The position numbers were made by a program, and so were the translations under genes. The notes beneath the pieces are model-generated. The model did not search any database. It was not told where the DNA came from and saw only the letters and a program-made list of their open reading frames with translations. From Candidatus Brocadia sp. (GTDB lineage: Bacteria; Planctomycetota; Brocadiia; Brocadiales; Brocadiaceae): a DNA stretch of 64,000 nucleotides. The stretch is from the NCBI GenBank assembly GCA_021646415.1, contig SOEU01000002.1, positions 248,001 to 312,000 on the forward strand. The letters are read 5' to 3'. This document shows, one piece after another, positions 1 to 64,000 of the stretch (the stretch's first letter is position 1; the number at the start of each line of letters is the position of its first letter).

Positions 1-792
<792 letters not shown>

Positions 793-1011
793 CTATCGAA
801 CAAACAACGGCAATAATAAAATATATCAAATTATATACTTTTTTGGCAACTTATAATTTTATCTGGCTTATTCTTGCCGGTGTTATTTTGTGATATGTCA
901 TTTGTTGTTGACTCATATAATAATAAGCCATACAATTAATTTAATAACACTTACATTGAAGATTAAAATGTGAAAACAAAAAATTTTTATGTCATTACAT
1001 ATTAAGTATTT

Positions 1012-1917
1012 ATGTTCATACCAAGTTATATAAATTTGTACAGGACGGGCAAACTTGATGAGAGGATTGTAAAGGCACGAAAATTATTAAAAGAGTGCCA
1101 GATATGTCCAAGACGATGCAAGGTCAACCGACTTGAAAATAAATTGGGGGTGTGTAAGGTAGGTAAATTGATGAAGGTTTCAAGTTATAACCCGCACTTT
1201 GGTGAAGAATCACCATTGGTCGGTACACATGGTTCCGGAACTATCTTTATTACCTCGTGCAGTCTAGGCTGCGTATTTTGTCAAAATTACGATATCAGCC
1301 ATCTCGGAGAAGGATATGAAGTTTCTTTTGAGCGATTCGCACAAATGATGGTCGAATTACAAAATATGGGCTGCCATAATATTAATTTTGTCACGCCCAC
1401 CCATGTCGTACCTCAGATACTCGAAGCGCTTCCCATTGCCATCAGGGACGGTTTGAACATACCCTTAGTTTATAACACCGGCGGGTATGATCTTGTGGAG
1501 ACCTTGCAACTCTTGGAAGGGGTCTTCGATATCTATATGCCCGATTTCAAGTTTTCCGACAACGATGTTGCAGCCAAATTTTGCAAGGCCGGAGACTATC
1601 CACAGGTGGCCATGAAAGCAATTAAGGAGATGCATAAGCAGGTAGGCGACCTTGTTGTAAACGACCGCGGTATTGCAGAGAGGGGGCTCATTGTCCGGCA
1701 TCTTGTTATGCCCAATGGATTGGCCGGGACGCACAAGGTCATGCAGTTCCTGGCCAAAGAAATTTCGCTAAATACCTATGTAAATATAATGGATCAATAT
1801 CATCCCTATGGTATTGCCCACAAATATCCGGAGATCAATCGGCGTATCAGCTTTGATGAATTCGGGGATGCCCTTCAAATAGCACAAGAAGAAGGTATCA
1901 CCAGGTTAGCCGATTAA
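1012..1917 (+). CDS. radical SAM protein, PflA-like (PflX / COG1313 type)
   Basis: The 301-residue protein carries the radical SAM motif CSLGCVFC, with Cys83, Cys87 and Cys90 placed to bind a 4Fe-4S cluster that cleaves S-adenosylmethionine. An N-terminal Cys set (residues 29, 32, 36 and 48, CQICPRRCKVNR...GVC) is typical of the COG1313 proteins annotated as pyruvate formate-lyase activating enzyme-like, which may bind a second metal site. Conserved downstream blocks include NFVTPTH, YNTGGYD and DIYMPDFKF. No glycyl radical enzyme partner is seen nearby, so the substrate is unknown. The ATG follows an AT-rich leader without a strong Shine-Dalgarno sequence. Family certain, function unknown. 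Confidence 0.9.
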   Translation: MFIPSYINLYRTGKLDERIVKARKLLKECQICPRRCKVNRLENKLGVCKVGKLMKVSSYNPHFGEESPLVGTHGSGTIFITSCSLGCVFCQNYDISHLGEGYEVSFERFAQMMVELQNMGCHNINFVTPTHVVPQILEALPIAIRDGLNIPLVYNTGGYDLVETLQLLEGVFDIYMPDFKFSDNDVAAKFCKAGDYPQVAMKAIKEMHKQVGDLVVNDRGIAERGLIVRHLVMPNGLAGTHKVMQFLAKEISLNTYVNIMDQYHPYGIAHKYPEINRRISFDEFGDALQIAQEEGITRLAD

Positions 1918-2075
1918 GCTGCTTCATAGCATTATTGCAAAAACATCTTTTTGAAATTATTTAGCTTGCTTGTTTCAGTTGACAGTTGACGGTAAGCAGT
2001 AGGCAAGCTGCAGATATTATACCTCAATTTTGATTTTTACTCTGTAATTTTTGACTTTTTATCCTTGAGTTTTGA

Positions 2076-3320
2076 TTGCTACATATAACGGATAGTTACG
2101 ATTTTATTGTTATTGGTGGTGGCCCTGCAGGGATGATGGCCGCTGGCCGTGCCGGAGAACGGGGGAAAAAGGTCATCCTCCTTGAAAAAAAGGACCACTT
2201 GGGCAAAAAACTCCTCATATGCGCTTCAGGGAGATGCAATGTAACGAATACAGCTCCGCTAGATGTACTCATAAATGCATACGGAAGAGGCGGGCATTTC
2301 CTCCGTACGGCATTGGAAACATTTGATAATGAAAAATTACGTTTATTCCTTCTATCGTACGATGTAGAAACGGTTGTGGAAAATAAGGGCAGGGTCTTTC
2401 CGAAAAGCCAGAAGGCAGATTCAATCCTGAAGGTGCTTGAGGGCTACCTGTATGACCACCAGGTAAAAATACAAACCAATTCGCACGTTTTACGTCTCAA
2501 TACAGAAAATAATCATGTACTCGGGGTAGAAACCAGTCAAGGAAATGTTTTGGGACGAAATGTTCTCATTGCAACGGGAGGTCTTAGTTATCCCGCCACA
2601 GGCAGTACTGGAGATGGTTATAAGTTGGCCTCTTCTGCTGGCCACACAATTTGTCCAACATATCCCGCCATCGTTGCCTTCGAGACGGAAGAAACCTGGG
2701 TAAAATTCTTGCAGGGAACCCCCATTAAAAATATAAACATTGCAGCTTATCAACGAGGCAAAAAAATTATGGAACACTTTGGGGAATCTCTTTTTACCCA
2801 TTACGGTATCTCCGGGCCGAGTATCCTGGATATGAGCAAACGCATTGTCGAGTGTCTACCCAATGGGATTGTACAAATACACATAGACTTTAAACCCCAT
2901 CACTCGTCTGAAGAACTTGATAAAATCCTCATAAATCAGATCAAACGACACGGCAGCAAGGTCATTAAATCCTGCCTGACCTTTTTTATTCCAGAGAAAT
3001 TAGTCCCTATTCTATTGAACCTTTGTAACATTGAATCTCACAAAAAGGTGTCTCAAATAACTACGCCTGAAAGAAAGAAGATACTGAAACAACTCAAGGG
3101 ACTTCATCTCACACTAATACGTCATCGTCCTATCGAAGAGGCCATTGTTACAGCAGGGGGTGTAAGTCTGAATGAAGTTGATGCGAAGACGATGAAATCA
3201 AAACTCCTGGAAGGGCTATATTTTGCTGGTGAAGTGCTGAATGTTGATGGTCCCACAGGGGGGTTTAATCTCCAGGCGGCATTTTCCACCGGATATCTTG
3301 CCGGAAATTCCATTGATTAA
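2076..3320 (+). CDS. FAD-dependent oxidoreductase, HI0933/BaiN (YhiN) family
   Basis: This 414-residue flavoprotein begins with a Rossmann dinucleotide-binding motif (IVIGGGPAGMMAAGRAG, about residues 11-27) and the family signature KLLICASGRCNVTN. It ends with GLYFAGEVLNVDGPTGGFNLQAAFSTG, the conserved C-terminal FAD contact of the HI0933 family. Members such as BaiN are proposed to act on unsaturated bile-acid-like substrates, but most have no defined reaction, and that role should not be carried over here. The first usable start is TTG at 2076; no later ATG lies before the FAD motif, so the TTG is accepted. Length is normal for the family. The gene stands alone, 158 bp after the radical SAM gene. 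Confidence 0.9.
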   Translation: MLHITDSYDFIVIGGGPAGMMAAGRAGERGKKVILLEKKDHLGKKLLICASGRCNVTNTAPLDVLINAYGRGGHFLRTALETFDNEKLRLFLLSYDVETVVENKGRVFPKSQKADSILKVLEGYLYDHQVKIQTNSHVLRLNTENNHVLGVETSQGNVLGRNVLIATGGLSYPATGSTGDGYKLASSAGHTICPTYPAIVAFETEETWVKFLQGTPIKNINIAAYQRGKKIMEHFGESLFTHYGISGPSILDMSKRIVECLPNGIVQIHIDFKPHHSSEELDKILINQIKRHGSKVIKSCLTFFIPEKLVPILLNLCNIESHKKVSQITTPERKKILKQLKGLHLTLIRHRPIEEAIVTAGGVSLNEVDAKTMKSKLLEGLYFAGEVLNVDGPTGGFNLQAAFSTGYLAGNSID

Positions 3321-3387
3321 AATTTAGGGTATACATTCATGAGCCATAATAGCTCACAAAAGGGTATGAAAATATATCATCCTCACT

Positions 3388-3450
3388 TAACTCCTCTCAT
3401 CGTTCGATTGAGTGTTCGTCTGAGTTCACGCCGAAGACTCACGACGAAGT
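3388..3450. repeat. dispersed palindromic repeat, copy 1 of 2
   Basis: The segment TTCGTCTGAGTTCACGCC followed by GAAGACTCAC recurs at 17801-17828, with weaker flanking similarity (a GTTCG-containing left arm). It resembles the widely scattered intergenic repeats that carry GTTCG and ACTCACCATGAAC arms. No coding function is likely. Confidence 0.6.
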
Positions 3451-3484
3451 CAAAAGAGGGAAAATTCCTTCGCCCTTTGTTGGA

Positions 3485-3520
3485 AAGGGTAAGGGTAAGG
3501 GTAAGGGTAAGGGTAAGGGT
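3485..3520 (+). repeat. simple tandem repeat (AAGGGT)6
   Basis: Six perfect AAGGGT units, followed by a GAGGGG run. The G-triplets spaced by TAA could form a G-quadruplex on the plus strand. The unit is not the TTAGGG telomere unit in any rotation. It lies just upstream of the FEN-1 remnant. Confidence 0.85.
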
Positions 3521-3555
3521 GAGGGGTATTTTCGTGCCAATTACAGGTGATTTAT

Positions 3556-3729
3556 ATGGGTGTAAAATTTACCCCTATCATTTTGAAAAAAGAGATACAT
3601 CTCGATGATTTGGGTGGAAAGGTTTTGGCCGTTGATGGGAATGGGTTATATAAATTTCTTTGCAAAGAAAGGGATTTCTCACCTGAAAGGGTGAAGATGA
3701 TAATAGAACGGATGAAAGTTGAAAGATAA
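3556..3729 (+). pseudogene. flap endonuclease FEN-1 remnant with large internal deletion
   Basis: The 57-residue frame from the ATG at 3556 starts MGVKFTPIILKKEIHLDDL and continues GGKVLAVDGNGLYKFL. This matches the N-terminal end of archaeal/eukaryotic-type FEN-1, including the catalytic-metal Asp in the AVD block. It then jumps directly to CKERDFSPERVKMIIERMK, which matches the FEN-1 region near the C-terminus (family pattern FLCEEHDFSRERVEKALEKL). About 250-280 residues are missing. The junction lies at a shared Phe-Leu, consistent with an in-frame deletion between short identical sequences. The nuclease core and most active-site acidic residues are gone, so it cannot be an active flap nuclease. 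A GTG at 3547 is an alternative start. Whether the small frame is still translated is unknown. Confidence 0.75.
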
Positions 3730-3784
3730 ACAAAACGAAAGGGGTTTAAAGTAATTTTGCTGGATTGATTAAGCGAATCCAGCC

Positions 3785-4537
3785 TTAGCAGATATTTACC
3801 ATTTTTCTATCAAATCCATTCGTTAATCTCCGAATAATATCATCAGTAAAATCTTTATCAAGCCATTTATCCAAGTGCATGCGTTTGTATATTCTGAGGG
3901 TCTTTGAGGCATAGTTCATTCTATCAATAATAACACTGTCAACATGAGGGCTTATTTCCCTTGAAAGTGTTTCAGGATTCATAGGCAGCACGGGACCTAT
4001 AAAAGCATAGGTCTTTATCCCATTCTTATGGAGTGTTTTCAAGGTATTGATTCTTGCCATGACCGATGGGGCATGTGGCTCAAAGACTTTTCTTATCTCT
4101 TCATCATCAGTTGTGATGGTAAGACCAACTTCTATGTCCTTAAATTTCTTAATCAGGTCCATGTCCCTCAGAACAAGAGGGGATTTCGTGAGTATATCCA
4201 CAGGGAACTGGTATTGTAAAAGGACTTCAAGGCACTGCCTTGTAATTTTATACTTTGACTCGAGGGGTTGGTAAGGGTCTGTTACTGAACTAATTATGAT
4301 ACGGCCACGCGCCATCCTCTTGAGTTGTCTTTGGAGAATTTCCGGGGCATTAATCTTGACATCCACAAAGCTTCCCCATGCTTCTGTATGACCCGTGTAT
4401 CTCTTCATAAATGTTGCATAACAGTACCGGCAGCCGTGGGCACAACCTACATAAGGATTAATGCAATAGTCAGCGCCAGGGATTCCTGATTTAGTGAGGA
4501 TAGATTTAACCTTTATTTCCCGAACGTTTAAACTCAT
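3785..4537 (-). CDS. radical SAM protein, SPL/SplB-like family (COG1533)
   Basis: The protein of 250 residues has the radical SAM motif CAHGCRYC with Cys32, Cys36 and Cys39, preceded by YCINPYVGC, which is diagnostic for COG1533 (spore photoproduct lyase-related) proteins. It also has the downstream blocks ISSVTDPYQPLE and ITKSPLVLRD-like (ILTKSPLVLRD). Members outside spore formers have no established reaction, although the family name suggests DNA repair. This copy is shorter than true spore photoproduct lyase, so it is called only by family. It faces the OYE gene head to head, with about 70 bp of shared promoter space. It sits near other DNA-repair-like genes (SfsA, FEN remnant, LigD phosphoesterase, Hel308), which is suggestive but not proof. 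Confidence 0.88.
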   Translation of the reverse strand: MSLNVREIKVKSILTKSGIPGADYCINPYVGCAHGCRYCYATFMKRYTGHTEAWGSFVDVKINAPEILQRQLKRMARGRIIISSVTDPYQPLESKYKITRQCLEVLLQYQFPVDILTKSPLVLRDMDLIKKFKDIEVGLTITTDDEEIRKVFEPHAPSVMARINTLKTLHKNGIKTYAFIGPVLPMNPETLSREISPHVDSVIIDRMNYASKTLRIYKRMHLDKWLDKDFTDDIIRRLTNGFDRKMVNIC

Positions 4538-4606
4538 AATAAGTTTTATGGGAAAATATTTTCCGATATGATACTTTTATAGTATTTTAACATGGAAGGG
4601 AAAACA

Positions 4607-5710
4607 ATGAGTGAACTTTTTCAAAAAGCTAATATTGGGAAGATGGAGTTAAGAAATCGATTCGTAAGGGCTGCCACCTGGGAAGGCATGGCAGGAGAAA
4701 ACGGTGAGGTTACAGAACCTCTCATGGGAATTTACCGGGAGCTGGCAAAGGGGGGGGTTGGCCTTATCCTGACAGGGTATGCCTATGTCAGCAAAAGAGG
4801 AAAGGCAAATCCTGGTATGCTTGGCGCCTATGACGATAGCTTAATTTCAGGACTTAAACGCCTTGCTGATGCCGTTCATAAAGAAAACGGTAAGGTTGCG
4901 TTACAGATTGCCCATGGAGGCTCACAGATCCAAATTCATACAGACACTCCATCCGAAGCCCCTTTTGCAATCAGAGAGAGGACAACGGGAAATACGCCGG
5001 TTGAAATGACCGTTCAAGACATACAAAGAGTTATTGGGGAATTTGCACAAGCAGCAAGAAGGGCTAAAGAAGCGGGGTTTGACGGCATACAGATACATGC
5101 TGCGCACGGGTTCCTGCTTTCTCAATTTCTCTCACCGTACTCGAACAGAAGAACTGACAAATATGGTGGCCATATTGAAAACAGGGCCAGGATAATCTTT
5201 GAGATATATGATGCGATAAGAAGAAACGTGGGCAATGATTATCCGGTACTGATAAAGATAAATGCATCTGATTTTGATGACGGGGTAGGGCTTACCCCGG
5301 AAGACTCTTTATGGGTTTGTAGAAAATTATCAGATATGGGGATTGATGCCATCGAATTAAGCGGAGGAATACTTGCATCCGGTGAGTTTATCCCTTCAAG
5401 GTCTGCGATTAACAGTCCGGATAAGGAGGCGTATTTCAAAGAATACGCAAGGCAGTTCAGACCACACCTGAAGTGCCCCTTGATATTGGTGGGCGGACTT
5501 CGTTCTTTAGGGGTAATGGAAGCGATGTATCGTGAAGGTTTGGTACAATTTTTCAGTCTTTCCAGGCCCTTTATATCAGAACCCCATCTCATAAAGAGGT
5601 GGCAATCGGGTAATAAAGAAAGGGCCAGGTGTATATCGTGTAATAAATGCTTCATGACCGCATCCCGGGAAGGCAGGCTTTACTGTGTAAGTTTTAAATC
5701 TCCCCTCTAA
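4607..5710 (+). CDS. NADH:flavin oxidoreductase / old yellow enzyme family
   Basis: The 367-residue protein matches the FMN-dependent TIM-barrel family: LFQKANIGKMELRNRFVRAATWEG at the start, QIAHGG, FDGIQIHAAHGFLLSQFLSPYSNRRTDKYGG with the His-His-type substrate-binding region, and the FMN phosphate region LILVGGLRS. The C-terminus carries CISCNKCF and a further Cys, a short Cys motif often seen in this clade, but there is no long Fe-S/FAD extension like that of dienoyl-CoA reductase. The ATG at 4607 is chosen over the one at 4592 because GGAAGGG at 4594-4600 lies 6 nt before it. The substrate is unknown. The reading frame ends inside the hairpin at 5702-5719. Confidence 0.9.
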   Translation: MSELFQKANIGKMELRNRFVRAATWEGMAGENGEVTEPLMGIYRELAKGGVGLILTGYAYVSKRGKANPGMLGAYDDSLISGLKRLADAVHKENGKVALQIAHGGSQIQIHTDTPSEAPFAIRERTTGNTPVEMTVQDIQRVIGEFAQAARRAKEAGFDGIQIHAAHGFLLSQFLSPYSNRRTDKYGGHIENRARIIFEIYDAIRRNVGNDYPVLIKINASDFDDGVGLTPEDSLWVCRKLSDMGIDAIELSGGILASGEFIPSRSAINSPDKEAYFKEYARQFRPHLKCPLILVGGLRSLGVMEAMYREGLVQFFSLSRPFISEPHLIKRWQSGNKERARCISCNKCFMTASREGRLYCVSFKSPL

Positions 5711-5719
5711 AAAGAGGGG
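5702..5719 (+). terminator. short GC-rich hairpin at the end of the OYE gene
   Basis: CCCCTCT and AGAGGGG form a 7-bp stem that contains the stop codon of the OYE gene. A G-rich run, not a T tract, follows, so it could be a REP-like hairpin rather than an intrinsic terminator. Confidence 0.4.
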
Positions 5720-5769
5720 TTGGGGGGTATGTGATAATGCACGCAACACGTCCCTTAATCCTTCTAACT

Positions 5770-5870
5770 GAAGGGAAACCATCTGTCCCCCGCTGGCGGG
5801 GGTGAAGGGGGTGGCCTGCTGTGGTAAAAATTTGCATTTAAAAGTTGCCGAAGGCCTAATTAAATGATTA
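5770..5870 (+). repeat. dispersed ~100-bp repeat, copy A
   Basis: The segment runs from GAAGGG through CCCCCGCTGGCGGGGGTGAA to AAAAGTTGCCGAAGGCCTAA and AATGATT. The same order of blocks is present in reverse orientation at 53987-54090. A partial copy with only the last block is at 18571-18597. No reading frame is conserved. It is most likely a small non-coding mobile or palindromic element. Confidence 0.7.
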
Positions 5871-5903
5871 AGAATTTCAAAGATTGTATCGTAGCATACC
5901 AGA

Positions 5904-5980
5904 CACCCCCCTGAATCCCCATTTTCTAAGGGGGACTCGAGGAAATCCCCCTTAATAAAGGGGGCGAGGGGGTTGTTTTT
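5904..5980. repeat. C-rich/G-rich palindromic intergenic repeat
   Basis: Nested inverted repeats with a core CCCCC TTAATAAA GGGGG (5947-5964) and outer ACCCCC/GGGGGTT arms. Similar C-run/G-run hairpins are at 41352-41391 and, inside a gene, at 58237-58274. This and the neighbouring repeat fill most of the 340 bp between the OYE and sfsA genes. Confidence 0.65.
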
Positions 5981-6052
5981 AACCCGCATTTGCTGTGTAT
6001 CTAAAGAGTCGCTGCCAAAGGCAACCTAATTAATCTGTGGCAGTTGCAATTT

Positions 6053-6784
6053 ATGATAGAAATATACCGTTACAATGCCTTACAATCAGGTGTCTTCTTA
6101 AGGAGATACAAACGATTCCTTGTCGATGTGGAATTACCTGATAGACGGATTGTAACAGCATTCTGCCCCAATTCAGGAAGCATGAAGGGATGCTCGGACA
6201 CTGGCACTTCTGTAATGCTTTCATATCATGAATTCTCAAAGAGAAAGACCCTCTATACCCTTGAAATGGTCAAGGCCGATGGGATGTGGGTGGGAGTAAA
6301 TACATTACTGACCAATGACCTTGCCCATCGTTTGATCGAATTAAAATTAATCCATGAATTAAGCCCTTATAAGGTCATCAAAAGGGAAGCAACTTTTGGT
6401 AATTCAAGACTGGATTTCCTTCTTTCAAATGGGAAAAGGGAATGTTTCGTGGAGGTTAAAAACGTCACATTAAAAGATGGTCATGCTGCGAAGTTTCCTG
6501 ATGCCGTTACCGTTCGCGGCAGAAAACACCTCAATTCCCTGATGAATGCTATTGAAATGGGATACAATGCATGTATGCTTTATATCGTCCAGAGATCTGA
6601 TTGTGACTGTTTTGCACCGGCGGAAGAGATAGACCCCGAATATGTAAAAACGTTAAAAGTAGCTATGATGACTGGCGTAAAAGTCTTTGCATTCAAGTTT
6701 GATATAAGGCCAGAAGGCATATATTTTTTAGAAAGACTTCCGCTTCATAACAGTATATTGCCTGATCAGAAAAATCATTCGTAA
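6053..6784 (+). CDS. sfsA: SfsA family DNA/RNA nuclease-like protein
   Basis: SfsA proteins contain an OB-like N-terminal region and a PD-(D/E)XK-type nuclease core; the E. coli name comes from sugar fermentation stimulation. The 243-residue sequence has the family blocks LRRYKRFLVDVELPD, the hallmark FCPNSGSMKGC, and the core RLDFLL...ECFVEVKNVTL, with the Asp and the Glu-Lys pair of the nuclease fold, then FPDAVTVRGRKHLNSL. The ATG at 6053 is preferred to the TTG at 6044, although neither has a clear ribosome binding site. Length is normal for the family. It lies between repeat elements and a broken peptidase gene and shows no operon partner. Confidence 0.92.
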   Translation: MIEIYRYNALQSGVFLRRYKRFLVDVELPDRRIVTAFCPNSGSMKGCSDTGTSVMLSYHEFSKRKTLYTLEMVKADGMWVGVNTLLTNDLAHRLIELKLIHELSPYKVIKREATFGNSRLDFLLSNGKRECFVEVKNVTLKDGHAAKFPDAVTVRGRKHLNSLMNAIEMGYNACMLYIVQRSDCDCFAPAEEIDPEYVKTLKVAMMTGVKVFAFKFDIRPEGIYFLERLPLHNSILPDQKNHS

Positions 6785-6852
6785 ATTAGTGTAAACTGTG
6801 TTAGTGGTTACCTGCGTTTTGGAGGTGTATTCAAAAAGGGAGGCAAAAAGCG

Positions 6853-7758
6853 TTGTCATCCGATATTCACAAAGTGCTTTCAGAAGTGAGCAAGGAACGG
6901 ATTCAAGGGTACGTCCATGCCATGGAAGGATTGCGTCATGCATGGGAGAATTATGATGCCTTAGAGGAAAGAGCTAAATTTATAGAAGAAACCTTTCGCT
7001 CCTTTAACCTCAAAGTGGAGAACCAGGATGTGCCGTTCTATGGAAGGAGATTTCGAAATATCATTGGTTCCGTAGAAGGAAGTGATGGAGAAAAGGAATG
7101 TATTTTTTAGGTGCCCACTACGATGCTGCATGGAAAAGCCCGGGTGGTGATGACAACGTCAGCGGTGTGGCCGTGCTCCTTGAGGCAGCAGGGATTTTGA
7201 GCAGGCAGAGACTCAACAGAGCTGTCCAATGTGTCGCCTTTACCCTTTGAAGAACCCCAACTACAGACCTTCAGATTTCGGATCGGTAGCAATCATTTTG
7301 TAAAAGAGGCAAAAAGATGGAAAAGGAAATACGCGGCTGTCCTCATCCTTGAGTGTGTTGGATATACCAATAAAGCACCGGGAAGTCAGGATATCCCACC
7401 ATTGGTGAAGATTCCTGTACCTGAAAGAGGCGATTTTCTCGGTGTTGTTGCAAATTATAGGTCTAAGTCTCTTATGAATGCCTTCCACCGTATAACGAAT
7501 GAATATGTCCCTGAACTCTATATTGTATCATATAAGGTGCCGTTATCAGGTTATATTATCCCACAAACACGGTGGAGTGACCATGCCTCCTTCTGGAATC
7601 GCGGATACCCAGCCCTTATGTTGACTGATACGGCCATGTTCAGAAATCCTTACTATCATACCCCGTACGATAACTACGAAAAACTTGATTTTACCTTTAT
7701 GGTAAATGTAACAAAGGCCGTCGTCAGTGTTATTCTGAATCTTGATAGATTTGTCTAA
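6853..7758 (+). pseudogene. M28 family zinc aminopeptidase, disrupted by two frameshifts
   Basis: Three frames together give one M28-like peptidase of about 300 residues. The first frame starts at TTG 6853, 9 nt after the ribosome binding site AGGGAGG, and stops at 7110. The next frame (from about 7100) gives FLGAHYDAAWKSPGGDDNVSGV, with the His and Asp zinc ligands of M28. The third frame (about 7235-7758) gives EEPQ..., the YYHTPYDNYEKLDF block with the last zinc-binding His, and the C-terminus. The first break is a run of six T at about 7102 where seven would restore the frame; the second is one extra T in CTTTG at about 7248. Both are single-base homopolymer changes, so a sequencing error is possible. 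If real, the enzyme is lost. Confidence 0.8.
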
Positions 7759-7809
7759 AAGATTATTTTTTAGCAGTAGTGTCCGGTTAGAAATTTGCAT
7801 GAGCGGTTT

Positions 7810-7848
7810 TTGTCATACCCGAACGCTTTTATCGGGTATCCAGAATCA
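7810..7848. repeat. REP-like palindrome
   Basis: TGTCATACCCGA and TCGGGTATCCAG form an inverted repeat around 7815-7839. It belongs to the same class as the elements at 46536-46562 and 63260-63324 (TGTCAT...CC and GG...ATCCAG patterns). Confidence 0.6.
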
Positions 7849-7984
7849 CGTTTAACCTGTTAAATTGTCTTTTATTTAGTGGGAACATTCTCGGACAACC
7901 TGTCAAGATGTAACCCTTTTTCTTTTTGTTAACAACGTCATCCAAATAATTTGCTTGTTCATGATTGCATCAAGTTCCACCAAG

Positions 7985-8052
7985 AACGATAAAGCTGTGC
8001 GGCGCAAACGAAGCGCAGCGTAGTTTGCGTCCGAACGAGCGCCTTGTTAGGC
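7985..8052 (-). other. attC-like recombination site at the cassette 3' end
   Basis: Read on the minus strand, the site begins with the R''-type box GCCTAAC, which contains the TAA stop codon of the cassette gene. It continues through GGACGCAAAC and its near-perfect complement GTTTGCGCC, with one unpaired base (the extra A) in the first arm, and ends at ATCG|TT near 7987. The single extrahelical base in an imperfect stem is a known attC feature. The final R' box is not GTTAGGC but GTTCTTG, as expected if the cassette recombined into a non-integron site. No integrase gene is in the window. A fold of the bottom strand would test this. Confidence 0.65.
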
Positions 8053-8820
8053 GGGTTCATTCCAATGCTTCATGTACAGAGAGCCGAATTCAACGACAGC
8101 CAATCCATCGCACAACAACTGCGGGTGGAATAAGACCGGCTCAGAGGGTTCTCCTTCAAAAGAGTGCAGAAACATAAAAGATGGTCTCCCTATTTTTTCT
8201 TGTTCTTCATAGAGATCATCAAGTTTTTCCCATTCCATGGCCTTTATCAGTTCCATTTTCTTACTTTCAAGCTCGTTGTAACGCACGCCCTCTTCTTCAG
8301 TGAATTCTGCTGGAGGAATATACAGAGGGATTCTGTGAGCCAAGGCGTCTCGATAAGACTTTAGGTATTTCTCATGCCAGTCTGTAATTGTTTCAGAAGC
8401 AAGATAGTCACGAAGCGGTTTAGGGAAATGCTTGCTTGTGCTCTCGCGAAACATACCGACTCCATGTTTTCCACCAACATCGGCTAACAAATCATGCCGA
8501 TATACAAAGGACCAAGCCCAATTATCAAAAATACCATAGAGATTCATGACATAGGCGTGCAGGTTTATCTGGACATCATGAACTACATCTCTGTGGAGTG
8601 GTTTGCTGGCAGTGAGGGGAAATTCATTAAATATATTTTTTAGACATCTCTTTAGGAGGTTCAATCTTCGCGCCGCGCCATACAATAGATGCTCTTTCAC
8701 GCCTGCATGGCCTGTTTCTTGTCCAGCCAATACGGTTTGTAACATTAGTTCTTGAAGGCTCCGGCGTACTCTCGTGTACTCTGCCTCAAATTTGCCAATC
8801 TGCTCATGCGTGTAGCTCAT
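8047..8820 (-). CDS. integron-cassette-borne protein of unknown function, possible HEPN-like motif
   Basis: The 257-residue product is not one I recognise. It is predicted to be largely helical. The segment SYRDALAHRIPLY contains R-x4-H, a pattern used by HEPN RNases, but a single match to so short a pattern is weak evidence. A charged segment follows (EEEGVRYNELESKKMELIKAMEWEKLDDLYEEQEK). The gene fits a gene-cassette layout exactly. GTTAGGC (8839-8845, minus strand) lies 18 nt before its ATG. Its TAA stop lies inside GCCTAAC at the other end, followed by an attC-like palindrome. No promoter is seen inside the cassette, as is usual for cassettes. Neighbouring genes give no clue to function. 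Confidence 0.8.
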   Translation of the reverse strand: MSYTHEQIGKFEAEYTRVRRSLQELMLQTVLAGQETGHAGVKEHLLYGAARRLNLLKRCLKNIFNEFPLTASKPLHRDVVHDVQINLHAYVMNLYGIFDNWAWSFVYRHDLLADVGGKHGVGMFRESTSKHFPKPLRDYLASETITDWHEKYLKSYRDALAHRIPLYIPPAEFTEEEGVRYNELESKKMELIKAMEWEKLDDLYEEQEKIGRPSFMFLHSFEGEPSEPVLFHPQLLCDGLAVVEFGSLYMKHWNEPA

Positions 8821-8838
8821 GGGAATTCTCTATCTCCC

Positions 8839-8845
8839 GCCTAAC
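8839..8845 (-). other. cassette boundary box GTTAGGC (R'-type)
   Basis: On the minus strand GTTAGGC stands 18 nt upstream of the cassette gene ATG. This is the sequence and position expected for the 5' end of an integrated gene cassette, with crossover between the G and the first T. Confidence 0.65.
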
Positions 8846-9003
8846 AATAATTATACAGTCTGTATAAAACGGCAAACAGAGACTGCCTCGATATATATAA
8901 GAAGTTGCCGTGTCTTCTTGTCACGCATTGTAACTGGTTTCATATCAAGTTTTTTCTGCAATTTTGCCAATCGCCCATTCCGGATTATACAGTCTGTATA
9001 ATC
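8846..9003. repeat. pair of identical palindromes bounding a ~150-bp segment
   Basis: TTATACAGTCTGTATAA occurs at 8852-8868 and again at 8984-9000. The second copy extends to an 11-bp-arm palindrome with GGA and TCC ends. The pair could be two operator sites or the ends of a small element. No gene is seen between them. The order ACAG-CTGT is the reverse of a LexA box. Confidence 0.6.
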
Positions 9004-9181
9004 CAGCCTACAACCCATCGACCGGGCTTCGGATATCGTGACTTTCTTTGATCAAGACATAGGTGTAGATTATCGTCGTGTTAACGTCATTGGCGAAGAC
9101 AATCAGAGATTATCATTTACCGTTTTACAATGTCAAGATTCTTTATATGGAGAGATGATAGGAAATTGTTTTTTTCCTTAG
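8999..9181 (+). pseudogene. short coding-like remnant, unidentified
   Basis: An open frame without a usual start reads ASDIVTFFDQDIGVDYRRV and then NVIGEDNQRLSFTVLQCQD before ending at TAG 9179-9181. Its composition looks protein-like, and it starts right after the second palindrome, so it may be the tail of a truncated gene. I do not recognise the family, and chance cannot be excluded. Confidence 0.25.
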
Positions 9182-9251
9182 AAGGGATGATAATACAAAA
9201 AATGAAGAAGAATGCAAGCCTTTTTCGTTTCTTCTGGGGAAAGAACTGAGG

Positions 9252-9418
9252 GTAATCGTTGGGAGCATTCCCGATTTTTTGTGACTTCTGCCAGGTTTTA
9301 ATGAAACGTACAGCAGTGTTAACCCTGACAGGGTTTGAAACCCTGTCAGGGTTGTTGAATTGTTTTGCCCTGACCCTATGAACTGCTACAAAAAATCGGG
9401 AATGCTCCCGTAATCGTT
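9252..9418. mobile_element. 149-bp MITE with 22-bp terminal inverted repeats and 9-bp target duplication
   Basis: The element spans 9261-9409. Its ends are perfect 22-bp inverted repeats beginning GGGAGCATTCCCG. It is flanked by the direct repeat GTAATCGTT at 9252-9260 and 9410-9418. A central hairpin (AACCCTGACAGGGTTT and its complement, 9321-9353) occupies the middle. It has no coding capacity, so it must have been moved by a transposase encoded elsewhere. Confidence 0.85.
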
Positions 9419-9604
9419 CCAGGCTATCCGGGAATTGGTGTTTTCGTAAATTCATGTGTCATAATTTGTGCTAATTTTGTGCTAAAATCAATCCAAAAGA
9501 ATAGAATGAATTGAAATGGATGGAATTGTTATAATACCAACGATCCCTTAATTTTAAGGCAAAACAGGAAACCATCCCAATATCAAGGACTTATAATTTT
9601 TAAT

Positions 9605-9700
9605 ACTTTCGCCCTTTCAGGGCTAAAAATATTATTAAATCTTTATCCCAGGGCTGTCGCCCTGGGCTATATTCTATCAGCCCTTCGGGCTTTCCCCGAA
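9605..9700. repeat. triple-palindrome intergenic repeat
   Basis: Three hairpins follow one another: GCCCTTTCAGGGC (9611-9623), CCCAGGGCTGTCGCCCTGGG (9647-9666) and AGCCCTTCGGGCT (9679-9691). This pattern is typical of bacterial dispersed palindromic repeats. The rest of 8821-9871 outside the listed elements shows nothing recognisable. Confidence 0.65.
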
Positions 9701-9871
9701 GAGAAAATCTCTTTACCTGAATTCAATGACGTTGCCTTCGCAAGGACAGGATCAAAGGGAAGTCTCCCACTTGATTTTAGGTAACTATGTTTTACGGTAT
9801 CTTATAATTAGCAAGAATAGTTTCTAAATTTATTTTACTCTGCGACCTCTGTGGTTTAAAGTTTCTTTTGT

Positions 9872-10495
9872 ATGAATAAAACCTTCAAAAGCAAACAGGA
9901 ACTGAGGCAGGCTGTCTGGGCCTACATGGAAGAAAACAATCTTGTCACCTTTCCACGACCCTGTTATGGAAGGATACCCAACTTTGTCGGCTCTCGGGCT
10001 GCTGCGGAAAGACTGAAAACCCTCATAGAATGGAAGGAGGCAAGGGCTATATTTTCGGCTCCCGATGCTTCTTTACATCCAGCAAGATGTGAGGCTTTGA
10101 AAGAAGGAAAAATCCTCCTGGTAGCTGCGCCGAAGTTAACGGGGTTCTATCTCATTAAAGATATCCCTCCAGAAAAGGCATTTGAGGCATCAAGCATTAA
10201 AGGATTTTCCAGATATGGCAGGCCGGTAAAGATAGACGATAATCTTCCAAAGATAGACCTCTATCTCACTGGGGCTGTGGCGGTTGATAAGAAGGGGAAC
10301 AGGATCGGTAAGGGCACTGGTTATGGTGACAAAGAGGATGAAATTCTTTCGGGGGCTGGGCTTATAGATGGAAGAACTCCAAGGATGGCAATGGTGCACG
10401 AAGTCCAGGTCTTTGAGGATTTTTCATATCTCATGGAGAAGAAAGATAAAAAGGTAACGATTATTGTTACACCGGAAAAGGTTTATAGAGTGTAA
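9872..10495 (+). CDS. 5-formyltetrahydrofolate cyclo-ligase family protein
   Basis: The family converts 5-formyl-THF to 5,10-methenyl-THF with ATP. The 207-residue protein has the characteristic C-terminal block GAVAVDKKGNRIGKGTGYGDKEDEIL, which holds the nucleotide/folate-binding glycine-rich loop. It also has the N-terminal basic helix SKQELRQAVWAYMEENN and the FVG..AA segment. It resembles the archaeal and MTHFSD-like branch more than E. coli YgfA, so catalytic activity is likely but not assured. Its leader shares the phrase ACCTCTGTGGTTTA with the leader of the Hel308-like gene at 11980. It converges on the LigD phosphoesterase gene, with a 13-bp gap. Confidence 0.85.
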   Translation: MNKTFKSKQELRQAVWAYMEENNLVTFPRPCYGRIPNFVGSRAAAERLKTLIEWKEARAIFSAPDASLHPARCEALKEGKILLVAAPKLTGFYLIKDIPPEKAFEASSIKGFSRYGRPVKIDDNLPKIDLYLTGAVAVDKKGNRIGKGTGYGDKEDEILSGAGLIDGRTPRMAMVHEVQVFEDFSYLMEKKDKKVTIIVTPEKVYRV

Positions 10496-10508
10496 TAATA
10501 TATCTGGA

Positions 10509-10979
10509 TTATGAGGTTTGGCAAGGAGGAATGCGTTCCATTAATTGAGATTTCTTTTCTGGCGTAAGTTTTGTTTCCAATTTCCAACTAGGCATGGCAT
10601 GCTTATCCTTCTGTTTGATAAGGAGCCACTCGTTTCCCTTTGCTCTTCCCTTAAGATGAACGAGGGTGAAATTTCCCTTGAGAATTTTACCTTTGAGGGA
10701 AAAACTCATTTTGTCCTTTTGCATGTCAATGGGGACGTAGGTTCCACTATCCCAGACAACTACTGCACCGGCTCCGTATTGTCCTTGTGGAATAATACCT
10801 TCAAAATCAATATACTCTATGGGGTGGTCTTCTACCTGCACTGCCAGGCGTTTTTCGGATGGGTTCATAGAAGGACCTTTCGGAATAGCCCAGGAACGAA
10901 GAACTCCTTCCATTTCCAGTCTAAAATCATAATGGAGATGAGTAGCATCGTGTTCGTGGACAACAAATCGGTGGCTCAT
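10509..10979 (-). CDS. stand-alone LigD-type 3'-phosphoesterase
   Basis: The LigD phosphoesterase domain trims 3'-phosphate or ribonucleotide ends before end joining. The 156-residue protein contains the conserved metal-site block RFVVHEHDATHLHYDFRLEMEGVLRSWAIPKGPS, then DHPIEYIDFEGIIPQGQYGAG and the later LKGRAKGNEWLLIKQKD. It has neither the ligase nor the polymerase domain, so it belongs to the single-domain class found in archaea and some bacteria. Neither Ku nor an ATP-dependent ligase gene is visible in this window. Length matches the isolated domain. It lies in a stretch with other archaeal-like repair genes (Hel308-like helicase, FEN-1 remnant). Confidence 0.93.
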   Translation of the reverse strand: MSHRFVVHEHDATHLHYDFRLEMEGVLRSWAIPKGPSMNPSEKRLAVQVEDHPIEYIDFEGIIPQGQYGAGAVVVWDSGTYVPIDMQKDKMSFSLKGKILKGNFTLVHLKGRAKGNEWLLIKQKDKHAMPSWKLETKLTPEKKSQLMERIPPCQTS

Positions 10980-11053
10980 AAGTGTATCTATTTACCGTTC
11001 ACGTTTTTCAATGGCTAAGACCAACAAAAAACAGAAAACTCGGAAAATTGATT

Positions 11054-11761
11054 TTATCGTAACATATTGGTATTTTGAAAGTCTGGATGGAAATTTTTTA
11101 AGATCGAAATTACCTCATTATCTTCGAGATCATACCAGTTCACATATGCATCAGCTACAGCAAAAATAAATCCGCTTCTCACATTAAGACAAACAAGCTC
11201 ATCTACGTGAGGCAGAATAAAATCAATCGTTCTATCCGACGCTGTCGGAACTGCAACCACAATCTTTTGTGGTTCATGCCTTTTTACGAAATCTATAGCG
11301 GAGAGCATCGTATAGCCGGATGCCAGTCCATCGTCCACAATGATTACTACTTTATCTTTTAACGAGGGAAATGGTAGTCCTCTTCTAAAGAGTTTGTCCC
11401 GCCTCTTGATTTTATCTATTGTTGTCTGAATCTGCCGGTCAACTTCTTCCTCGGTGAGATCCAGACTGCTGAGAAGTTCCTGGTTTACTATTACCTTGCC
11501 ATCAGGGCCGACAGCGCCAAATCCGGCCTCAGGGTTATAGGGTATCTGGACCTTTCTCACAATGATTAAGTCAAGGGGAAGTACGAGGGCCTTTGCTACC
11601 TCAGCAGCTACAGGGACTCCACCGGAAGGGATGCCGAGTATTATGCCGTCTGTGCCTTTATATCCTAAAAGTTTTTGGGCAAGAAGCATCCCTGCTTCAT
11701 TCCTGTCTTTGAAGATATAAAGCCTATCCCGTAGAGAACTGTCTTCAATAAGCCTTTGCAT
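11054..11761 (-). CDS. phosphoribosyltransferase-domain protein
   Basis: This 235-residue type I phosphoribosyltransferase has the PRPP-binding loop VVIIVDDGLASGYTM (about residues 136-150) and the N-terminal block DGIILGIPSGGVPVAAEVAKAL with the PPi loop. It continues LDLIIVRKVQIPYNPEAGFGAV, a signature of the stand-alone family often annotated as predicted phosphoribosyltransferase (COG1926). The base or substrate is not known. It lies on the reverse strand between the LigD phosphoesterase and the divergent Hel308-like gene. The ATG ends at 11761 with a repeat element directly upstream. Confidence 0.88.
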   Translation of the reverse strand: MQRLIEDSSLRDRLYIFKDRNEAGMLLAQKLLGYKGTDGIILGIPSGGVPVAAEVAKALVLPLDLIIVRKVQIPYNPEAGFGAVGPDGKVIVNQELLSSLDLTEEEVDRQIQTTIDKIKRRDKLFRRGLPFPSLKDKVVIIVDDGLASGYTMLSAIDFVKRHEPQKIVVAVPTASDRTIDFILPHVDELVCLNVRSGFIFAVADAYVNWYDLEDNEVISILKNFHPDFQNTNMLR

Positions 11762-11801
11762 AAGATGATACCCTCTTTGCAGCTCTTAATAAAAATATGA
11801 T

Positions 11802-11900
11802 TTAATTAACCCTGTCAGGGTTTAAAACCCTGACAGGGTTGCCTCACGAATTTCGTGCTTCGAATTTCGTCTTTTCCAATTTGTTCGGGTCAGGATCAAT
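11802..11900 (+). repeat. dispersed ~100-bp repeat with CCCTGTCAGGG hairpin, copy 1
   Basis: A strong hairpin (AACCCTGTCAGGGTTT with its complement, 11808-11840) is followed by CTCACGAATTTCGTG and TTGTTC.GG blocks. The whole ~100 bp is similar to 55422-55520 in the same orientation relative to the following gene. The hairpin core alone also forms the centre of the MITE at 9261-9409. Confidence 0.75.
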
Positions 11901-11979
11901 GCTGGTAATTCTATGCCGTTTATTCAAAAATAGAAAGAGTTTTCTTTTTTCATTGACCTCTGTGGTTTATAATCTTTAT

Positions 11980-14121
11980 ATGATTGTGGACGAATTAAGT
12001 GCTTATGGTGGATCAAAGCGGCTGATAGAGACCCTGACTGTTACGGGTCTTAAGGAACTTTATCCGCCTCAGGTTCTGGCAATAAAGGCAGGTCTCTTAA
12101 AAAAACAGGATTCCTTTGTGGTAGCTGCACCCACTGCCTCAGGCAAGACCCTCATAGCCGAGATGGCGGCGCTGAAGGTATTCCTTGAGATGGGTGGGAA
12201 GGTTGTGTACCTTGTGCCCTTAAGGGCCCTCGCAAGGGAAAAGTATGATGACTTTTCGAAGAAATACAAAGACGCCGGGATGAGAGTTGTGCAGAGCACT
12301 GGAGATTTTGACAGCGCGGATACGTGGCTGTACGACGCAGATTTAATCATCTCGACAAATGAGAAGATGGACTCCCTCATCAGACATCGCTCCTCATGGT
12401 TGAGGGATGTGAGCCTTGTGGTAACCGATGAGATACACCTCCTTGGAGATACTCACAGAGGGCCGACCCTCGAGGTAGTCCTCACCAGGTTGAAGTGGAT
12501 GAATCCGGGACTCAGGGTTATAGCACTGAGTGCCACCATACCGAATGCGTCAGAAATTGCCCAATGGCTTGACGCTCAACTCATCGAATCCAACTGGAGA
12601 CCCGTACCCCTTAGGGAAGGGGTGTATTTCAATAATGCCATCACCTTTCAGGATGGTGGTGTGTCAAAGGTAAAAAAGGAAGGTTCCCTGGATGTGGTGA
12701 ACCTCGGCCTTGAGACCATAAACGATGGCGGACAGTCCCTCGTCTTTGTGAACACAAGGAGGTCAACTGAGGCCGTTGCGCACATGGTTTTATCCGATGT
12801 CGCCAAATTGCTTTCAGAACAGGAAATACAATCCCTGAAAAAGCTATCCGGACAGGTTTTAGAGGCGTCATCGGAACCAACCCATCTCTGTAAAAAGCTT
12901 GCCGAATGCGTAAGCAACGGTGTTGCCTTCCACCACGCAGGCATTATCTCTTCGCAGAGGAAGATCGTGGAAGATGCCTTCAGGGCCAACAAGATAAAGC
13001 TCGTGGCTGCCACTACAACATTGGCAATGGGGCTGAATCTCCCATCAAGAAGGGTGATCATCAGGGATTGGTGGAGATACGAGTCCGGCCTTGGAATGCA
13101 ACCCATACCGGTTATGGAGATTAAGCAGATGTCTGGAAGGGCAGGAAGGCCGGGCTTTGATAAGTATGGAGAGGCCGTCGTCATTGCCAGAAATGAGAGA
13201 GACAAAAAATATCTCATGGAAAGCTACATAGGCGGGGAACCCGAAAAGATCGACTCCCAGCTTGCCAGTGAATCTGCCCTCAGATCACATATCCTTGCAT
13301 CCATAGCGGGTGTCTTTACCAGAAGCAGGGCAGAATTAATGGATTTCCTCAAGAAAACCTTTTTCGCTTATCAGGAAGGCACTGAATCCCTTGCATCCGT
13401 AACGAATACTGTTGTTAATTTCCTCAAAAAAGAAGAAATGATCTCTGATAAAAGGGGTCTTGTGGCCACGCGATTTGGCCGCCGCGTCTCAGACCTTTAC
13501 ATAGACCCTCTGACAGGCGTAATCGTGAGAGACGCCTTGCATCAGCCAAAAGAGAAGGAAACATTTGCACTCTTCCATATGATAGCCCACACCCCTGACA
13601 TGATGACACTTCAATTAAGGAAAAAAGACTACGAAGAGATGTACGATGTGTATCATGCCCACGTAGACGGGCTTTTGATTCCAAAAGACGAGAAATATCC
13701 ATCGGATGAAATCCTTTCCGAGATAAAGACGGCATTACTCTTAATGCAGTGGATGGAGGAGACACCTGAAGACAAGGTCGTCGGCCAGTTTGGTGTAGGC
13801 CCCGGTGACATTCGCACGCTGATAGAACTCTCAGATTGGCTCCTTTACTCGGCGGGTGAAATAAGCAAGGTCTTTGGGTTGAAGGAAGTTGAAAAGCCGT
13901 TATCTTTTTTGAGGGTAAGAGTTTTTTATGGCATCAAGGAAGAACTCCTCCAGCTCGTGTCCCTCAAAGGTGTTGGGAGGGTGAGGGCTAGAAATCTTTA
14001 TAATGCGGGATACAAGACGTTGAAGGATATTAAGGGCGCAGCAGTTGAGGATCTTGTAAAGATACCCACCATCGGGAAGGCCATTGCAGAGGATATAAAA
14101 AACCAGGTTCTATCCCAGTAA
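11980..14121 (+). CDS. Hel308/Ski2-like superfamily 2 DNA helicase
   Basis: The 713-residue protein has SF2 motifs in order: a Q-like LYPPQ, Walker A APTASGKT (about 50-57), LVPLRALA (Ia), the DEIH box (about 150-153), LSATIPNA (III), LVFVNTRRS (IV), FHHAG, ATTTLAMGLNLP (V) and QMSGRAGRPG (VI). The C-terminus has paired helix-hairpin-helix segments (LKGVGRVRARNLYNAGYKTL, IPTIGKAIAEDIKNQ), as in archaeal Hel308, a 3'-5' helicase that acts at stalled forks. The frame is open upstream to 11839, but that part lies in a repeat element, so the ATG at 11980 is chosen. A Hel308 homologue is unusual in bacteria and suggests transfer from archaea. Confidence 0.9.
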   Translation: MIVDELSAYGGSKRLIETLTVTGLKELYPPQVLAIKAGLLKKQDSFVVAAPTASGKTLIAEMAALKVFLEMGGKVVYLVPLRALAREKYDDFSKKYKDAGMRVVQSTGDFDSADTWLYDADLIISTNEKMDSLIRHRSSWLRDVSLVVTDEIHLLGDTHRGPTLEVVLTRLKWMNPGLRVIALSATIPNASEIAQWLDAQLIESNWRPVPLREGVYFNNAITFQDGGVSKVKKEGSLDVVNLGLETINDGGQSLVFVNTRRSTEAVAHMVLSDVAKLLSEQEIQSLKKLSGQVLEASSEPTHLCKKLAECVSNGVAFHHAGIISSQRKIVEDAFRANKIKLVAATTTLAMGLNLPSRRVIIRDWWRYESGLGMQPIPVMEIKQMSGRAGRPGFDKYGEAVVIARNERDKKYLMESYIGGEPEKIDSQLASESALRSHILASIAGVFTRSRAELMDFLKKTFFAYQEGTESLASVTNTVVNFLKKEEMISDKRGLVATRFGRRVSDLYIDPLTGVIVRDALHQPKEKETFALFHMIAHTPDMMTLQLRKKDYEEMYDVYHAHVDGLLIPKDEKYPSDEILSEIKTALLLMQWMEETPEDKVVGQFGVGPGDIRTLIELSDWLLYSAGEISKVFGLKEVEKPLSFLRVRVFYGIKEELLQLVSLKGVGRVRARNLYNAGYKTLKDIKGAAVEDLVKIPTIGKAIAEDIKNQVLSQ

Positions 14122-14381
14122 TTGGAATGTTTCAGTTACCCACGAAACACGCGAAACATACGAAATCCCTTTCGCGTCTTTTCGGGTGTTTCGTGGGCAC
14201 CTCCGTTAATAAAAATATCTTGACCTTTGTAGGCGCTGGGTATAGTATTTTTTTGGGTGGATGATCACCGGTCCAAATACCAGGAAAGAGGTTGAGAAAT
14301 CCTGGGACGTCAGGACAAAGGCCATAGAGCCTCACAGAATCCTGTTCGCAGGAGCGCCATACCTCCTTGTGACATCCACCC
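14119..14381 (+). repeat. ~260-bp structured element, copy A
   Basis: This copy matches 15095-15354 over its whole length in the same orientation. Its first third is an inverted repeat of CCACGAAA/TTTCGTGG type. The rest contains TTGACCTTTGTA, GGTCCAAATACCAGG, TCCTGTTCGCAGGA (a 5-bp stem with TTCG loop) and a closing pair GGTGGATGATCA/TGACATCCACC. Spacing and loops differ between the copies while the stems are kept, which suggests a folded RNA, but no known RNA family is recognised. Bases 14382-14481 hold nothing else that I can see. Confidence 0.7.
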
Positions 14382-14481
14382 GAAAAAAGCAAAATAGGGA
14401 TTGCGATGACGTTAAATGGAGACTGTAATTAATAAATGGTGGCTTCCCCTATTTGTTGTTGAAGGAGATTAGGGTTTTTTA

Positions 14482-14508
14482 TTGACAAAGTATAACTTTT
14501 ACTATAGT
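14482..14508 (+). promoter_or_regulatory. sigma70-like promoter of hicBA
   Basis: TTGACA at 14482-14487 and TATAGT at 14503-14508 are separated by 15 bp. Transcription would then start about 4-5 nt before the hicB ATG, which implies a leaderless or nearly leaderless message. No Shine-Dalgarno sequence is present. Confidence 0.5.
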
Positions 14509-14518
14509 TTTAGCCTCT

Positions 14519-14797
14519 ATGAAGACCGTAACATTTCGAGAATATATAACAGAGATATTAAAAACTGCCAACTATGAAAAGGGCGAAAGCTCTGATGCAA
14601 TCATTGCGGAGGCGCCGTGTTTACCAGGATGTTTTACCCAGGGCAGAAATTTTGAAGAGGCCAGGGAAAACCTCATAGACGCTATTGAACTTTGGGTTAC
14701 CATCGGGTTGAAGAAAGGCGAAAAAATGCCTGTTATTCATGGCTGTCGTCTTGCAGCAGACGCAAAGGTATTAACGAAGAAACGTGTTCATGTCTAG
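14519..14797 (+). CDS. hicB: HicB-like antitoxin
   Basis: HicB proteins neutralise the HicA mRNA interferase and usually repress their own operon. The 92-residue protein has the partial RNase H-like HicB fold, seen as AIIAEAPCLPGCFTQGRNFEEARENLIDAIELW, with the family's LPGCFTQG turn. It follows a sigma70-like promoter at a distance that leaves almost no 5' leader. The next gene starts inside its last codons, as expected for a coupled toxin-antitoxin pair. The order antitoxin-then-toxin is the less common arrangement but is well known. The pair is bracketed by the two direct copies of the 260-bp element. Gene symbol by family. Confidence 0.85.
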   Translation: MKTVTFREYITEILKTANYEKGESSDAIIAEAPCLPGCFTQGRNFEEARENLIDAIELWVTIGLKKGEKMPVIHGCRLAADAKVLTKKRVHV

Positions 14798-15008
14798 CCT
14801 GAGACCCTGTAAACGGCAAGCGCTAATCAGGAAGTTGAAGAAATTTGGATTCGAAGGCCCATACCCCGGTGGTAAACATAGTTGGATGGAGAAAGAACAT
14901 ATCCGGCTTATCATTCCCAATCCACATAAGGGTGATATAGACGTTGGCCTTATCAGAAGGATATTGAAACAGGCTAATATAAGCCCCGAAGAGTGGAATA
15001 GTATATAA
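14790..15008 (+). CDS. hicA: HicA-like mRNA interferase toxin
   Basis: The 72-residue protein has a double-stranded-RNA-binding-like fold signature with the catalytic His in PYPGGKHSWMEKEHIRLIIPNPHKGDID. The tail LIRRILKQANISPEEW is typical of HicA. Usual members read G-S-H at the active-site turn; here it is GGKH, still with the His. The ATG at 14790 overlaps the hicB stop by 8 nt; a GTG at 14784 is also possible. Toxin length is normal, so the system looks intact, unlike the hic locus at 16813-17193. Confidence 0.87.
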   Translation: MSSLRPCKRQALIRKLKKFGFEGPYPGGKHSWMEKEHIRLIIPNPHKGDIDVGLIRRILKQANISPEEWNSI

Positions 15009-15094
15009 CCGCTTTGGTGCACAGGAAAAGAAGGGGAACTAAAAATAAGGGAAGTGTTCCTCCTTCTCCCCTCAAAACCCAGGTTCAACCCTCA

Positions 15095-15354
15095 ATAATT
15101 GGAATATTTCAATTGTCCACGAAAAACACGAAACGTACGGAATCCTTTTCGCGTACTTTAGCGTCATTCGTGGGCTCTTTTAAACAAAAAATACCCTTGA
15201 CCTTTGTAAGGCGTGGGAGTGTTTTTGTGGTGGATGATCATCGGTCCAAATACCAGGAATGAGGTTGAGAAATCCTGGGGCGTCAGGACAACGGCTATAG
15301 AGCCTCTCTGAATCCTGTTCGCAGGAGCGCCATACCTCGTTGTGACATCCACCC
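15095..15354 (+). repeat. ~260-bp structured element, copy B
   Basis: Direct repeat of 14119-14381; the same blocks are in the same order. Differences cluster in loops and spacers (for example after TTGACCTTTGTA). The TCCTGTTCGCAGGA hairpin and the GGTGGATGATCA/TGACATCCACC closing stem are kept. Together with copy A it flanks hicBA. The 120 bp from here to the next gene hold no recognisable feature. Confidence 0.7.
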
Positions 15355-15475
15355 AGATTTATTTTTCAAATGTTAGATTCTGATTTTATTGCTCGCTATT
15401 CCTTTTTCTCTGTAGGTGACCCTTATTTTTTGTTTTTTTATTTGATTCATTGGCCTGAAAAATGAGTAAAAGCGT

Positions 15476-16600
15476 GTGATTACTGCAATAATGATTTTGT
15501 TTCGTTTTCTTTTAATCTCTGCCAGTGTCTTGTGTTTCTACATAGCCTTTTTCCTCTATGAGGATGAGGAAGGTAAACTCCAGAACAAACTTGAAGAATG
15601 GTGGATAAAAATCAGCGACGCCAAGAGTACAGCGTTGTCACGACAAACACGCTTTATGCGGCATGTTTCTGGTCTGGTGTGTTTATGGATTGACAGGATC
15701 TTTGGTAAACAATTATGCTCTTTGCAATCTGCGGGTTCCTCACTGTGGTATTCTTTAGCCACCTTTTCTTTTTTATACTTCTTACTAGCTTTGAGTCACA
15801 AGGCTGGTAATTCTACAAGCTTTAGCTTTTTCACTGTTCAGATAGGAGGCTCACGCTGGGATGCGCTGGGTATTACTATGACAGGCCCCGCCGCCTCTCC
15901 TTCTTACCTTTTTTGCATTGTAGTCGTTACAATGTTTTTTTTATGGATCGGCATATTGCCAACTCTATTACCAAAAAGAATATATCAGTTTACTTGGACT
16001 TTGATACTCCTTCTGATTGCTATTTTTGTATACACATCCCTTGGCTATTTTCAAACAACATACGAAGTTGGTATCAAGATATCGGATAAATTCGTTTCAT
16101 TTCCAGTAATGGTTCGACTGACGATTACATCCTTGTTCATCCTTTGCTTAGTGCTAATCAATGCAACGTTTGTAGCAATCTTACGATATATACTGCGGTG
16201 GGATGCTGGGCTCGACTCAGCGGTCAAGATACTCTTTGTAATAGTCATGAACCTTCCGATTTCAGTTGGGCTGTTTATAGCACTGCGTAAGTTGCTTCTA
16301 CTAATGACAACTATGGAATTAGAGCCTAATTTTCTTGGCATCGCTGCCGCGCTTATAAGTATGTTGGCTCCAGTCTGTGCATTCCCCGTTCTAGTGTTTA
16401 TGTTGCATCTTTTATTGGTTTTGGTCATGTTGTTCCATCGGTTGTTCTGGCCTTTTTTGGATCGACCGCTATATGCACTCCAGCGCTTCGGGATTGCGCG
16501 CAGGCAGAAACTGATTTTTAGTCTTGGAATCATACTTGTAAATGCAGGAATATTTTTTGATGTAAAATGGTTATGGAGTATTATCGGAAAAATGCTGTAG
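15476..16600 (+). CDS. multi-pass membrane protein of unknown function
   Basis: The 374-residue protein is not recognised. Hydrophobic segments are visible at about 4-27, 85-105, 140-165, 172-195, 215-240, 250-275, 285-320 and 345-365, suggesting around eight membrane passes. A soluble stretch (about 30-80) with charged residues follows the first one. No transporter or enzyme signature is present. The start is uncertain: GTG at 15476, GTG at 15474 in another frame, or ATG at 15491; none has a clear ribosome binding site. It stands alone between the hicBA region and a broken hicA. A weak hairpin with GTTTAA/TTAAAC arms lies just after it (16617-16664). Confidence 0.6.
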   Translation: MITAIMILFRFLLISASVLCFYIAFFLYEDEEGKLQNKLEEWWIKISDAKSTALSRQTRFMRHVSGLVCLWIDRIFGKQLCSLQSAGSSLWYSLATFSFLYFLLALSHKAGNSTSFSFFTVQIGGSRWDALGITMTGPAASPSYLFCIVVVTMFFLWIGILPTLLPKRIYQFTWTLILLLIAIFVYTSLGYFQTTYEVGIKISDKFVSFPVMVRLTITSLFILCLVLINATFVAILRYILRWDAGLDSAVKILFVIVMNLPISVGLFIALRKLLLLMTTMELEPNFLGIAAALISMLAPVCAFPVLVFMLHLLLVLVMLFHRLFWPFLDRPLYALQRFGIARRQKLIFSLGIILVNAGIFFDVKWLWSIIGKML

Positions 16601-16616
16601 AAGTTATTGGCAATTA

Positions 16617-16664
16617 AGAAGCGTTTAATAATAGGATCAACGTGATTGTTAAACGTCTTTATTT
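16617..16664 (+). terminator. possible terminator hairpin
   Basis: GCGTTTAATA and TTGTTAAACG can pair, followed by TCTTTATTT. The stem is imperfect and has a long loop, so this is tentative. Confidence 0.3.
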
Positions 16665-16698
16665 GTGTCCAACATACACAAAAAACATAGTTAAGTAG

Positions 16699-16724
16699 GA
16701 TGGGTTAAACGAAGTGAACCCATC
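16699..16724. repeat. REP-like palindrome GATGGGTT...AACCCATC
   Basis: An 8-bp perfect inverted repeat with the spacer AAACGAAGTG. It is related in layout to 43901-43926 (GTTGGGTG with GCACCCAAC and an AAGCGCAGC spacer). Confidence 0.6.
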
Positions 16725-16812
16725 AATATTAAATATCTATTTCATTTTTATAATTGATGGGATCGTGGTGTTGTCAGATCATTTACATTGCATCTGGCGT
16801 TTACCTGAGTAA

Positions 16813-16980
16813 ATGAAAGTTCGTGATATCATAAAACTTATTGAAGGAGATGGATGGTATTGGATTGAAACGAAAGGCAGCCATCGACAATACAAACACC
16901 CTACCAAAAAGGGCGTGTTACTGTTCCGGGTAAATTATCGGACGACCTCATGCCTGGCAAGTAAATTAAAGAAAGGATAA
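16813..16980 (+). pseudogene. frameshifted hicA toxin gene
   Basis: The first 35 codons read MKVRDIIKLIEGDGWYWIE then TKGSHRQYKHPTKKG, a perfect HicA start with the catalytic GSH. After that the frame changes. The expected continuation VTVPGKLSDDLMPGK is present in another frame, shifted by a one-base deletion near 16915, and that frame also stops early, before the usual C-terminal helix. The translated product would therefore be a 55-residue chimera without the C-terminal part. The downstream hicB is intact, so the antitoxin seems to have outlived its toxin. Confidence 0.85.
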
Positions 16981-16983
16981 GAT

Positions 16984-17193
16984 ATGCGTTACGCGATAGT
17001 TATTGAAAAAGGTCCAAATAATTATTCGGCATATGTTCCGGATTTACCCGGTTGTGTTTCTACTGGTTCGACAGTTGGTGAAGTCGAAATAAATATTAAA
17101 GAAGCCATTTCATTTCATATAGATGGCTTAAGAGAAGATGGTCTGCCAATACCTGAACCAACAACCATTTGTGAATACATTGAAACAGCCTGA
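16984..17193 (+). CDS. HicB-like antitoxin, probably orphaned
   Basis: The 69-residue protein has the short HicB form: MRYAIVIEKGPNNYSAYVPD, LPGCVSTGSTVGEVEINIKEAI and FHIDGLREDG. It starts 3 nt after the stop of the frameshifted hicA, in the usual toxin-antitoxin order. Because the toxin gene is broken, it may now act only as a free antitoxin against related HicA proteins (for example the one at 14790), or may be a relic. That cross-protection is a guess; the two HicB proteins are of different lengths. Confidence 0.85.
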   Translation: MRYAIVIEKGPNNYSAYVPDLPGCVSTGSTVGEVEINIKEAISFHIDGLREDGLPIPEPTTICEYIETA

Positions 17194-17296
17194 AAAGTAT
17201 GATATGTATTGTATTTTACAAAAGTAATGGTATTATAAAATATCAAAATACTTTAAGGGTGGCATTTTTAAAGATAAGGGGTAACGAAAATAGCAT

Positions 17297-17752
17297 ATGA
17301 ATAGATTTAAAACGAATAAAAACAAGGATATTCAAGAAAATATTCTACCCTGGTACAAAGAAGGGTTGAGATTTGAATGTCAGCGATGCGGCAGATGCTG
17401 TCGTGGTGAACCTGGTGTGGTATGGGTTAATAAAAGAGAGATCGAAAAAATATCGGCATTTCTGAGTATTACCCAGAACGCATTTGCAAAAAACTATTTG
17501 AGGACTATAAATGACCGATTCAGTTTGCTGGAATATGGCAATGGCGACTGCATTATGTATGATAATGGTTGTAAGATTTATGATGTAAGGCCATGTCAGT
17601 GCAGGTCCTTTCCATTTTGGACATCGAATTTAGAAAACAGGTCTGAATGGGAAAAAGTAAAAAAGACGTGTCCCGGCATAGATAAAGGGAAGTTACATAC
17701 ACTGGAGGAGATACAGGGCAATTTAAAAATATACGAAGGGCGTTTTGGCTAA
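17297..17752 (+). CDS. YkgJ family cysteine cluster protein
   Basis: The 151-residue protein has the YkgJ (UPF0153) metal-binding Cys pattern. CQRCGRCCRG lies near residue 33, followed by GDCIMYDNGCKIYDVRPCQCRSFPFW, which supplies the second half of the set. The family is described as zinc- or iron-chelating; the function is not established. A second, more divergent YkgJ protein follows at 17925, and both precede feoB in the same direction. A role in iron handling is thus an inference from context. Confidence 0.88.
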   Translation: MNRFKTNKNKDIQENILPWYKEGLRFECQRCGRCCRGEPGVVWVNKREIEKISAFLSITQNAFAKNYLRTINDRFSLLEYGNGDCIMYDNGCKIYDVRPCQCRSFPFWTSNLENRSEWEKVKKTCPGIDKGKLHTLEEIQGNLKIYEGRFG

Positions 17753-17783
17753 TATACTATTATGACAAATGTTTGTCCTTTCA

Positions 17784-17832
17784 TCATGGTTCGACAAGCA
17801 TTCGTCTGAGTTCACGCCGAAGACTCACCATG
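17784..17832. repeat. dispersed palindromic repeat, copy 2 of 2
   Basis: CATGGTTCGACAAG and ACTCACCATGAAC form outer arms around TTCGTCTGAGTTCACGCCG. The centre is shared with 3414-3442. Confidence 0.65.
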
Positions 17833-17924
17833 AACGGTTTGACGATGATAAAACGTTCATTCTGCGATTATTGAAGGATAAATGGCATAGAAATTAATGG
17901 AATAAACCTTTGTCAATTTAGTAT

Positions 17925-18371
17925 ATGATAATGGAAAGCCCCTCAGGGTTGAATCTCTCTTCAGAATTAGTAATAATCTATCAACATTTAGAAAAAGAGT
18001 TAACGCTGCTGAATCCGGGTTGTAATGGGTGTGGAACGTGTTGCAATTTTAGCGCCTTTGATCATGTTCTTTATGCGAGTAGTATAGAAATCAATTTTAT
18101 TACCCGGAATGTGGAAGTACCGGATTTCAACATTTCAGACAACATTTGCCCTTTTCTGAAGGACAATCAATGCAGTATTAGAGACTTTCGAACGCTTGGG
18201 TGTCGTGTTTTTTATTGTAATCCTTATTACAATAAAGTTTTAAATGACTTATACGAGAAGTATTATCAAATGATCAAAGATTTGAGTGGGAAATATAATA
18301 CTCAATGGAAATACCTGCCTTTTCTTAACCAGCTTGCTGAGTTCAAATTAAAAACAACAACTGCCAGTTGA
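17925..18371 (+). CDS. YkgJ family cysteine cluster protein, second copy
   Basis: This 148-residue protein has CNGCGTCCNFSAFD near residue 33, then CPFLKDNQCSIRDFRTLGCRVFYCNPYY, the two-part Cys set of the YkgJ family. It is not a recent duplicate of the protein at 17297; only the Cys pattern and its spacing are shared. The start ATG-ATA-ATG leaves two options two codons apart. It lies 240 bp upstream of feoB. Likely a small metal- or cluster-binding protein; no reaction is known. Confidence 0.85.
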   Translation: MIMESPSGLNLSSELVIIYQHLEKELTLLNPGCNGCGTCCNFSAFDHVLYASSIEINFITRNVEVPDFNISDNICPFLKDNQCSIRDFRTLGCRVFYCNPYYNKVLNDLYEKYYQMIKDLSGKYNTQWKYLPFLNQLAEFKLKTTTAS

Positions 18372-18386
18372 CAATACTAACCCAAC

Positions 18387-18570
18387 TCATTTTTGGCCTT
18401 CAAATCCATGGAGAAAAAGTTTGACTTGTTTTTTAAAAATATTATACTTGCGATAAAGAGACTCAATTTCAATTAATTTTCCATTACCTATTATACAAGG
18501 AATTTCAAACTGGGAATGTAGCGTGGGAGAAATTCCGCAAAAGCGGCATTTATGTTGTGCTGCATGTAGA
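18387..18570 (-). pseudogene. possible truncated gene tail
   Basis: On the minus strand a frame ends HKCRFCGISPTLHSQFEIPC and IIGNGKLIEIESLYRKYNIF with normal-looking composition, stopping at 18387. Upstream of it lies the repeat block at 18571-18597, where the similarity to a protein-like sequence ends. It may be the 3' end of a gene cut off by rearrangement. The family is unknown and the call is tentative. Confidence 0.25.
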
Positions 18571-18597
18571 ATAAAAGTTGCCGAAGGCCTAATTTTA
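18571..18597 (+). repeat. partial copy of the 5770-5870 repeat
   Basis: AAAAGTTGCCGAAGGCC followed by TAATT is identical to the block at 5841-5860. It lies 17 bp before feoB. Confidence 0.65.
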
Positions 18598-18613
18598 GAA
18601 TAGGATTGAGCAA

Positions 18614-20881
18614 ATGTCTGTAGTTGATATGAATACCTATAAGGTTGCCCTGGTGGGAAACCCAAATGTCGGGAAAAGTGTGATATTTGGTTTATTGACA
18701 GGGAAATACGTGACGGTCTCGAACTACCCCGGAACAACCGTGGAGGTTTCCAAAGGCATTTGCAAAGGGTTGGACGGTGGAATAGAGATTGTAGATACAC
18801 CGGGGGCAAATAGTCTCATTCCCCTTTCTGAGGATGAGAGTGTTGCAAGGGATATGCTTTTGGAAGAGTACAAGAAGCATATCGTCCAGGTAGCGGATGC
18901 AAAGAATCTCCGCCGTGGTTTATTAATTACCACCCAGCTTGCAGAAATGGGACTCCCCGTTGTGTTGGTGTTAAATATGTGGGATGAACTCTTAGATAGG
19001 GGTATGAATATTGATGTAGATGTATTGCAGGAAATTTTGAATGTACCTGTCGTGAAAACTATTGCCACACACAGGGTAGGGATAAGCGCGCTGTTTAGTG
19101 CTATACCAATCGCAAAAGTACCCAAACTTCATATTGATTACGGGAGCTTAATCGAAGAAGGCATTTCAGGGATACAGAAAATATTGCAGGGTAAGACGAC
19201 AGTGAATGAACGGGCACTGGCTATAATGCTTTTATCGGGTGATGAAGCCCTCGAAGAAAAGTTACGACATAAACTCGCAAACGGTTCACTTGCTGAAATC
19301 CAATGCATTCGAGAAGGTATCCAAAGCCATTTTAGCAACCCATTGAGTTATGTAATTAACATCAAACGGGCAAATTTTGTAGATTCGTTGGTTGACAAAG
19401 TAACGCTTACCCTCAGGAAGGAAAAAGAAACTCATCCGGTTGTGAGGGGTATATTCTTTTATTTTCTTGTGCCATTGGTCTCTTTTTTCATGGGACATAA
19501 GCTCACGGCATTATTGATGTATCTCATTTCATCTCGACTTCCTTTCGGCGGTATTTTGACACTTGCCACGCCTCTTGCAGTCGGCGTTATATCATCTCTA
19601 TGGTTCTCACTATACCTCTACTTGAGAGAATACAAGGCAAAGAGTACGATTGCAGAGATATTGGGGCGCGTTACCATGCATCCGATAGCAGCCTTTCCTC
19701 TGTTGATTGTCATTTTATGGATTGTTTATAAGCTTGTGGGGGAGTTTGGAGCCGGAACGTGCGTAGATTTTTTTGAAGAGAAGGTGTTTGGCCGCTCTTT
19801 AATACCTTCGGGTGGTTTTGATCTGTACGTATATATTCCCTTTATTAAAAAAACCTATGTGTTTACCCATGTAAACTTCCAGGGGTTTAATTATTATTTT
19901 GGATTGCTTGCACAGAAGGTGATAAGCAAGGACAATATTATCTTTGAATTGTTTTTGAATGAACAATCCGGGTTAGTGCGTGTGGGGCTTACCTATGCAA
20001 TCGCCATTGTTTTTCCCATTGTGGGGTTTTTCTTTCTGGCGTTTGGAATTATGGAAGACAGTGGTTATCTCCCGCGTCTCGCTGTTATGGTGGATAAGAT
20101 ATTTAAGCGCATAGGGCTGAATGGGAAGGCTGTTCTTCCGATGGTGCTGGGTCTGGGTTGTGATACCATGGCGACCCTGACAACCCGCATCCTTAATACA
20201 AAAAAGGAGAGGATTATTGCAACCTTGCTGCTGGCATTGGCAATACCATGTTCTGCACAATTGGGTGTGATTTCAAGTGTGCTGGGCAGGGTTTCAGGGA
20301 CATATTTTGCCATATACGTTTTTGTCATTTGCACACAGCTTCTCTTTGTTGGCTATTTATCGTCCAAGGTCTTGCCAGGGGCCCCTTCTGATTTCTTAAT
20401 GGAGATACCTCCATTTCGGATGCCTAAGTTATCGAACATCTTTATCAAGACGTTTTATAGGGTCCACTGGTTTTTAAAGGAGGCCGTGCCTTTATTTATG
20501 CTCGGTACCCTAGCATTATTTGTGGCAACAAAATTAGGAGTGCTTTCCTTTATGGAGAGAATAAGTGCGCCAATTGTCCGGAATTTTTTGGGACTGCCGG
20601 TAGAAACAGCGCAAGGGTTTATCCTGGGATTCTTGAGGAGGGATTATGGCGCCGTGAGCATCTTTAAGGCGTTGGAAGAAAAAGGCGGGAGTGCTGGTAT
20701 CGACCCCAAGCAATTATTGGTTTCTTTGGTTGTGATTACGTTATTTATTCCGTGCCTTGCCAATTTTTTTGTGATGATTAAAGAGCAGGGGGTAAAAAAT
20801 GCATTTTTCATGTTTGCATTTATCTTACCGTATTCTATACTTATTGGTGGTATTTTAAGGTTCATTTTACAACAGTTTTAA
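18614..20881 (+). CDS. feoB: ferrous iron transporter FeoB
   Basis: FeoB is the inner-membrane Fe(II) permease with an N-terminal GTPase. The 755-residue protein has G1 GNPNVGKS (15-22), the switch I region SNYPGTT, G3 DTPG, and G4 NMWD in place of the common NxxD. A GDI-like helical domain follows, then a long membrane domain with two Gate-type repeats (for example VLGLGCDTMATLTTRILNTKKERIIATLLLALAIPCSAQLG and FLGLPVETAQGFILGFLRRDYG). No separate feoA gene precedes it; a FeoA domain is instead fused to the downstream regulator (21296). The start is ATG 18614 or 18629. It is directly followed by the RseC-like gene (3-nt gap). Confidence 0.96.
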   Translation: MSVVDMNTYKVALVGNPNVGKSVIFGLLTGKYVTVSNYPGTTVEVSKGICKGLDGGIEIVDTPGANSLIPLSEDESVARDMLLEEYKKHIVQVADAKNLRRGLLITTQLAEMGLPVVLVLNMWDELLDRGMNIDVDVLQEILNVPVVKTIATHRVGISALFSAIPIAKVPKLHIDYGSLIEEGISGIQKILQGKTTVNERALAIMLLSGDEALEEKLRHKLANGSLAEIQCIREGIQSHFSNPLSYVINIKRANFVDSLVDKVTLTLRKEKETHPVVRGIFFYFLVPLVSFFMGHKLTALLMYLISSRLPFGGILTLATPLAVGVISSLWFSLYLYLREYKAKSTIAEILGRVTMHPIAAFPLLIVILWIVYKLVGEFGAGTCVDFFEEKVFGRSLIPSGGFDLYVYIPFIKKTYVFTHVNFQGFNYYFGLLAQKVISKDNIIFELFLNEQSGLVRVGLTYAIAIVFPIVGFFFLAFGIMEDSGYLPRLAVMVDKIFKRIGLNGKAVLPMVLGLGCDTMATLTTRILNTKKERIIATLLLALAIPCSAQLGVISSVLGRVSGTYFAIYVFVICTQLLFVGYLSSKVLPGAPSDFLMEIPPFRMPKLSNIFIKTFYRVHWFLKEAVPLFMLGTLALFVATKLGVLSFMERISAPIVRNFLGLPVETAQGFILGFLRRDYGAVSIFKALEEKGGSAGIDPKQLLVSLVVITLFIPCLANFFVMIKEQGVKNAFFMFAFILPYSILIGGILRFILQQF

Positions 20882-20884
20882 TGG

Positions 20885-21292
20885 ATGCAAATACGTGGGA
20901 AGGTAATATCTATTTCAGGCAAGGTTGCAGAGGTGTGTATTATCAAAGAAAATACAGCATGCGGGAGTTGTTCTACCTGTCTGAAGAAGATGGGCGTACG
21001 TGATATTATAAAAGTGGCTGCGATTAGCGGGATTCAGATCGGGCAGGAGGTTGTACTCCACGATACGAAAAATTGGCTTAGGAAGAATAAAATTGTATTT
21101 TCACTGCTTGCCTTTGTGTCGGGAATCATATTGACAGAATTCATATCGAAGATTATATCATTTGGCGCTTACCATAAAGAAATTGATTTGCTAGGCGGTA
21201 GTTTAGTAATGATAATTATGCTGCTTGTATTATGGGTAAAGAGGCCACAGTATCTTTTTAGGATAGACTTGATAAAAGGGGGAAAAGACTGA
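20885..21292 (+). CDS. RseC/MucC-like (SoxR-reducing) membrane protein
   Basis: The 135-residue protein has the RseC family order: a beta-type N-terminal segment (GKVISISGKVAEVCI), the Cys cluster ACGSCSTCLKK, IGQEVVLHD, then two membrane helices (about 70-92 and 102-120). RseC proteins of enterobacteria and Rnf-linked relatives take part in keeping the SoxR iron-sulfur cluster reduced. In this place, between feoB and an iron-dependent regulator, a redox or cluster role tied to iron uptake is more likely; this is an inference. It starts 3 nt after feoB and ends 3 nt before the regulator, so the three are probably one transcript. Confidence 0.8.
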   Translation: MQIRGKVISISGKVAEVCIIKENTACGSCSTCLKKMGVRDIIKVAAISGIQIGQEVVLHDTKNWLRKNKIVFSLLAFVSGIILTEFISKIISFGAYHKEIDLLGGSLVMIIMLLVLWVKRPQYLFRIDLIKGGKD

Positions 21293-21295
21293 ATT

Positions 21296-21946
21296 ATGAC
21301 AGAGCCCAGTGAAGAAGAAATTTTGGAATTGATATGGACAATAGAAGAAGAGAGTGGAAAAGTCGAAAAAGATCCTTTAATAAAAAAGATACATCTTCCC
21401 ACAGCAGAAGAGAAATTGCATGCCCTCGTTGATGAGGATTTTATTAAAATAGTGAATAATAGGGTAGAACTTACCAGGAAAGGCAGGGCGGATGCACGAT
21501 TAGTCATTAGAAGACACCGGCTTGCAGAAAGGCTGTTGAACGATGTCTTAGATGTAAAAGAAGATGTCATGGATTCCAGCGCGTGTAAGTTTGAACATAT
21601 CCTGGATGAGGAAGTCACAACCAGTATATGCACTTTATTGGGACATCCGGTAACTTGTCCTCATGGAAAGACTATACCGCCCGGAGAGTGTTGTGAAAAG
21701 GCAAATAAAGAGATAAGGCCTGTCGTGATGCCGTTATCAGACCTGAGGTCAGGGGATACGGCGAAAGTATCCTACATTGTAACAAAATACCATGGGCGGC
21801 TTGATAGACTATCATCCATGGGTCTATTGCCCGGCGTTCAAATCCGACTTCATCAAAGACAACCGACGTATGTAATCCAGATGGGCGAGACGCAAATTGC
21901 CCTTGACAGTGCTATCGCACGGGATATATACGTACGCCTTGTGTAA
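21296..21946 (+). CDS. DtxR/MntR family metal-dependent regulator with FeoA domain
   Basis: The 216-residue protein combines an N-terminal winged helix (about 1-70, ILELIWTIEEESGKV...LTRKGRADA) with a DtxR-type dimer and metal-binding part (RRHRLAERLL, SACKFEHILDEEV, GHPVTCPHGKTIP) and a C-terminal FeoA/SH3-like domain (about 143-216, MPLSDLRSGDTAKVSYI...LLPGVQIRLHQRQ). DtxR proteins bind Fe(II) or Mn(II) and repress uptake genes. It is the third gene of the feoB unit and is likely to control it. No clear DtxR box was recognised upstream of feoB. Confidence 0.9.
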   Translation: MTEPSEEEILELIWTIEEESGKVEKDPLIKKIHLPTAEEKLHALVDEDFIKIVNNRVELTRKGRADARLVIRRHRLAERLLNDVLDVKEDVMDSSACKFEHILDEEVTTSICTLLGHPVTCPHGKTIPPGECCEKANKEIRPVVMPLSDLRSGDTAKVSYIVTKYHGRLDRLSSMGLLPGVQIRLHQRQPTYVIQMGETQIALDSAIARDIYVRLV

Positions 21947-22513
21947 TCCTTGCTACAGTGACACTATGGTAACGTACAGTTTAAATACGCCATAGAACTT
22001 CCAATACGTAAATTACCTCCTTGTTCCTCATTCATTCCCCTGTGTAATACTATTGATATGGATATTTCATAACTGTTTGTTAACTGAGGCTTATGGCATA
22101 ATCATGCTCCTACTTAGACGTTGATTTCAGGCACATCAGGTTTGTCTAAAATTTCTACAATAGTACAAAAAGCACACAATACCTGTTTTTCTTTTAATGG
22201 TATTCAAAAGTAAAGAAAATTAAACAATTCATAACCAGGTAATTGATACTCGAGGTATTTTCATAGTATATTTCATGAGCATATATACTTATCTCATGAA
22301 TATTGTGTAGATTGACTCTCCTTAGAGGCACCGTTAAATTACGAGGCATATTATTTGCTTTCGTTTGTTACAAAATTAACATTGATAATTAGTTCAGACA
22401 CGGTGTCGTTCTGGATTTATTCAAGAAAATTTATAATATTCAACCGCTAAATAATAAATTAAGAAAAAAGTTTTGACCTTAGATAACATTAATTTTGTAA
22501 GGAGCTTGAAATT
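21947..22513 (+). other. 567-bp intergenic region, no gene seen
   Basis: AT-rich and without a convincing reading frame or strong hairpin. It probably holds the promoter for motA. TTGACC at 22474-22479 is a possible -35 element, but no matching -10 was found. The ribosome binding site TAAGGAG lies 9 nt before the motA ATG. Confidence 0.5.
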
Positions 22514-23314
22514 ATGGATCCCGGTGCGCTGGTCGGTCTTATAATTGGTGCTGGATTGATCATAGTAGGTATAGTAATGAGCGGCGGAGTAACCGCTGTG
22601 ATGGGGTATATCGATATACCATCAATTATGATCGTAGTTGGGGGAACAGTAGCAGCAACAATTGTAAGATTTCCTATTCCCACTGTGATGGGTGCGATTG
22701 GTATAACAAAAAAAACTGTTTTTGTAAAGACTGGATCGGCGGAGGAAGAGATTAAGCGGTTGGTTGAATATTGTAAGATTAGCCGTCGTGAAGGTCTTCT
22801 GGGACTGGAGAAGGAAATCGAAAAGATCAGTGATGAGTTTCTGATCAAGGCGGTGAGACTGTTGGTAGATGGTTCTGATACTGATACCTTAAGAGGTATT
22901 TTGGGTACAGAAATTGACAATATCCGTCAGAGGCATTCAGCTGGCAAGGGGATTCTTGAGTTTGCCGGGTTGATGGCCCCCGCCTTTGGTATGATAGGAA
23001 CGTTGATTGGGCTTGTTGATATGTTGAAAAAGCTCGATGACCCCTCAAAGATCGGGGCGGGTATGGCCGTGGCGCTTATTACCACGTTTTATGGGGTTAT
23101 CATGGCGAATCTCATGCTTTTGCCGCTTGCCGGCAGGCTGGATACCTTAAGCAAAAAGGAACTTTTATTGAAAGAAATTATTATGGAGGGGGTAGTCTCT
23201 ATCCAAAAAGGGGATGCCCCTATGATAACTGAGGATAAACTGAAATCATTCCTGCAACCAAAGGTAGCCAATAAAATATCCACGAGTCCCGCAAAAGAAG
23301 GAAAACCATCATAA
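22514..23314 (+). CDS. motA: flagellar motor stator protein MotA
   Basis: MotA forms the ion-channel stator with MotB. The 266-residue protein has four membrane helices: about 6-24, 32-50, and the pair around 148-170 and 182-202. It also has the conserved cytoplasmic loop and the block GLMAPAFGMIGTLIGLVDML...IGAGMAVALITTFYGVIMANL, which contains the two prolines and channel residues of helices 3-4. The start has the ribosome binding site TAAGGAG. The stop overlaps the next gene by one base (TAATG). No other flagellar genes are in the window. MotA is related to TolQ/ExbB, but length and partner domains fit MotA. Confidence 0.93.
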   Translation: MDPGALVGLIIGAGLIIVGIVMSGGVTAVMGYIDIPSIMIVVGGTVAATIVRFPIPTVMGAIGITKKTVFVKTGSAEEEIKRLVEYCKISRREGLLGLEKEIEKISDEFLIKAVRLLVDGSDTDTLRGILGTEIDNIRQRHSAGKGILEFAGLMAPAFGMIGTLIGLVDMLKKLDDPSKIGAGMAVALITTFYGVIMANLMLLPLAGRLDTLSKKELLLKEIIMEGVVSIQKGDAPMITEDKLKSFLQPKVANKISTSPAKEGKPS

Positions 23315-24000
23315 TGAATGACGAAGAAAAGGGATACGAACCTCCCGGATGGTTACTTACCTACGGTGATATGGTAACGTTGCTTGTCACTTTTTTTGTT
23401 ATGTTGATCAGTCTTTCTACCATCAATGTGGATAAGTATAAGAAGGCCATGTCGGAGGTTCAGAAAACTTTTGTGGGTGATGGGGGAGAATTTTTATTGG
23501 AAGATGGTACAAGCCCAATTGAAAATCTTTTTGAAAATGAACTGGGTGCATTGGAAAGTCCTGAAATGGAAGAACCCGTTGAAAATTTCATTGATGCCGA
23601 AGAGACGTACCATTATTTATCAAACTTTATCAAGGAAAGCAAACTAGCTAAATACATAAGTATTGAAGATATTAAGATAGGATGCAGGATAGAAATTCCC
23701 TTAGATTTGTGTTTTGAAAAAGGTGAATCTATGGTAAAAAGAGAGACACACACGATTCTTGAGGAATTAGGTATAGCATTACGAAGTATTAGCGGTAAGA
23801 TTATAATTGATACCAATGTGGGAATGGCTATAAAGCCCGATACAGAGGCAACAGATTTGTCTGTTGATAGAGCGGCCAACTTATGTGATTTTCTCGTGAC
23901 CCAAGAAAATATTGAATCACAAAGGGTTGCAATATCAGGGTATTCTAACTCTTATGCAAATAAAAACGATACTATTGGGATTATTATATTAAAAAAATGA
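23314..24000 (+). CDS. motB: stator protein MotB (OmpA/MotB domain)
   Basis: The 228-residue protein has one N-terminal membrane helix (about 14-36) with the MotB signature WLLTYGDMVTLLVTFFVMLISLS. It contains Asp19, the proton-binding residue of the stator channel. The C-terminal part (about 110-228) is an OmpA-like peptidoglycan-binding domain (IPLDLCFEKGESMVKRE...LSVDRAANLCDFLV...RVAISGYSN). It begins in overlap with motA. The peptidoglycan-binding core is somewhat divergent. Together with motA it should make a working stator. Confidence 0.9.
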   Translation: MNDEEKGYEPPGWLLTYGDMVTLLVTFFVMLISLSTINVDKYKKAMSEVQKTFVGDGGEFLLEDGTSPIENLFENELGALESPEMEEPVENFIDAEETYHYLSNFIKESKLAKYISIEDIKIGCRIEIPLDLCFEKGESMVKRETHTILEELGIALRSISGKIIIDTNVGMAIKPDTEATDLSVDRAANLCDFLVTQENIESQRVAISGYSNSYANKNDTIGIIILKK

Positions 24001-24036
24001 CCATGGCAGTGCTGCTTGTCGGAGACTCTTAGGAAG

Positions 24037-24723
24037 ATGTCAGCAGGAAATCAAAAGAAAAAAAGGTTTTTTGATTCAAAGCCTCCCGATATGTTCATGC
24101 TATCGTATGCATCGCTTGCGACGTTATTACTGGCTTTTTTTATAGTTCTAAACACCTTTACCGAGGAAAAGAAAAAGGAGTTTATTGAAGGATTTCAAAG
24201 ATCGATGAAAAAAAGGGAAATAACTTTCGGTATGGGCGGGATACTGTCAGGTTGGGGTGATGGCGAGGAAAAAGAAGCCATCCGTAAAATGAAGTACATT
24301 TATCCTGACAGGAAAAATAAGCCAATGGAAAGCAGTGATAAAGGTGTAGACGAAATCAATCGTGAAGAAGATCACATACCGGCGGCCGTTATAGTTTCTT
24401 TTGATGAGCATGATACTGCTATTTCTAATGAGGGAAGACATTCTTTGGATAGTTTGATCGATTTGATTGGGGAAAGACCTTGTTCCCTTATTATAGAGGG
24501 ACATACGAGAAAAAATTTTATGCCGTCACGAGAGTATAATAACTGCTGGAAACTTTCTCTGGATCGTGCAAAAATAGTTGCGGATTATCTTCACGACAAA
24601 GGTAATATTTCTTTTAAGCGATTGATTACTGTCGGATACGGAAACAATAAACCCTTGACAAGAAACGTTAGGGGGGATGAACATAATGACCGGGTATCCA
24701 TAATTATCAATATATTAAAATAG
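24037..24723 (+). CDS. MotB paralogue lacking the channel Asp
   Basis: The 228-residue protein has the MotB layout: short basic N-terminus, membrane helix (about 20-41, PPDMFMLSYASLATLLLAFFIVL) and a C-terminal OmpA domain (AVIVSFDEHDTAISNEGRHSLDSL...SLIIEGHTRKN...SLDRAKIVADYLHDKG...ITVGYGNNKPL) that is closer to the canonical form than that of MotB. In the helix the motif Y-G-D-M of MotB becomes Y-A-S-L, so the Asp is Ser26. It could pair with MotB in a mixed stator or anchor the motor to peptidoglycan. The start is uncertain (TTG 24016 or ATG 24037). Confidence 0.8.
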   Translation: MSAGNQKKKRFFDSKPPDMFMLSYASLATLLLAFFIVLNTFTEEKKKEFIEGFQRSMKKREITFGMGGILSGWGDGEEKEAIRKMKYIYPDRKNKPMESSDKGVDEINREEDHIPAAVIVSFDEHDTAISNEGRHSLDSLIDLIGERPCSLIIEGHTRKNFMPSREYNNCWKLSLDRAKIVADYLHDKGNISFKRLITVGYGNNKPLTRNVRGDEHNDRVSIIINILK

Positions 24724-24778
24724 ATTGTTTCTCTTTTGGCTTGACAATGCCATGCAGGTGTGATATTAATTCCCATTC

Positions 24779-25762
24779 ATGAAGACAATTCAAAACTCTT
24801 TCATAACGATCTTTGGAGTATGTGTCCTTTCTGCTTTATCCAAGGTTGATATTGCCACATGTGCCGAAACACGTAATTTTGAAGTATCTAAAGAAAATAA
24901 CCAGAAGGCGCCCCTTGTATTAGCAAGAAAAGAGGAAGACCTAGTTATTTACAAAAAAGATATTATCATTCGTTCAGACGAACTCAAGGCAGAATCTAAA
25001 AAAGAAGTCGAAGAGTTCAAGCCCATCGAAAAACCAGTATCGAAAAAACAAGAAACACCCGACTTGGATATTGTCGACAAATATTTAAGAGAGGGGAAAA
25101 AATACGAAGCAAGAAATATTTTATCCGATTTTTTTATCAATAAAAAAATACCGGGAAAACAAAAAGAGATAAAGGAACTGTTAGACAAATTGAACGAAGA
25201 ACTGATCTTTTCGCCTGCACCTTCTCCGGATGCTACAACCTATACAGTTCAACCCGGTGACATCCTTTCCAGAATTGCAAAGCAATTTAACACAAACTAC
25301 GAGTTGATTATGAAAATTAACGGTAAAGCATCCGCACGATTGAACATTGGTGAACAATTAAAAATACTAACTGGAAAGACAAAAATATTCATTAGCAAGA
25401 GTGACTTTACACTGACGTTGATGTTGAATGACCATTACGTAAGGCAATATCGCATTGCAACAGGGAAAAACGATAAAACACCGGTGGGTACATTTGAAGT
25501 AAAAAATAAAATGAAAGAGCCTGTATGGTATTCACCGGATGGAGGGGTATTCCCTTATGGGCACAAAGAGAATATTCTTGGTACACGGTGGATAGGTTTC
25601 AAAGATAAACCAAACCTGTCAGGGTATGGAATTCATGGTACGACACAACCTGAAACAATAGGTACTGCTTCATCGAATGGTTGCATCAGGATGATCAATG
25701 GCGATGTGGAAGAACTCTATGATTTTGTGACGGCAAATACCGAGATTATTATTCAGACGTGA
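24779..25762 (+). CDS. LysM and YkuD L,D-transpeptidase
   Basis: L,D-transpeptidases make 3-3 peptidoglycan cross-links or attach proteins to peptidoglycan. The 327-residue protein has an N-terminal signal-like segment (about 8-28), a charged Lys/Glu-rich linker, a LysM domain (YTVQPGDILSRIAKQFNTNYELIMKING, about 158-200) and the YkuD domain (about 206-326). The catalytic HxnGCIRM block is complete: GIHGTTQPETIGTASSNGCIRM with the active His and Cys. It acts outside the inner membrane. Its place after motA/motB genes, whose products bind peptidoglycan, fits a cell wall module. It also indicates that this organism makes peptidoglycan. Confidence 0.92.
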   Translation: MKTIQNSFITIFGVCVLSALSKVDIATCAETRNFEVSKENNQKAPLVLARKEEDLVIYKKDIIIRSDELKAESKKEVEEFKPIEKPVSKKQETPDLDIVDKYLREGKKYEARNILSDFFINKKIPGKQKEIKELLDKLNEELIFSPAPSPDATTYTVQPGDILSRIAKQFNTNYELIMKINGKASARLNIGEQLKILTGKTKIFISKSDFTLTLMLNDHYVRQYRIATGKNDKTPVGTFEVKNKMKEPVWYSPDGGVFPYGHKENILGTRWIGFKDKPNLSGYGIHGTTQPETIGTASSNGCIRMINGDVEELYDFVTANTEIIIQT

Positions 25763-25769
25763 GGGGTTT

Positions 25770-26399
25770 GTGTATAGAAACGAACCACTCGAAAAATATT
25801 TGAAAGACGCTGCGGCTGGAACACCGATTCCTGGCGGTGGAAGTGTAGCGGCATTAGTAGCTGCATTAGCAACAACGATGGCTTCAATGCCGGCAAATAT
25901 AACTATTGACAGAGAAAAATTTAAGCAATATGACTCTCAACTGAAGAAGATACTTGAAGCATGTGAAAAGAGCAGAGAAACCGTGTTGTCCTTGATGGAA
26001 GAGGATATTAAAGCTTACAGCAGGGTCAATGATGCATATAAATTGCCAAAGTCGACCGAAGCGGAAAAGGATAAACGGACTGAGGAAATACAAAAAGCAA
26101 CCATCATTGCAATGGAAGTTCCATTAAAAACAACGATGTGTTGCCTTTCTATATTGGAACAGACACGGGAATTAGTAGACATTGTAAGTCCGAATCTCAT
26201 TTCCGATGTCGGGGTAGCAGGTTTTTTGGCAGATGCGGCATTTCAATGTGCAAAATTAAATGTAGAAATAAACCTTGCCACTATCAAAAACCAAAGCCTT
26301 GTCGAAAAGGTACAGAATGAAATAAGCCATGCCGAAAAGAAGGCAGAGCTATTTTTCAAAGAGATAAATGGGCGCGTTCAGGAAAAAATAAAGAGATAA
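25770..26399 (+). CDS. cyclodeaminase/cyclohydrolase family protein (FchA-like)
   Basis: The family includes formiminotetrahydrofolate cyclodeaminase and methenyl-THF cyclohydrolase (FchA) of one-carbon pathways. The 209-residue helical protein starts at GTG 25770 and has the conserved N-terminal block YLKDAAAGTPIPGGGSVAALVAALA. The later segments KAYSRVNDAY, VPLKTT and NLISDVGVAGFLADAAFQCAKLNVEINL are also typical. Length matches the cyclohydrolase group. In acetyl-CoA-pathway organisms such a protein supplies methenyl-THF hydrolysis. It starts 8 nt after the transpeptidase gene, probably in the same transcript. Confidence 0.9.
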   Translation: MYRNEPLEKYLKDAAAGTPIPGGGSVAALVAALATTMASMPANITIDREKFKQYDSQLKKILEACEKSRETVLSLMEEDIKAYSRVNDAYKLPKSTEAEKDKRTEEIQKATIIAMEVPLKTTMCCLSILEQTRELVDIVSPNLISDVGVAGFLADAAFQCAKLNVEINLATIKNQSLVEKVQNEISHAEKKAELFFKEINGRVQEKIKR

Positions 26400-26422
26400 T
26401 CGTTACATATTGAGCATTTACT

Positions 26423-26941
26423 ATGGAATGGGAAATAAAAAGGGGCTCTAACGGATGCCTTCTTTGTAATAAGGAATTTTTAGAGGAGGAGGAATATTAT
26501 TCTGCCCTCTTTGATGAAAGTAATACGTTCATTCGGAAGGATTTTTGCACCCCATGCTGGAATAAGGGCAAGGAAAGTGTACCTTTTTCATTTTGGAAAA
26601 CGAAGGTGCCAAAGAAGGATAAACCCGTTCAAGCATTTATAAATATCGAAGTCTTGTTAGATATGTTTATGAGATTGGAAGGAAACTGCGAAACTCACCA
26701 AAGAAATCTCCGGTATGTACTTGCACTTTATCTGATCAGAAAAAAGGTGTTTAAATTAAAATCTTTTAAAAGAGAAAACGGAGAAGAGATTATTACACTC
26801 TATTATCCGAAAGAAGACCGGGAATTCGATGTATTTAATCCAAATTTAAAAGAAGAAGAAATTGAAGCCATCACATCCGAAATGAGCCAACTCCTCAACT
26901 ATCCATACCTGGAACGTGAAGTTCTGAGCACTACAGATTAA
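26423..26941 (+). CDS. Cys-containing protein of unknown function
   Basis: The 172-residue protein has a possible N-terminal zinc ribbon, CLLC (residues 12-15) and CTPC (about 42-45). The middle part is basic and helical (NCETHQRNLRYVLALYLIRKKVFKLKSF), and the C-terminal part is acidic (NPNLKEEEIEAITSEMSQLL). I do not recognise the family. It follows the FchA-like gene after 23 bp and is likely the last gene of that transcript. The next gene is convergent. Confidence 0.65.
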   Translation: MEWEIKRGSNGCLLCNKEFLEEEEYYSALFDESNTFIRKDFCTPCWNKGKESVPFSFWKTKVPKKDKPVQAFINIEVLLDMFMRLEGNCETHQRNLRYVLALYLIRKKVFKLKSFKRENGEEIITLYYPKEDREFDVFNPNLKEEEIEAITSEMSQLLNYPYLEREVLSTTD

Positions 26942-26964
26942 ACGCTTGATAAGAAAAAGTTGGT

Positions 26965-27852
26965 TTATGAAATTACTGTTTTTCCTGTAGAAAGCCTTAC
27001 TTTGTAAGGATAATATTTGTGTTTCCCAATTATTTTGAAAAGACGTGTTGACCTATATCTGGTTGTAATACAACAGATGGAGTAAAAGGTAATCAAAGGT
27101 GCTAAGATATCCAAAAAGGGAACAAGAATGTGCAAATCATACTCGGTCATTAATCCAATGAAGTTTGTTGCAAAAAAGTTTCTTATAAAAAGGAACAAAT
27201 AAAGCGAAATGCTGATGCCCTTGTTTGCAGATAAATAACTGCAATAAATGTAAGCAAAAACAAGACAGGAACATAATTTTATTACGTCATTGAAGGTATT
27301 TAAAACGAAGGATATATAATTGTTTTCAATAGATAATATCTCTAACCCTATGGATAATACATATTTTGAGAAAAGGTATAAACCGAATCCCACAAGAATA
27401 CCCAAAAAGAATACCCCTTTTGTCCATCGGATAGAATTTATTATCTGTTTGGAGGATTCCAGATGTACTAGTGGAAGGATAGATACCACGCCAGTCTTTT
27501 TCATATAATTTTTTATTTGTCTGATAACTTGTAGATACCCATCACCTAACTCATCCTGGATATTAAAGTACTTACCGATTGCTGTTCTTTTTGTATCAGC
27601 GGAAATAAAGAACAGATATGCTATAGCAAATACTATAACTGTTATCATATCACCATACATGTCAGGTATGCTTGGTGTATGAATATCATACCGAAGATAT
27701 GAATCTCCCGATTGCAGAATACGAAAAAAGATGAGTGCATTAATAATATGTTCTGTGACAAACTTGAGATTAATGCCAATAAATATTAATAATGTGCATA
27801 TTTTTATTGAATTTAGCATATGGCGATATTGTTTGATGCAAAGAAGTACCAC
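26965..27852 (-). CDS. multi-pass membrane protein of unknown function
   Basis: The 295-residue protein is very hydrophobic. Membrane segments are visible at about 13-40, 64-85, 142-166, 182-212, 215-235 and 240-265. A cytoplasmic stretch lies at about 88-135 (KRTAIGKYFNIQDELGDGYLQVIRQIKNYMKK). The C-terminus is basic. No family signature is present. A start two codons or more downstream is possible; no strong ribosome binding site was seen. On its 5' side lies a 300-bp gap that contains a large hairpin. Confidence 0.6.
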   Translation of the reverse strand: MVLLCIKQYRHMLNSIKICTLLIFIGINLKFVTEHIINALIFFRILQSGDSYLRYDIHTPSIPDMYGDMITVIVFAIAYLFFISADTKRTAIGKYFNIQDELGDGYLQVIRQIKNYMKKTGVVSILPLVHLESSKQIINSIRWTKGVFFLGILVGFGLYLFSKYVLSIGLEILSIENNYISFVLNTFNDVIKLCSCLVFAYIYCSYLSANKGISISLYLFLFIRNFFATNFIGLMTEYDLHILVPFLDILAPLITFYSICCITTRYRSTRLFKIIGKHKYYPYKVRLSTGKTVIS

Positions 27853-28006
27853 GGGAAAATATTCAGAAAAAAAAGAGTTTCTGAATATCCTGAATATCGG
27901 AAAATTTTGAAAAAACTTTAAAATAAAAATGCAGAAGTTATATGTGGGAAGTTGCGGATGGATTATGGGAGAGCATTGTTATAAATTTTATTTTATAAAA
28001 TGAAAA

Positions 28007-28086
28007 ATGCTTATTGAATTGCCTCAGCATGTGAATATGGTAATATTACTCACAGGTTCCTTATGCTGAGTTAACTCAATAAGCAT
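28007..28086. repeat. 80-bp nested inverted repeat
   Basis: The outer arms ATGCTTATTGA and TCAATAAGCAT, and the middle arms TCAGCAT and ATGCTGA, are perfect complements. An inner GTGA...TCAC pair is also possible. It lies between two reverse-strand genes and could be a terminator, an RNA regulatory element or a small MITE. The rest of 27853-28161 is AT-rich, with no feature seen. Confidence 0.65.
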
Positions 28087-28161
28087 GAAAGAAAAACGAT
28101 TTATAATGTCTCGTTCAACAAATACTATGTTTTTTCATTCGTAAGGTCATCCCCCTAATTA

Positions 28162-28419
28162 TTAGGTAACTGGAGTATCTGCGCCTTTCGCTGTGTTAAA
28201 GCTACAGGTCTCGCAATCTCCGGCAATGCCCCTCTTTTTCTTTTCTTTTAATGCAGACCGAAGCTTTATTACCCGATCGGTGTCAATCTTTTTTCCTCTT
28301 TGTAACGTTAATAACTTGACACGGATCTGCCTTGTCCTTCTGATGCTGGGACACTTTGTTTTTATCATACCTACAGGGCAGATACCTACTATTTTCTTTT
28401 TGTTTATCTTCTTTGCCAT
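28162..28419 (-). CDS. small basic Cys-containing protein
   Basis: The 85-residue protein (MAKKINKKKIVGICPVGMI...) is strongly basic and ends in GDCETCSFNTAKGADTPVT with a CxxC. Two more Cys are near residues 14 and 23, so a zinc or cluster site is possible. The ATG at 28419 is chosen because AAAGGAG lies 7 nt before it; the upstream ATG at 28437 contains that site. Basic composition and position directly downstream of the RNase III gene suggest an RNA- or ribosome-associated role, but no family is recognised. Confidence 0.75.
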   Translation of the reverse strand: MAKKINKKKIVGICPVGMIKTKCPSIRRTRQIRVKLLTLQRGKKIDTDRVIKLRSALKEKKKRGIAGDCETCSFNTAKGADTPVT

Positions 28420-28441
28420 AATAAAAACTCCTTTCATAACA

Positions 28442-29158
28442 TTAAATACAGGATTTATTATTGTTTTCGTGAATTAAATCAGGGATAATAATTTTCAATG
28501 TCTCTTTCGCGGCGGATTGCTCTGCTTCCTTTTTGCTTTTACCCCATCCTCTACCATATTCAGTACCTTTTATGAGCACGCTTACTTCAAACGATTTTCC
28601 ATGATCTGGTCCTATTTGCTGCAGGACCCGATAACTCGGTGTAACGCCGAATTCCTTTTGACTATGCTGTTGAAGGATGGATTTGTAATTTTTCTCATGC
28701 TGATCCTTGCAGACTATATCTACCTCTTTTTTTAAATACTTTACTGTAAAATTATAGGCGGGATCAAGGCCACCGTCGAGATATATTGCAGCAACTACCG
28801 CTTCAAATACATTAGCCAGTAAGGATTTCGGAAGAAAATTCCGGTCATTTAAACCCCTTCCCACAGAAAGAAAATCTTTTAAATGTGCTTCCATACTGAC
28901 TTTGGCAAGTGTCGCTTGGCTTACCACCACGGATTTTATCTTTGTTAACTCGCCCTCGCTACATTGGGGCAATGTCTTGTAAAGATAGTCAGAAATGATC
29001 ATACCCAATATAGCGTCTCCCAAAAATTCCAAACGCTCATTAGAAAAGTTATTTTCTAATTTACAGGAAGTATGGGTCAATGCCCTTTCAAGCACAATGG
29101 TATTGTTAAAGTAATATCCTATTGCCAATTGACACTCACTGAGTTTTTCCGGATCCAT
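28442..29158 (-). CDS. rnc: ribonuclease III
   Basis: RNase III cuts double-stranded RNA in rRNA and mRNA maturation. The 238-residue protein has the catalytic block NERLEFLGDAILGMIISDYLY with the conserved Glu and Asp, and the second acidic site KSLLANVFEAVVAAIYLDGG. A C-terminal double-stranded RNA-binding domain follows (about 165-235, NYKSILQQHSQKEFG...GWGKSKKEAEQSAAKETL). The ATG at 29158 is preferred; the ATG at 29182 would overlap the upstream NYN gene by 20 bp. The gene forms a unit with the NYN gene before it and the small basic protein after it. Confidence 0.95.
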   Translation of the reverse strand: MDPEKLSECQLAIGYYFNNTIVLERALTHTSCKLENNFSNERLEFLGDAILGMIISDYLYKTLPQCSEGELTKIKSVVVSQATLAKVSMEAHLKDFLSVGRGLNDRNFLPKSLLANVFEAVVAAIYLDGGLDPAYNFTVKYLKKEVDIVCKDQHEKNYKSILQQHSQKEFGVTPSYRVLQQIGPDHGKSFEVSVLIKGTEYGRGWGKSKKEAEQSAAKETLKIIIPDLIHENNNKSCI

Positions 29159-29162
29159 GTGC

Positions 29163-29699
29163 CTATTCGTTTGGAGTATCATTTTTTTGGAACTTTTTCT
29201 CCTTGAATAGCATTGATTCTTCTATGGCTGTGTACTTCGTGGCTGCATCAATAAGCTCGATGGCCGTGCTGCGTCTGAACGAGACAACTTCTACCCGGCA
29301 GCCGTGTGCCTTCAACATTTCCACAAGTGGCGCAAAATCTCCGTCTCCGCTTACGAGCACCACTGTATCTAACTTTGGCGCAATTGCGATGGAATCGATA
29401 GCAATACCCATGTCCCAATCCCCCTTTGCCGTCCCGTCGGGTCTCAACCGAAGTTCCTTCGATTTGATTTCATACCCCAAGCGACTCAATGCATCAGTAA
29501 AACTGGATTGGTCTACGTCGGGTTTTTGCACAACATATGCAATTGCACGAATGAGATTTCTGTCACCTACAATTTCTAATAAAAGTTTACTGTAATCGAT
29601 TTTAGATTGGTGTAGCGCCTTTGCCGAATAGAACATATTTTGGACATCAACGAATATCCCGATCCTTTGTTGTGATCCTTTGATTCGTCCACCTACCAT
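29163..29699 (-). CDS. NYN domain protein (LabA/DUF88-like)
   Basis: NYN domains have a PIN-like nuclease fold. The 178-residue protein has the family acidic residues in place: GIFVDVQNMFYSA, then GDWDMGIAIDSIAI and VVLVSGDGDFAPLVEMLKAHG. That gives Asp residues at the N-terminal strand, the middle helix and the GDGDF motif. It is a single-domain protein and may cut or process RNA. Its tight coupling to RNase III (4 nt or overlapping) supports an RNA role. The start has AAAGGAAG upstream. Confidence 0.9.
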   Translation of the reverse strand: MVGGRIKGSQQRIGIFVDVQNMFYSAKALHQSKIDYSKLLLEIVGDRNLIRAIAYVVQKPDVDQSSFTDALSRLGYEIKSKELRLRPDGTAKGDWDMGIAIDSIAIAPKLDTVVLVSGDGDFAPLVEMLKAHGCRVEVVSFRRSTAIELIDAATKYTAIEESMLFKEKKFQKNDTPNE

Positions 29700-30091
29700 G
29701 TATATCTTCCTTTCTGATAAAGACTTAATACGATGAAGATTACATAATAAATATAAGTACCTAACTTAAAAAGTTTTAATATAAAAATACAATTGAGAAA
29801 AAATTAGGTAGGTTAATTAAAGATACCGTATAAGTTCAAAGAACGTAGATAGCTATGACAAATTCGTCATAACATACCTTTTTACAAAATATTAGAGCAA
29901 CTAAAAAAACTCCGTTTAATTATTTTAACAACCTTTTATTCACAGTCAATTAAAAAATGAAATAACTTAATTTTATTGACTCTTATCGTGAATTCTGATA
30001 AATTTGTCGATAAATATATAAATCTAAATGCTTTGTAATCAATAACTAAACATAAAATTAATAGAGAGCGGGAATTACCTAAAAATTTGTT
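29700..30091. other. 392-bp divergent intergenic region
   Basis: Very AT-rich region between the NYN and pheA genes. It contains the palindrome TATGACAAATTCGTCATA at 29854-29871 (6-bp outer arms), an operator-like site. Promoters for both directions are expected here, but no firm -35/-10 pair was identified. Confidence 0.45.
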
Positions 30092-31174
30092 ATGGATATA
30101 ACCCTTTTAAGGAAGGAAATCGATAAGTTGGATTCAAAGATTGTAGAGCTACTGAATGAAAGGGCTAAAGTAGTATTGAAAATTGGTGAAATAAAAAAAC
30201 ACAATGGTGCACAAGTTTATGCCCCTCATAGGGAACAAGAAGTGTATTCACGTATTATATCCCAGAATAAAGGACCTCTGACGAACGATTGTTTGATGGC
30301 GATATATCGCGAGTTAATGGCTGGTTCATTGATATTGGAAAAGGCTATAAAGGTGTCATATCTTGGTCCTCAAGGGACTTTTAGTTATTTTGCCGCTAAA
30401 CAAAAGTTTGGCTCATCCGTTGAGTACGTTCCGGTAAGGGGTATTGATGATGTTTTTAGGGATGTAGAAGCCGGGAGAAGTGATTATGGAATAGTACCGG
30501 CTGAAAATTCCACAGAGGGTGGAATCAGAGAGACATTAAATATGTTCGTGGAATTCGATGTTAAAGTGTGTGCCGAGATTATTTTGCCAATTCACCATGC
30601 TTTAATAACAAACTGTGCCAAAGAGGAGATTAAAAAGGTATACTCGAAGCCCCAGATTTTGTCGCAATGCAAAAATTGGTTGGCAAGTAATCTTCCTCGT
30701 GCTGAATTAATCGAAGTCAGCAGCAGTGCCGAGGCTGCTCGCATCGTTGCTGATGCTGAAAAATCCGGGAAAGAAGGGCGATATTGTGCGGTAATTGCCA
30801 ATGCGGAGATAGCGCAGCAGTACGGATTGAATATTCTTTGTAAAAACATTGAAGACAACCCAAATAATATAACAAGGTTCTTTGTTTTAAGCAAAGAATA
30901 CGGTGCGCCAAGTGAAAAGGACAGGACGGCAGTGATGTGCTACATAAAAAATCGTGCTGGGGCGTTATTGGAAATACTGGAACCTTTCAAAACCTTTAAT
31001 ATCAATCTCACAAATATTGAGGCATTACCTACCAGAAAAAAGGCGTGGGAATATTGTTTTTACCTGGATTTCGAAGGACATGTATCGAATGAAACGATAA
31101 AAAAAGCCCTCGATGAAGTGTCTAAAAGATGTTCTGATATGAAGATTTTGGGATCATTTCCAAAGTGTGATTGA
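30092..31174 (+). CDS. pheA: bifunctional chorismate mutase / prephenate dehydratase
   Basis: The P-protein converts chorismate to prephenate and then to phenylpyruvate for phenylalanine synthesis. The 360-residue protein has an AroQ chorismate mutase domain (about 1-88, LRKEIDKLDSKIVELLNERAKVV), a prephenate dehydratase domain (about 92-270, VSYLGPQGTFSYFAAKQKFG and DYGIVPAENSTEGG) with the conserved NITRFFVL, and an ACT regulatory domain (about 282-358, NRAGALLEILEPFKTFNINLTNIEALPTR) expected to bind Phe for feedback. The start is ATG 30092. It opens the long forward gene run that follows. Confidence 0.97.
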   Translation: MDITLLRKEIDKLDSKIVELLNERAKVVLKIGEIKKHNGAQVYAPHREQEVYSRIISQNKGPLTNDCLMAIYRELMAGSLILEKAIKVSYLGPQGTFSYFAAKQKFGSSVEYVPVRGIDDVFRDVEAGRSDYGIVPAENSTEGGIRETLNMFVEFDVKVCAEIILPIHHALITNCAKEEIKKVYSKPQILSQCKNWLASNLPRAELIEVSSSAEAARIVADAEKSGKEGRYCAVIANAEIAQQYGLNILCKNIEDNPNNITRFFVLSKEYGAPSEKDRTAVMCYIKNRAGALLEILEPFKTFNINLTNIEALPTRKKAWEYCFYLDFEGHVSNETIKKALDEVSKRCSDMKILGSFPKCD

Positions 31175-31195
31175 GGGGATGTAATTCTGCAACCA

Positions 31196-31960
31196 ATGAT
31201 AAAAAAGCCTTTTATTGTGGGAAACTGGAAGATGAATCTCACACTTAGGGAAGCAGTGGAATTTGCAAAATCGCTCCGAGGTAGTCTGGACGATAGAAAC
31301 GATGCTATGTGTGGAATTTGTCCACCCTTTGTTTTTTTGAACGATGTTTGCAAGGTGTTAAAGGGTAGTGCTATCTGCATAGCAGCACAGAATATTCATA
31401 GTGAAAAAAACGGTGCTTATACGGGTGAGATTTCTGCTATCATGGTAAAAGAAGTTGGTTGTACTCACGTGCTTATAGGTCATTCCGAACGCAGACATAT
31501 TTTTAATGAGAACGATTCTTTTATCAACGCCAAGATAAAGATGGCACTGTCCGTCAATTTAAAACCGATTTTTTGTGTTGGAGAAACATTACATGAAAGA
31601 GAGGATGGAAAAACAAGACATGTGATCAAAAATCAATTAATAGAGGGTTTGCGAGGAATTAGCGCAGATCACATAAGAGATATTGTGATTGCTTATGAGC
31701 CTGTATGGGCTATTGGTACGGGAAAAACGGCTTTACCTGAGCAGGCCAATGAAGTTCATTCGTTTATCAGAAGCTTTGTAATGGTTGAATACGGTAACGA
31801 CGCTGCAAACAGCTTATATATCCAATATGGGGGAAGTGTAAAACCGGAGAATGCGGGAGAATTGATGGCACAGCATGAGATTGATGGCCTTCTGGTGGGT
31901 GGTGCAAGTATTCGGTTGGATTCCTTTTTGAAAATTGTTGAGGTTGCATCAACGCATTAA
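31196..31960 (+). CDS. tpiA: triosephosphate isomerase
   Basis: TIM interconverts dihydroxyacetone phosphate and glyceraldehyde 3-phosphate. The 254-residue protein has all signatures: FIVGNWKMN with the catalytic Lys, VLIGHSERR with the electrophilic His, IAYEPVWAIGTGKTA with the catalytic Glu and the phosphate loop, and YGGSVKPEN and GLLVGGASI. Length is normal. It starts 21 bp after pheA and lies 33 bp before secG, the tpiA-secG order seen in many bacteria. Confidence 0.98.
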   Translation: MIKKPFIVGNWKMNLTLREAVEFAKSLRGSLDDRNDAMCGICPPFVFLNDVCKVLKGSAICIAAQNIHSEKNGAYTGEISAIMVKEVGCTHVLIGHSERRHIFNENDSFINAKIKMALSVNLKPIFCVGETLHEREDGKTRHVIKNQLIEGLRGISADHIRDIVIAYEPVWAIGTGKTALPEQANEVHSFIRSFVMVEYGNDAANSLYIQYGGSVKPENAGELMAQHEIDGLLVGGASIRLDSFLKIVEVASTH

Positions 31961-31993
31961 TGTTTTTGGTATTTTTTTTATTGGGAGAGTTAC

Positions 31994-32596
31994 ATGGTAA
32001 GGGCTGAAAAGGCATTTAAATGGGGAATTGCGATCATTGTTATCTTTGGAATATTAAATGCATTCTACTTTTTAAATTTAGTCATTGCGCTAAAGATTGT
32101 GCTACCTGTATTATGCGTGTTCCTGATTGGGTCTATCTTATTGCAATCGGGTAAAGGTGGAGGATTGGCAGCTATCGGTGGGTTGGGAGACCAGGCTGCC
32201 TTTGGTACGAGAACAAGTACATTTTTAACCAAAGTTACCTACCTCATAGGTGCTGCATTTATTGTCGCTACAGTCTTTTTGTTTAAGTTATCCATCCCTG
32301 CTAGGGGGATAAGTACGATGATTACGCAGGAAGCCCCTGAGACACAACATACGCACAACCATCCTGCACATGGAGATCAGCATGGACACGGTGATATTCC
32401 CCATACGGAAAGAAAAGCCGGTGATGCCTCTGCGGTTGGCATGCAAAATGTGGCAGAGGAAACACCAAACAAACCCGTGCCGGAGAACCAATCAATGGGT
32501 ATGAAACCTGTTCGGGAGGAAGAACAACCTTCAGGTGTTCCAGAGAGGGCCACGTCCGAAGGGCAAAAAGATACAGACGAAAATTCAAATAAATAG
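31994..32596 (+). CDS. secG: preprotein translocase subunit SecG with long hydrophilic tail
   Basis: SecG is a small SecYEG subunit. The N-terminal 95 residues show an additional first helix (about 8-27), the SecG helix pair (about 31-52 and 80-98) and the hallmark loop LLQSGKGGGLAAIGGLGDQAAFGTRTSTFLTKVTYLIGA. The remaining about 100 residues are hydrophilic and rich in His, Glu and Pro (THNHPAHGDQHGHGDIPH), about as long as a normal SecG by itself. Such a tail may bind metal ions. The N-terminal core assignment is secure; the role of the tail is unknown. Confidence 0.93.
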   Translation: MVRAEKAFKWGIAIIVIFGILNAFYFLNLVIALKIVLPVLCVFLIGSILLQSGKGGGLAAIGGLGDQAAFGTRTSTFLTKVTYLIGAAFIVATVFLFKLSIPARGISTMITQEAPETQHTHNHPAHGDQHGHGDIPHTERKAGDASAVGMQNVAEETPNKPVPENQSMGMKPVREEEQPSGVPERATSEGQKDTDENSNK

Positions 32597-32626
32597 CTGG
32601 CAAACACAAATGTTTTGGTGACATTG

Positions 32627-33508
32627 ATGCTCAAAAGTATGACGGGGTTTGGTATAGCTGAATATAAAGATAATGAACGTACGGTGCGGGTGGAATTGCG
32701 TTCGGTCAATAATCGATTCTTGAAGGTAGACTCGCGGTTGCCAGATGTATTGCAGTCCTTTGAAAGCGAGATCGAACGTTCAATCAGGGAAAAAATCAAC
32801 CGTGGTACAGTTCTTTTAAATGTGAATTATCAGTCGCTTCGACAAGAATCTGAGTACGTCTTGAATACTGAGAGATTAAAAGGATATTATCAATTGTTAA
32901 GCGATATGAAAAAAGAAATAGGTTCCAGGGAGCGGATATCCGTTAATTCTTTGATACAGCTTCCAGGTGTACTGCAAAAGGGGAAAAACCACGAGGATGC
33001 AGATGCCCTGTTATCCATATGCATCTCTCTCATTAACGAGGCCCTGAAAAAGATGCTGGAAATGAGGGCTGTTGAGGGGAGGCATCTTGGAAAAGATATT
33101 GAACGACGAAAAGAACTTATCCTTTCGATACTCGATAAAATTGAAACAAGGGCACCTGTCGTAGTCCAGGAATATAGCAAGCGTTTACAGAGCAGGCTTG
33201 CCTCACTGCTGACGGGGACAACTATAGAATTAACCGATAGTAACCTCTGCCGCGAAATTGCCATCTTCGCAGAACGATGTGATATTACCGAGGAAATCAG
33301 TCGCCTTAAAAGCCATTTGTATCAACTGCAAGAAGCGATACAATCGGATGAACCAATGGGGAGGAAGCTTGATTTTATTGTACAAGAAATGTTCCGTGAA
33401 ACCAATACCATGTGCTCAAAGGCAAACGATAGTGTGATGCTGAAGGATTTGGTGGATATAAAGACAGAAATTGAGAAAATCCGGGAGCAGATCTTTAACA
33501 TTGAATAA
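32627..33508 (+). CDS. YicC family endoribonuclease
   Basis: YicC proteins are endoribonucleases linked to stationary-phase survival and sRNA decay. The 293-residue protein begins MLKSMTGFGIAEYKDNERTV and has VELRSVNNRFLKVDSRLPD and the C-terminal signature MGRKLDFIVQEMFRETNTMCSKANDSVMLKDLVDIKTEIEKIREQIFNIE. All are standard for the family. The ATG at 32627 is chosen to match the family N-terminus; the frame is open upstream to 32615. It lies directly before gmk, the usual yicC-gmk neighbourhood. Confidence 0.94.
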   Translation: MLKSMTGFGIAEYKDNERTVRVELRSVNNRFLKVDSRLPDVLQSFESEIERSIREKINRGTVLLNVNYQSLRQESEYVLNTERLKGYYQLLSDMKKEIGSRERISVNSLIQLPGVLQKGKNHEDADALLSICISLINEALKKMLEMRAVEGRHLGKDIERRKELILSILDKIETRAPVVVQEYSKRLQSRLASLLTGTTIELTDSNLCREIAIFAERCDITEEISRLKSHLYQLQEAIQSDEPMGRKLDFIVQEMFRETNTMCSKANDSVMLKDLVDIKTEIEKIREQIFNIE

Positions 33509-33546
33509 AGTTTGTAATTCTCTCAATCTTTAATGCAGTGCGCGAG

Positions 33547-34092
33547 ATGGGTAAGATTGTGATTATTTCAGGGCCTTCGGGGTCGGGTAAAACAACAGTA
33601 TGCAAACTGCTTGAAAAAGACCCCCATGTGAAGAAATCAGTATCAGTGACCACACGCCTACCCCGGCAAAATGAGAAAAATGGCGAGGCCTATCATTTTA
33701 TCTCGACAACAAAATTAGAGGAAATGATTCGGGGGGGTGAACTGGCAGAATATGCAGAATATTGCGGGTACTACTATGGGACTCCCCTGAATGCTTTGAA
33801 AGAAGCCCTTACAAAAGATATTGTTTATTTACTCGAAATAGAGGTGCAGGGAGCGCTCCAGATTATGGAGAAATTCCCAGAGGCGATATCGATATTTTTG
33901 ATGCCACCAGATAAAAAAACTCTGGGTCAGCGGTTAGTGCAAAGAAACGCAAATAAAGAACAGGATATAGCGCTTCGCTTGAAAATTGCTGATAAAGAAT
34001 TAGAATATAAAGACAGATATAACTATTGTGTCGTGAACGATGATCTGGAAGTAACGGTAAATACTATCCGTAAAATACTAAATCTGGCGTGA
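33547..34092 (+). CDS. gmk: guanylate kinase
   Basis: GMP kinase of nucleotide metabolism. The 181-residue protein has the P-loop SGPSGSGKTTV, the GMP-binding SVSVTTRLPRQNEKNGEAYHFIS, GYYYGTP and the lid region. Start at ATG 33547; a GTG at 33538 is also possible. It overlaps the next gene's upstream start by 4 nt (GTGATC). Normal size for the family. Confidence 0.97.
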   Translation: MGKIVIISGPSGSGKTTVCKLLEKDPHVKKSVSVTTRLPRQNEKNGEAYHFISTTKLEEMIRGGELAEYAEYCGYYYGTPLNALKEALTKDIVYLLEIEVQGALQIMEKFPEAISIFLMPPDKKTLGQRLVQRNANKEQDIALRLKIADKELEYKDRYNYCVVNDDLEVTVNTIRKILNLA

Positions 34093-34094
34093 TC

Positions 34095-34646
34095 ATGTCT
34101 TATCATATTGTTTTGGGAGTCACTGGAAGTATTGCAGCATACAAGGCCGTTGAGGTTGTATCCAGTCTGATTAAAAAGGGAAACAGTGTTACCGTGATCA
34201 TGACGTCTACTGCCCAACGCTTTGTGAATCCCGTGACCTTTCGTTCGATCTCTCAAAATCGGGTTGTAACTGACCTTTTTGTTGAGAACGAGAATTACGA
34301 CCCCAACCACGTATCACTGGCTGATCGTGCGGATTTGCTGGTGGTCGCGCCAGCCACAGCGAATTTCATTGGAAAGGTTGTATCCGGTATTGCAGACGAT
34401 GCGTTAACATGTACCATTATGGCAGCGCGTGCCTCTGTGATTATTGCACCGGCAATGAATGACAGTATGTATTTGAATCCCATTGTGCAGGAAAATATAA
34501 AGAGATTAACGAAGCTCGGATATATAATTATTGAACCTGAAGAAGGCCGGTTGTGTACGGGTCGCGTTGGGGTAGGAAGATTGGCCTCCGTTGAGAAGAT
34601 TGTTGGAGTAATCGAAGAAGAACTCAACAGGAAGAGGAACAAATGA
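34095..34646 (+). CDS. coaC: phosphopantothenoylcysteine decarboxylase (CoaC flavoprotein)
   Basis: The FMN-dependent decarboxylase of coenzyme A synthesis. The 183-residue protein has the flavoprotein start IVLGVTGSIAAYKAVEV, the active-site-type His in NHVSLADRADLLVVAPATANFIGKV, and the PAMNDSMYLNP motif with downstream EEGRLCTGRVGVGRL that holds the catalytic Cys. It is the CoaC half only; no synthetase (CoaB) domain is attached and none is seen in the window. It sits between gmk and dut in the forward run, the place where coaBC is common. Confidence 0.93.
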   Translation: MSYHIVLGVTGSIAAYKAVEVVSSLIKKGNSVTVIMTSTAQRFVNPVTFRSISQNRVVTDLFVENENYDPNHVSLADRADLLVVAPATANFIGKVVSGIADDALTCTIMAARASVIIAPAMNDSMYLNPIVQENIKRLTKLGYIIIEPEEGRLCTGRVGVGRLASVEKIVGVIEEELNRKRNK

Positions 34647-35096
34647 ATGAATAAGATAAAAGTAAAGGTGATGAAAAAGCAGGGATGCGAGGATATTCCT
34701 TTGCCCCAATACATGAGTGAAGCCGCCAGCGGTATGGATTTGTATGCTGCGGTGGATGGGTCTATTTGGCTTGAGCGCAATGAAATTAGGTTGATTCCAA
34801 CGGGTATCCACATTGAATTGCCTCCGGGATACGAGGCACAAGTCAGACCGAGAAGCGGTTTGGCTTTAAAGTACGGGTTGACGCTCGTGAATACCCCAGG
34901 CACAATTGACAGCGATTATCGTGGAGAAATTGGCATTATTTTATGCAATCTTGGGAAAGACAGATTTACTGTAGAACGGGGGATGCGGATTGCACAACTG
35001 GTGGTACAACCGGTGACCAGAGCGGAATTAATCGAGGTTGAACGTTTGGAAGAATCTCCGCGTGGTACGGGTGGTTTTGGTCATACGGGGCATTAA
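34647..35096 (+). CDS. dut: dUTP diphosphatase
   Basis: dUTPase hydrolyses dUTP to dUMP. The 149-residue trimeric-type protein has all five motifs: [10 protein letters not shown] (1), [12 protein letters not shown] (2), [19 protein letters not shown] (3), [10 protein letters not shown] (4) and [10 protein letters not shown] (5). Its ATG follows the coaC stop TGA by 0-1 bases. Normal length. Confidence 0.98.
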
Positions 35097-35208
35097 TGTT
35101 GCATGGTTATTTGAAAATTCACCGTACCCAACACTATCCACTGCAAGATATACGAGAATGGAAAGGGTAATTGAAAGTGAATTCTTTTAAATTCTCAGAA
35201 GGAATACT

Positions 35209-37503
35209 ATGGGGATTAAACGTTTTGTTTGTTGTATTATTGCAATTATCCTTATTGCCTTCGCATTATTTGTCTTCTTAAGCTTTCTCAGTTATTCCTC
35301 CAACGATCCTCCCTTTGCAGATTATCCCATCAATGACCCTGTAAAAAATTTTTGCGGAATTGCTGGAGCGCAAGTTGCCGGATATGCTATGGCGGGTATG
35401 GGAAGAACTTCCTATCTGGTTGTTATCATGATAGGCTGGCTGGGGGTACAATATCTTTCTAAGGAGAGGGTCGAATATCTCTGGGTAAGAGCGCTTGGAG
35501 CCGTTTTGTTGTTATTTTCGGTTGCTTCCTTACTGACCTTCGGGTGCTATCTGTTTAAAAAGAGCTTTCTGTCCGTCAACGTTGGCGGGATTTTTGGAAT
35601 TGTAATTGTTTCAAGACTGTACGAATATTTTAATTTAACAGGTACCTTTATTATCTTAGGATTAGGATTTGTTATAGCAATCATGCTCTTGCTAAATGCC
35701 ACCCCCATCTCACCCTTTCTCAAAATACCAAAAGGGAAAAGAATCGGGTCAACTCCGGTACGTGATTCTGGCGCAAAAGGTGTCGATACCCCTCTCCATT
35801 CAAGGGTAAATACGCTTGATAATTCAAACCTTTTGGATGACGACCTTGGAGAAAACCATGCAAATACGTATCCTGCGAGTGCCACCGTGGAAATAGAGGG
35901 CGAACATTGCGAACCCGGTGGTAAGCTTAAAAAAGTCCAGGTGGAGTACGATAGTGAACAATATCCTGAAGAGGAAGAGGTTGGTAGTTATGGCACAGAT
36001 CCTGGCAAGAAAAAAGATGATGCTTATAAGCTACCGCCGTCGGATTTACTGGAAAAGCCTGTCTTCAAAGAATATGCAGATGATTGGGATCAGATCACAC
36101 AGCGTGCCCAGGTTTTGAAGAACACCCTTGAACAGTTTAATGTAAAATCAGAGGTTGTGGAAATCGAACGGGGGCCTGTCATTACTATGTACGAATTAGA
36201 ATTAGCGCCGGGGACAAAGGTTGGCAAGGTGGTGGGTCTTTCGGACGATCTGGCTATTGCCCTGAAGGCACCAAGTGTAAGGGTTGTTGCCCCATTGATG
36301 GGTAAGTCTTCGATTGGTCTTGAAGTTCCCAATATCCAGAGAAAAATGGTGATGTTGAGGGAATTGCTGGAGGCCTCTGAAGAAGTGCGGAAAAAGATGG
36401 CCATTCCCCTTTTGATCGGTAAAGATGTGGCGGGAAATCCTGTCATATCGGATTTAGCGTCTATGCCGCATCTGCTCATTGCGGGAACAACGGGTTCCGG
36501 GAAATCGGTTTGCCTGAATTCGGTTATTTTGAGTATCCTCTTCTTGCGGCATCCCAGTGATGTTCAGCTCTTGTTAGTAGACCCTAAAATGGTTGAATTT
36601 TCGTTATTTCGGGAAATTCCTCACCTGATAAGCCCTGTAGTAACGGACATGAAAAAGGCGGCAGCTGTGCTGGAGTGGGCGGTAAACAAGATGGAGGAAC
36701 GATACGCCTTGCTGGCCAGCGTGGGTGTAAAACATATTAACGGCTATAACAGGCTGGGAATGACCGAGATTAAAAGACGTCTGAATCCTGACGGAGACGC
36801 TAATCTCGAAGATGTACCTTTTTATCTTCCTCACATTGTTATTGTCGTGGATGAATTAGCCGATTTGATGATGGTGGCATCAAAAGAGGTTGAAGCGTCG
36901 GTAATCCGTCTTTCACAAAAGTCTCGTGCCGTGGGTATTCACCTCATACTGGCAACACAGCGGCCCTCGGTCGACGTGATTACGGGATTAATAAAATCAA
37001 ATTTGCCTTCCCGGATATCATTTTACGTTGCTTCAAAAGTGGATTCGCGAACAATCCTGGATCAGAATGGAGCGGAAAAATTATTGGGAAGCGGAGATAT
37101 GTTGTTCTTGCCGCCGGGAACCTCGAAGCTGGTGCGTGTTCAGGGGGCTTATGTAAGCGATGAGGAGGTGAAGAATGCGGTTGAATATCTGAGAAAATGC
37201 GCTGCGCCGAAATTTAGCCCGGAATTAAAGTGCTGGAAAGGTGCATCGGATAAGGAGAATAGTACCAAGGATAATCTCTATACTGAGGCGGTGAGGATAG
37301 TGCTTGAAACGCAAAGGGGGTCTGTTTCTCTCTTACAGAGAAGATTGGAGATTGGATATTCGCGCGCTGCTAAATTGATTGACCTGATGGCTGAAGATGG
37401 GATTGTGGGAGAATATAAGGGCAGTCAGGCGAGAGAAGTATTCCTGACGCTGGAAGAATGGGATGCACAAATGGCAAGAATGAATCCGGAAGAAAATGGA
37501 TAA
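35209..37503 (+). CDS. ftsK: DNA translocase FtsK/SpoIIIE
   Basis: FtsK pumps chromosomal DNA through the septum and assists dimer resolution. The 764-residue protein has four N-terminal membrane helices (about 6-26, 52-75, 88-110 and 145-165), a charged linker (about 170-270), and the motor. The motor has Walker A PHLLIAGTTGSGKSVC, Walker B HIVIVVDELADLMM, RLSQKSRAVGIHLILATQRPSVDVITGLIK and a C-terminal gamma winged helix (about 690-757, RGSVSLLQRRLEIGYSRAAKLIDLMAEDGIVG). The linker is shorter than in E. coli. Its stop overlaps the rimO ATG (TAATG). Confidence 0.97.
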   Translation: MGIKRFVCCIIAIILIAFALFVFLSFLSYSSNDPPFADYPINDPVKNFCGIAGAQVAGYAMAGMGRTSYLVVIMIGWLGVQYLSKERVEYLWVRALGAVLLLFSVASLLTFGCYLFKKSFLSVNVGGIFGIVIVSRLYEYFNLTGTFIILGLGFVIAIMLLLNATPISPFLKIPKGKRIGSTPVRDSGAKGVDTPLHSRVNTLDNSNLLDDDLGENHANTYPASATVEIEGEHCEPGGKLKKVQVEYDSEQYPEEEEVGSYGTDPGKKKDDAYKLPPSDLLEKPVFKEYADDWDQITQRAQVLKNTLEQFNVKSEVVEIERGPVITMYELELAPGTKVGKVVGLSDDLAIALKAPSVRVVAPLMGKSSIGLEVPNIQRKMVMLRELLEASEEVRKKMAIPLLIGKDVAGNPVISDLASMPHLLIAGTTGSGKSVCLNSVILSILFLRHPSDVQLLLVDPKMVEFSLFREIPHLISPVVTDMKKAAAVLEWAVNKMEERYALLASVGVKHINGYNRLGMTEIKRRLNPDGDANLEDVPFYLPHIVIVVDELADLMMVASKEVEASVIRLSQKSRAVGIHLILATQRPSVDVITGLIKSNLPSRISFYVASKVDSRTILDQNGAEKLLGSGDMLFLPPGTSKLVRVQGAYVSDEEVKNAVEYLRKCAAPKFSPELKCWKGASDKENSTKDNLYTEAVRIVLETQRGSVSLLQRRLEIGYSRAAKLIDLMAEDGIVGEYKGSQAREVFLTLEEWDAQMARMNPEENG

Positions 37504-38870
37504 TGCGTAATATGAAATCAAAGAAAGTTGCTTTAATCAATTTGGGGTGTCCAAAAAACTTAGTAGATGCTGAGGAGATCCTTGGCAGGGTGGCAGACAG
37601 CGGAAGTACGATTTGTCAATACCCTGAGGATGCAGAGATACTGATCGTAAATACCTGCGGTTTTATCGATGATTCCAAAAAGGAGTCAATCGATACGATC
37701 TTCAAGATGGCAAAACTGAAAGAGGATGCACACTGTAAAAAACTCATTGTGACTGGCTGTCTGGCCCAACGGTATCCCAAAGAATTGCAGAAAGAAATTC
37801 CTGAAATCGATCACGTGGTGGGGCTGAAGGATTTTGAAAAACTGGCCGATCTGTCAGGCTCTGATCGCAAAGAGAAAAAGCCTTCTTCCATACAGTGCAG
37901 TGATGATTGGCGCAATCGAATCAGATTAACCCCCCGACATTATGCCTATCTCAGAATTTCTGACGGATGCGATAATCGTTGTAGCTATTGTGCCATTCCT
38001 GGCATACGTGGAAAGTTTTACAGCAGGACGATAGAGAATATCCTTGAAGAGGCGCACCAGATGGCCCGTGAGGGTGTAAAGGAAATTAATATTATTTCTC
38101 AGGATACAACCTCGTACGGCATAGATTTGTATGGCAAACAGCAGTTGCATGCATTATTAGAAAAACTTTCAAATATAGAGGGCATTGAGTGGATACGGAT
38201 ACTCTATACCCATCCACGGCATTTTTATCCGGAGCTTGTCCGTACAATAGGCCGATATGATAAAATCTGCAAATATATCGATCTGCCTATTCAACACATT
38301 AATGATTTTATTTTAGAGAAGATGGGACGTGGTGTAACACACGCCTTTATAGAGAGTCTGATCGATGACCTGCGAACTCACATCCCGCAACTGTTTTTAA
38401 GGACCTCTGTAATTGTCGGGTTTCCTGGAGAAACAGAGGAATATTTTACTGAGCTTTTAGAATTTGTAAAAAGTACCAAATTTGAAAGACTGGGGGTTTT
38501 TACTTACTCAAAAGAAGAAGGTACACCTGCTGCATCCTTTAAAAAACAGATACCCCTGGTGGTAAGGGAACAGCGATACAAGGAAGTTATGCTTGCTCAA
38601 CAAAAAATTATTTTGAAAAAACACAAAAATCTGGTGGGAAATACAATTCCCGTTATTATCGATGAAAAGGATGAGACGAAGGGAAGATGGTTTGGCAGAA
38701 CATACGGGGATGCGCCTGACGTGGATAGTAAGGTAATTATCCAGGAAAATCATTTGAAAGTTGGCAATATTAAAAATATGATGATTTCAGGTACCGCGGG
38801 ATATGACTTGATAGGAACACCTGTTCCTTTACCAGAAAACCAGGTACAGAGGGGGCAAAAGAAGATCTAA
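37503..38870 (+). CDS. rimO: ribosomal protein S12 methylthiotransferase
   Basis: RimO methylthiolates an Asp of ribosomal protein S12. The 455-residue protein has the N-terminal UPF0004 domain (INLGCPKNLVDAE, IVNTCGFIDDSKKESIDTI, VTGCLAQRYPKEL with three cluster Cys), the radical SAM motif CDNRCSYCAIPGIRGKFYSR and a C-terminal TRAM domain (about 385-445). The start is placed at ATG 37503, overlapping the ftsK stop. A further ATG is at 37512. The PKNLVDAE and GCP block identifies RimO rather than MiaB. Confidence 0.95.
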   Translation: MRNMKSKKVALINLGCPKNLVDAEEILGRVADSGSTICQYPEDAEILIVNTCGFIDDSKKESIDTIFKMAKLKEDAHCKKLIVTGCLAQRYPKELQKEIPEIDHVVGLKDFEKLADLSGSDRKEKKPSSIQCSDDWRNRIRLTPRHYAYLRISDGCDNRCSYCAIPGIRGKFYSRTIENILEEAHQMAREGVKEINIISQDTTSYGIDLYGKQQLHALLEKLSNIEGIEWIRILYTHPRHFYPELVRTIGRYDKICKYIDLPIQHINDFILEKMGRGVTHAFIESLIDDLRTHIPQLFLRTSVIVGFPGETEEYFTELLEFVKSTKFERLGVFTYSKEEGTPAASFKKQIPLVVREQRYKEVMLAQQKIILKKHKNLVGNTIPVIIDEKDETKGRWFGRTYGDAPDVDSKVIIQENHLKVGNIKNMMISGTAGYDLIGTPVPLPENQVQRGQKKI

Positions 38871-38895
38871 AGTGATAAGGAGAAAAGGGGACTAA

Positions 38896-39471
38896 ATGGG
38901 ATCGTTCGAGTTTTCAAAATGCACGGCATTCAATCTACCCAACCGATTAACCTTATTGAGGCTCTTGCTGGCTATTGTGTTTTTTATATTCCTGTCGTAC
39001 CGGCATTATAATAGTGCCCTTGCGGCATTTTTATTAGCATGGTTAACCGACTGGATGGATGGATATTTGGCGCGAAAAAAAGGGCTCCTCACAGATTTTG
39101 GGCGTATTGCAGACCCATTTGTGGATAAGATCATTGTCTGTGGTGGATTTATCTTACTCATACAACATGCCCATGATATCATACCACCATGGATGGTTGT
39201 TGTAATTGTAGCGAGAGAATTTTTGGTTAATAGTCTCAGAAGCTATTCTGAATCAAAAGGGATTGAATTCGGGGCGACCATATGGGGGAAAGCAAAGATG
39301 TTCGTCCAGTCGTTTACCATCAGCCTCATCTTGCTGTTCTTCGCACAACTCAATCAATTTATTGCCATCAAACAGGGGATTATTATTATGCTCTGGCTTA
39401 CGGTAATCATTACATTAGTTTCTGGGATTACGTATATGGTTAAAGCCGGTCCTGCAATCTTAGAGAAGTAG
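38896..39471 (+). CDS. pgsA: CDP-diacylglycerol-glycerol-3-phosphate 3-phosphatidyltransferase
   Basis: The 191-residue membrane enzyme makes phosphatidylglycerophosphate. It has the CDP-alcohol phosphatidyltransferase motif DWMDGYLARKKGLLTDFGRIADPFVDK, i.e. D-x2-D-G-x2-A-R-x8-G-x3-D-x3-D, and several membrane helices. The N-terminal FNLPNRLTLLRLLLAIVFF is typical of PgsA. It ends the forward run; a convergent PilZ gene follows after 14 bp. Confidence 0.94.
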   Translation: MGSFEFSKCTAFNLPNRLTLLRLLLAIVFFIFLSYRHYNSALAAFLLAWLTDWMDGYLARKKGLLTDFGRIADPFVDKIIVCGGFILLIQHAHDIIPPWMVVVIVAREFLVNSLRSYSESKGIEFGATIWGKAKMFVQSFTISLILLFFAQLNQFIAIKQGIIIMLWLTVIITLVSGITYMVKAGPAILEK

Positions 39472-39485
39472 CAGTTTGGATTCTG

Positions 39486-39848
39486 TCATACAGAATCCAG
39501 CCAGAAATGAAGTTCGTGGGTAATTTGGTCAGGATTACCAATATTATAGCCAAGCAGGTTTCTCAGATGGGTCATTGTGTCTATATCTGCATCTAAAAAT
39601 TTAAATCCCAGATTTTTGTCATTAAGATGAACGAGTTCTGCATTAAATGTCAAGGTAACATTAGTGGCAGGAAGATAGATTCTTAATACACAACAAGTCC
39701 CAATGGTTAAAGGAATAGAAATTCTGGAATGTAATAATGCTCCGCGTAAAGATATATCTGACAATTCTAGTTTATGAATTGTATTATTCAGTTGAATTTG
39801 AGCCAAAGTTGTAAATCTGATACGGCTAAAATACCGGTTACCACACAT
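39486..39848 (-). CDS. PilZ domain protein, putative c-di-GMP receptor
   Basis: The 120-residue protein is a single PilZ-like domain. The canonical RxxxR may be the RYFSR near residue 5, and the D/N-x-S-x2-G motif is LSDISLRGALL near 30-40, followed by a beta barrel (VTLTFNAELVHLNDKNLGFKFLD). The match to the domain is fair, and c-di-GMP binding is plausible but untested. It is transcribed against pgsA and is separated from the next reverse gene by 47 bp. Confidence 0.7.
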   Translation of the reverse strand: MCGNRYFSRIRFTTLAQIQLNNTIHKLELSDISLRGALLHSRISIPLTIGTCCVLRIYLPATNVTLTFNAELVHLNDKNLGFKFLDADIDTMTHLRNLLGYNIGNPDQITHELHFWLDSV

Positions 39849-39895
39849 TGCTCCCTCGCAATTTAACGGTGTTTATGGATATTTTATAAATAATT

Positions 39896-40582
39896 TTATA
39901 AGCCTTTTTTTAAGATGGGGTCGAGCGCCTCAAGCATATTATTGATATTCATTGCAATAAGGCTTGTTAATGTCACGAATATGTAAAGGGCATTGGCGTT
40001 TGCATCCTTACGCGATGCGACTTGAATGCGTTTCATAAGATGAACATTGACCGTTTCCAATTCTCCATACAGTTTTTCAATACCCTTTAAATTCCAGTCA
40101 GGATCGGATTTGCCTTCACGATGAATCAGATACTGCTTGATGAGATATGTGCCCACTAAGTGATGGACGGTCTCATCGGGGCTGGCGAATGGCAGATGAA
40201 AGTAAGCCAGTGGTTTAAGTCTCGAGAGAATAGGGCAGCTGCCAGATGCCATGATAAGCCCAAAAAGAGATTTTAAGGCCTCCTGTACATCACAGTTTTT
40301 GAAAAATGAGCGGTTTTTCGTGCGTACCCACACGTCAGCCTGTTCAATAGAAATGACATCTTCAAATTTCCTGGCAATTTCTTCAATATCCAGCGCGACC
40401 GGACAGTACCAGTGGCTTGATGTCTGAAGTGGGCAATTGCAGCACTGATTGAAGTCTAATTTTGTCCAGAAGGCATGTATCTCATTATTTGTTTCTTCCA
40501 TGCGGTCCTGTCTATCAATATCAACTTCAAACGTGTATTTCTTACCGCTCTTTAAAATTAAGTTGTAAGTAATTTTATCCAT
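39896..40582 (-). CDS. Cys-containing protein of unknown function
   Basis: The 228-residue protein begins with a beta-rich segment (ITYNLILKSGKKYTFEVDID). A Cys cluster FNQCCNCPLQTSSHWYCPVALDI near 46-63 could bind a metal, and the C-terminal region is helical with a hydrophobic stretch (LYIFVTLTSLIAMNINNML). I do not recognise a characterised family. The frame extends to an ATG at 40666; the ATG at 40582 is chosen because it follows GGTGA and because the upstream part has poorer composition. It is the last gene before the CRISPR-Cas region. Confidence 0.65.
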   Translation of the reverse strand: MDKITYNLILKSGKKYTFEVDIDRQDRMEETNNEIHAFWTKLDFNQCCNCPLQTSSHWYCPVALDIEEIARKFEDVISIEQADVWVRTKNRSFFKNCDVQEALKSLFGLIMASGSCPILSRLKPLAYFHLPFASPDETVHHLVGTYLIKQYLIHREGKSDPDWNLKGIEKLYGELETVNVHLMKRIQVASRKDANANALYIFVTLTSLIAMNINNMLEALDPILKKGL

Positions 40583-40799
40583 TATCACCAGCTGGTTTTT
40601 AACGAACCAATCAAAGCAGGAAAATTGAGATGATTTAAATTGGTTGGGTTGAAAGATATCTTTCAAAAAGCTAAATTGTTAATGAAATTTATGATAGCAC
40701 CTGTACTTATTATCGTCAATTTTTTTATTGATTTTACTTACCACTGAATCTAAGCTATGAAAAAAGCTATCGTCGGGAGAAATCTGCTTGAATGGCATT

Positions 40800-41360
40800 C
40801 ATTCATTTTCTCACGGGCTTGAAGTACCCATGGCCTTTCGGCTGGCAAAGTTCAAATTCGCCGTCGGTGCTAAAGAGCACATACGCCTTCCAGCCTATAA
40901 GGGTTCTGCTTTCGCGGCGGCTTTGGGTATGCCTTCAAGCGTGTCGTCTGTGTAATTAAAGACAGGGCATGTGATGACTGCCTCCTGAAGCAAAAGTGCA
41001 TCTATTCGTATATCTCTTTGAGACCCCGCCTCCGGAAGACACCGGGATGCTTCGCCTCTATCCGAAAGTACCTCACCCATTTGTCATAGAACCCTTGACT
41101 ACGGGAAAACAGTCCTTTGCGCCTGGTGAAGAATTTTCCTTCCATTTAATCCTCATCGGCCATGCCATAGATTACCCTATACCTTTACCGAATTGGGAAA
41201 GCAGGGGATTGGGCAAGGCAGGGGGAAATATGAACTGATTTACGTGGAAGGCATCGGCTTAGAAGATGAATCAGTCCAGATTTATCATAATAAAACCCAA
41301 ACACTCACAAGCCACTATCCCATAATAGATGCTCAGCAACTAAATTATAATCACCCTCTA
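40800..41360 (+). pseudogene. decayed cas6 (CRISPR pre-crRNA endoribonuclease)
   Basis: Joined across frames, the sequence reads MAFRLAKFKFAVGAKEHIRL, PAYKGSAF / RGGFGYAFKRVVCVIKD, CDDCLLKQKCIYSYI / FETPPPEDTGMLRLYPKVPH, PFVIEPLTTGKQSFAPGEEF, SFHLILIGHAIDY / LPYTFTELGKQGIGQGRGKY. This is the N-terminal and middle part of the Cas6 family with its four-Cys insert. Frameshifts lie near 40911, 41014 and 41172. The C-terminal third is lost at a palindromic repeat (41352). It is in the cas operon orientation, 240 bp before cas3. Type I-C uses Cas5c for processing, so this remnant points to a different earlier system here. Confidence 0.82.
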
Positions 41361-41391
41361 TCCTCCTTTACAAAAGGAGGTAAAGGGGGGG
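41352..41391. repeat. C-rich/G-rich palindromic repeat ending the cas6 remnant
   Basis: TCCTCCTTT and AAAGGAGG-type arms flanked by CACCCTC and AGGGGGGG. It is of the same class as 5904-5980. The remaining ~200 bp before cas3 hold no recognisable feature. Confidence 0.55.
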
Positions 41392-41599
41392 TTGTAAAAA
41401 CTTGCCAAAAAAGAAGTAGTTATACAGTAATTGTCTATATATGACAGTTATTGTGCATGATCTAAGATGCTTCAGATTTTACTTTTATCCATTGAACAGG
41501 GCAAATATATTTATTGCATGAAAATTTCGTCTGTAGTAGAATTCCGCATAATACGGAGAATTGTAAACATATTCTCAAACTAATCTTGATTCCTTTTCT

Positions 41600-43834
41600 T
41601 TGAAAAAAACACAATTCCATTTTGCCGATCAGGTGGTTGAGGGGTTATTTATCGTGAAAGAACCATATGCCCATTCAGCTAACTCACAAGGTCAAAGACA
41701 CAGACTCGTTGACCATTTAAATGAGGTTGCCAGTCTGGCTAAAATATTTGCTGATAAATTTGGCGCTGGTGATCTTGCTTATTGGGCGGGTTTGTGGCAC
41801 GATGTGGGGAAATTCCACCCTGCCTTTCAGGAGTACTTGCTAAAGTGCGAGGGAGAACCGGAAAAGATACATCGGGGACCCGATCACAAAGGTGCTGGTG
41901 CATTCTTAGCACTAAAGCATTTGGAACCCTTAGTATTTCTCATAGCCGGGCATCATGGCGGTCTTCCAAATAGTGCAAATTTGAAGGCGGTCTGGTTACC
42001 TGAAAAATCCAATTCTTCACCTTCTCAAGAAGCTTTGAATATAGCAAAAAGTGAAGGGATACAAATTGTTCCACAATCAAGCCTTTTGCCACCTACCTTT
42101 GTAAAAACACCTCTTGATGGTGAATTTTTCATTCGAATGCTGTTTTCTGCTTTAGTAGACGCAGATTTTCTGGATACAGAATCTCATTTCAATCCAAAAA
42201 TTATCGATAAAAGAGGGGGCTATCCATCTCTTAATGAACTCTGGTGTCATTTTGAGGAAAATCAGAAGAAAATTACTGGTAAGTCTTTAGACCAACTCAA
42301 TATCATCCGTAACGAGGTTTACGAGAATTGCCTGGATGCTGCGGAACTCCCGCCTGGCTTTTTCAAATTGACAGTTCCAACCGGAGGCGGTAAGACACGC
42401 TCCAGTATGGCATTCGGACTTAAACATGCAATCAGGTATAGAATGGACAGGGTTATTGTTGCTATTCCATACACAAGTATTATCGAGCAAACTGCTGAGG
42501 TTTATCGTGAAATATTCGGCAAAGATGTGGTGTTGGAACATCATAGCGCCGTTACTCCTTCAGAAAATGAAGATGCGGTGGACGATGGGACATCATGGGC
42601 TCGACTTGCCGCTGAAAACTGGTATGCACCGATAGTTGTCACGACAACTGTCCAACTCTTTGAAAGCCTCTTTTCAAACAAAACCAGCCGTTGCCGTAAA
42701 CTTCACAATATCGTTAATAGTGTTATTATCCTTGATGAAGTACAGACCCTACCTACAGGGTTACTTACTCCAATACTTGATGCTCTCAGGCAGTTAGTGT
42801 CTTATTATAAAGTGACAGTAGTTTTTTGTACAGCCACACAACCTGCTCTCGAAAGCAGCCCATATCAGGAAGGGATAGACGGAATAAGGGAGATTGTTCC
42901 AGAACCTAAAAGGTCCTTTAGCATGCTGAAAAGGGTTGAGTATACATGGGTAAATAAAGATGAAAAATGGGATTGGGCAAGAGTTGCTACTGAAATGAGA
43001 AAAGTCACACAGTGCATGACAGTTGTAAATACAAAGAAGGATGCTATTTCTCTTTTGGACGCCCTTGATGATCCATCGGCCATTCATATTTCAACGTTAT
43101 TGTGTGGCGAACACAGGCGGGATGTGCTTAGGCAAGTTAGAAACCTGATAGCGGATGGTAAGCCCTGTCGTCTTGTCTCAACGCAAGTGGTAGAAGCGGG
43201 AGTCGACCTTGACTTTCCACTAGTGTTAAGAGCAGTTGGCCCCCTTGACAGAATTGTTCAGGCAGCAGGGCGTTGTAACAGGGAAGGAAAGCTGTCTGCT
43301 GGCAAAATGATAATTTTTAGTCCTGAGGATGGCGGTGTTCCTCCCGGTGACTATTGTACCGGGACGGATACTGCTATGAGCCTCTTAAATTATGATGATT
43401 TTGATTTCCATAATCCTTTACTTTATGAGGAATATTTTAAACGTCTTTATCAAGCAGTAAATTTGGATAAAGACAATATTCAGGAATTACGACAAACTTA
43501 TAATTATCGTGACGTTGATGCAAGATTTCAGATGATCAAAAAATTATCAATCTCTGTTATTGTTAAATATTATGGGACTGAAGGAAAAGATAGGGAAGTA
43601 GATAAACTTTTGCCATACCTTAAAAATATTCGAGGAAGATCACCAAGTATATTGCTCCGAAGACTTCAGCCATTTATAGTAAGTATCCCTGAGTATCTCA
43701 AAAATGAATACCAGAGAGATGGTCTGATAGTGGAAATAAAACCAGGACTCTGGGAATGGCTTAGCGTTTATGACAAAGTGAGGGGACTGGTTGTATCGGG
43801 CATAAATCCGGAAGATTTGGTGGTTACAAGTTAG
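41600..43834 (+). CDS. cas3: CRISPR-associated helicase/nuclease Cas3 (type I-C)
   Basis: Cas3 degrades DNA after Cascade recognition. The 744-residue protein has an N-terminal HD nuclease domain (GLWHDVGKFHPAFQ with His-Asp at about 67-68; GHHGG) and an SF2 helicase: Walker A TVPTGGGKTRSS, IAIPYTSIIEQ-like (VIVAIPYTSIIEQT), DEVQ box LDEVQTLP, CTATQP, STQVVEAGVDLDF and RIVQAAGRCNREG. HD and helicase are fused in the usual order. The start is TTG 41600 with no clear ribosome binding site. It heads the cas operon; about 230 bp, including a REP palindrome, separate it from cas5. Confidence 0.95.
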   Translation: MKKTQFHFADQVVEGLFIVKEPYAHSANSQGQRHRLVDHLNEVASLAKIFADKFGAGDLAYWAGLWHDVGKFHPAFQEYLLKCEGEPEKIHRGPDHKGAGAFLALKHLEPLVFLIAGHHGGLPNSANLKAVWLPEKSNSSPSQEALNIAKSEGIQIVPQSSLLPPTFVKTPLDGEFFIRMLFSALVDADFLDTESHFNPKIIDKRGGYPSLNELWCHFEENQKKITGKSLDQLNIIRNEVYENCLDAAELPPGFFKLTVPTGGGKTRSSMAFGLKHAIRYRMDRVIVAIPYTSIIEQTAEVYREIFGKDVVLEHHSAVTPSENEDAVDDGTSWARLAAENWYAPIVVTTTVQLFESLFSNKTSRCRKLHNIVNSVIILDEVQTLPTGLLTPILDALRQLVSYYKVTVVFCTATQPALESSPYQEGIDGIREIVPEPKRSFSMLKRVEYTWVNKDEKWDWARVATEMRKVTQCMTVVNTKKDAISLLDALDDPSAIHISTLLCGEHRRDVLRQVRNLIADGKPCRLVSTQVVEAGVDLDFPLVLRAVGPLDRIVQAAGRCNREGKLSAGKMIIFSPEDGGVPPGDYCTGTDTAMSLLNYDDFDFHNPLLYEEYFKRLYQAVNLDKDNIQELRQTYNYRDVDARFQMIKKLSISVIVKYYGTEGKDREVDKLLPYLKNIRGRSPSILLRRLQPFIVSIPEYLKNEYQRDGLIVEIKPGLWEWLSVYDKVRGLVVSGINPEDLVVTS

Positions 43835-43900
43835 ATGCTTCGACATTGTTCAAAACGACTTTTATCGGTACTTTATTGCCATTCTGAGGGAGTTGAGTGG

Positions 43901-43926
43901 GTTGGGTGAAGCGCAGCGCACCCAAC
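43901..43926. repeat. REP-like palindrome between cas3 and cas5
   Basis: GTTGGGTG and GCACCCAAC arms with an AAGCGCAGC spacer. It is related to 16699-16724. It may break the cas operon into two transcripts. Confidence 0.6.
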
Positions 43927-44064
43927 GAATATTTTTTTGCCAATAGCCAGAAAATGGCAATGATGGATTCGTTTTTGCTTAATCCATCCTACATGGTTTG
44001 AATTCGTGAATATACAAGTAAATTAAGATGTGAGTATCATTTATAATTCATGAAAGGAGGCGAT

Positions 44065-44730
44065 ATGCAAAAAGGGCCGCCATTAGAGGTGAAGGTCTGG
44101 GGAGAACTTGCCTGCTTTACTAGGCCGGAAATGAAAGCCGAGAGGGTAAGCTATCCTGTTATGACGCCATCAGCGGCGCGCGGCGTTCTGGAAGCTATTT
44201 TCTGGAAGCCGGAGTTCTCATGGCAGGTGCGAGAGATTCACGTGTTGAATCCAATACGGCATTTTTCTATTCTGCGTAACGAAGTGAACCACAAAGTAGT
44301 TGTTTCAACTGTAAAAGGCTGGGCGTCGGATGGATACGGGGGATACTTTTCAGACAATAACGAAAAAAACAGGGCACAGCGCCATACGCTGGCTCTCAGG
44401 GATGTGGCTTATATTATTAAGGCGGATGCAGTGTTGAAATCACATGCTACTGATCCGGATGCTAAATATCGTGATCAATTCAGACGTAGGGTAGCTAAAG
44501 GTCAATGTCACCATACACCTTATTTAGGATGCCGTGAGTTTACAGCCTCCTTTGGAGAACCTGAAGGCAGCGAAAAGCCTATTGAGCAAAGTGACGACTT
44601 GGGAAAAATGCTCTTTGATATGAAATATGAAGAGGGAAAATCAGGGCGCGGTACTCCAATCTTTTTCCATGCGAAGTTAAAAAATGGAATTTTAATTGTA
44701 CCTATCGATCTTTACCAGAAGGAGGAATAG
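44065..44730 (+). CDS. cas5c: Cas5c (Cas5d), type I-C crRNA-processing protein
   Basis: In type I-C systems this RAMP protein cuts pre-crRNA in place of Cas6 and caps the 5' handle. The 221-residue protein begins PPLEVKVWGELACFTRPEMKAERVSYPVMTPSAARGVLEAIFWKPEF, the typical Cas5d start. The later YLGCREFTASFGEPEG is also family-typical. The ATG at 44065 is preferred because AAAGGAGG (44053-44060) lies just before it; the ATG at 44050 contains that site. The stop overlaps the ribosome binding site of cas8c. Confidence 0.93.
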   Translation: MQKGPPLEVKVWGELACFTRPEMKAERVSYPVMTPSAARGVLEAIFWKPEFSWQVREIHVLNPIRHFSILRNEVNHKVVVSTVKGWASDGYGGYFSDNNEKNRAQRHTLALRDVAYIIKADAVLKSHATDPDAKYRDQFRRRVAKGQCHHTPYLGCREFTASFGEPEGSEKPIEQSDDLGKMLFDMKYEEGKSGRGTPIFFHAKLKNGILIVPIDLYQKEE

Positions 44731-44732
44731 CG

Positions 44733-46520
44733 ATGCTTTTGCAAAGACTCAAAGAATATTCTAAACGTATTCCTTCAACCCCTTCCATGTATGGGAAGAT
44801 GGTTATTAAATGGATAATTGACATTGATATGGATGGTCAATTACAAGGGATTATCCCTACTTCAGACGGAGAGAAAAAGAATGATAAAGGGAAGAGTTTT
44901 CTTGCTCCACATATTGGCAGGGCGTCAGGAATTAAGGCGAAACTATTAGCTGATAATGGTGAATATGTATTAGGTAAGGCACGCAAAGACTCCGACACTG
45001 CACGTGTTAAGGAATGTAATAGAGCTTTTGTTGAACTTATAAAAAAAGCTGCTGAGTGTACAAATGAATCCACAATCTACTCTATCTTAAAATTTTACGA
45101 ACATACGAATTGTGCGGAACTTATTTTGAAAGAAGACTTTGATCCAAGTCAAAATCTAACTTTCCGTATTAATGGTATATTACCCATAGACCTACCATCC
45201 ATCCAGAAATTCTGGTCTGGATACACAGGAGAAGAAACTAACAGTAAAGATGGTGATGTAAGGGGAAAGGATATCATGCAATGTCTTATTTGCGGTGAAG
45301 AAAAACCTGCCATAAGGCGATTGCCATTTAAGATTAAGCGAATACCAGGTGGTCAAACCGCTGGAACGGCTATGATTTCAGCCAATTCGCCCGCCTTCGA
45401 ATCTTACGGACTTGAAGAGTCTCTTATTGCTCCGACCTGCCAGGAATGTGGAGAAAGGTTTAGTAAAGCTGCAAACTCACTTTTGGAAGGAGAAAACACA
45501 CATATCACAGCAGGCAAACTGGTCTATATCTTCTGGACAAAAGAGGAAACAGGCTTCTCCTTTGCCTCCATCCTTTCCAAGCCAGAACCAGGAGAGGTGA
45601 AGATGCTTGTGAAATCCGTCTTTAGCGGTAAAAAGGCAGCGGTAGAAATAGATTCTACACCTTTCTACGCTACTGCATTTTCAGCCAGTGGCGCCCGTGT
45701 TGCAGTTAGAGACTGGTTAGAAACAACAGTGAGTAATGCCCAGGAAAATCTGGCACGTTGGTTTAAACTTCAGCAAATAGTGGATGTTTATACAGGAGAT
45801 GAGACTTTGCCGTCGCCTATTAAAGGCTACTTCGGAAAAGATAAAAAATGGATAAGTGGCATTATAGACGATTTAGCTCCAGAAGTAAAAAGGAGGCGTG
45901 ATATTAACGGCCTGTCTCCGAATATTTTCAAGGTACTGATTCATGCAGCGTTAAATGGTGGGGCGTTACCCATGTGGCTTTTATATCAGGCAGTAAGAAG
46001 AAACAGGGCTGAACAGAAGGTCACAATATCCCGTGCAGTCCTTATAAAAATGGTCTTACAGTCACAAAACAACAATTTTATAGAGGAGGATAAAATGGAA
46101 CAGATTGATTTGGAAAACCGCAATCCGGCATATCTTTGCGGTCGTCTGCTCGGTGTAATTGAGTCGGTTCAAATGGCCGCAATCCCTGGGGCAAAGGCTA
46201 CCGTTGTAGACCGTTTTTTTGGCACTGCATCGTCTGCGCCTGCATCAGTATTTGGAAGACTTTTGCGAGGCGCGCAGTTTCACCTCAGTAAGTTACGAAA
46301 AGAGAAACGTGGCACCTTTGAGGCACTTGAAAAGAAACTCGATGAGGTTCAATCAGGATTGAATTCATTTCCTAAGACATTGACTTTAGAAGATCAAGGG
46401 CGCTTTGCGCTTGGCTATTATCATCAGAGGGCTGCTGACAGGGCAGGAGCCATCGCCTACAAGCAGTCTCAACAAGAAGAGAAAAACAGAAAATTAGATA
46501 CTGAATCAAGTTCAGCATGA
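44733..46520 (+). CDS. cas8c: Cas8c (Csd1), type I-C Cascade large subunit
   Basis: Cas8c is the large subunit that recognises the PAM. The 595-residue protein has the Csd1 features: LLQRLKEYSKRIPSTPSMYGKMVIKWIIDID at the start, FRINGILPIDLPSIQKFWS, QCLICGEEKPAIRRLPFKIKRIPGGQTAGTAMISANSPAFESYGLEES, AVLIKMVLQ and the C-terminal YLCGRLLGVIESVQMAAIPGAKATVVDRFFGTASSAPASVFGRLLRGAQFHLSKL. A CLIC and CQEC pair (about 187 and 232) could form a zinc site. Ribosome binding site AAGGAGGAA precedes the ATG. A REP palindrome separates it from cas7. Confidence 0.93.
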   Translation: MLLQRLKEYSKRIPSTPSMYGKMVIKWIIDIDMDGQLQGIIPTSDGEKKNDKGKSFLAPHIGRASGIKAKLLADNGEYVLGKARKDSDTARVKECNRAFVELIKKAAECTNESTIYSILKFYEHTNCAELILKEDFDPSQNLTFRINGILPIDLPSIQKFWSGYTGEETNSKDGDVRGKDIMQCLICGEEKPAIRRLPFKIKRIPGGQTAGTAMISANSPAFESYGLEESLIAPTCQECGERFSKAANSLLEGENTHITAGKLVYIFWTKEETGFSFASILSKPEPGEVKMLVKSVFSGKKAAVEIDSTPFYATAFSASGARVAVRDWLETTVSNAQENLARWFKLQQIVDVYTGDETLPSPIKGYFGKDKKWISGIIDDLAPEVKRRRDINGLSPNIFKVLIHAALNGGALPMWLLYQAVRRNRAEQKVTISRAVLIKMVLQSQNNNFIEEDKMEQIDLENRNPAYLCGRLLGVIESVQMAAIPGAKATVVDRFFGTASSAPASVFGRLLRGAQFHLSKLRKEKRGTFEALEKKLDEVQSGLNSFPKTLTLEDQGRFALGYYHQRAADRAGAIAYKQSQQEEKNRKLDTESSSA

Positions 46521-46535
46521 CATTGATATTTTTAT

Positions 46536-46562
46536 TGTCATTCCGAACTTGTTTCGGAATCT
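46536..46562. repeat. REP-like palindrome between cas8c and cas7
   Basis: TGTCATTCCGAA and TTCGGAATCTC form a stem around CTTGT. It is of the same class as 7810-7848 and 63260-63324. Confidence 0.65.
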
Positions 46563-46600
46563 CGTAAGCATTTTAAACCACATTTTTAGGAGATACACAA

Positions 46601-47512
46601 ATGACCAATGCCATTTACAATGATGTGACAAAACGACACGATTTTGTTCTTCTGTTTGACGTAACTGACGGCAACCCTAATGGTGACCCAGACGCAGGGA
46701 ATCTTCCTCGGGTAGATCCTGAAACTATGCAGGGATTGGTAACTGATGTGTGTATTAAAAGAAAAGTTAGGAATTTTATAGATGTCACAAATGGCAATAA
46801 AGCTAATATGAAAATTTATGTGCAAAACAAAGGGATTTTGGCTAATGAGCAAAAACGTGCTTATGAAGCAATAAAAGCTGAACCCGGTGATTCTCCAAAT
46901 GAAGAAGCTAGGAAATGGATGTGCCAGAATTATTATGACGTAAGAATGTTCGGTGTCGTAATGACAACTGGTAAGACAAAAGATAGCAACAAGAAATGGA
47001 ATTGTGGCCAAGTTCGAGGGCCGCTACAACTTACTTTTGCACGTTCAATAGACCCAGTTATTCCTCTTGATCTTTCAATTACTCGTGTCGCTTTAACAAA
47101 TGCTGGTGATACTGGTATTGGTCAGGAAGATGACGAAATAGCTTCGTCATCACAAATGGGAAGAAAAGCATTGCTTCCATATGGCCTTTATCTAGGATAT
47201 GGTTTTTTTACACCTACATTTGCCAAAGACACCGGTGTATCGAATGAAGATTTGAAACTCTTCTGGTCGGCCCTTCAAAACATATGGGATATAGACCACT
47301 CTGCTAGCAGAGGGTTGATGGCATGTCGCGGGCTTTATATTTTTAGTCATAATAGTGAATTAGGTAATGCGTCTGCACACACTTTATTTGACAGGATAAA
47401 AGTAAAGCGTAATGATAACGCTGAATCAACGAGATGTTTTAGTGATTATAAAGTATCCATTAATGAAACCAATTTTCCTGAGGGTGTTACTCTTACAAAA
47501 TTAGTAGGGTAA
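46601..47512 (+). CDS. cas7c: Cas7c (Csd2), type I-C Cascade backbone
   Basis: Cas7 forms the crRNA-binding backbone of Cascade. The 303-residue protein has the Csd2 signatures RHDFVLLFDVTDGNPNGDPDAGNLPRVDPETMQGLVTDVCIKRKVRNFI, YDVRMFGVVMTTGKTK, CGQVRGPLQLTFARSIDPVIPLDLSITRVA and SSSQMGRKALLPYGLYLGYGFFTP. Length is normal. The ribosome binding site TTAGGAGA lies 8 nt before the ATG. Immediately after its stop lies the start of a broken cas4. Confidence 0.95.
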   Translation: MTNAIYNDVTKRHDFVLLFDVTDGNPNGDPDAGNLPRVDPETMQGLVTDVCIKRKVRNFIDVTNGNKANMKIYVQNKGILANEQKRAYEAIKAEPGDSPNEEARKWMCQNYYDVRMFGVVMTTGKTKDSNKKWNCGQVRGPLQLTFARSIDPVIPLDLSITRVALTNAGDTGIGQEDDEIASSSQMGRKALLPYGLYLGYGFFTPTFAKDTGVSNEDLKLFWSALQNIWDIDHSASRGLMACRGLYIFSHNSELGNASAHTLFDRIKVKRNDNAESTRCFSDYKVSINETNFPEGVTLTKLVG

Positions 47513-47518
47513 GTGAGC

Positions 47519-47628
47519 ATGGCAATACAGAATTACGAACCCATTATGGTCTCCGCCCTGGAGCATTACAGCTAATGTCTTGCCAGTGTGCCCTTATTTA
47601 CGTTTTGCATTTACGGAGTACTTTATAA
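47519..47628 (+). pseudogene. 5' remnant of an older cas4
   Basis: Six bases after cas7, an ATG opens MAIQNYEPIMVSALEHYS and stops at 47573-47575. In another frame CQCALIYVLHLRSTL follows and stops at 47628. Read together they give the Cas4 N-terminus, including most of the EHYSYCPRQCALI block that carries the first cluster Cys residues. The intact cas4 at 48274 has the same block as SSVEHYSYCPRQCALIH. Position and spacing are those of a normal type I-C cas4. The remainder of that gene is missing, with the four-helix-bundle gene starting 65 bp further on. Confidence 0.8.
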
Positions 47629-47693
47629 CAGAGAGCAAAAAGTATGGTTAGACCAATTGGGATTAATAATATAAAAACAAGAGGTAACACACT

Positions 47694-48284
47694 ATGACCG
47701 ATCAAAAAGAATCCCCGCAGCTTATCCCGCTGCACGGCGGGTATCGGGAGCTGCAGTCTTACCAGATGGCGGAGATTGTGTATGACGCCACGATAGTATT
47801 CTGCAACCGTTTCATTGATCGTCGGTCCCGTACCCATGACCAGATGGTGCAGGCGGCACGCAGCGGCAAACAGAACATCGCCGAAGGCAGCATGGCCTCG
47901 GGCACGTCCAAAAAGACCGAACTTAAGCTCATCGGCGTGGCACGGGCAAGCCTTGAAGAATTGCTCCTTGATTTTCAGGACTTTTTGAGGCAAAAGGGGC
48001 TGCCGCTTTGGGGAAAAGAGCATCCGAAAGCTAAAGAAATCAGAAGTCTCTGCTATCAGAAAAATAGGTCCTATATGACTTATAAGACCTATGTCGAGCA
48101 AAGCTCGCCGGAAGCTGCTGCAAACACCATGATCTGCCTGATTCACCAGACAAACTACCTGCTTGACCAACAGTTGCGGGCATTGGAAAAGGAGTTCCTG
48201 AAAAATGGTGGATTCACGGAAAGACTCTATCGTACACGATCACAGATGCGGAAAACAAAAGAACAAGACAGATATGACAAATAA
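47694..48284 (+). CDS. four-helix-bundle (S23/IVP-like) protein inside the cas operon
   Basis: The 196-residue protein belongs to the four-helix-bundle family related to 23S rRNA intervening-sequence proteins, in the longer suffix-domain form. Typical blocks are YRELQSYQMAEIVYDATIVFCNRF, DQMVQAARSGKQNIAEGSMASGTSKKTELKLIGVARASLEELLLDFQDFLRQKGLPLW and MICLIHQTNYLLDQQLRALEKEFLKNGGFTERLYR. The family is frequent in genomes but its function is unknown. It is not a usual cas gene. It has its own GAGGT ribosome binding site and overlaps the cas4 start by 11 nt, so it and cas4 are probably co-translated. Confidence 0.85.
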   Translation: MTDQKESPQLIPLHGGYRELQSYQMAEIVYDATIVFCNRFIDRRSRTHDQMVQAARSGKQNIAEGSMASGTSKKTELKLIGVARASLEELLLDFQDFLRQKGLPLWGKEHPKAKEIRSLCYQKNRSYMTYKTYVEQSSPEAAANTMICLIHQTNYLLDQQLRALEKEFLKNGGFTERLYRTRSQMRKTKEQDRYDK

Positions 48285-48903
48285 GACCTATAATGAAGAC
48301 GATTTAATCCAGCTCTCTTCAGTGGAACATTACAGCTACTGCCCGCGCCAGTGCGCACTCATCCACGTGGAGCAGACCTTTGATGAAAACTTGTATACCC
48401 TGCGCGGCAGAGCTGTGCATGAAACTGTTGATATAGAATCTTCTCATATGCTGGAAGGCGTACGATATGAAAGGTCGCTTCCTATCTGGTCAAAACGATT
48501 AAATCTTGTCGGGAAAGCAGACATGGTAGAATTTCATGGAAACGTTCCGTATCCTGTGGAATATAAATCGGGGAGACACAGGATCGGCCATCATGAAAGC
48601 CTGCAGCTTTGCGCACAGGCACTCTGCCTGGAGGAGATGCTTGGGGTGAAGGTGGAGAAAGGAGCCATCTTCTGGCATGCATCCAGAGAAAGAAAAGAGG
48701 TTGTTTTTACAGAGGACATGCGAAAACAGGTGGAAGAAGTTGCCGTCGCTACCCACAGGATGATTGCTGAAAGATACCTGCCACCACCAGTAAACGACAA
48801 GCGGTGCAGGGACTGTTCTCTCAAAGAATCGTGTTTGCCTGAGGTGATACACAATAAGACCAGACACCACAGTATAACGAAAAAGCTGTTTGTTGTGGAA
48901 TAA
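48274..48903 (+). CDS. cas4: Cas4 nuclease
   Basis: Cas4 is a 4Fe-4S exonuclease that selects PAM-bearing prespacers with Cas1-Cas2. The 209-residue protein has the N-terminal Cys motif YCPRQCALIH, RecB-type nuclease residues (GRAVHE, LVGKADMVEF, PVEYKSGR and ESLQLCAQALCLEEM) and C-terminal Cys CRDCSLKESC. The ATG at 48274 fits the family start (YNEDDLIQLSSVEHYSY); the frame is open upstream to 48205 inside the four-helix gene. A hairpin GGAATAAAC/GTTTATTCC lies after it (48926-48961), before cas1. Confidence 0.94.
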   Translation: MTNKTYNEDDLIQLSSVEHYSYCPRQCALIHVEQTFDENLYTLRGRAVHETVDIESSHMLEGVRYERSLPIWSKRLNLVGKADMVEFHGNVPYPVEYKSGRHRIGHHESLQLCAQALCLEEMLGVKVEKGAIFWHASRERKEVVFTEDMRKQVEEVAVATHRMIAERYLPPPVNDKRCRDCSLKESCLPEVIHNKTRHHSITKKLFVVE

Positions 48904-48925
48904 AAAAAATTCGTGGGGGAGGAGA

Positions 48926-48961
48926 GGAATAAACACACCCCTTAGTCCCCTGGTTTATTCC
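48926..48961 (+). repeat. hairpin between cas4 and cas1
   Basis: Perfect 9-bp arms GGAATAAAC (48926-48934) and GTTTATTCC (48953-48961) with an 18-nt C-rich loop. No T tract follows, so it is more likely an mRNA processing or stability element than a terminator. Confidence 0.55.
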
Positions 48962-49050
48962 AGAGAGGAAACAGCGTGATAATGTCTTGAATATTCTCCG
49001 TGTTTTCTGTGGTTGGTTTTTTATATCATAAATTCATTCAGGAATCTAAT

Positions 49051-50082
49051 ATGAAGCAGCTTCTGAATACACTTTATGTAATGACCCAGGGTGCTTACCT
49101 TACCTTGGACCATGAGACAGTAAAAGTGGAAGTTGAGGGGAAGACCCAGCTTCAGGTACCGCTCCATCATTTAGGGGCGATATTTACCATGGGAAATGTG
49201 ATGATGAGCCCGTTTCTTATGCATCGCTGCACTGAAAATGGCAAGGCTGTCGTCTTTCTCAATATGAATGGTCAGTTTCTTGCCAGGGTTGTCGGAAAAA
49301 CAACGGGAAATGTACTCCTCAGACAGGCACAGTATGTGGCAGCAAGTGATGCAAATAAGGCCGCCTCTATTGCAAAGAATATCGTAGCCGCAAAATTGCA
49401 GAATTCACGCCAAATACTTTTAAGGGGCGCCAGAGAGATAGAAAATACTGGGATAGAAGCGGGACTAAGACAGGCAGCGACATCCCTTTCTGATGCACTC
49501 ATCAATCTTAAGAAAAGTGGTACTATTGACGAGACCAGGGGACTTGAGGGCATATCTGCCAATGCCTATTTCCAGGTCTTTGATACGATGGTCAAGGAAA
49601 ATCGGGAAACCTTTATCATGAAAAGCCGTAACCGACGTCCGCCGAGAGATCCGATGAATGCGTTGCTATCGTTCATTTATACGCTCCTTCTCAATGATTG
49701 TGTATCTGCAGCTGAAGGGGTGGGACTCGACCCTCAGGTGGGTTTTCTGCATGCCATCAGACCGGGCAGACCCTCTCTGGGACTGGACTTGATGGAGGAA
49801 TTACGTTCTATACTGGCAGACAGACTTGCCCTTACCCTTATAAACCTGAAACAGATTACAGAGAAGGATTTTGAGGAGAGAGAAGGGGGTGCAGTTTATC
49901 TCAATGAAGGGGGGAGAAAGGCCGTTGTCGTTGCATATCAGAAACGAAAGCAGGATGAATTCACCCATCCATTATTGGAGGAGAAAGTACCCTTTGGCTT
50001 GATTCCTCATGTTCAGGCGCGTCTCCTGGCAAGGCACTTACGCGGAGATATGGAAGAATATATTCCCGTTTTGTATTCGTAA
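49051..50082 (+). CDS. cas1: CRISPR integrase Cas1 (type I-C)
   Basis: Cas1 is the integrase that inserts new spacers. The 343-residue protein starts MKQLLNTLYVMTQGAYLTLD, typical of the type I-C branch. It has the catalytic-region blocks MNALLSFIYTLLLNDCVSAAEGVGLDPQVGFLHAIRPGRPSLGLDLMEELRSILADRLALTLIN, with the conserved Glu, His and Asp. The frame is open to GTG 49000, but that part lies in an AT-rich leader, and TTCAGGA lies just before the ATG at 49051. cas2 follows after 11 bp. Confidence 0.96.
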   Translation: MKQLLNTLYVMTQGAYLTLDHETVKVEVEGKTQLQVPLHHLGAIFTMGNVMMSPFLMHRCTENGKAVVFLNMNGQFLARVVGKTTGNVLLRQAQYVAASDANKAASIAKNIVAAKLQNSRQILLRGAREIENTGIEAGLRQAATSLSDALINLKKSGTIDETRGLEGISANAYFQVFDTMVKENRETFIMKSRNRRPPRDPMNALLSFIYTLLLNDCVSAAEGVGLDPQVGFLHAIRPGRPSLGLDLMEELRSILADRLALTLINLKQITEKDFEEREGGAVYLNEGGRKAVVVAYQKRKQDEFTHPLLEEKVPFGLIPHVQARLLARHLRGDMEEYIPVLYS

Positions 50083-50093
50083 AGGAGGAAGAG

Positions 50094-50384
50094 ATGTGGG
50101 TTATAGTCACGTATGACGTTACGACAGAAACAAAGGAAGGGCGCAGGAGGCTTCGCAGGGTTGCCCAGGCATGCAAGAACTTTGGTCAAAGGGTACAGAA
50201 GTCGGTCTTTGAATGTTCTGTGGATCAGGCGCAATTTGAGACGTTAAGACGCAATCTATTGAAGGAGATTGATGTAAAAGAAGACAGCCTTAGATTCTAT
50301 AGGCTGCAGGAACCAAGAGATGCACATGTAGAAGAACATGGCGTTAACAGGACGGTATTCTTTGACGAACCTTTAATTATTTAA
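50094..50384 (+). CDS. cas2: CRISPR-associated protein Cas2
   Basis: Cas2 forms the Cas1-Cas2 spacer integration complex. The 96-residue ferredoxin-fold protein starts MWVIVTYDVTTETKEGRRRLRRVAQACKNFGQRVQKSVFECSVDQAQFETL, the standard type I-C Cas2, with the conserved Asp in TYDV. AAAGGAGGAAGAG precedes the ATG. The stop lies about 180 bp before the first CRISPR repeat. Confidence 0.97.
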   Translation: MWVIVTYDVTTETKEGRRRLRRVAQACKNFGQRVQKSVFECSVDQAQFETLRRNLLKEIDVKEDSLRFYRLQEPRDAHVEEHGVNRTVFFDEPLII

Positions 50385-50562
50385 CGCGAACCTGTTGCGA
50401 TATTGAAAACCCCGGAGGGTTCGCAGTTTATGTATCATAATAAAATCAAACCTGTTAGAGGAGGTGACCTATTGATAAACGATGTCTTGATAGAGTAAAA
50501 ATTGATCGTTCGCAGATGGAAATACATAAATATATAAACTGTGAGACGTTCCATGTGCGACC
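50385..50562 (+). promoter_or_regulatory. CRISPR leader
   Basis: AT-rich, non-coding 178 bp between cas2 and the first repeat. It contains a GCGAACC/GGTTCGC inverted repeat (50386-50392 and 50418-50424). Position next to cas1-cas2, together with the decayed repeat at the other end of the array, marks it as the leader side where new spacers enter. A promoter for the array is expected here but was not resolved. Confidence 0.75.
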
Positions 50563-51505
50563 GTAGCATCCAGCCTTCGGGCTGGATGAGGATTGAAACA
50601 CAGATCACCCCTCCTTCCACAAAATCCACCAGGCGTAGCATCCAGCCTTCGGGCTGGATGAGGATTGAAACTTTGATAGATGATTTAACCATTGCGGAAT
50701 TCGGGTAGCATCCAGCCTTCGGGCTGGATGAGGATTGAAACTCGAATGACCTGATAGGGCCGAAGGCATTGGCAAATGTAGCATCCAGCCTTCGGGCTGG
50801 ATGAGGATTGAAACTTAAATCCGTGGGTAAGGTGTCCACCGTGGGACGTAGCATCCAGCCTTCGGGCTGGATGAGGATTGAAACTTATAGGTCGGGCACG
50901 GAGGAAACAACAGATTTTGTAGCATCCAGCCTTCGGGCTGGATGAGGATTGAAACGTTTTCGTGGAAAGCAGGTCTCAGATACGGAGTAAGTAGCATCCA
51001 GCCTTCGGGCTGGATGAGGATTGAAACGCGAGGACATACAAGCAACAGGCACGGCTTATAACGTAGCATCCAGCCTTCGGGCTGGATGAGGATTGAAACA
51101 CGTACCCGCCAGCCACCACGCTCCCGCCAGCCGCGTAGCATCCAGCCTTCGGGCTGGATGAGGATTGAAACTTTTTTCACAACAAATTCAGGGTAATATT
51201 CAGTTCGTAGCATCCAGCCTTCGGGCTGGATGAGGATTGAAACGTCGTTCTGGCAAAGGTAATGGCTAATGAAACATGTAGCATCCAGCCTTCGGGCTGG
51301 ATGAGGATTGAAACCAACAAAGAAAAAATTATAGACCTAATCACTGGCGTAGCATCCAGCCTTCGGGCTGGATGAGGATTGAAACAGATTGTCCGAAATG
51401 TGAAAAGCTGAAAGAGAAAGTAGCATCCAGCCTTCGGGCTGGATGAGGATTGAAACTTGATGCCCCAAATTGCCCCAATAGTCGTTAATACGTGCATTCA
51501 GCCTC
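50563..51505 (+). CRISPR. CRISPR array: 13 full 37-bp repeats plus a decayed end repeat
   Basis: The repeat is 37 bp, GTAGCATCCAGCCTTCGGGC followed by TGGATGAGGATTGAAAC. It contains a perfect 9-bp stem (CATCCAGCC/GGCTGGATG) with a TTCG loop, and the ATTGAAAC 3' end common to types I-B, I-C and III. Full repeats start at 50563, 50635, 50705, 50778, 50848, 50919, 50991, 51063, 51135, 51207, 51278, 51349 and 51420. All appear identical. Spacers are 33-36 bp. A truncated, mutated repeat (GTGCATTCAGCCTC) follows the thirteenth spacer at 51492. Longer than the usual 32-bp type I-C repeat. Confidence 0.98.
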
Positions 51506-51642
51506 AAAATTAATTTTGTATCTACGACATAGAGAATTGCGAGAAAACTTTTCCAAGTTTTTATTGTATCTATCGTTCCATTTTGCTATATACATTCAGA
51601 AATAAATTATAAAATAAATTGAGTTTTATGAAAGGTGTTTGA

Positions 51643-52278
51643 ATGCATATCCCTGACGGATTTCTGGACACGAAGACGTGGATTGGGATGGGCGGTATTT
51701 CGTGTTTATTTATTGGTATTGCAGTTCGAAAGGCAAATAAGAAAATATCAGAGAAACACATCCCCTTATTGGGCGTCATGGCAGCCTTTGTCTTTGCGGC
51801 TCAAATGTTCAATTTTCCCGTAGGCGGCGGGACGAGCGGTCATTTCATGGGTGCTACCCTGATCGCTATTTTGCTCGGTCCATGGGCATCTGTACTTATC
51901 ATGACTACGGTGCTTACCACCCAGTGTCTTGTCTTTCAGGACGGCGGACTTACTGCTTTGGGAGCGAATATATTCAACATGGGTATTATCGGGGGATTTT
52001 TAGGATACTACATCCATAATATTTTCCAATATTTTGCTCAGGGCAAAAAAGGTATTTTTATCGGCGGTTTTACGGCGGCATGGTGCTCTCTTGTCCTGTC
52101 AGCAGTCTGTTGTGCCACTGAATTAAGTATTTCCGGCACGATGCCCCTGAAGATCGTTGTGCCGGCTATGGCAGGTATTCATGCCATGATTGGCATTGGA
52201 GAGGGGCTTATTACCGTTGCTGCATTAAGCCTGCTTTCGCGGGTAAGACCGGATCTATTGCAATTGCCGAAATTATAG
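51643..52278 (+). CDS. cbiM: CbiM-type metal (cobalt/nickel) ECF transporter permease
   Basis: CbiM is the substrate-binding membrane part of cobalt or nickel ECF transporters. The 211-residue protein starts MHIPDGFLDTKTW, where the His2 region binds the metal. It continues with the family blocks VFAAQMFNFPVGGGTSGHFMGATLIAILLGPWAS, TTQCLVFQDGGLTALGANIFNMG and ATELSISGTMPLKIVVPAMAGIHAMIGIGEGLITV. No CbiQ or CbiO genes follow; only a PDGLE protein does. The ion cannot be told from sequence. The 140 bp upstream hold no recognised riboswitch. Confidence 0.94.
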   Translation: MHIPDGFLDTKTWIGMGGISCLFIGIAVRKANKKISEKHIPLLGVMAAFVFAAQMFNFPVGGGTSGHFMGATLIAILLGPWASVLIMTTVLTTQCLVFQDGGLTALGANIFNMGIIGGFLGYYIHNIFQYFAQGKKGIFIGGFTAAWCSLVLSAVCCATELSISGTMPLKIVVPAMAGIHAMIGIGEGLITVAALSLLSRVRPDLLQLPKL

Positions 52279-52305
52279 TATATATACGGAGAACTCCAGG
52301 ATTTT

Positions 52306-52620
52306 ATGAATCTATCCAAAAAAAATATCGTGTTGTTTCTCGTCTTCGGTTTATCCTTTATTATAGGATTGATATTCCTTATTATTCCGTTTGTCTCGGA
52401 GAAGCCCGATGGACTTGAAAAAGTGTCGGAAGAGACCATGGGATTTTTAAAAAAAGAGGATTTCAAACCCATGCTGAAGGCTCCTATGCCTGATTACACA
52501 ATGCCCACCGTAAAACAGAGATTCAACAAACAGTATGCTGGCATTATTGGGGTATTTATTGTGTTCGGGATAACAGTTTTTGTGGGATATTTACTGAAAA
52601 AGCGGCGCAAAAATCTGTAG
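52306..52620 (+). CDS. PDGLE domain protein (CbiN-like accessory subunit)
   Basis: The 104-residue protein has two membrane helices (about 8-29 and 78-97) with a loop that carries FVSEKPDGLEKVSEE, the PDGLE signature of a small subunit associated with CbiM-type cobalt/nickel transporters. It begins 27 bp after cbiM and is likely co-transcribed. Role: a non-ATPase accessory part of the importer. The ATPase pair would have to be encoded elsewhere. Confidence 0.9.
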   Translation: MNLSKKNIVLFLVFGLSFIIGLIFLIIPFVSEKPDGLEKVSEETMGFLKKEDFKPMLKAPMPDYTMPTVKQRFNKQYAGIIGVFIVFGITVFVGYLLKKRRKNL

Positions 52621-52629
52621 AATTAGTTG

Positions 52630-53577
52630 CTAGCACGACAACATGACAAACTTTAGATAGGGCTCCGGGAAATGTATTCCATTTATGGGAAAGTCTAAAC
52701 CTTGTGATGAAACACCGATAAGCTTGTACGACTTTGAGGTAAAATTTTTTACCTTCTGGAATAATTGGAAAAATTTCGAGAAGTTCATTTTGGCTATGTT
52801 CGTAGAAAAGACCAGAATACCATCCCCGCGAAGAAGATCGAGTCCCAGTCCAATTAATTTGGGAAAATCTTTTTCTACAGCAAATACTGTTGTTTTACCG
52901 GTGGAAAAACTGGGGGGATCGATAATAATCATGTCAAATGTCCGCCTCTTTTTTTGGAATCGTTTGATCCAATCCCAGACATCACCCATTATAAACTCGT
53001 GGTTATTAACGTCGATTTGATTCAGGATAAAATTTTTTTTGCTCCATTCTATTGCTTTCCTGGACAGGTCCACATTAACTGTCCGCGCTGCGCCTCCAAG
53101 GCTTGCGTAAATTGAAAATGAGGAGGTATAACAAAAACAATTCAATACTTCCTTGCCTTCAGCCAGGGATTGTACCTTTCTTCTATTATCCCGCTGGTCT
53201 AAAAACAGTCCGGTTCCACCACCCTCACGAAACGATATATCAAATTTTATCCCGTTTTCCAGCACCACAAAATCTTTAGGAATTGCCGCACCGTAAACCG
53301 AATACGTTTTAATATCTTCACCCTTTAATCGTACCTTTTCGGTTATATTTTCGGGCATTAACGTTTCTTTGAGGGCATGATAAATACCTTTTTTTGCCTG
53401 GTCTTCGTATGGCTTAAAATATTGCACCAGGATATTTTTGCCATAAATATCAACAGTTACTTCAGGCAAGGCATCTCCATAAGAATTCACCAGCCGATAT
53501 ACATTTGTCATGGTGTGATTTATATACTTTTTTCTTAATGACCATGCCTTATGAATGATTGAGTTATAGGACAGCAT
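52630..53577 (-). CDS. class I SAM-dependent methyltransferase, RlmI-like
   Basis: The 315-residue protein has the N-terminal EEHEE-type domain of RlmI/RlmK 23S rRNA methyltransferases (RLVNSYGDALPEVTVDIYGKNILVQYF). The core is RDNRRKVQSLAEGKEVLNCFCYTSSFSIYASLGGAARTVNVDLSRKAIEWSKKNF, with a catalytic block MIIIDPPSFSTGK and VFSTNIAKM. The SAM-binding DxF-type motif is the NCFCYTSSFS segment. The usual N-terminal PUA domain is missing or reduced, since the protein is shorter than E. coli RlmI. ATG 53577 is preferred to TTG 53592. A role in rRNA C5 methylation is likely. Confidence 0.85.
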   Translation of the reverse strand: MLSYNSIIHKAWSLRKKYINHTMTNVYRLVNSYGDALPEVTVDIYGKNILVQYFKPYEDQAKKGIYHALKETLMPENITEKVRLKGEDIKTYSVYGAAIPKDFVVLENGIKFDISFREGGGTGLFLDQRDNRRKVQSLAEGKEVLNCFCYTSSFSIYASLGGAARTVNVDLSRKAIEWSKKNFILNQIDVNNHEFIMGDVWDWIKRFQKKRRTFDMIIIDPPSFSTGKTTVFAVEKDFPKLIGLGLDLLRGDGILVFSTNIAKMNFSKFFQLFQKVKNFTSKSYKLIGVSSQGLDFPINGIHFPEPYLKFVMLSC

Positions 53578-53671
53578 CTTTATTGGGAACAAAATAATTT
53601 CATATCGTGTTTACTGCTATATAAATTTTAGATTGATTATTGTTGCTTATACTCGTAAGGAGGTTGAACAC

Positions 53672-53962
53672 ATGATAACGAAAACATTTTTTGTATGTAC
53701 CAGTTGTGGTAACGATAAGGAATTTAAAATTTTTACGAGTAACTTTCAAGTTATTAAACAATCCCCTGAGCAAGGTATAAGGACTGAGGAAAGTAATATT
53801 CTCCCCAGCCTGAGACAAAACGACAACTATATCGAATGCCAGCATTGTTTTCAACGGTTTGATTATGATAATGCCGCAACTATCGGCAAAAAATATATCC
53901 AAACAACACGAAGACTCCGAAATGGCGCTCCGCCCAACAGGGTGTCTCATTCCCAGGAATGA
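53672..53962 (+). CDS. small zinc-ribbon protein of unknown function
   Basis: The 96-residue protein has two CxxC pairs, FVCTSCG near residue 7 and CQHC near 62, which should bind one zinc. The remainder is hydrophilic. The ATG at 53672 is chosen for its AAGGAGG ribosome binding site (about 8 nt before). The ORF is open upstream to 53633. The final codons lie within a strong hairpin. No family was recognised. Confidence 0.75.
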   Translation: MITKTFFVCTSCGNDKEFKIFTSNFQVIKQSPEQGIRTEESNILPSLRQNDNYIECQHCFQRFDYDNAATIGKKYIQTTRRLRNGAPPNRVSHSQE

Positions 53963-53969
53963 GACACCC
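53940..53969 (+). terminator. strong hairpin terminator
   Basis: GGGTGTCTCATTC and GAATGAGACACCC form a 13-bp stem with a 4-base loop, followed by TCCTTTCTCGTC. It encloses the stop codon of the zinc-ribbon gene and probably ends its transcript. Confidence 0.7.
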
Positions 53970-53986
53970 TCCTTTCTCGTCCCAAA

Positions 53987-54090
53987 GAGTGATTAAATTA
54001 GGCCTTCGGTGACCTATAAATACAAATTTTCCTGAGAGGAGTCCACCTCTTTTCACCCCCGCCAGCGGGGGACAATTGGTTGTCCCCTTC
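53987..54090 (-). repeat. dispersed ~100-bp repeat, copy B
   Basis: On the minus strand this copy carries the same ordered blocks as 5770-5870: GAAGGGG, CCCCCGCTGGCGGGGG, AAAATTTGTATTTAT and CCGAAGGCCTAATT. The order and spacing are close to copy A. Confidence 0.7.
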
Positions 54091-54248
54091 TGCGAGAGGA
54101 AATTTTTGTTTGAAATTCCTTACATTTGATCAGACCTTTGTCAACTTTGCAGGTTCAATAGTCCGTCTTATGACTTTCTGGCAATTTTGAATTTAAGATT
54201 AAATCAGACCATTGACTCCGCGCGATATAGTATCACATTGTGTACTCT

Positions 54249-55100
54249 TTATATCGGGTCTATATGCACAAATGCCTTGTGGATGCTTTCTATAGACTCT
54301 ACTGCCCGTTGGACATTTTTCCCAATGCCGTGTGCCTGCGTTAGTGTTAAGGACTGGTCTAATGCTATATGAATTTCAACATGAATGTAATTGCCCACAT
54401 AATGCGCACGGACGTCGTGAATTCCCATAACGCCTGATACCGCGCATGCCTTCTTTTTTATTTCTTCCATGATAGCTGATTCAGGCTGTCTGCCCATGAG
54501 GTAATCGATATTATGAATGCCAATCTTATACCCCGAGTAGATAATCCAAAAACCGATAAGGGTCGCTGCAATATCATCCATGTGTGTATATCCGTAACGT
54601 CCACAGATAACACCGACAAGGGCGGTCGTGGATATATATACATCGTTTCTGCTATCGATAGAGCTTGCCAGCAAAGCAGGGCTATTAATTTTAAGACTTA
54701 CCTTTTTTAAGTACCCGGACAGGATCAACTTCATGCCTATAGACACCAGCAGTGTTACGATCGCAGGAATACCGACCTTATGCACATGTGTCTCCATCAG
54801 CTTGAACACAGCGGTGTGCAGGATTTCAAATCCTAAAATACCCGCAAAAATAGCCACGATCAAACCTGCTATCGGTTCTGCACGATGGTGACCGAAAGGA
54901 TGTCCCTCATCCGCCTGTTTGGAAGAGGTCTTTACGGCATAGAATATGATTACGGAAGAAATAATATCGGTCAGCGAGTTAACGGCATCTGAAATAATTG
55001 CCAGGCTGTTCGACATTATACCGGCAGTTATCTTGATAGAGAACAGAAAGACATTGCAAATGATCAGGATAATCGTTGCCTGACGACCTTTATTTTCCAT
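54249..55100 (-). CDS. cation diffusion facilitator (CDF) metal exporter
   Basis: CDF proteins expel Zn(II), Fe(II), Mn(II), Co(II) or similar ions by proton antiport. The 283-residue protein has six membrane helices (about 9-29, 36-56, 79-99, 112-132, 156-172 and 178-198). The two metal-site motifs are SNSLAIISDAVNSLTD and SIDSRNDVYISTTALVG, where the second HxxxD of zinc exporters is replaced by S-R-N-D-type residues. The cytoplasmic domain is ferredoxin-like (about 205-283, GVMGIHDVRAHYVGNYIHVEIHIALD). A palindrome at 55140-55158 lies 39 bp upstream of the ATG. Confidence 0.93.
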   Translation of the reverse strand: MENKGRQATIILIICNVFLFSIKITAGIMSNSLAIISDAVNSLTDIISSVIIFYAVKTSSKQADEGHPFGHHRAEPIAGLIVAIFAGILGFEILHTAVFKLMETHVHKVGIPAIVTLLVSIGMKLILSGYLKKVSLKINSPALLASSIDSRNDVYISTTALVGVICGRYGYTHMDDIAATLIGFWIIYSGYKIGIHNIDYLMGRQPESAIMEEIKKKACAVSGVMGIHDVRAHYVGNYIHVEIHIALDQSLTLTQAHGIGKNVQRAVESIESIHKAFVHIDPI

Positions 55101-55139
55101 GTATACCAGCGATTGCTTTTAACCCAAACTATGTAAGTT

Positions 55140-55158
55140 TTACAAAATAATTTTGTAA
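55140..55158. promoter_or_regulatory. Fur-family-like operator upstream of the CDF gene
   Basis: TTACAAAATAATTTTGTAA is a perfect 9-1-9 palindrome. The core 7-1-7 layout and the AAT-N-ATT centre fit boxes of the Fur/Zur/PerR group. Its place in the CDF promoter region makes metal control likely. Confidence 0.55.
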
Positions 55159-55421
55159 TTTTTACAGGAATTTGACTATAAATACAACGAAATACTTTTC
55201 CAAAAAAAATATTTTCCCCTTCTCAGCTTCTCCTGGCTTGACTTTTTCCCCATTCTTGATAAGAACGCGGTAAATCCGGCATTTGTGTTGCTAAGTAAGG
55301 AACGACACCATAAGGAGATAATCCCGTCATCAAAATGAGCCGTCCATTCTTAGTCAATGAACTACGAACATACAGTATCTTCCAAAGATAATTTTGGCAT
55401 TTTTAGCAAAAAATATGGATA

Positions 55422-55520
55422 AAATTAACCCTGTCAGGGTTTTAAACCCTGACAGGGTTGACTCACGAATTTCGTGTTTCGGATTTTATCTTTTCAGACT
55501 TGTTCAGGAATCGAATATGA
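55422..55520 (+). repeat. dispersed ~100-bp repeat with CCCTGTCAGGG hairpin, copy 2
   Basis: Matches 11802-11900 over about 100 bp, including the hairpin (55426-55459) and the CTCACGAATTTCGTG block. It runs right up to the ATG of the b6-like gene, so it would be transcribed as its leader. The other 260 bp of the gap hold no recognised feature. Confidence 0.75.
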
Positions 55521-56092
55521 ATGATAAAAAAACTGAAGTAATGAATAATGAAATGGAAAGTAAGGGTATATTGAAAGAACTTATAGAAATCAATATTACC
55601 AGAAAATTGATTCCCAAAGGGTTGAGCTGGTTTGGATGTATGGGGGGGTTGTCATTGTTTGCATTCATGATCCAGGCAGTTACAGGAATATTTCTTGTAT
55701 TCCACTTTATTCCTGGTGAAAGAGATGCATTAACCAGTATTCAAAATGTGACTCATAACGTCCCCTATGGATGGCTTATTCAACGTATACATGCAGTTGG
55801 GCCTAATATTATGCTTGGAATGGTATTTAGTCACATGCTTCGCATTCTCTTTAAAGGGATTTACAGGCATCCACGAGAGTTTCACTGGGTATCAGGTGCA
55901 TGTCTGCTTATATTGACCGTACTCATTTATTACACAGGGAATTTGTTATCGGTAAGTAACGTGAACAAGCATTCGGCCATGTTGATATACCTATATGCCA
56001 CGCATGTAGCAGGCATACCGCTGATTATGGGATTATTTATGGGTATGCATTTCTTTATGGTAAGAACAACAGGGATTTGTGAACAATTATAA
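55517..56092 (+). CDS. cytochrome b6-like membrane protein
   Basis: The 191-residue protein corresponds to the N-terminal four-helix half of cytochrome b. All four haem ligands are present. RIHAVGPNIMLGMVFSHMLR gives two His 14 residues apart, and ATHVAGIPLIMGLFMGMHFF gives two His 15 apart, the spacing of cytochrome b6 rather than mitochondrial cytochrome b. The helix-A block GLSWFGCMGGLSLFAFMIQAVTGIFLVFHFIPG also matches. No subunit IV or Rieske gene follows; multihaem cytochromes do. The frame extends upstream to 55394 through the repeat; the ATG at 55517 is preferred. Confidence 0.9.
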   Translation: MNDKKTEVMNNEMESKGILKELIEINITRKLIPKGLSWFGCMGGLSLFAFMIQAVTGIFLVFHFIPGERDALTSIQNVTHNVPYGWLIQRIHAVGPNIMLGMVFSHMLRILFKGIYRHPREFHWVSGACLLILTVLIYYTGNLLSVSNVNKHSAMLIYLYATHVAGIPLIMGLFMGMHFFMVRTTGICEQL

Positions 56093-56139
56093 TAGTACGA
56101 TTGTCTCAGTAATTGAGAAACCCCAGGAATTTGACTACC

Positions 56140-57426
56140 ATGTTTGACGAAGTAAAAAGATTAAACAAAAAGCATACTATTAAGCTTGCTATATTCTCAG
56201 GAGTAGCAATGGGAATTGTGCTTGTCGTCATGTTTGTTACGGTAACAAACCCGAAACAAAGGCAATTTTGTATCAACTGTCACAGCAATATTTCATTGAA
56301 TACTGTTTGTAAAAAACAATCATCGAAGGACATTGCCTGTAGTGAGTGTCACAACCACGAAAATAAAGGTGCCATGGTGATGGGGATAAAAATAAAAGAC
56401 GAGCATTGTACAACAGAATCTTGCCATCCTTTGAGTAAATTGTCAGCTACGGCTGTTCAATATAAAAAGATTACACCATTTGAACATAAGACACATACAG
56501 GCAAGTTTGCCGAAAATTTTCAGTTGAAATGTACTTCTTGTCATGCAAATCTCGGTGGAGAGAAACATTTTGAAACAGATACGAGGACATGTAATGTGTG
56601 CCATTTTACCGATACTCCCAAACATCCTGGTTCACAGGGCAAAAAACCCATCTCCGATTGTGCCCTGTGCCATACCCATATTGAAAAGACCTTGAAGATA
56701 TATGAGAAGACTTTTAGACACGATATGTATGAAGGAAACGAAAAGGTGAGTTGCTCTGATTGCCATTTTAAAATTGTTCAGGGCAATGGGAAAGTAGATA
56801 AAGAGAGTTGTGGTCAATGTCACGTAAAGGTAAGCGGTGATTTTCATAATGCATCCGACATGCATCGCATCCATAGTGATACCTGCAAGACAGACTGTAC
56901 ATCGTGCCATAATCCTATTACCCACGGCTGGATTAAGGTAAATAATAAGATTGACGGGAGCGGACATAATTCACAATTCGTGGATACCGGCTCCGAAGTA
57001 CAAAATTTGATGATGATGGGAAGGGGTGGTTCTGGTGTCGAAGGTGAACCAGACCCTATGTACCTTGCAACTTTAAATTGTTCCGCATGCCATAAAGATA
57101 CATTATTTACGAATGTGAAACCCCAGGTATGTAACAACTGTCATGGCAGAGGATTTGATAAAATACTATTTGAACAGAGGCGTTTTGTATCATTTAACTT
57201 ACAGTTGTTAAAGACCTTGCTGATTAAAGCGAAAAGATATCAGGACGTTAACACAGACCGCATCATTCAGGAGGCGGAAGCAAATTATACCTTAATCAAG
57301 AAAGACGGTAGTCTGGGTGCCCATAATATAAAATACGTTAAGAATCTTCTGGGGTACTGCATTGGGCAGTTGAAACAAATAACAAAGCAAAACCCTGAAA
57401 TTTTATCGTTACATGAAAACTTATGA
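56140..57426 (+). CDS. membrane-anchored undecahaem c-type cytochrome
   Basis: The 428-residue protein has one N-terminal membrane helix (about 18-38) and then 11 haem-binding motifs: ten CXXCH (CINCH, CSECH, CTSCH, CNVCH, CALCH, CSDCH, CGQCH, CTSCH, CSACH, CNNCH) and one CX4CH (CTTESCH, third in order). The C-terminal 90 residues lack haem sites and are helical. The N-terminal anchor followed by haems recalls NapC/NrfH-type quinol-linked cytochromes, but the full arrangement is different. ATG 56140 follows AGGA; TTG 56113 is an alternative. Its stop overlaps the next start (ATGA). Confidence 0.92.
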   Translation: MFDEVKRLNKKHTIKLAIFSGVAMGIVLVVMFVTVTNPKQRQFCINCHSNISLNTVCKKQSSKDIACSECHNHENKGAMVMGIKIKDEHCTTESCHPLSKLSATAVQYKKITPFEHKTHTGKFAENFQLKCTSCHANLGGEKHFETDTRTCNVCHFTDTPKHPGSQGKKPISDCALCHTHIEKTLKIYEKTFRHDMYEGNEKVSCSDCHFKIVQGNGKVDKESCGQCHVKVSGDFHNASDMHRIHSDTCKTDCTSCHNPITHGWIKVNNKIDGSGHNSQFVDTGSEVQNLMMMGRGGSGVEGEPDPMYLATLNCSACHKDTLFTNVKPQVCNNCHGRGFDKILFEQRRFVSFNLQLLKTLLIKAKRYQDVNTDRIIQEAEANYTLIKKDGSLGAHNIKYVKNLLGYCIGQLKQITKQNPEILSLHENL

Positions 57427-58424
57427 AATATGGGATTAAAATGCAATTACGATATATCTTTTTTATAAGTTTCATGCTATCACAACAATTAGCATGGGGG
57501 AATACTGATCATATCACATCACAACAGGAAACATACCAGTTGCCTTCCGCGGCTTCCCCTGCTTTGCAGAAAGGCGATGAAGGTAAGATGAGAAAATCTT
57601 CAAAAAAGTCGAGTCTTTCACTGTTTAACGGAATACAACAGCCGCATACATACTATTCCACAGGCTCTTGCGTCGACAGGTGCCATGTGAATTATGTGAC
57701 ATATCAAACGATGTACGGAGCGGAGTTTTTCCGGCACAGGGTTCATTCACCGAAACAGGGGATGGATTGTAATTTGTGCCACGAGAACTATGTTGCCGAT
57801 ACGAAACCACATGGCAATCTGATTATACAGAATAAAGATTGTGTAACCTGTCATCATAAAGAGGTGCGCAATGCAGAATGTTTGAAATGTCATGCAGGGA
57901 TAAAAGACTATATGGATGGATGTATTCAGGACATGATCACTGACGTACCCGATTGGATGTCAAAGAATGTCTCCTGTAATGATTGCCACAAGCTGGAATT
58001 GGACGGGTCCGCATTTAAACCCGTACGTGGGTCCTGCGTAGAATGTCACAGTTCCGGTTACGGGGCATTGTATGATTTATGGAAAGAGATACTGGATAAG
58101 GAAATCAACCAATACTGCGAAAACGAGAGTAATATTCTTAGTGTGGCAAACCATGGTCAGACTTACTCTTCCAGCACCATCCTTTGGGCAGAGCAGATAA
58201 ATGCCGTAGCCAGTTATCTGTTTCATGATTCTTTTGTCTCTCCTCTTTTGCAAGGAGAGGGGAGAGAACGAGGGAAAAAATCTCAAAAAAAGATGTTTTT
58301 GCAGCTTGATGTTACAAACAGGCAAAGTCTTTTACAATTTATTCGGTCTTGCGGTATGCACAATATTCTGTTATCGCAAATACTTTTAAAATCTATGGAA
58401 AAAGGACAACAACATTTGAGATGA
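57423..58424 (+). CDS. hexahaem c-type cytochrome with in-frame repeat insertion
   Basis: The 333-residue secreted protein has a signal peptide (about 6-25, ending QLAWG). It carries six haem motifs: one CX3CH (CVDRCH) and five CXXCH (CNLCH, CVTCH, CLKCH, CNDCH, CVECH). After about residue 220 the haem region ends. The stretch SPLLQGEGRERGKKSQ is encoded by the palindromic repeat at 58237-58274, inserted without breaking the frame. The start and stop overlap those of the neighbours (ATGA at both ends), so the genes are translationally coupled. Confidence 0.88.
   Translation: MKYGIKMQLRYIFFISFMLSQQLAWGNTDHITSQQETYQLPSAASPALQKGDEGKMRKSSKKSSLSLFNGIQQPHTYYSTGSCVDRCHVNYVTYQTMYGAEFFRHRVHSPKQGMDCNLCHENYVADTKPHGNLIIQNKDCVTCHHKEVRNAECLKCHAGIKDYMDGCIQDMITDVPDWMSKNVSCNDCHKLELDGSAFKPVRGSCVECHSSGYGALYDLWKEILDKEINQYCENESNILSVANHGQTYSSSTILWAEQINAVASYLFHDSFVSPLLQGEGRERGKKSQKKMFLQLDVTNRQSLLQFIRSCGMHNILLSQILLKSMEKGQQHLR
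58237..58274 (+). repeat. palindromic repeat inside the hexahaem cytochrome gene
   Basis: CTCTCCT and AGGAGAG arms around CTTTTGCA, followed by GGGGAGAGAACGAGGG. This is the same C-run/G-run repeat type seen between genes, here translated. Confidence 0.65.
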
Positions 58425-58999
58425 AAATTATATTCCTCCGATTCATTGCACTTATCGCATGCATAGTTGTTACGATTACAGGTGCCATATTCCTGGAAAT
58501 ATTCCTTGATTTTACTGGCATGGGATCATTTAAACACATTATTGGAATGACAGGCACTATTCTTATAGTAATCTCAATTATCTACACTTTGAGAAAAAGA
58601 AAATTTATTTTTAAATTTGGGTACGTAAAGAAATGGCTCATTGCACATGAATGGCTTGCCATTGTGGGAACCGGCCTTATCTTTGTCCATGGCGGATTTC
58701 ATGGACATGCCCTTGTCCCTTTATTGACAACAGGTGTTATGTTTGTAACTGTTGTAAGTGGACTTACGGGTAGATATCTTTACTTACAGGTAAGCGAAGA
58801 ACTCATGTTACGGAAAAATGAAATGGAAAAAAGCGGCATGGCTAAAGAGGAAATTGAAAACACACAATTATCCCTTATTGTAGCGCATAGACTCATGAAA
58901 CATTGGCGTACCGTTCATATTCCCATTGTTTTTATTTTAGCTCTAACAATAACATTTCATATCCTGTCTGCCCTGTATTATGATGGGCTTTTGAAATAA
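58421..58999 (+). CDS. b-type cytochrome-like membrane protein
   Basis: The 192-residue protein has four likely membrane helices (about 5-28, 37-57, 78-103 and 163-186) with His residues inside or at their ends (HEWLAIVGTGLIFVHGGFHGHA; HRLMKHWRTVHIPIVFILALTITFH). These could bind haem b, as in cytochrome b561 or ferric-reductase-like proteins. No close family was recognised. Its ATG overlaps the stop of the hexahaem gene (ATGA), and the dodecahaem gene starts 7 bp later, so it belongs to the same complex. The frame is open upstream to 58349. Confidence 0.8.
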   Translation: MKIIFLRFIALIACIVVTITGAIFLEIFLDFTGMGSFKHIIGMTGTILIVISIIYTLRKRKFIFKFGYVKKWLIAHEWLAIVGTGLIFVHGGFHGHALVPLLTTGVMFVTVVSGLTGRYLYLQVSEELMLRKNEMEKSGMAKEEIENTQLSLIVAHRLMKHWRTVHIPIVFILALTITFHILSALYYDGLLK

Positions 59000-59006
59000 T
59001 TTTACT

Positions 59007-60005
59007 ATGAATAAATCAATCTTACTCGTATTACTTATCACATCAGTCGTATTGTTCATTATTTGGGCCGTAGGTTGTAGATTCCCCACCCATCTTTATT
59101 CTCCCGGAGATCTATACAAAGACCATCAGGGTATTAAAAACTGTAGACAGTGCCATATGCCTTTCCAAGGTGCAGTTTCAAGTTTGTGCATGACCAGTGA
59201 CTGTCATACAGTCGAAAGACTATCTCAGCTTTCGAGTAAATCATTGTCTGACCTCCACATCTCTTACGTCAACAAAGATTGTTTGGATTGTCACACCGAA
59301 CACAAAGGAATTGCGGGAAAGATCACAAAAGCCTTTGATCACAAAACTCTTGCATTAACAATACTTAATGAGTGTGCGGCGTGTCATAATGAAGACTATC
59401 AGAGATCTCATCCCAATAAATTTGATATGGATTGCAAGACCTGCCATATTTCTACTACAGGATGGAAAATTATATCTTTTAACCATATTGCTATCTTGGG
59501 AAAAATGCCTTGTATAAATTGCCATCCTATGCCCGGTGACAAAAAGCACCAACAATATCCGGCTACCTGTGAAACCTGTCATACCATGGAGGATTGGAAA
59601 AAAGTACGCTTTCACCATGACGCACTCGTTCCAACACAAACCTGTGTAGAGTGTCATAAAAAACCCAAAGACAACCTCCATGAAACCGTCTCTGAGGACT
59701 GCAGGACGTGTCACAATACAGAAAAGTGGAGACCGGCAATTTTTGACCATGGTAAATATTTCCCTCTTACCGGAGTGCACTATGTCTCATGTGCTACCTG
59801 TCATCAGAATGGTAATTATAAGCAGTATACATGCCTGAGCTGTCATGAGCATAACACATCCCATATCAGACACGAGCATGAGGAACATGGCATATACAAT
59901 TACGGAGATTGTCTGAGATGCCACAGAATGAAGATTAACGGAAAGAATTACGGCAACCCCAACGCAGAATATTTTGATGAAGAGGAAGAAGACGATGATG
60001 ATTAA
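59007..60005 (+). CDS. dodecahaem c-type cytochrome, possible lipoprotein
   Basis: The 332-residue protein has an N-terminal hydrophobic segment ending in IIWAVGC (Cys24), which may be a lipobox. Twelve haem motifs follow: eleven CXXCH (CRQCH, CLDCH, CAACH, CKTCH, CINCH, CETCH, CVECH, CRTCH, CATCH, CLSCH, CLRCH) and one CX4CH (CMTSDCH, second in order). The regular spacing with F-[DN]-H repeats between them (KAFDHKTLA, SFNHIAILG, RFHHDALV, IFDHGKYF) suggests internal duplication. It ends in an acidic tail (EEEEDDDD). It is the last gene of the cytochrome set. Confidence 0.92.
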   Translation: MNKSILLVLLITSVVLFIIWAVGCRFPTHLYSPGDLYKDHQGIKNCRQCHMPFQGAVSSLCMTSDCHTVERLSQLSSKSLSDLHISYVNKDCLDCHTEHKGIAGKITKAFDHKTLALTILNECAACHNEDYQRSHPNKFDMDCKTCHISTTGWKIISFNHIAILGKMPCINCHPMPGDKKHQQYPATCETCHTMEDWKKVRFHHDALVPTQTCVECHKKPKDNLHETVSEDCRTCHNTEKWRPAIFDHGKYFPLTGVHYVSCATCHQNGNYKQYTCLSCHEHNTSHIRHEHEEHGIYNYGDCLRCHRMKINGKNYGNPNAEYFDEEEEDDDD

Positions 60006-60115
60006 GGGTTAAAGATGCAACGTATACCAAGTTTGCTATACTAACCACATGGAAATAAATCTATCTTACATTTGTTAGATTCCCGATGATGCCTCCATTG
60101 CCATCAAGAAAATTA

Positions 60116-62404
60116 TTATTTAGTATTCGTATGAAGTGCTGCTGAAAGATTACTATCAAGCTTTGACACAAAGGCATCATAAGTATAAGAAATACTAATA
60201 TCACCGTTGTAATAAGGATCGTAAGAAACCGGATTTGTTGGGAAGTTTGAAGAGCGAGTCTCACCTGCCACATAAATATTTCCACCTGGACCCAGGGCAA
60301 TAGAGTGAGCAATATCTCTATAATATCCACCCAAAAAGGTAGATGCAATGAGACTTTTTAAATCATTGCTCAGCTTTGATATAAAGGCATCAAAAAAGAC
60401 ACCTTTGGAAGTAGTATAAGCACCCGGAGTAGTTGGGAAGTCTGGTGATCCCGTGTAACCTGCAATGTATATATCCCCTCCTGAGCCGATTGCTATGGAA
60501 TTGCCCACATCATCATCCGCCCCTCCCAGAAATGTAGATGCAAGAAGGTGTGTCAAATTCCAATTGAGCTTCGATACAAAGGCATCGCCATTATGAAACG
60601 AAGTATCATAAGCGCCATGTGTGGTTGGAAAGTCTAATGATTCAGTTTGACCGGTTACATAGATATTCCCACGTGAGTCTATGGCAATAGAAGTGGCAGA
60701 ATCATCTGTAGTTCCTCCAAGATAGGTGGATGCAAGAAGGTGTGTTAAATCCCGATCTAACTTTGAGACAAAGACGTCACCAAAACCCCCATTAAAGGAG
60801 GTATCATAAGCGCCGATACTTGCAGGAAAGTCAGACGACCAGGTCTCACCACTTACATAAATATTCCTGTCTGAATCTATAGCTATCGAAGTGCCATAGT
60901 CGTTATCGGTTCCCCCCAAATAGGTGGAAGCAAGCAGGTGGGTTAAATTCCAATTCATTTTCGATATAAAGACATCCCCATTGTCAAACGAAGTATCATA
61001 AGCGCCGGGGATTGTTGGAAAGTTTGATGACAAAGTCCTGCCGGTTACATATATGTTATTTCCACCCGGATCTAAAATGATAGCATGAGCATGATCATCT
61101 GACGACCCTCCTAAATAGGTGGATGCGAGAATGCGGGTTAAATCTCCATTCAGCCTTACCAAAAAGGCATCACTAGAACCACTTTTCGAAGTATCAAAAA
61201 CATCAGGAGTAACGGGAAAGTCCGATGATGAAGTTTGACCGGTCACATAAATATTTTTAAAAGAATCTATGGCTATGGAACGCACATAATCCTCGGAGGC
61301 TCCTCCTAAATAGGTAGATGCAATAAGACGTGTTAAATCACCATTTAGTTTTGTTACAAAGATATCACTGTCACTATAAGAAACATCATATGCGCCTGTT
61401 GATACCGGAAAATCTGAAGACATAGTATAACCAGCGACAACGATATTTTTATCTGAATCTATGGCTAGAGAATAGCCATAATCCGAATCAAGACCTCCCA
61501 AATACGTAGAGGCAAGAAGCGGATCAATGATGAGTTCCTTTGTCCTGTCATAAGCTGCTACTTTGAAACCGTAAGCCAGTTGCAGGTTATCTGTTTCTGG
61601 TTTCGAGCAGCAGGGTTCAGACAGAGAATGAAATACTTGTAATTTTCGTTTTGGGATTTTCGGATTTGAGAGGTTTACTTCTGCATTCTGACTGCTGACT
61701 TCCGGCTCCCGCAGCCGATATTCAACATCGACCACAACTCTCTCACCATGTATCTCCTGATATGCTGCAGGCCTTGTAAATACAACGGTTCCTAACTCTG
61801 TCTCCGCCTCAAGCTGTCCTTCTTCATTTACCTTTACGGCATTTGCCCCGTTCAGTTTTATTTTTATTTGGTTCGGGTTTGCGCCGGGTTTCACCGTAAA
61901 TAGCTTTTCCATATTATTTCCAAACGCCTTCAGCCGTAAGCTGATACCCTCATACACCTCCCCAAGGTTAACAACATCATATGTTGAGATATTACTTTTC
62001 CATCTGGATGGGTCCTTCCCTTTAAAATAAGACACTTTTGTTGCCGTCTTTCCTTCTCCTTTTATTTTTTCTACTTTCCCACCGATAAACTCCTCCTTGA
62101 GGATCGCTTTTTTTGGCCATTTCTCATCTGAAATTTTCTCACGCATTTGCGGCAATGAATAGACGAGTTCCCCACCGTTCGTTATAAATATGTTTCCCCC
62201 AAAAGTATTTGCAAAAAATGCTACTCTTTCATCCATCTGTTGTTCATTGGCGATGAAAGGAATTTGGAGTCTTTGCGTTTTTTGCATAAATGCTGCTTTT
62301 GATGGTTTGTTTTTATCCTTCTGTTCATCCGGAAAAAATGGCGGAAAAAACACTGCCACAACAAGTACCGATCCAAATAAAAAAAGTTTATTCCCCCGGT
62401 TCAT
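60116..62404 (-). CDS. secreted SBBP-repeat beta-propeller protein
   Basis: The 762-residue protein has an N-terminal signal/anchor segment (about 5-25). An N-terminal domain of about 260 residues follows (IANEQQMDERVAFFANTFGGNIFITNGGELVYSL), then seven repeats that each start LxASTYLGG or LxASTFLGG and contain AIDSxxNIYVTGxTxSSDFP and DAFVSKLN. These are SBBP repeats, which build a beta propeller on the cell surface. Such proteins are large and variable in planctomycetes and myxobacteria. The ligand is unknown. It is convergent with the cytochrome genes and faces the psd gene head to head. Confidence 0.92.
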   Translation of the reverse strand: MNRGNKLFLFGSVLVVAVFFPPFFPDEQKDKNKPSKAAFMQKTQRLQIPFIANEQQMDERVAFFANTFGGNIFITNGGELVYSLPQMREKISDEKWPKKAILKEEFIGGKVEKIKGEGKTATKVSYFKGKDPSRWKSNISTYDVVNLGEVYEGISLRLKAFGNNMEKLFTVKPGANPNQIKIKLNGANAVKVNEEGQLEAETELGTVVFTRPAAYQEIHGERVVVDVEYRLREPEVSSQNAEVNLSNPKIPKRKLQVFHSLSEPCCSKPETDNLQLAYGFKVAAYDRTKELIIDPLLASTYLGGLDSDYGYSLAIDSDKNIVVAGYTMSSDFPVSTGAYDVSYSDSDIFVTKLNGDLTRLIASTYLGGASEDYVRSIAIDSFKNIYVTGQTSSSDFPVTPDVFDTSKSGSSDAFLVRLNGDLTRILASTYLGGSSDDHAHAIILDPGGNNIYVTGRTLSSNFPTIPGAYDTSFDNGDVFISKMNWNLTHLLASTYLGGTDNDYGTSIAIDSDRNIYVSGETWSSDFPASIGAYDTSFNGGFGDVFVSKLDRDLTHLLASTYLGGTTDDSATSIAIDSRGNIYVTGQTESLDFPTTHGAYDTSFHNGDAFVSKLNWNLTHLLASTFLGGADDDVGNSIAIGSGGDIYIAGYTGSPDFPTTPGAYTTSKGVFFDAFISKLSNDLKSLIASTFLGGYYRDIAHSIALGPGGNIYVAGETRSSNFPTNPVSYDPYYNGDISISYTYDAFVSKLDSNLSAALHTNTK

Positions 62405-62535
62405 ATTTTTACCATCCTCCTTTCAACAAGTTTCAATCATAATCGGAGAAATATCATATCAAATATTTTATGGAAAAACAGGACTTTTCTGGTATATATA
62501 TTCCATTTGCCCTTACATGAAAGAGAAATAACTTT

Positions 62536-63201
62536 ATGAGCATCCCATTGACAAAATACGGAATCAGGGAATTAATGATCTTTGGTATTCCCTGCGTTGT
62601 TGGAACAGGAGTCTCCATTGTAGTATTTCCATGGATTGTCCCTATTCCATTATTTTTTTTGGCCTTCTTGCTGAATTTCTTTCGCGACCCGAAGAGAGAT
62701 ACCCCGCAAGGTGCAGAATTGGTAATCTCCCCTGCAGATGGAACCGTATCTCATATCGTACCAGTCTTTGAAGAAAATTACCTGAAATGCGATACGACAA
62801 AGATCAGTATCTTCATGTCGGTGTTGAATGTGCATGTGAACCGTGTACCTGTACATGGCCGTGTCGAGTTCATAAAACACACAAAAGGCAAATTCCTGGA
62901 TGCCAGGGACGATGAGTGTTTCATCAGCAATGAAAACAATCTGATGGGCTTGTCTCTAATGGGAAGTCATAGAAAGATCGCAGTAAAACAAATTGCGGGC
63001 AAAATCGCCAAACGTATCGTATGCGCCTGTAAGGTAGGGGATATTTTTGAGCAGGGACAGCGATTCGGCATGATCAAATTTGGTTCACGGGTGGAGGTCT
63101 TTGTTCCCAATTCAGTTCAGTTTGAAGTGATGGTCAGGATAGGGGAAAAAGTGACGGCAGGAAAGACCATACTAGGGAGAATATACGATAGTAACCAATA
63201 G
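62536..63201 (+). CDS. psd: phosphatidylserine decarboxylase proenzyme, short (archaeal-type) form
   Basis: The enzyme makes phosphatidylethanolamine. The 221-residue protein has one or two N-terminal membrane segments (about 15-50), the core VISPADGTVSHI, SIFMSVLNVHVNRVPVHGRV and ENNLMGLSL, and the processing site FGSRVEVFVP, where self-cleavage before Ser gives the pyruvoyl group. It belongs to the short PSD-A branch. It has about 130 bp of upstream space shared with the SBBP gene. Together with pgsA it supplies the two main phospholipid branches. Confidence 0.94.
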   Translation: MSIPLTKYGIRELMIFGIPCVVGTGVSIVVFPWIVPIPLFFLAFLLNFFRDPKRDTPQGAELVISPADGTVSHIVPVFEENYLKCDTTKISIFMSVLNVHVNRVPVHGRVEFIKHTKGKFLDARDDECFISNENNLMGLSLMGSHRKIAVKQIAGKIAKRIVCACKVGDIFEQGQRFGMIKFGSRVEVFVPNSVQFEVMVRIGEKVTAGKTILGRIYDSNQ

Positions 63202-63259
63202 TTTATTTATGCATAGCGTCATTAATCAGATACGAATCCCCGTTTTCACGGGGACAAGC

Positions 63260-63324
63260 ATGTCATTCCCGCGGAAGCGGGAATCCAGAAAAATACTGGA
63301 TTCCGGGTCAAGCCCGGCATGACA
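63260..63324. repeat. REP-like double palindrome
   Basis: TGTCATTCCCGCGGAAGCGG followed by GAATCCAG pairs in part with CTGGATTCCGGGTCAAGCCC, and the ends TGTCAT/ATGACA are inverted. It is preceded by a CCCCGTTTTCACGGGG hairpin (63237-63253). It fills most of the gap between psd and ribE. Confidence 0.75.
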
Positions 63325-63423
63325 GACAGTTGTAAACTTATGTCGCTATGTATAGAACCGCAGTGAAAAAATGCAAAATTTTTATTATGAATTCTTCCTT
63401 TTGAATTCTAACAAATAATATTT

Positions 63424-64000
63424 ATGTTCACCGGCATAATCGAACATTTGGCATCAGTAAAAAACTTGTCTCTGAAAGCAGGGGGGGGCGAACTGTTTTT
63501 AGATTTTTCGGGCTTTTATGACGACCTTACGTTGGGAGAAAGTATTGCCATTAATGGAGTATGTCTCACGGTGAAAGAGATTTCGGGCAAGATTATAAGC
63601 TTTGATGTATCCAGTGAAACTTTGAAAAAAACCACACTGGGGAATTTACGCTACGGAGAAAATGTCAATATTGAAAGGGCGTTAAGGGTGAGTGACAGAA
63701 TAGGGGGACACTTTGTTACGGGTCATGTGGATGGTACAGGCGTCATAAGAGTGAAAAAAGAATCTGCCGATCAATGTACCGTGTCCTTTTCGGTCGAGAA
63801 AAAATTTACCGATATGATGATTGAAAAGGGTTCTGTTGCCATAGACGGCATCAGTCTTACAATCGTTGATCTTTTGGATGGCGCTTTTTCTGTGGCATTA
63901 ATCCCTTATACATTATCCTCGACTACCCTGGGATTCAGGAAGGCAGGGGATCCGGTGAATATCGAGATTGACACGATGGGGAAATGGATCAAAAAACTTT
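63424..64000 (+). CDS. ribE: riboflavin synthase alpha chain, N-terminal part (runs off the window)
   Basis: Riboflavin synthase dismutates two 6,7-dimethyl-8-ribityllumazine into riboflavin. The 192 codons seen contain the first barrel (MFTGIIEHLASVKNL, LGESIAINGVCLTV, KTTLGNLRYGENVNIERAL, DRIGGHFVTGHVDGTG) and most of the second (IEKGSVAIDGISLTIVDL, FSVALIPYTLSSTTLG), the duplicated structure of the family. The MFTGIIE start and the Cys in NGVCLTV are diagnostic. Only the last few residues lie past base 64000. Confidence 0.97.
   Translation, partial: MFTGIIEHLASVKNLSLKAGGGELFLDFSGFYDDLTLGESIAINGVCLTVKEISGKIISFDVSSETLKKTTLGNLRYGENVNIERALRVSDRIGGHFVTGHVDGTGVIRVKKESADQCTVSFSVEKKFTDMMIEKGSVAIDGISLTIVDLLDGAFSVALIPYTLSSTTLGFRKAGDPVNIEIDTMGKWIKKL

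Follow-up and report, generated by a model that had tools for sequence, protein, structure and literature searches.

On the minus strand of the window, by which we mean the whole 64-kb stretch of DNA that was analysed, a single gene lies within a unit bounded by integron-type recombination boxes, and the unit abuts a longer conserved segment (Table 1). As stated in the original prediction, the coding sequence (8820 to 8047) has GTTAGGC (reverse complement of 8839-8845) 18 nt before its ATG and a TAA stop inside GCCTAAC (reverse complement of 8046-8052), followed by the distal box GTTCTTG (reverse complement of 7981-7987). The R'' box is the exact complement of the cassette's own 5′ box, and the R' box departs from the GTTRRRY consensus. 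Homology to a Desulfobacula MAG (L017), in the stretch compared, is confined to 7985-8832, at 88% DNA identity, and thus ends with the cassette, as is expected of a unit that moves as a whole. The genome containing the window encodes hydrazine synthase alpha, which supports its anammox assignment, and the prediction of a single integron-type cassette with attC in an anammox genome was borne out by the covariance model and the boxes; judged by its sequence characters, it appears to be a real, ordinary integron gene cassette. The gene to its left (6853-7773), presumably peptidase-like, has a second, 89% identical copy on the same contig (G000:C2:393400-394319), and the gene at 9872-10495 beside the cassette found no match in the 10 other genomes of the genus, among which an empty counterpart of the window site, predicted to read ATTATTG joined to TTCTTGG, was likewise not found.

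Table 1. Positions of the cassette, attI and platform features in the window
Feature	Positions	Strand	Basis
Whole gene cassette, GTTAGGC to attC crossover	7981-8845	-	boxes; homology to Desulfobacula MAG (L017)
attC; R'' GCCTAAC at 8046-8052, R' GTTCTTG at 7981-7987	7981-8052	-	covariance models R1 and R2
Cassette gene, 257 aa, without known family, invariant RDALAH motif	8047-8820	-	sequence, homologue alignment, profile searches
5′ box GTTAGGC, cassette side of attI crossover	8839-8845	-	exactly complementary to R''
attI, about 90 conserved nt, terminus CTGTATAATTATT followed by GTT	8846-8935	-	aligned over 57 unique copies; 66 junctions
Platform 5′ conserved segment (about 470 nt), split by another repeat at 9260-9411	8846-9479	-	copy alignments
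Palindrome TTATACAGTCTGTATAA adjoining crossover	8851-8867		sequence; junction comparison
Second palindrome GGATTATACAGTCTGTATAATCC	8982-9004		sequence
intI remnant, last codons (NDVNTTIIYTYVLIKESHDIRSPVDG)	9011-9091	-	translation; alignment to intact reverse intI (L093)
Promoter-like TTGACA-16-GATAAT, 11/12 match, aimed at cassette, formerly upstream of intI	9107-9136	-	sequence match; family A conservation
Short 152-bp repeat with inverted ends, inserted into platform	9260-9411		found alone in other genomes

The ORF is followed by a complete attC architecture (R'', L'', L' and R', with an extrahelical base), and covariance models recognised the predicted attC on the minus strand. Model R1, built from 19 sites that include the near-identical attC of the Desulfobacula MAG, gave 38.7 bits (E = 5e-6 in 416 kb searched), and model R2, rebuilt without that sequence, gave 25.1 bits (E = 0.001), the site being its sole match in 64 kb. 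The fold expected of the bottom strand was recovered in part: there is a hairpin with an extrahelical A, but on the bottom strand the total energy lies within the range of shuffled sequences (z = -0.73, against -2.05 for the top strand), and, since the hairpin energy is not unusual, the fold alone proves nothing. A hand-written scan for strict attC boxes overlooks this site because GTTCTTG is not GTTRRRY, and an Rfam search of window positions 7000-10000 matched neither attC nor attI, its only hit being Acido-Lenti-1 RNA (RF01687; 9647-9692, 54 bits), located within a repeat that is found alone in several relatives. The attC by itself (68 bases, 7985-8052) recurs at 97% and 94% identity in two genomes of the same order (L147 and L148), behind a 586-aa ORF, which we take to be an OLD-like ATPase/nuclease, and a 306-aa ORF, presumably Mrr-like; the occurrence of what appears to be the same attC after three different genes is a prediction of a cassette system. 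Matches to attC (E 0.01) are present in all 33 genomes of the family, at 2 to 31 per genome, and the window's genome has 19 at E 1.

The 257-aa cassette protein has homologues in the Desulfobacula MAG (86% identical), in an Ectothiorhodospiraceae genome (65%) and on a viral contig (55%), and a search of 392 genomes of the phylum found it in the window's own genome only. Its RDALAH motif (Rx4H; R157xxxxH162) is invariant across four homologues and conforms to Rx4-6H, the form of the HEPN motif, which the original prediction had named as a possibility. Searches against Pfam, NCBIfam and PADLOC families, the HEPN profile included, yielded no match, and the structure model, all helical with a mean pLDDT of 48, is too poor for use because the protein has few relatives. 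Homologues with 30% identity (L179 and L180) are plasmid-borne in rhizobia and sphingomonads, and PIN-domain genes lie nearby.

A DNA search covering 59 genomes, the window's own among them, revealed a dispersed repeat that starts exactly at the upstream edge of the cassette. We read 61 loci (60 stretches around repeat copies plus the window), and 58 of them, in genomes of the anammox family, contained 66 attI junctions, of which five are duplicates or an inner match, leaving 61 distinct. The repeat terminates in TTATACAGACTGTATAATCATT followed by GTT, and the sequence beyond varies by copy; nearly all copies end in CTGTATAATCATT and GTT and then continue into different cassettes. GTT occupies the scripted column in 56 of the 61 distinct junctions, and the five exceptions comprise two one-base alignment shifts (L085 and L088), one inner match (L107) and two that truly differ (L130 and L131). 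For the attC position and box-match counts, covariance model matches of at least 20 bits were retained, dropping the 7 weaker of 68 rows. An attC at this threshold lies within 2.5 kb of 39 distinct copies and is absent in 22, and of the attC on junction loci that were outside the training set, after de-duplication, 33/35 are on the same strand and downstream, with five further such matches falling on loci without a junction. Among such attC, the R'' of the first one exactly complements the seven junction bases in 8/24 cases, versus 3.1% in mismatched pairs; a count that includes seeds chosen by box match (22/43 exact) is partly circular for that reason.

By comparison with these other copies, the window has an attI at the head of its array, and the upstream junction of its cassette is, on sequence criteria, best described as a conserved attI on a dispersed, intI-deleted platform. 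The original prediction had instead proposed attG insertion, with a single cassette integrated at a non-integron GTT site. The lone attC, the lack of an adjoining intI gene and the off-consensus downstream box GTTCTTG would agree with such an event, but the upstream edge is a conserved site of about 90 nt, shared by 61 distinct copies whose adjoining cassettes differ. The comparison of 66 junctions refutes insertion at an attG on the upstream side, where the target is a conserved attI, and we regard that origin as highly improbable. On one contig, four identically oriented attI copies lie within 7.5 kb (L095, G020:C1:3073502-3086944), and from this locus attI appears to be repeated inside arrays as well.

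Upstream of attI, about 27 C-terminal codons of intI are left, 166-246 nt upstream of the cassette, and the promoter-like element beyond them, its match to TTGACA-16-GATAAT spanning 9136-9109, has a mean identity of 95% over seven family A copies. In seven of the eleven copies that share the window's intI deletion (see below), the promoter and leader vary in 5/45 columns versus 31/81 in the intI stub (Fisher p 0.001), and attI, with 28/90 variable columns, does not differ from the stub (p 0.34). The cassette had been described as lacking an integrase, which is true of the adjoining DNA, since the window has no functional intI next to attI and is therefore not a complete integron, but not of the stub upstream, nor of the genome, where an intact intI is found on another contig (C12). 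The repeat that splits the platform at 9260-9411 has copies about 90-93% identical in G008 and G002.

Some similarity to intI was detected in 28 of the 66 copies, and two (L088 and L093; G004 and G021) have a near full-length intI upstream of attI, with its 3′ end about 165 nt before the junction. These observations bear on the idea that the platform is not attI at all, but an unrelated mobile repeat that inserts beside cassettes, for example by targeting attC ends. Such a repeat would be dispersed and multicopy, as the platform is, yet it would not be expected to carry C-terminal intI codons, nor to run on, in the arrangement of a reverse integron, into the near full-length intI of L093 and L088, nor to be cut at GTT with cassettes on one side only, and we give this explanation hardly any weight. 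The anatomy of the platform as an integron derivative is, in our judgement, nearly certain.

One and the same fusion, joining reference positions -1215 and -246, is carried by 11/66 copies, the window's included, in nine genomes of two genera; it takes out intI and leaves the promoter, the C-terminal stub and attI. Because the flanks outside the platform are mostly different among these eleven copies, the deleted platform would have been copied after the deletion. This runs counter to a scenario of decay only, whereby complete integrons acquired cassettes in cis and were subsequently deprived of intI, with no movement since. Decay could account for the varied lengths of the intI fragments and the stop codons in them, as well as for G015 (4 contigs) and G022 (1 contig), nearly closed genomes in which attI copies are present and no intI match was found at E 1e-60, and an excerpt of the IntegronFinder 2.0 paper (PMC9024848) describes CALINs as degraded integrons; it does not explain eleven copies at different places with one deletion.

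The other side of the arrays has a conserved segment as well in many cases, a 3′ repeat of about 130 bases, starting with GTTATAC-TGGAAATATATACTAATC, after the last attC; the window copy is without this segment. A composite query, made of the attI end and the 3′ segment, was searched in the family, and of the 114 matches listed 77 end at the junction or close to it, 37 begin at or past it, and none spans it with at least 20 bases on both sides, as a vacant platform would. Where 5′ and 3′ segments occur on one contig, 17 pairs are in the expected order and strand and none is discordant. Inspection of the platform by eye revealed no terminal inverted repeats that could be claimed.

Evidence for cassette replacement comes from one orthologous locus in two species. 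On G004:C16 and G005:C1 the same deleted platform (87.5% identical) stands between the same two neighbours, presumably an M32-type carboxypeptidase gene and a DUF763-like gene, with flanks 84-90% identical, and the cassettes differ, the breaks lying exactly at attI and at the last attC; flank homology restarts directly behind the last GTTRRRY. In G004 the interval from attI to the 3′ segment is taken up by a 526-aa ORF, which we assume to be ATPase-like, and others, and in G005 by two different ORFs, presumably DNA-methyltransferase-like and HNH-like. On the simplest reading of these sequences, intI would already have been lost in the common ancestor, and the cassettes changed afterwards, an indication that an integrase acted in trans. 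Gene conversion could have given the two orthologous loci their common deletion, or the array may have been replaced through homologous recombination. For decay only, the differing cassettes at this orthologous locus are the second difficulty, and we consider that scenario unlikely. The anatomy of the platform, its dispersal, the shared deletion and the different cassettes at this locus can all be read from the compared sequences.

The window's genome contains one intact IntI (476 bits), on contig C12, where it heads an integron of normal orientation that has an attI and cassettes of its own. It is 58% identical to the reverse type and thus of another type, and that it could use the window-type attI is a guess. 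The cores of the two attI types are alike (CTGTATACTTAATA and CTGTATAATCATT, each followed by GTT). The C12-type integrons of G000 and G003 are 92% identical up to the GTT of attI and then have different cassettes, and a cassette that comes first at this attI type in G003 recurs in G005, 90% identical in DNA and cut at GTT, where it follows one of the dispersed attI copies, indicating that both attI types draw on one cassette pool. Genes for IntI above the family cut-off occur in 14/33 genomes of the family, and some platforms may be stranded, since G015 and G022 have attI without intI. In the window's genome, a 6247-base region (L074, G000:C4:54116-60362) is 100% identical to one in another genus (L089, G013:C21), and one of the two bins probably holds a foreign contig.

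The following course of events would unite these data. The platform ancestor would have been a "reverse" integron, its intI directed at attI and the cassette array, from which one internal deletion removed almost all of intI, so that the former intI promoter came to lie some 260 nt before the cassette. This reduced platform, made up of promoter, intI stub and attI, would then have spread by copying to numerous chromosomal positions in genomes of the anammox family, several copies bearing a matching 3′ segment of about 130 nt past the last attC, and every copy holding its own cassettes. Capture and exchange most likely proceed by bottom-strand attC × attI recombination in trans, with IntI supplied from elsewhere in the cell, and cassettes may be expressed from the platform promoter. 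We infer the activity of this promoter, the participation of IntI in trans and the mode of platform spread, and, going by the sequence comparisons, the trans mechanism is likely. That the window cassette occupies the attI of an intI-deleted, multiplied reverse-integron platform, where it was most likely exchanged by a trans-acting IntI, we hold to be quite probable.

In the usual integron a single intI is paired with one attI and one promoter, expression is largely confined to the leading members of the cassette queue, and arrays deprived of intI are regarded as frozen. Here the docking site and the promoter would be separate from the integrase and copied round the chromosome, and one locus appears to have changed its cassettes after the loss of intI. 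The scattered integrase-less docking sites suggest one gene-capture system spread over the whole anammox chromosome. We lean slightly towards a broader interpretation, that of a distributed integron, in which a small, integrase-free module of a strong promoter and attI, bordered by conserved segments on its 5′ and 3′ sides, multiplies like a non-autonomous element, its copies capturing and swapping cassettes through IntI in trans, whereby numerous "first cassette" positions would be expressed simultaneously, and not just a single one. If this is true, the limit of one expression slot is gone, and many apparent CALINs and solitary cassettes are working sites; an attI consensus is now available for locating such sites in the anammox group.

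Comparison with known systems shows that the cassette is ordinary and that the dispersed intI-less attI platform is an unusual variant of an integron; among the matches listed in literature searches on anammox integrons and on multiple, orphan or solo attI, no dispersed attI platform was described. Integrase-less integron units are also carried by MITEs. Conserved segments on either side of cassettes are known from class 1 integrons as 5′-CS and 3′-CS. The shortened attI copies within arrays resemble the delta-attI cassettes reported in the text available from PMC12901181; in distinction from these and from class 1 integrons, the platform is of other sequence, chromosomal and multicopy, and has lost its integrase by a shared deletion. 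Insertion at attG, reportedly the subject of Loot et al. (2024, Nat Microbiol) and mentioned in PMC12901181 and PMC12444791, likewise leaves a cassette outside a complete integron, cut between G and TT, but the target here is a conserved attI, as opposed to the scattered genomic consensus of attG. As in CALINs and single-attC elements, attC cassettes occur without a neighbouring intI, although the window, with one attC in 64 kb, falls short of the two or more attC without intI (the IntegronFinder default being two) by which a CALIN is defined, and, unlike in CALINs, attI and promoter are retained and repeated genome-wide, with cassettes apparently exchanged. Excerpts from among six papers (PMC9024848, PMC9668308, PMC12444791, PMC12901181, PMC3607928 and PMC11641012) include the statements that CALINs may be mobilised in trans and that in Xanthomonas intI loss is accompanied by stable arrays. 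Portions of PMC3607928 term an array without intI static, and describe reverse integrons in Treponema, with the Kuenenia intI in the same clade. The present platform is similar to such reverse-orientation chromosomal integrons in that the intI genes of L093 and L088 are transcribed toward attI, in the direction of the cassettes, and differs from them in being multicopy and, for the most part, intI-deleted.

Follow-up and report, generated by a model that had tools for sequence, protein, structure and literature searches.

An apparently mobile four-helix-bundle gene embedded at the seam between effector and adaptation genes of CRISPR operons

The closest known kind is that of genes embedded within other immune systems, reportedly described by Payne et al. 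in 2024 (bioRxiv 10.1101/2024.01.29.577857), and of the PADLOC PDC candidates. Like the genes considered here, these are single or paired genes inside defence operons, and two entries of the PDC catalogue, RhuM (PDC-S05) and DUF1016 (PDC-S02), both occur at the seam of cas operons studied here; the repeated use of the effector/adaptation seam with duplicated cas4 heads is what the present analysis adds to that catalogue. In restriction-modification (R-M) systems, embedded defence genes include DarTG2 between hsdS and hsdR (PMC12255303). For cas loci, Zhang, Doak and Ye (2014; PMC3936711) reported 18 23S_rRNA_IVP-family genes, often with Cas4 and/or Cas6, which belong to the same broad four-helix family as the four helix bundle suffix gene (4HB) described below; the passage on these genes in that paper mentions neither a preference for the seam nor mobility, scars of cas4 heads, 9-nt repeats or further genes using the site. 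The Coxiella IVS is an S23/IVP insert in 23S rRNA with GACAGAT heptamers beside its ORF (PMC4990558). S23/IVP elements resemble 4HB in being mobile inserts that encode a four-helix S23 protein, with short tandem repeats next to the ORF; however, they lie within rRNA and are cut out of the transcript, whereas 4HB sits between protein genes and differs from them in its suffix domain, its 9-nt repeats and its strong conservation. A search of open-access journal papers turned up no account of the seam pattern. What appears to be new is the specificity for the seam, the mobility and the scars, while 4HB-family genes near cas4 have been known since 2014.

The window, which is the whole 64,000-nt stretch of DNA analysed here, carries a complete type I-C operon (cas3-cas5c-cas8c-cas7c-cas4-cas1c-cas2) with an array of 13 repeats, in a Brocadiaceae-like planctomycete; cas3 starts at 41600, cas5 at 44050 and cas8c at 44733, and the features around the seam are listed in Table 1. 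From 5' to 3' the seam consists of a decayed cas4 head, a 40-nt remnant of a DUF1016-type start, 4HB and the intact cas4, and the GC content, about 0.39 in cas7, rises to about 0.50 in 4HB. 4HB lies between co-oriented defence genes, cas7 and cas4, both undamaged, as is characteristic of an embedded gene. No Rfam match was obtained in 46400-51700, so the reading of the seam as an RNA element is unsupported and was rejected.

Table 1. Features at and around the cas7/cas4 seam of the window.
Feature	Position	Strand	Basis
Type I-C cas7 (csd2), last effector gene upstream of the seam	46601..47512	+	TIGR02589, E 2.9e-96
Decayed cas4 head: EPIMVSALEHYS, stop, frameshift, CQCALIYV	47520..47604	+	blastn to the L141 cas4 start and others; reading frames
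Putative remnant of a DUF1016/YhcG-type gene (its leader and opening codons)	47603..47642	+	82.5% to L141 8833-8872 across 40 nt; E 1e-4
Four helix bundle suffix protein (4HB), probable mobile embedded gene, 196 aa	47694..48284	+	TIGR04258, TIGR02436; AF2; nearest PDB 2GSC
9-nt-period repeat inside the 4HB ORF: TAGGTCCTA TATGACTTA TAAGACCTA	48065..48091	+	pattern search of own genome; family-wide lag-9 signal
Point where 4HB of the relative L145 ends in TAG; CAA in the window	48264..48266	+	sequence comparison
Intact cas4, body of the Brocadiaceae I-C lineage	48274..48903	+	TIGR00372, E 2.5e-39; tree; catalytic and Cys motifs
New cas4 head MTNKTYNEDDLIQLSS, first codons formed by the 9-nt repeat following 4HB	48274..48324	+	distribution of the MT.[KR]TY head
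cas1 (type I-C), same adaptation-module lineage as cas4	49051..50082	+	TIGR03640, E 4.9e-153; 85-91% to Brocadiaceae relatives
cas2	50094..50384	+	TIGR01573

A sequence-only reading of this DNA had pointed out a cas4 start directly after cas7 that is frameshifted into CQCALIYV, and a four-helix-bundle gene that overlaps the intact cas4 by 11 nt; both are borne out. MAIQNYEPIMVSALEHYS is encoded at 47520-47573 with a TAA stop behind it, and the following frame carries CQCALIYV at 47581-47604. By blastn the remnant matches the cas4 start of the family relative L141 with 84% identity over 70 nt (E 2e-14), and comparable matches were obtained to L142, L144/L146 and L143. Because the match at protein level is weak by itself (30 bits versus 26 for the best shuffled control), the assignment rests on the DNA match, which indicates more than chance similarity and identifies the remnant as the ancestral start of the intact cas4's own lineage. 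The stretch behind it, which the sequence-only reading had passed over, resembles the part of L141 where a DUF1016 gene begins directly after a cas4 remnant; going by these 40 nt, a DUF1016-type gene may formerly have been inserted at the seam of the window.

The motifs Cys23/27, Cys178/181/187, GKAD and VEYK are present in the intact cas4, which groups in the cas4 tree with Brocadiaceae cas4 genes both with and without 4HB. Its head reads NEDDLIQLSS after the repeat-encoded MTNKTY and is common to L145, which shares both this head and 4HB with the window at 82% DNA identity; the ancestral head [E/D]PIMVSALEHYSYC is kept in the sister operons L141, L142, L143 and L146. Heads of the form MT.[KR]TY are found in L213, L220, L224 and L234, all with 4HB; the 58 survey cas4 genes that lack 4HB have no such head. 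Since the remnant matches the ancestral head and the head of the intact cas4 differs from it, this cas4 seems to have exchanged its own head for one that is carried along with 4HB. The new part appears to be limited to the first ~16 codons, the remnant and the intact body belonging to a single Brocadiaceae lineage, and the head may have been replaced either in place or through a module swap from an L145-like donor. The 11-nt overlap is a local feature, for the TAG that ends 4HB in L145 is CAA in the window, which lengthens the gene.

The C-terminal suffix domain of 4HB (TIGR04258, residues 139-187) is recognised with E 1.4e-23 and 82.5 bits, above the cut-off of 40, and the N-terminal half as the TIGR02436 bundle with E 1.2e-7 and 32 bits, above the cut-off of 24. 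Against Pfam 23S_rRNA_IVP (PF05635) the protein scores 29 bits, below the gathering threshold of 33.8, and is thus related to that family and not a formal member of it. An R-S-x3-N-x2-E-G core is conserved in an alignment of 87 4HB relatives; a search by sequence for solved relatives returned none, and none of the PADLOC-DB models matched. The single-chain AF2 model (mean pLDDT 89.6) has the four-helix bundle fold of S23, and its best structural match is Xcc0516 (PDB 2GSC; Foldseek probability 1.00, TM-score 0.86 by target length, TMq 0.52, E 0.03), a homopentamer of four-helix bundles that is 17% identical to 4HB and has no suffix domain. The 4HB protein probably forms an S23-type four-helix ring. 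Short repeats of period 9 nt typify the family, with a lag-9 identity of 0.39 in the variable region of the ORF; at the 3' end it is 0.33 and upstream 0.31, and other lags give about 0.25. By pattern search the 9-nt array is confined to the 4HB gene in its own genome, and a genome-wide repeat family was rejected on that account.

Of the best 80 loci, those closest to the query among 84,980 species genomes, about half lie in CRISPR operons, and these operons belong to many phyla. As this set is biased by the query, an unbiased survey was added, in which 345 genomes of another phylum were searched for I-C cas7 and the DNA downstream of it was read at 74 loci, 69 of them with cas4. Inserts of more than 450 nt were found at the cas7/cas4 junction in 23 of 69 cases, versus 4 of 67 between cas4 and cas1 (Fisher p 7e-5) and 1 of 62 between cas1 and cas2 (p 7e-7). 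4HB makes up 11 of these 23 inserts, one being a fragment (L205), the others including RhuM, Fic, RhuM-Fic, BRO-N and HEAT-repeat proteins. The recurrence of a four-helix gene before cas4, for which a search of genomes had been recommended, is therefore established, at 11 of the 69 survey I-C operons and at 37 loci with 4HB between cas7 and cas4 over all loci, in which 4HB also lies four times between cas4 and cas1; several phyla are represented, and in all loci read no 4HB was found between effector genes. In the type V-A operon L013 the gene stands between cas12a (RuvC/NUC domains) and cas4, and it also lies ahead of I-E cas1 (L049, L060 and L062) and ahead of I-G cas4-cas1 (L065). Outside CRISPR loci, members of the family occur beside hsdR, repair genes and ordinary genes, among the last an argininosuccinate synthase identified by its N-terminal sequence.

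Compared with loci of other phyla, 4HB of the window has a pS of 0.50-0.60 in many pairs, whereas cas4 and cas1 reach 0.75-0.9 and are saturated, which argues that 4HB moved independently of cas4; between the window and its close relative L146 the synonymous difference is alike across the three genes (0.49, 0.50 and 0.59). The dN of 4HB is about 0.1, a level of non-synonymous change that points to purifying selection on the protein. Mapped on the cas4 tree, 4HB switches between present and absent 21 times, and well-supported branches force at least 10 of these changes; on the 4HB tree, in which few branches are strongly supported, the copies in cas context cluster (8 changes versus 29 in shuffles). 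From these comparisons 4HB appears to have jumped many times across bacterial phyla into the effector/adaptation seam of CRISPR operons. Carriage by phages or plasmids is unsupported: relatives of 4HB numbered 0 among 50,697 phage records and one in 2.9 million viral contigs, and the plasmid collection gave one divergent match, on a Prevotella record.

Remnants of a cas4 head precede the insert at 7 distinct junctions (the window, L034=L213, L035, L051, L141, L143 and L205), with 4HB, DUF1016, RhuM or Fic behind them; the majority of 4HB insertions have no remnant. In L205 a 65-nt stretch of cas4 head, 97% identical to the head of the locus's own cas4, flanks the Fic insert. The scars end at varying points, between about codon 22 and codon 60, and inspection by eye revealed no insertion motif in common; site-specific transposition with a fixed target duplication was rejected for these reasons. 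The scars are consistent with recombination that is anchored in the cas4 head and loose at the left end, and not with a target duplication of fixed length; we infer this route from the scars, as neither a donor circle nor an intermediate was seen.

We consider it likely that 4HB is a horizontally mobile and selectively maintained single gene embedded in defence operons, at a seam that acts as a recombination hotspot. Its landing place in CRISPR operons is the seam between effector and adaptation genes, mostly just upstream of cas4; a donor segment comprising the insert and the start of cas4 would join the recipient cas4 through homology in the conserved head, by single crossover or homology-anchored illegitimate joining, so that the recipient's former cas4 start would stay behind upstream as a scar and the surviving cas4 would receive a new head. 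At the seam of the window a DUF1016-type gene would have been inserted first, and 4HB would later have taken its place. The job of 4HB is most likely that of an accessory, a putative cargo with a defence or regulatory role that is expressed together with the module, rather than that of a dedicated Cas4 partner, because most I-C operons lack it, hsdR is also among its neighbours and the seam is common to unrelated genes. Defence cargo does not fit the whole family, since many copies outside Brocadiaceae lie in ordinary contexts, and conservation is too high for a normal neutral passenger, so that some function in or near adaptation may be involved.

A working adaptation accessory, that is, a putative ring-forming nucleic-acid-binding helper of Cas4-Cas1-Cas2 selected beside cas4 and translationally coupled to it, would agree with the repeated position of 4HB just ahead of the adaptation module in types I-C, I-G, I-E and V-A, with its low dN and mostly intact copies, with reading frames that nearly overlap cas4 and with the clustering of cas-context copies on the tree. 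We nevertheless hold it to be unlikely: 4HB is missing from 58 of the 69 I-C operons with cas4, an intact copy in L107 stands beside a cas4 without part of its head, the copy in L049 precedes an I-E cas1 with only a cas4 stub, decayed copies accompany an intact cas4 (L142 and L205), members of the family turn up next to hsdR, in repair operons and at other places, and the seam is used by unrelated genes as well. The coupling of 4HB and cas4 raised by the sequence-only reading stands as recurrent placement of the genes, coupling to the Cas4 protein being putative: 4HB is also located ahead of I-E cas1 where no cas4 is adjacent, in the interval from cas4 to cas1, next to hsdR and outside defence contexts.

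The same reading had supposed that a 4HB-cas4 pair entered the operon and displaced the original cas4. Import of that pair, or of the whole 4HB-cas4-cas1-cas2 module, as a unit is rather unlikely. Swaps of modules at the seam do occur, given one adaptation lineage on at least 5 other effector modules in Brocadiaceae, and L145 has both 4HB and the new head in common with the window; on the other hand, the cas4 remnant is the ancestral start of that same cas4 lineage, and the same cas4 body is found without 4HB in L141 and with 4HB elsewhere in L143. Arrival by insertion or recombination can be retained, whereas exchange for a whole foreign cas4 was rejected as stated: the remnant match and the cas4 tree, which places this cas4 with its own Brocadiaceae relatives, both speak against it. 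Of the two outcomes that the reading had named as refuting it, this placement in the tree did occur, whereas a lack of recurrence of the pair did not. A swap within the lineage is possible. An assembly or annotation artefact, or chance similarity, might be suspected in genomes that are mostly metagenome bins, but the arrangement recurs in many independent assemblies with graded decay, single-contig genomes among them (G248; L047 with a contig of 2.6 Mb), which renders such an origin extremely improbable.

As a tentative extension of the mobile-gene reading, 4HB-suffix genes could be minimal mobile units favouring operon seams, whose in-frame terminal 9-nt repeats and captured head of the next gene preserve translation on landing, the downstream start being rebuilt from the element's repeats; if this were true, 4HB-suffix genes would have spread to CRISPR and restriction operons of different phyla with no help from phages, plasmids or a neighbouring recombinase. 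The vague observation of a four-helix gene near cas4 is turned into a testable rule, namely that the effector/adaptation seam is an insertion hotspot for unrelated small genes, at which adaptation modules are swapped as well and where cas4-head scars give the date and orientation of events. 4HB itself is a well-conserved candidate accessory or defence protein of many phyla that is not in PADLOC-DB.

The Brocadiaceae relatives have one adaptation lineage (cas4 80-83%, cas1 85-91% and cas2 about 91-93%) and varied effectors. L141 contains a cas4 remnant, a DUF1016 gene and an intact cas4, without 4HB; L142 has a decayed 4HB; L143 has a cas4 remnant, RhuM and cas4, followed by 4HB ahead of cas1; and L146 has 4HB and then a cas4 with the ancestral head. 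All 17 copies of 4HB in the window's own family are in defence loci (13 CRISPR, 3 type I R-M/hsdR and 1 ZorD/DpdE-like helicase). One cas4-cas1-cas2 module is joined to at least 6 different effector modules (L141-L146 and window 41600-50384), those of L141 and L143 being only distantly related to I-C, and its presence on these modules argues for frequent swapping at the cas7/cas4 seam.

Several other loci are of unusual composition. In L049 (5125-7650) a BRO-N-like gene, so called by sequence resemblance, 4HB and an I-C cas4 stub precede an I-E cas1, which makes the locus a chimera of two CRISPR types. cas4 is flanked by two 4HB genes, or by one and a fragment, in L041/L150 and L040/L148, and the two copies in L041 belong to different branches of the 4HB tree. 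In L179 and L212 the seam insert codes for one protein in which an N-terminal RhuM domain is joined to a C-terminal Fic domain. In L163, L171 and L173 the seam is occupied by a HEAT-repeat protein (identified by Pfam in L163 and by similarity in L171 and L173) with a C-terminal CxRCG...CxxC segment resembling a zinc ribbon.

Follow-up and report, generated by a model that had tools for sequence, protein, structure and literature searches.

The window analysed here, a stretch of 64,000 nt, contains a run of five ORFs on the plus strand, which we refer to as A to E. Gene A (55517..56092) encodes a cytochrome b6-like protein of 191 aa, recognized by its match to Pfam PF00033 (1.4e-22), its alignment to the cytochrome b6 of 2zt9 and 1vf5 and its position in a phylogenetic tree. 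Gene B (56140..57426) encodes a membrane-anchored 11-haem c protein with an NrfH-like N-terminus and an OcwA/MccA-like C-terminal half. Because homologues align from MFxEV, the likeliest start of B is the ATG at 56140, giving a product of 428 aa, with the TTG at 56113 as the alternative. Motif count and homologues identify gene C (57423..58424) as encoding an exported 6-haem c protein. Gene D (58421..58999) encodes a predicted di-haem b-type membrane protein that may resemble b561 and Ni-hydrogenase cytochromes b, and gene E (59007..60005) an N-terminally anchored 12-haem c protein with an acidic C-terminal tail. Four-base ATGA overlaps join B to C and C to D, and seven bases separate D from E. 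Two minus-strand genes outside the proposed complex frame the locus: a cation-efflux (CDF)-type transporter gene (54249..55100), used as a locus marker, and an SBBP-repeat-like protein gene (60116..62404), which forms the downstream bound.

The original prediction described this gene order, with its start/stop overlaps and short gaps, and a total of 29 c haems in proteins of 11, 6 and 12 haems; inspection of the ORFs and a recount of the motifs agreed on both points. B carries ten CXXCH motifs and one CX4CH, C five CXXCH and one CX3CH, and E eleven CXXCH and one CX4CH, so that three of the 29 motifs are variant. The CX4CH of B is conserved in 14/14 alignment rows and the CX3CH of C is kept in nearly all full-length relatives among the matches listed, a conservation that rules out sequencing noise. 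Attachment of haem at these motifs is predicted.

Two modules with separate distributions

The host genome encodes hydrazine synthase, identifying the organism as an anammox bacterium (Brocadiales). We searched 62 Brocadiales genomes for conservation of the cluster. The A-B-C operon is widespread in the order, usually arranged as A-subunit IV-5-haem-B-C. D-E is a two-gene unit of its own, present in other anammox genomes as well as in Bacteroidota and gammaproteobacteria; in these relatives it is linked either to an octahaem protein of the HAO-like kind or to a flavoprotein of the NADH/FAD/2Fe-2S type. The two were joined in this genome only among the 62 searched. The window cluster is a composite of two independent modules, and we rejected a reading of the five genes as a single conserved complex.

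The CDF gene, which is 77-88% identical to copies on L081, L017, L018, L019 and L022, adjoins A-B-C in a B. sinica-like genome (G017) and D-E in G026, G038, G041 and G043. The SBBP-repeat-like protein shares 82% identity with L081:7308-9593, and its orthologue in G017 lies directly after C, where D-E is absent. The CDF locus has been rearranged several times.

Within the second module, D was expected to be a b-type protein and does carry four invariant histidines in the alignment, arranged as two HX13H pairs (H76/H90 and H166/H180), which leads us to predict a di-haem b protein. D scored 20.9 bits against PF01292, where the cut-off is 30.1. The predicted model of D is a helical bundle, for which Dcytb (Z 8.1) and b6 (Z 6.6) appeared among unrelated bundles by VIA-align, and a Foldseek search with the model gave no significant match. 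For E, no relative of known structure passed the threshold of the search, and the predicted model, with a pLDDT of 50.7, was of too low a quality for use.

We suggest that D-E is a separately evolved di-haem b/multihaem unit that was placed in the A-B-C gene run, perhaps so that both wires could draw on a common c-haem pool. The separation of the modules in all other genomes seen and the repeated rearrangement of the CDF locus would also fit a functionless juxtaposition, in which the two modules serve different functions and have at most a promoter in common. Set against this, translation of D and E is likely to be coupled to that of C, given the C/D ATGA overlap and the seven-base D-E spacing, and both modules are b/multihaem-c electron wires. 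We regard functionless juxtaposition as a minority reading with a real chance of being correct, and it is compatible with the explanation of A-B-C that we favour below.

Occurrence was counted over 32 hydrazine-synthase genomes that were at least 90% complete. A was present in 22 and absent from 10, and the genomes lacking it include the 99%-complete G016, G036 and G038; the role of A-B-C is therefore accessory. The same count bears on whether A-B-C is the membrane acceptor of electrons from hydrazine dehydrogenase, an acceptor still termed unidentified in the literature (PMC12954380). An architecture that would lead from p-side c haems to an n-side quinone fits such a role, as does the presence of A-B-C in 22 of the 32 genomes, but its absence from the remainder makes the proposal improbable in our view. 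In its universal form, with A-B-C as the hydrazine dehydrogenase:quinone oxidoreductase of all anammox bacteria, it is ruled out.

Loss of p-side machinery in the A-B-C lineage

The predicted ligands of A are fully retained. All four haem ligands mentioned in the original prediction, here placed at the b-haem histidines H92, H106, H163 and H178 (the two pairs for bP and bN), are present and invariant in a 22-sequence alignment. In addition, Cys41 aligns with the cysteine of the b6 'FYCLGG' motif; it is the predicted haem-cN ligand and is invariant in the A clade.

The C-D loop (PWDQ-type) of cytochrome b lines the Qp site and docks the Rieske head. This loop is full-length in the Rieske-linked sisters of A (LLPWTQLSYWGAKV...), degenerate in Scalindua-type and f3 genomes, and deleted in the window protein and in Brocadiaceae. 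With the loop columns left out, A sequences still form a single clade (support 98/96), which adjoins the Rieske-linked cytochromes b of family f97 with a joint support of 100/99. The host's own Rieske-linked cytochromes b fall apart from A in the tree. In other Planctomycetota, the genes next to the sister lineage of A encode a Rieske protein and a subunit IV that carries PEWY, and a Rieske protein adjoins many non-Brocadiales relatives of A.

The absence of a Rieske protein and of subunit IV from the window cluster, as originally described, was borne out by gene content, and no Rieske motif was found in any A-B-C locus examined. The host has its subunit IV gene at a second locus (L100, G000:C23), which also holds the gene for a 5-haem protein but neither A nor B. 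Rieske-linked subunit IV proteins carry PEWY, whereas those of Brocadiales carry PVW, PPW, PLW, IPW or ISW and lack the glutamate. The split loci of the host (G000) and of G017 are complementary, and in the host C23 is the probable source, in trans, of both subunit IV and the 5-haem subunit. G017 also holds a complete A-IV-8-haem-B-C cluster, so assembly in trans is not forced there. Assembly of A-B-C is itself a prediction.

Taken as sequence evidence, these comparisons indicate that A-B-C shares ancestry with Rieske-linked complexes and that its Rieske/Qp machinery has been lost, as has, in Brocadiaceae, the haem-1 methionine in the NrfH-like part of B, with a stepwise p-side loss that can be traced while the b and cN haem ligands stay intact. 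It could be argued that a Rieske protein from another locus joins A-B-C in trans, in which case the complex would be a normal quinol:cytochrome c reductase of the b6f type whose genes are scattered. The host does have four Rieske/cytochrome b loci, all elsewhere than A-B-C, and subunits of the complex are already divided between loci. However, deletion of the C-D loop removes the surface of cytochrome b that makes up the Qp portal and docks the Rieske protein, and the same lineages also lack the PEWY glutamate; we consider a trans-acting Rieske protein very improbable.

A candidate menaquinone:cytochrome c oxidoreductase

Our favoured explanation, to which we give somewhat better than an even chance, makes A-B-C the core part of a menaquinone:multihaem-cytochrome c oxidoreductase that has no Rieske protein, does not bifurcate electrons and derives from a Planctomycetota Rieske/cytochrome b/multihaem complex. 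The p-side quinol-oxidation sites would be eroded, leaving one quinone site on the n side near haem cN. Electrons would be exchanged between the n-side quinone and the 11-haem protein B via bN and bP, and then with the 6-haem protein C. On thermodynamic grounds, flow from low-potential c haems to menaquinone is more likely to be the productive direction, because energy would be conserved that way; oxidation of quinol on the n side with delivery to p-side haems would cost proton-motive force, which disfavours the opposite direction.

At its N-terminus, B resembles NrfH in the membrane anchor and in the region of the first haem (2j7a; profile E 2.4e-7), although it falls below the Pfam NNT cut-off. 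B retains this NrfH-type anchor, and oxidation of quinol on the p side by B may be possible. Accordingly, B could be the quinol dehydrogenase, oxidizing p-side menaquinol electroneutrally in a CymA/NrfH-like feed to periplasmic or extracellular acceptors, with A as a structural or side partner. Anammox cells can deliver electrons to electrodes, and a CymA-like protein has been proposed as the quinol oxidase (PMC7188810). Against a dehydrogenase role for B, the methionine of the haem-1 CXXCHxM motif, found in 16/16 B homologues from outside the A-B-C clade and retained in Scalindua-type genomes, is lost in Brocadiaceae (CINCHSN in the window protein), and the retention by A of every b and cN haem ligand would be unexpected for a passive partner. 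We consider this role for B unlikely. The suggestion of an extracellular acceptor in the original prediction found no direct support, as no porin or outer-membrane conduit was recognized next to the window cluster.

Several known systems resemble A-B-C in part. The Kuenenia Rieske/cytochrome b complexes (Kustd1480-1485 and Kuste4569-4574; PMC12954380) have a b6-like four-helix cytochrome with a haem-cN position, as in A, and, like the wider A-B-C operon, include a subunit IV-like protein, with hexa- and octahaem c proteins replacing cytochrome f. They differ in that a Rieske protein is present together with an NAD(P) oxidoreductase, whereas A-B-C has lost its Rieske gene as well as the Qp loop and the glutamate of PEWY. 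The Geobacter extHIJKLMNOPQS genes (PMC5877670) likewise combine a cytochrome b with several multihaem c proteins, but also encode the Rieske protein ExtO, a rhodanese-like protein and a porin. The best NCBIfam match of A is ExtP, at 132.2 bits far below the 290-bit cut-off, and the 5-haem protein of the sister operon matches ExtKL at 1.4e-10, far below the curated cut-off.

The methanophenazine-cytochrome c oxidoreductase Mco of ANME, for which electron exchange of c haems with a membrane carrier has been proposed, also pairs a Rieske-less cytochrome b with a following 7-11-haem c protein (PMC9012536). Its cytochrome b is of the VhtC hydrogenase type, whereas A belongs to the b6/bc1 family and has no Ni_hydr_CYTB match; this distinction, drawn from the Pfam matches of A and D, indicates convergence rather than membership. 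B is like the NrfH/NapC quinol dehydrogenases in its N-terminal anchor and first haem region, and differs in its 11 haems, its C-terminal half and the missing Brocadiaceae haem-1 methionine. Compared by description alone, Geobacter Cbc5 (cbcEDCBA), a putative menaquinol oxidoreductase, has five genes like the window cluster, but its haem counts and gene content differ: it comprises one b-type cytochrome, one membrane protein and three c proteins with 7, 12 and 2 haems (PMC7894505, PMC11434368). A Rieske-less b6 complex of anammox bacteria was not described in the open-licence literature searched. That c haems and the quinone pool are linked by an uncharacterised route stands as the best reading, with the qualification that kinship with bc complexes is clear and most homologous operons hold subunit IV.

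For the connection between c haems and the quinone pool in anammox bacteria, A-B-C offers a specific candidate for a further route, its distribution already excluding the role of one universal route. A-B-C is also a natural test of how a b6 complex behaves once bifurcation is removed. More speculatively, and with what we see as a small chance of being right, a bifurcating bc complex may have become an electrogenic quinone reductase with a single site, in which electrons of low potential, perhaps released when hydrazine or hydroxylamine is oxidized, pass through a 17-haem wire to menaquinone. If true, this reductase would give many anammox bacteria, but not every one, an energy-conserving entry for electrons from nitrogen compounds.

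Architecture of the cytochrome cluster and its surroundings

As the original prediction described, five genes lie close-set on the + strand at 55517–60005, with ATGA overlaps joining B to C and C to D, and a spacing of 7 bases between D and E. The 29 predicted c-haem motifs were all counted (11 + 6 + 12 in B, C and E), three of them variant: B and E each have one CX4CH, and C has one CX3CH. The b6-like cytochrome A (55517–56092) was assigned to PF00033 and can be aligned to cytochrome b6 of 2zt9 and 1vf5. Because the aligned homologues of B begin with MFxEV, B most likely runs from the ATG at 56140 to 57426. The N-terminus of B matches NrfH, and its C-terminal half matches MccA and PDB chain 6i5b, which we take to be OcwA. 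The six-haem protein C occupies 57423–58424; a stretch in its C-terminal part (58077–58424), SPLLQGEGRERG, resembles a translated dispersed repeat. The two invariant HX13H pairs of D (58421–58999) predict a second di-haem b protein in the cluster. The C-terminal tail of the 12-haem protein E (59007–60005), DEEEEDDDD, is strongly acidic.

The window has three copies of a near-palindromic repeat, CCCTGTCAGGGTTT(T/A)AAACCCTGACAGGG (55429–55457, just upstream of A; 9323–9351; 11810–11838), with zero expected by chance. Cas1/Cas2-like genes followed by a CRISPR-like array, the repeats of which had been called as spurious ORFs, are found at 49000–51500, and an Acido-Lenti-1 RNA (RF01687; 54.2 bits, exceeding the gathering score) at 9647–9692. 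The window belongs to a 427-kb contig of a 3.8 Mb, 99.96% complete Brocadiales genome that encodes hydrazine synthase alpha (PF18582), identifying the host as an anammox bacterium.

Distribution and history of A-B-C and D-E

The view of the five genes as one conserved unit was not upheld by the neighbourhood comparison across Brocadiales, as A-B-C adjoined D-E in no other genome read. Homologues of A, B and C are common across Brocadiaceae and Scalindua-type genomes, usually in the order MMPL exporter, AMP-ligase-like, U32 peptidase family, class III aminotransferase, A, subunit IV-like, 5-haem, B, C and alpha/beta hydrolase-like; A-IV-8-haem-B-C and A-(IV)-B-C are variant forms. The non-cytochrome genes of both groups, with a UbiU-TrhP-like U32 member, form a conserved biosynthesis/export cassette surrounding the cytochrome operon, seen upstream of A in sister operons (L092, L093, L096–L099). 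Combining the A search and hydrazine-synthase tables gave 32 genomes that carry hydrazine synthase and reach 90% completeness; 22 of them have A (once in two fragments). Its absence from the other 10 rules out A-B-C as a universal hydrazine electron acceptor.

D matched in 10 of the 62 Brocadiales genomes searched, followed by E wherever D was well conserved and its surroundings readable. Three genomes (G026, G038 and G041) have D-E without A-B-C, followed by an 8-haem HAO-like protein, the gene for which is cut by the contig end in G041; in G043, D is broken and E is absent. This protein, the usual partner of D-E in other genera, is retained by the host as a 58% identical copy, encoded on the same contig at a distance of about 63 kb (G000:C2:239137–240477; L212:9117–10481). 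D-E pairs are not confined to Brocadiales: they were also found in Flavobacterium, Thiocapsa, Sedimenticola, Thiodiazotropha and others, and in the three gammaproteobacterial loci tested a NAD/FAD/2Fe-2S flavoprotein precedes them.

One CDF transporter gene (window copy 77–88% identical to the others) adjoins the window cluster, A-B-C of the congeneric G017, and D-E of G026, G038, G041 and G043. An SBBP-like gene comes next after C in G017 and after E in the window. In both the host and G017, the CDF locus has A and B and lacks subunit IV, while the usual operon (L100 and L209) has subunit IV, the 5-haem gene and a second C, without A and B. In the host, the A-family and B searches each gave one match, and the only subunit IV seen lies at this second locus, on contig C23. 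Together the two loci hold one full subunit set, and the simplest inference from this gene content is that A-B-C would assemble in trans with the C23-locus subunits. In the Kuenenia-like G031, A is likewise separated from the other operon genes.

Ancestry and loss of the Rieske/Qp machinery

A profile search found B homologues in other Planctomycetota. In about half of the non-Brocadiales loci a Rieske protein and cytochrome b lie close by, in several with a PEWY subunit IV; the remainder show no such neighbours, and several of these end at contig edges. A forms a single clade, sister to the Rieske-linked cytochrome b of planctomycetal family f97; without the C-D loop columns, support was 98/96 for the A clade and 100/99 for the joint clade. 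The loop reads LLPWTQLSYWGAKV... in the Rieske-linked sisters, is degenerate in Scalindua-type and f3 genomes, and is lost in Brocadiaceae. Subunit IV carries PEWY in Rieske-linked loci, whereas Brocadiales have PVW, PPW, PLW, IPW or ISW. The NrfH-type CXXCHxM of B is retained outside Brocadiaceae and gone within the family. No A-B-C locus contained a Rieske motif; four other host-genome loci have one. The His ligands and haem-cN Cys of A are retained throughout these losses.

A possible route for quinone reduction

With the Rieske protein, Qp loop, PEWY Glu and NrfH-type Met lost, the known means of oxidising quinol on the p side are gone, while the b-haem and haem-cN ligands are kept. This pattern fits a single n-side quinone site, which bN and bP would connect to the haems of B and C. 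D-E is a second predicted b/c wire, the partner of which is elsewhere an HAO-like protein or a flavoprotein; from the gene layout, our guess is that it exchanges electrons with A-B-C. Oxidation of quinol at the n side, with electrons passing to the p side, would spend proton-motive force. Reduction of n-side menaquinone by p-side donors would conserve it, and on this ground we tentatively favour a role for A-B-C in which low-potential c haems reduce quinone.
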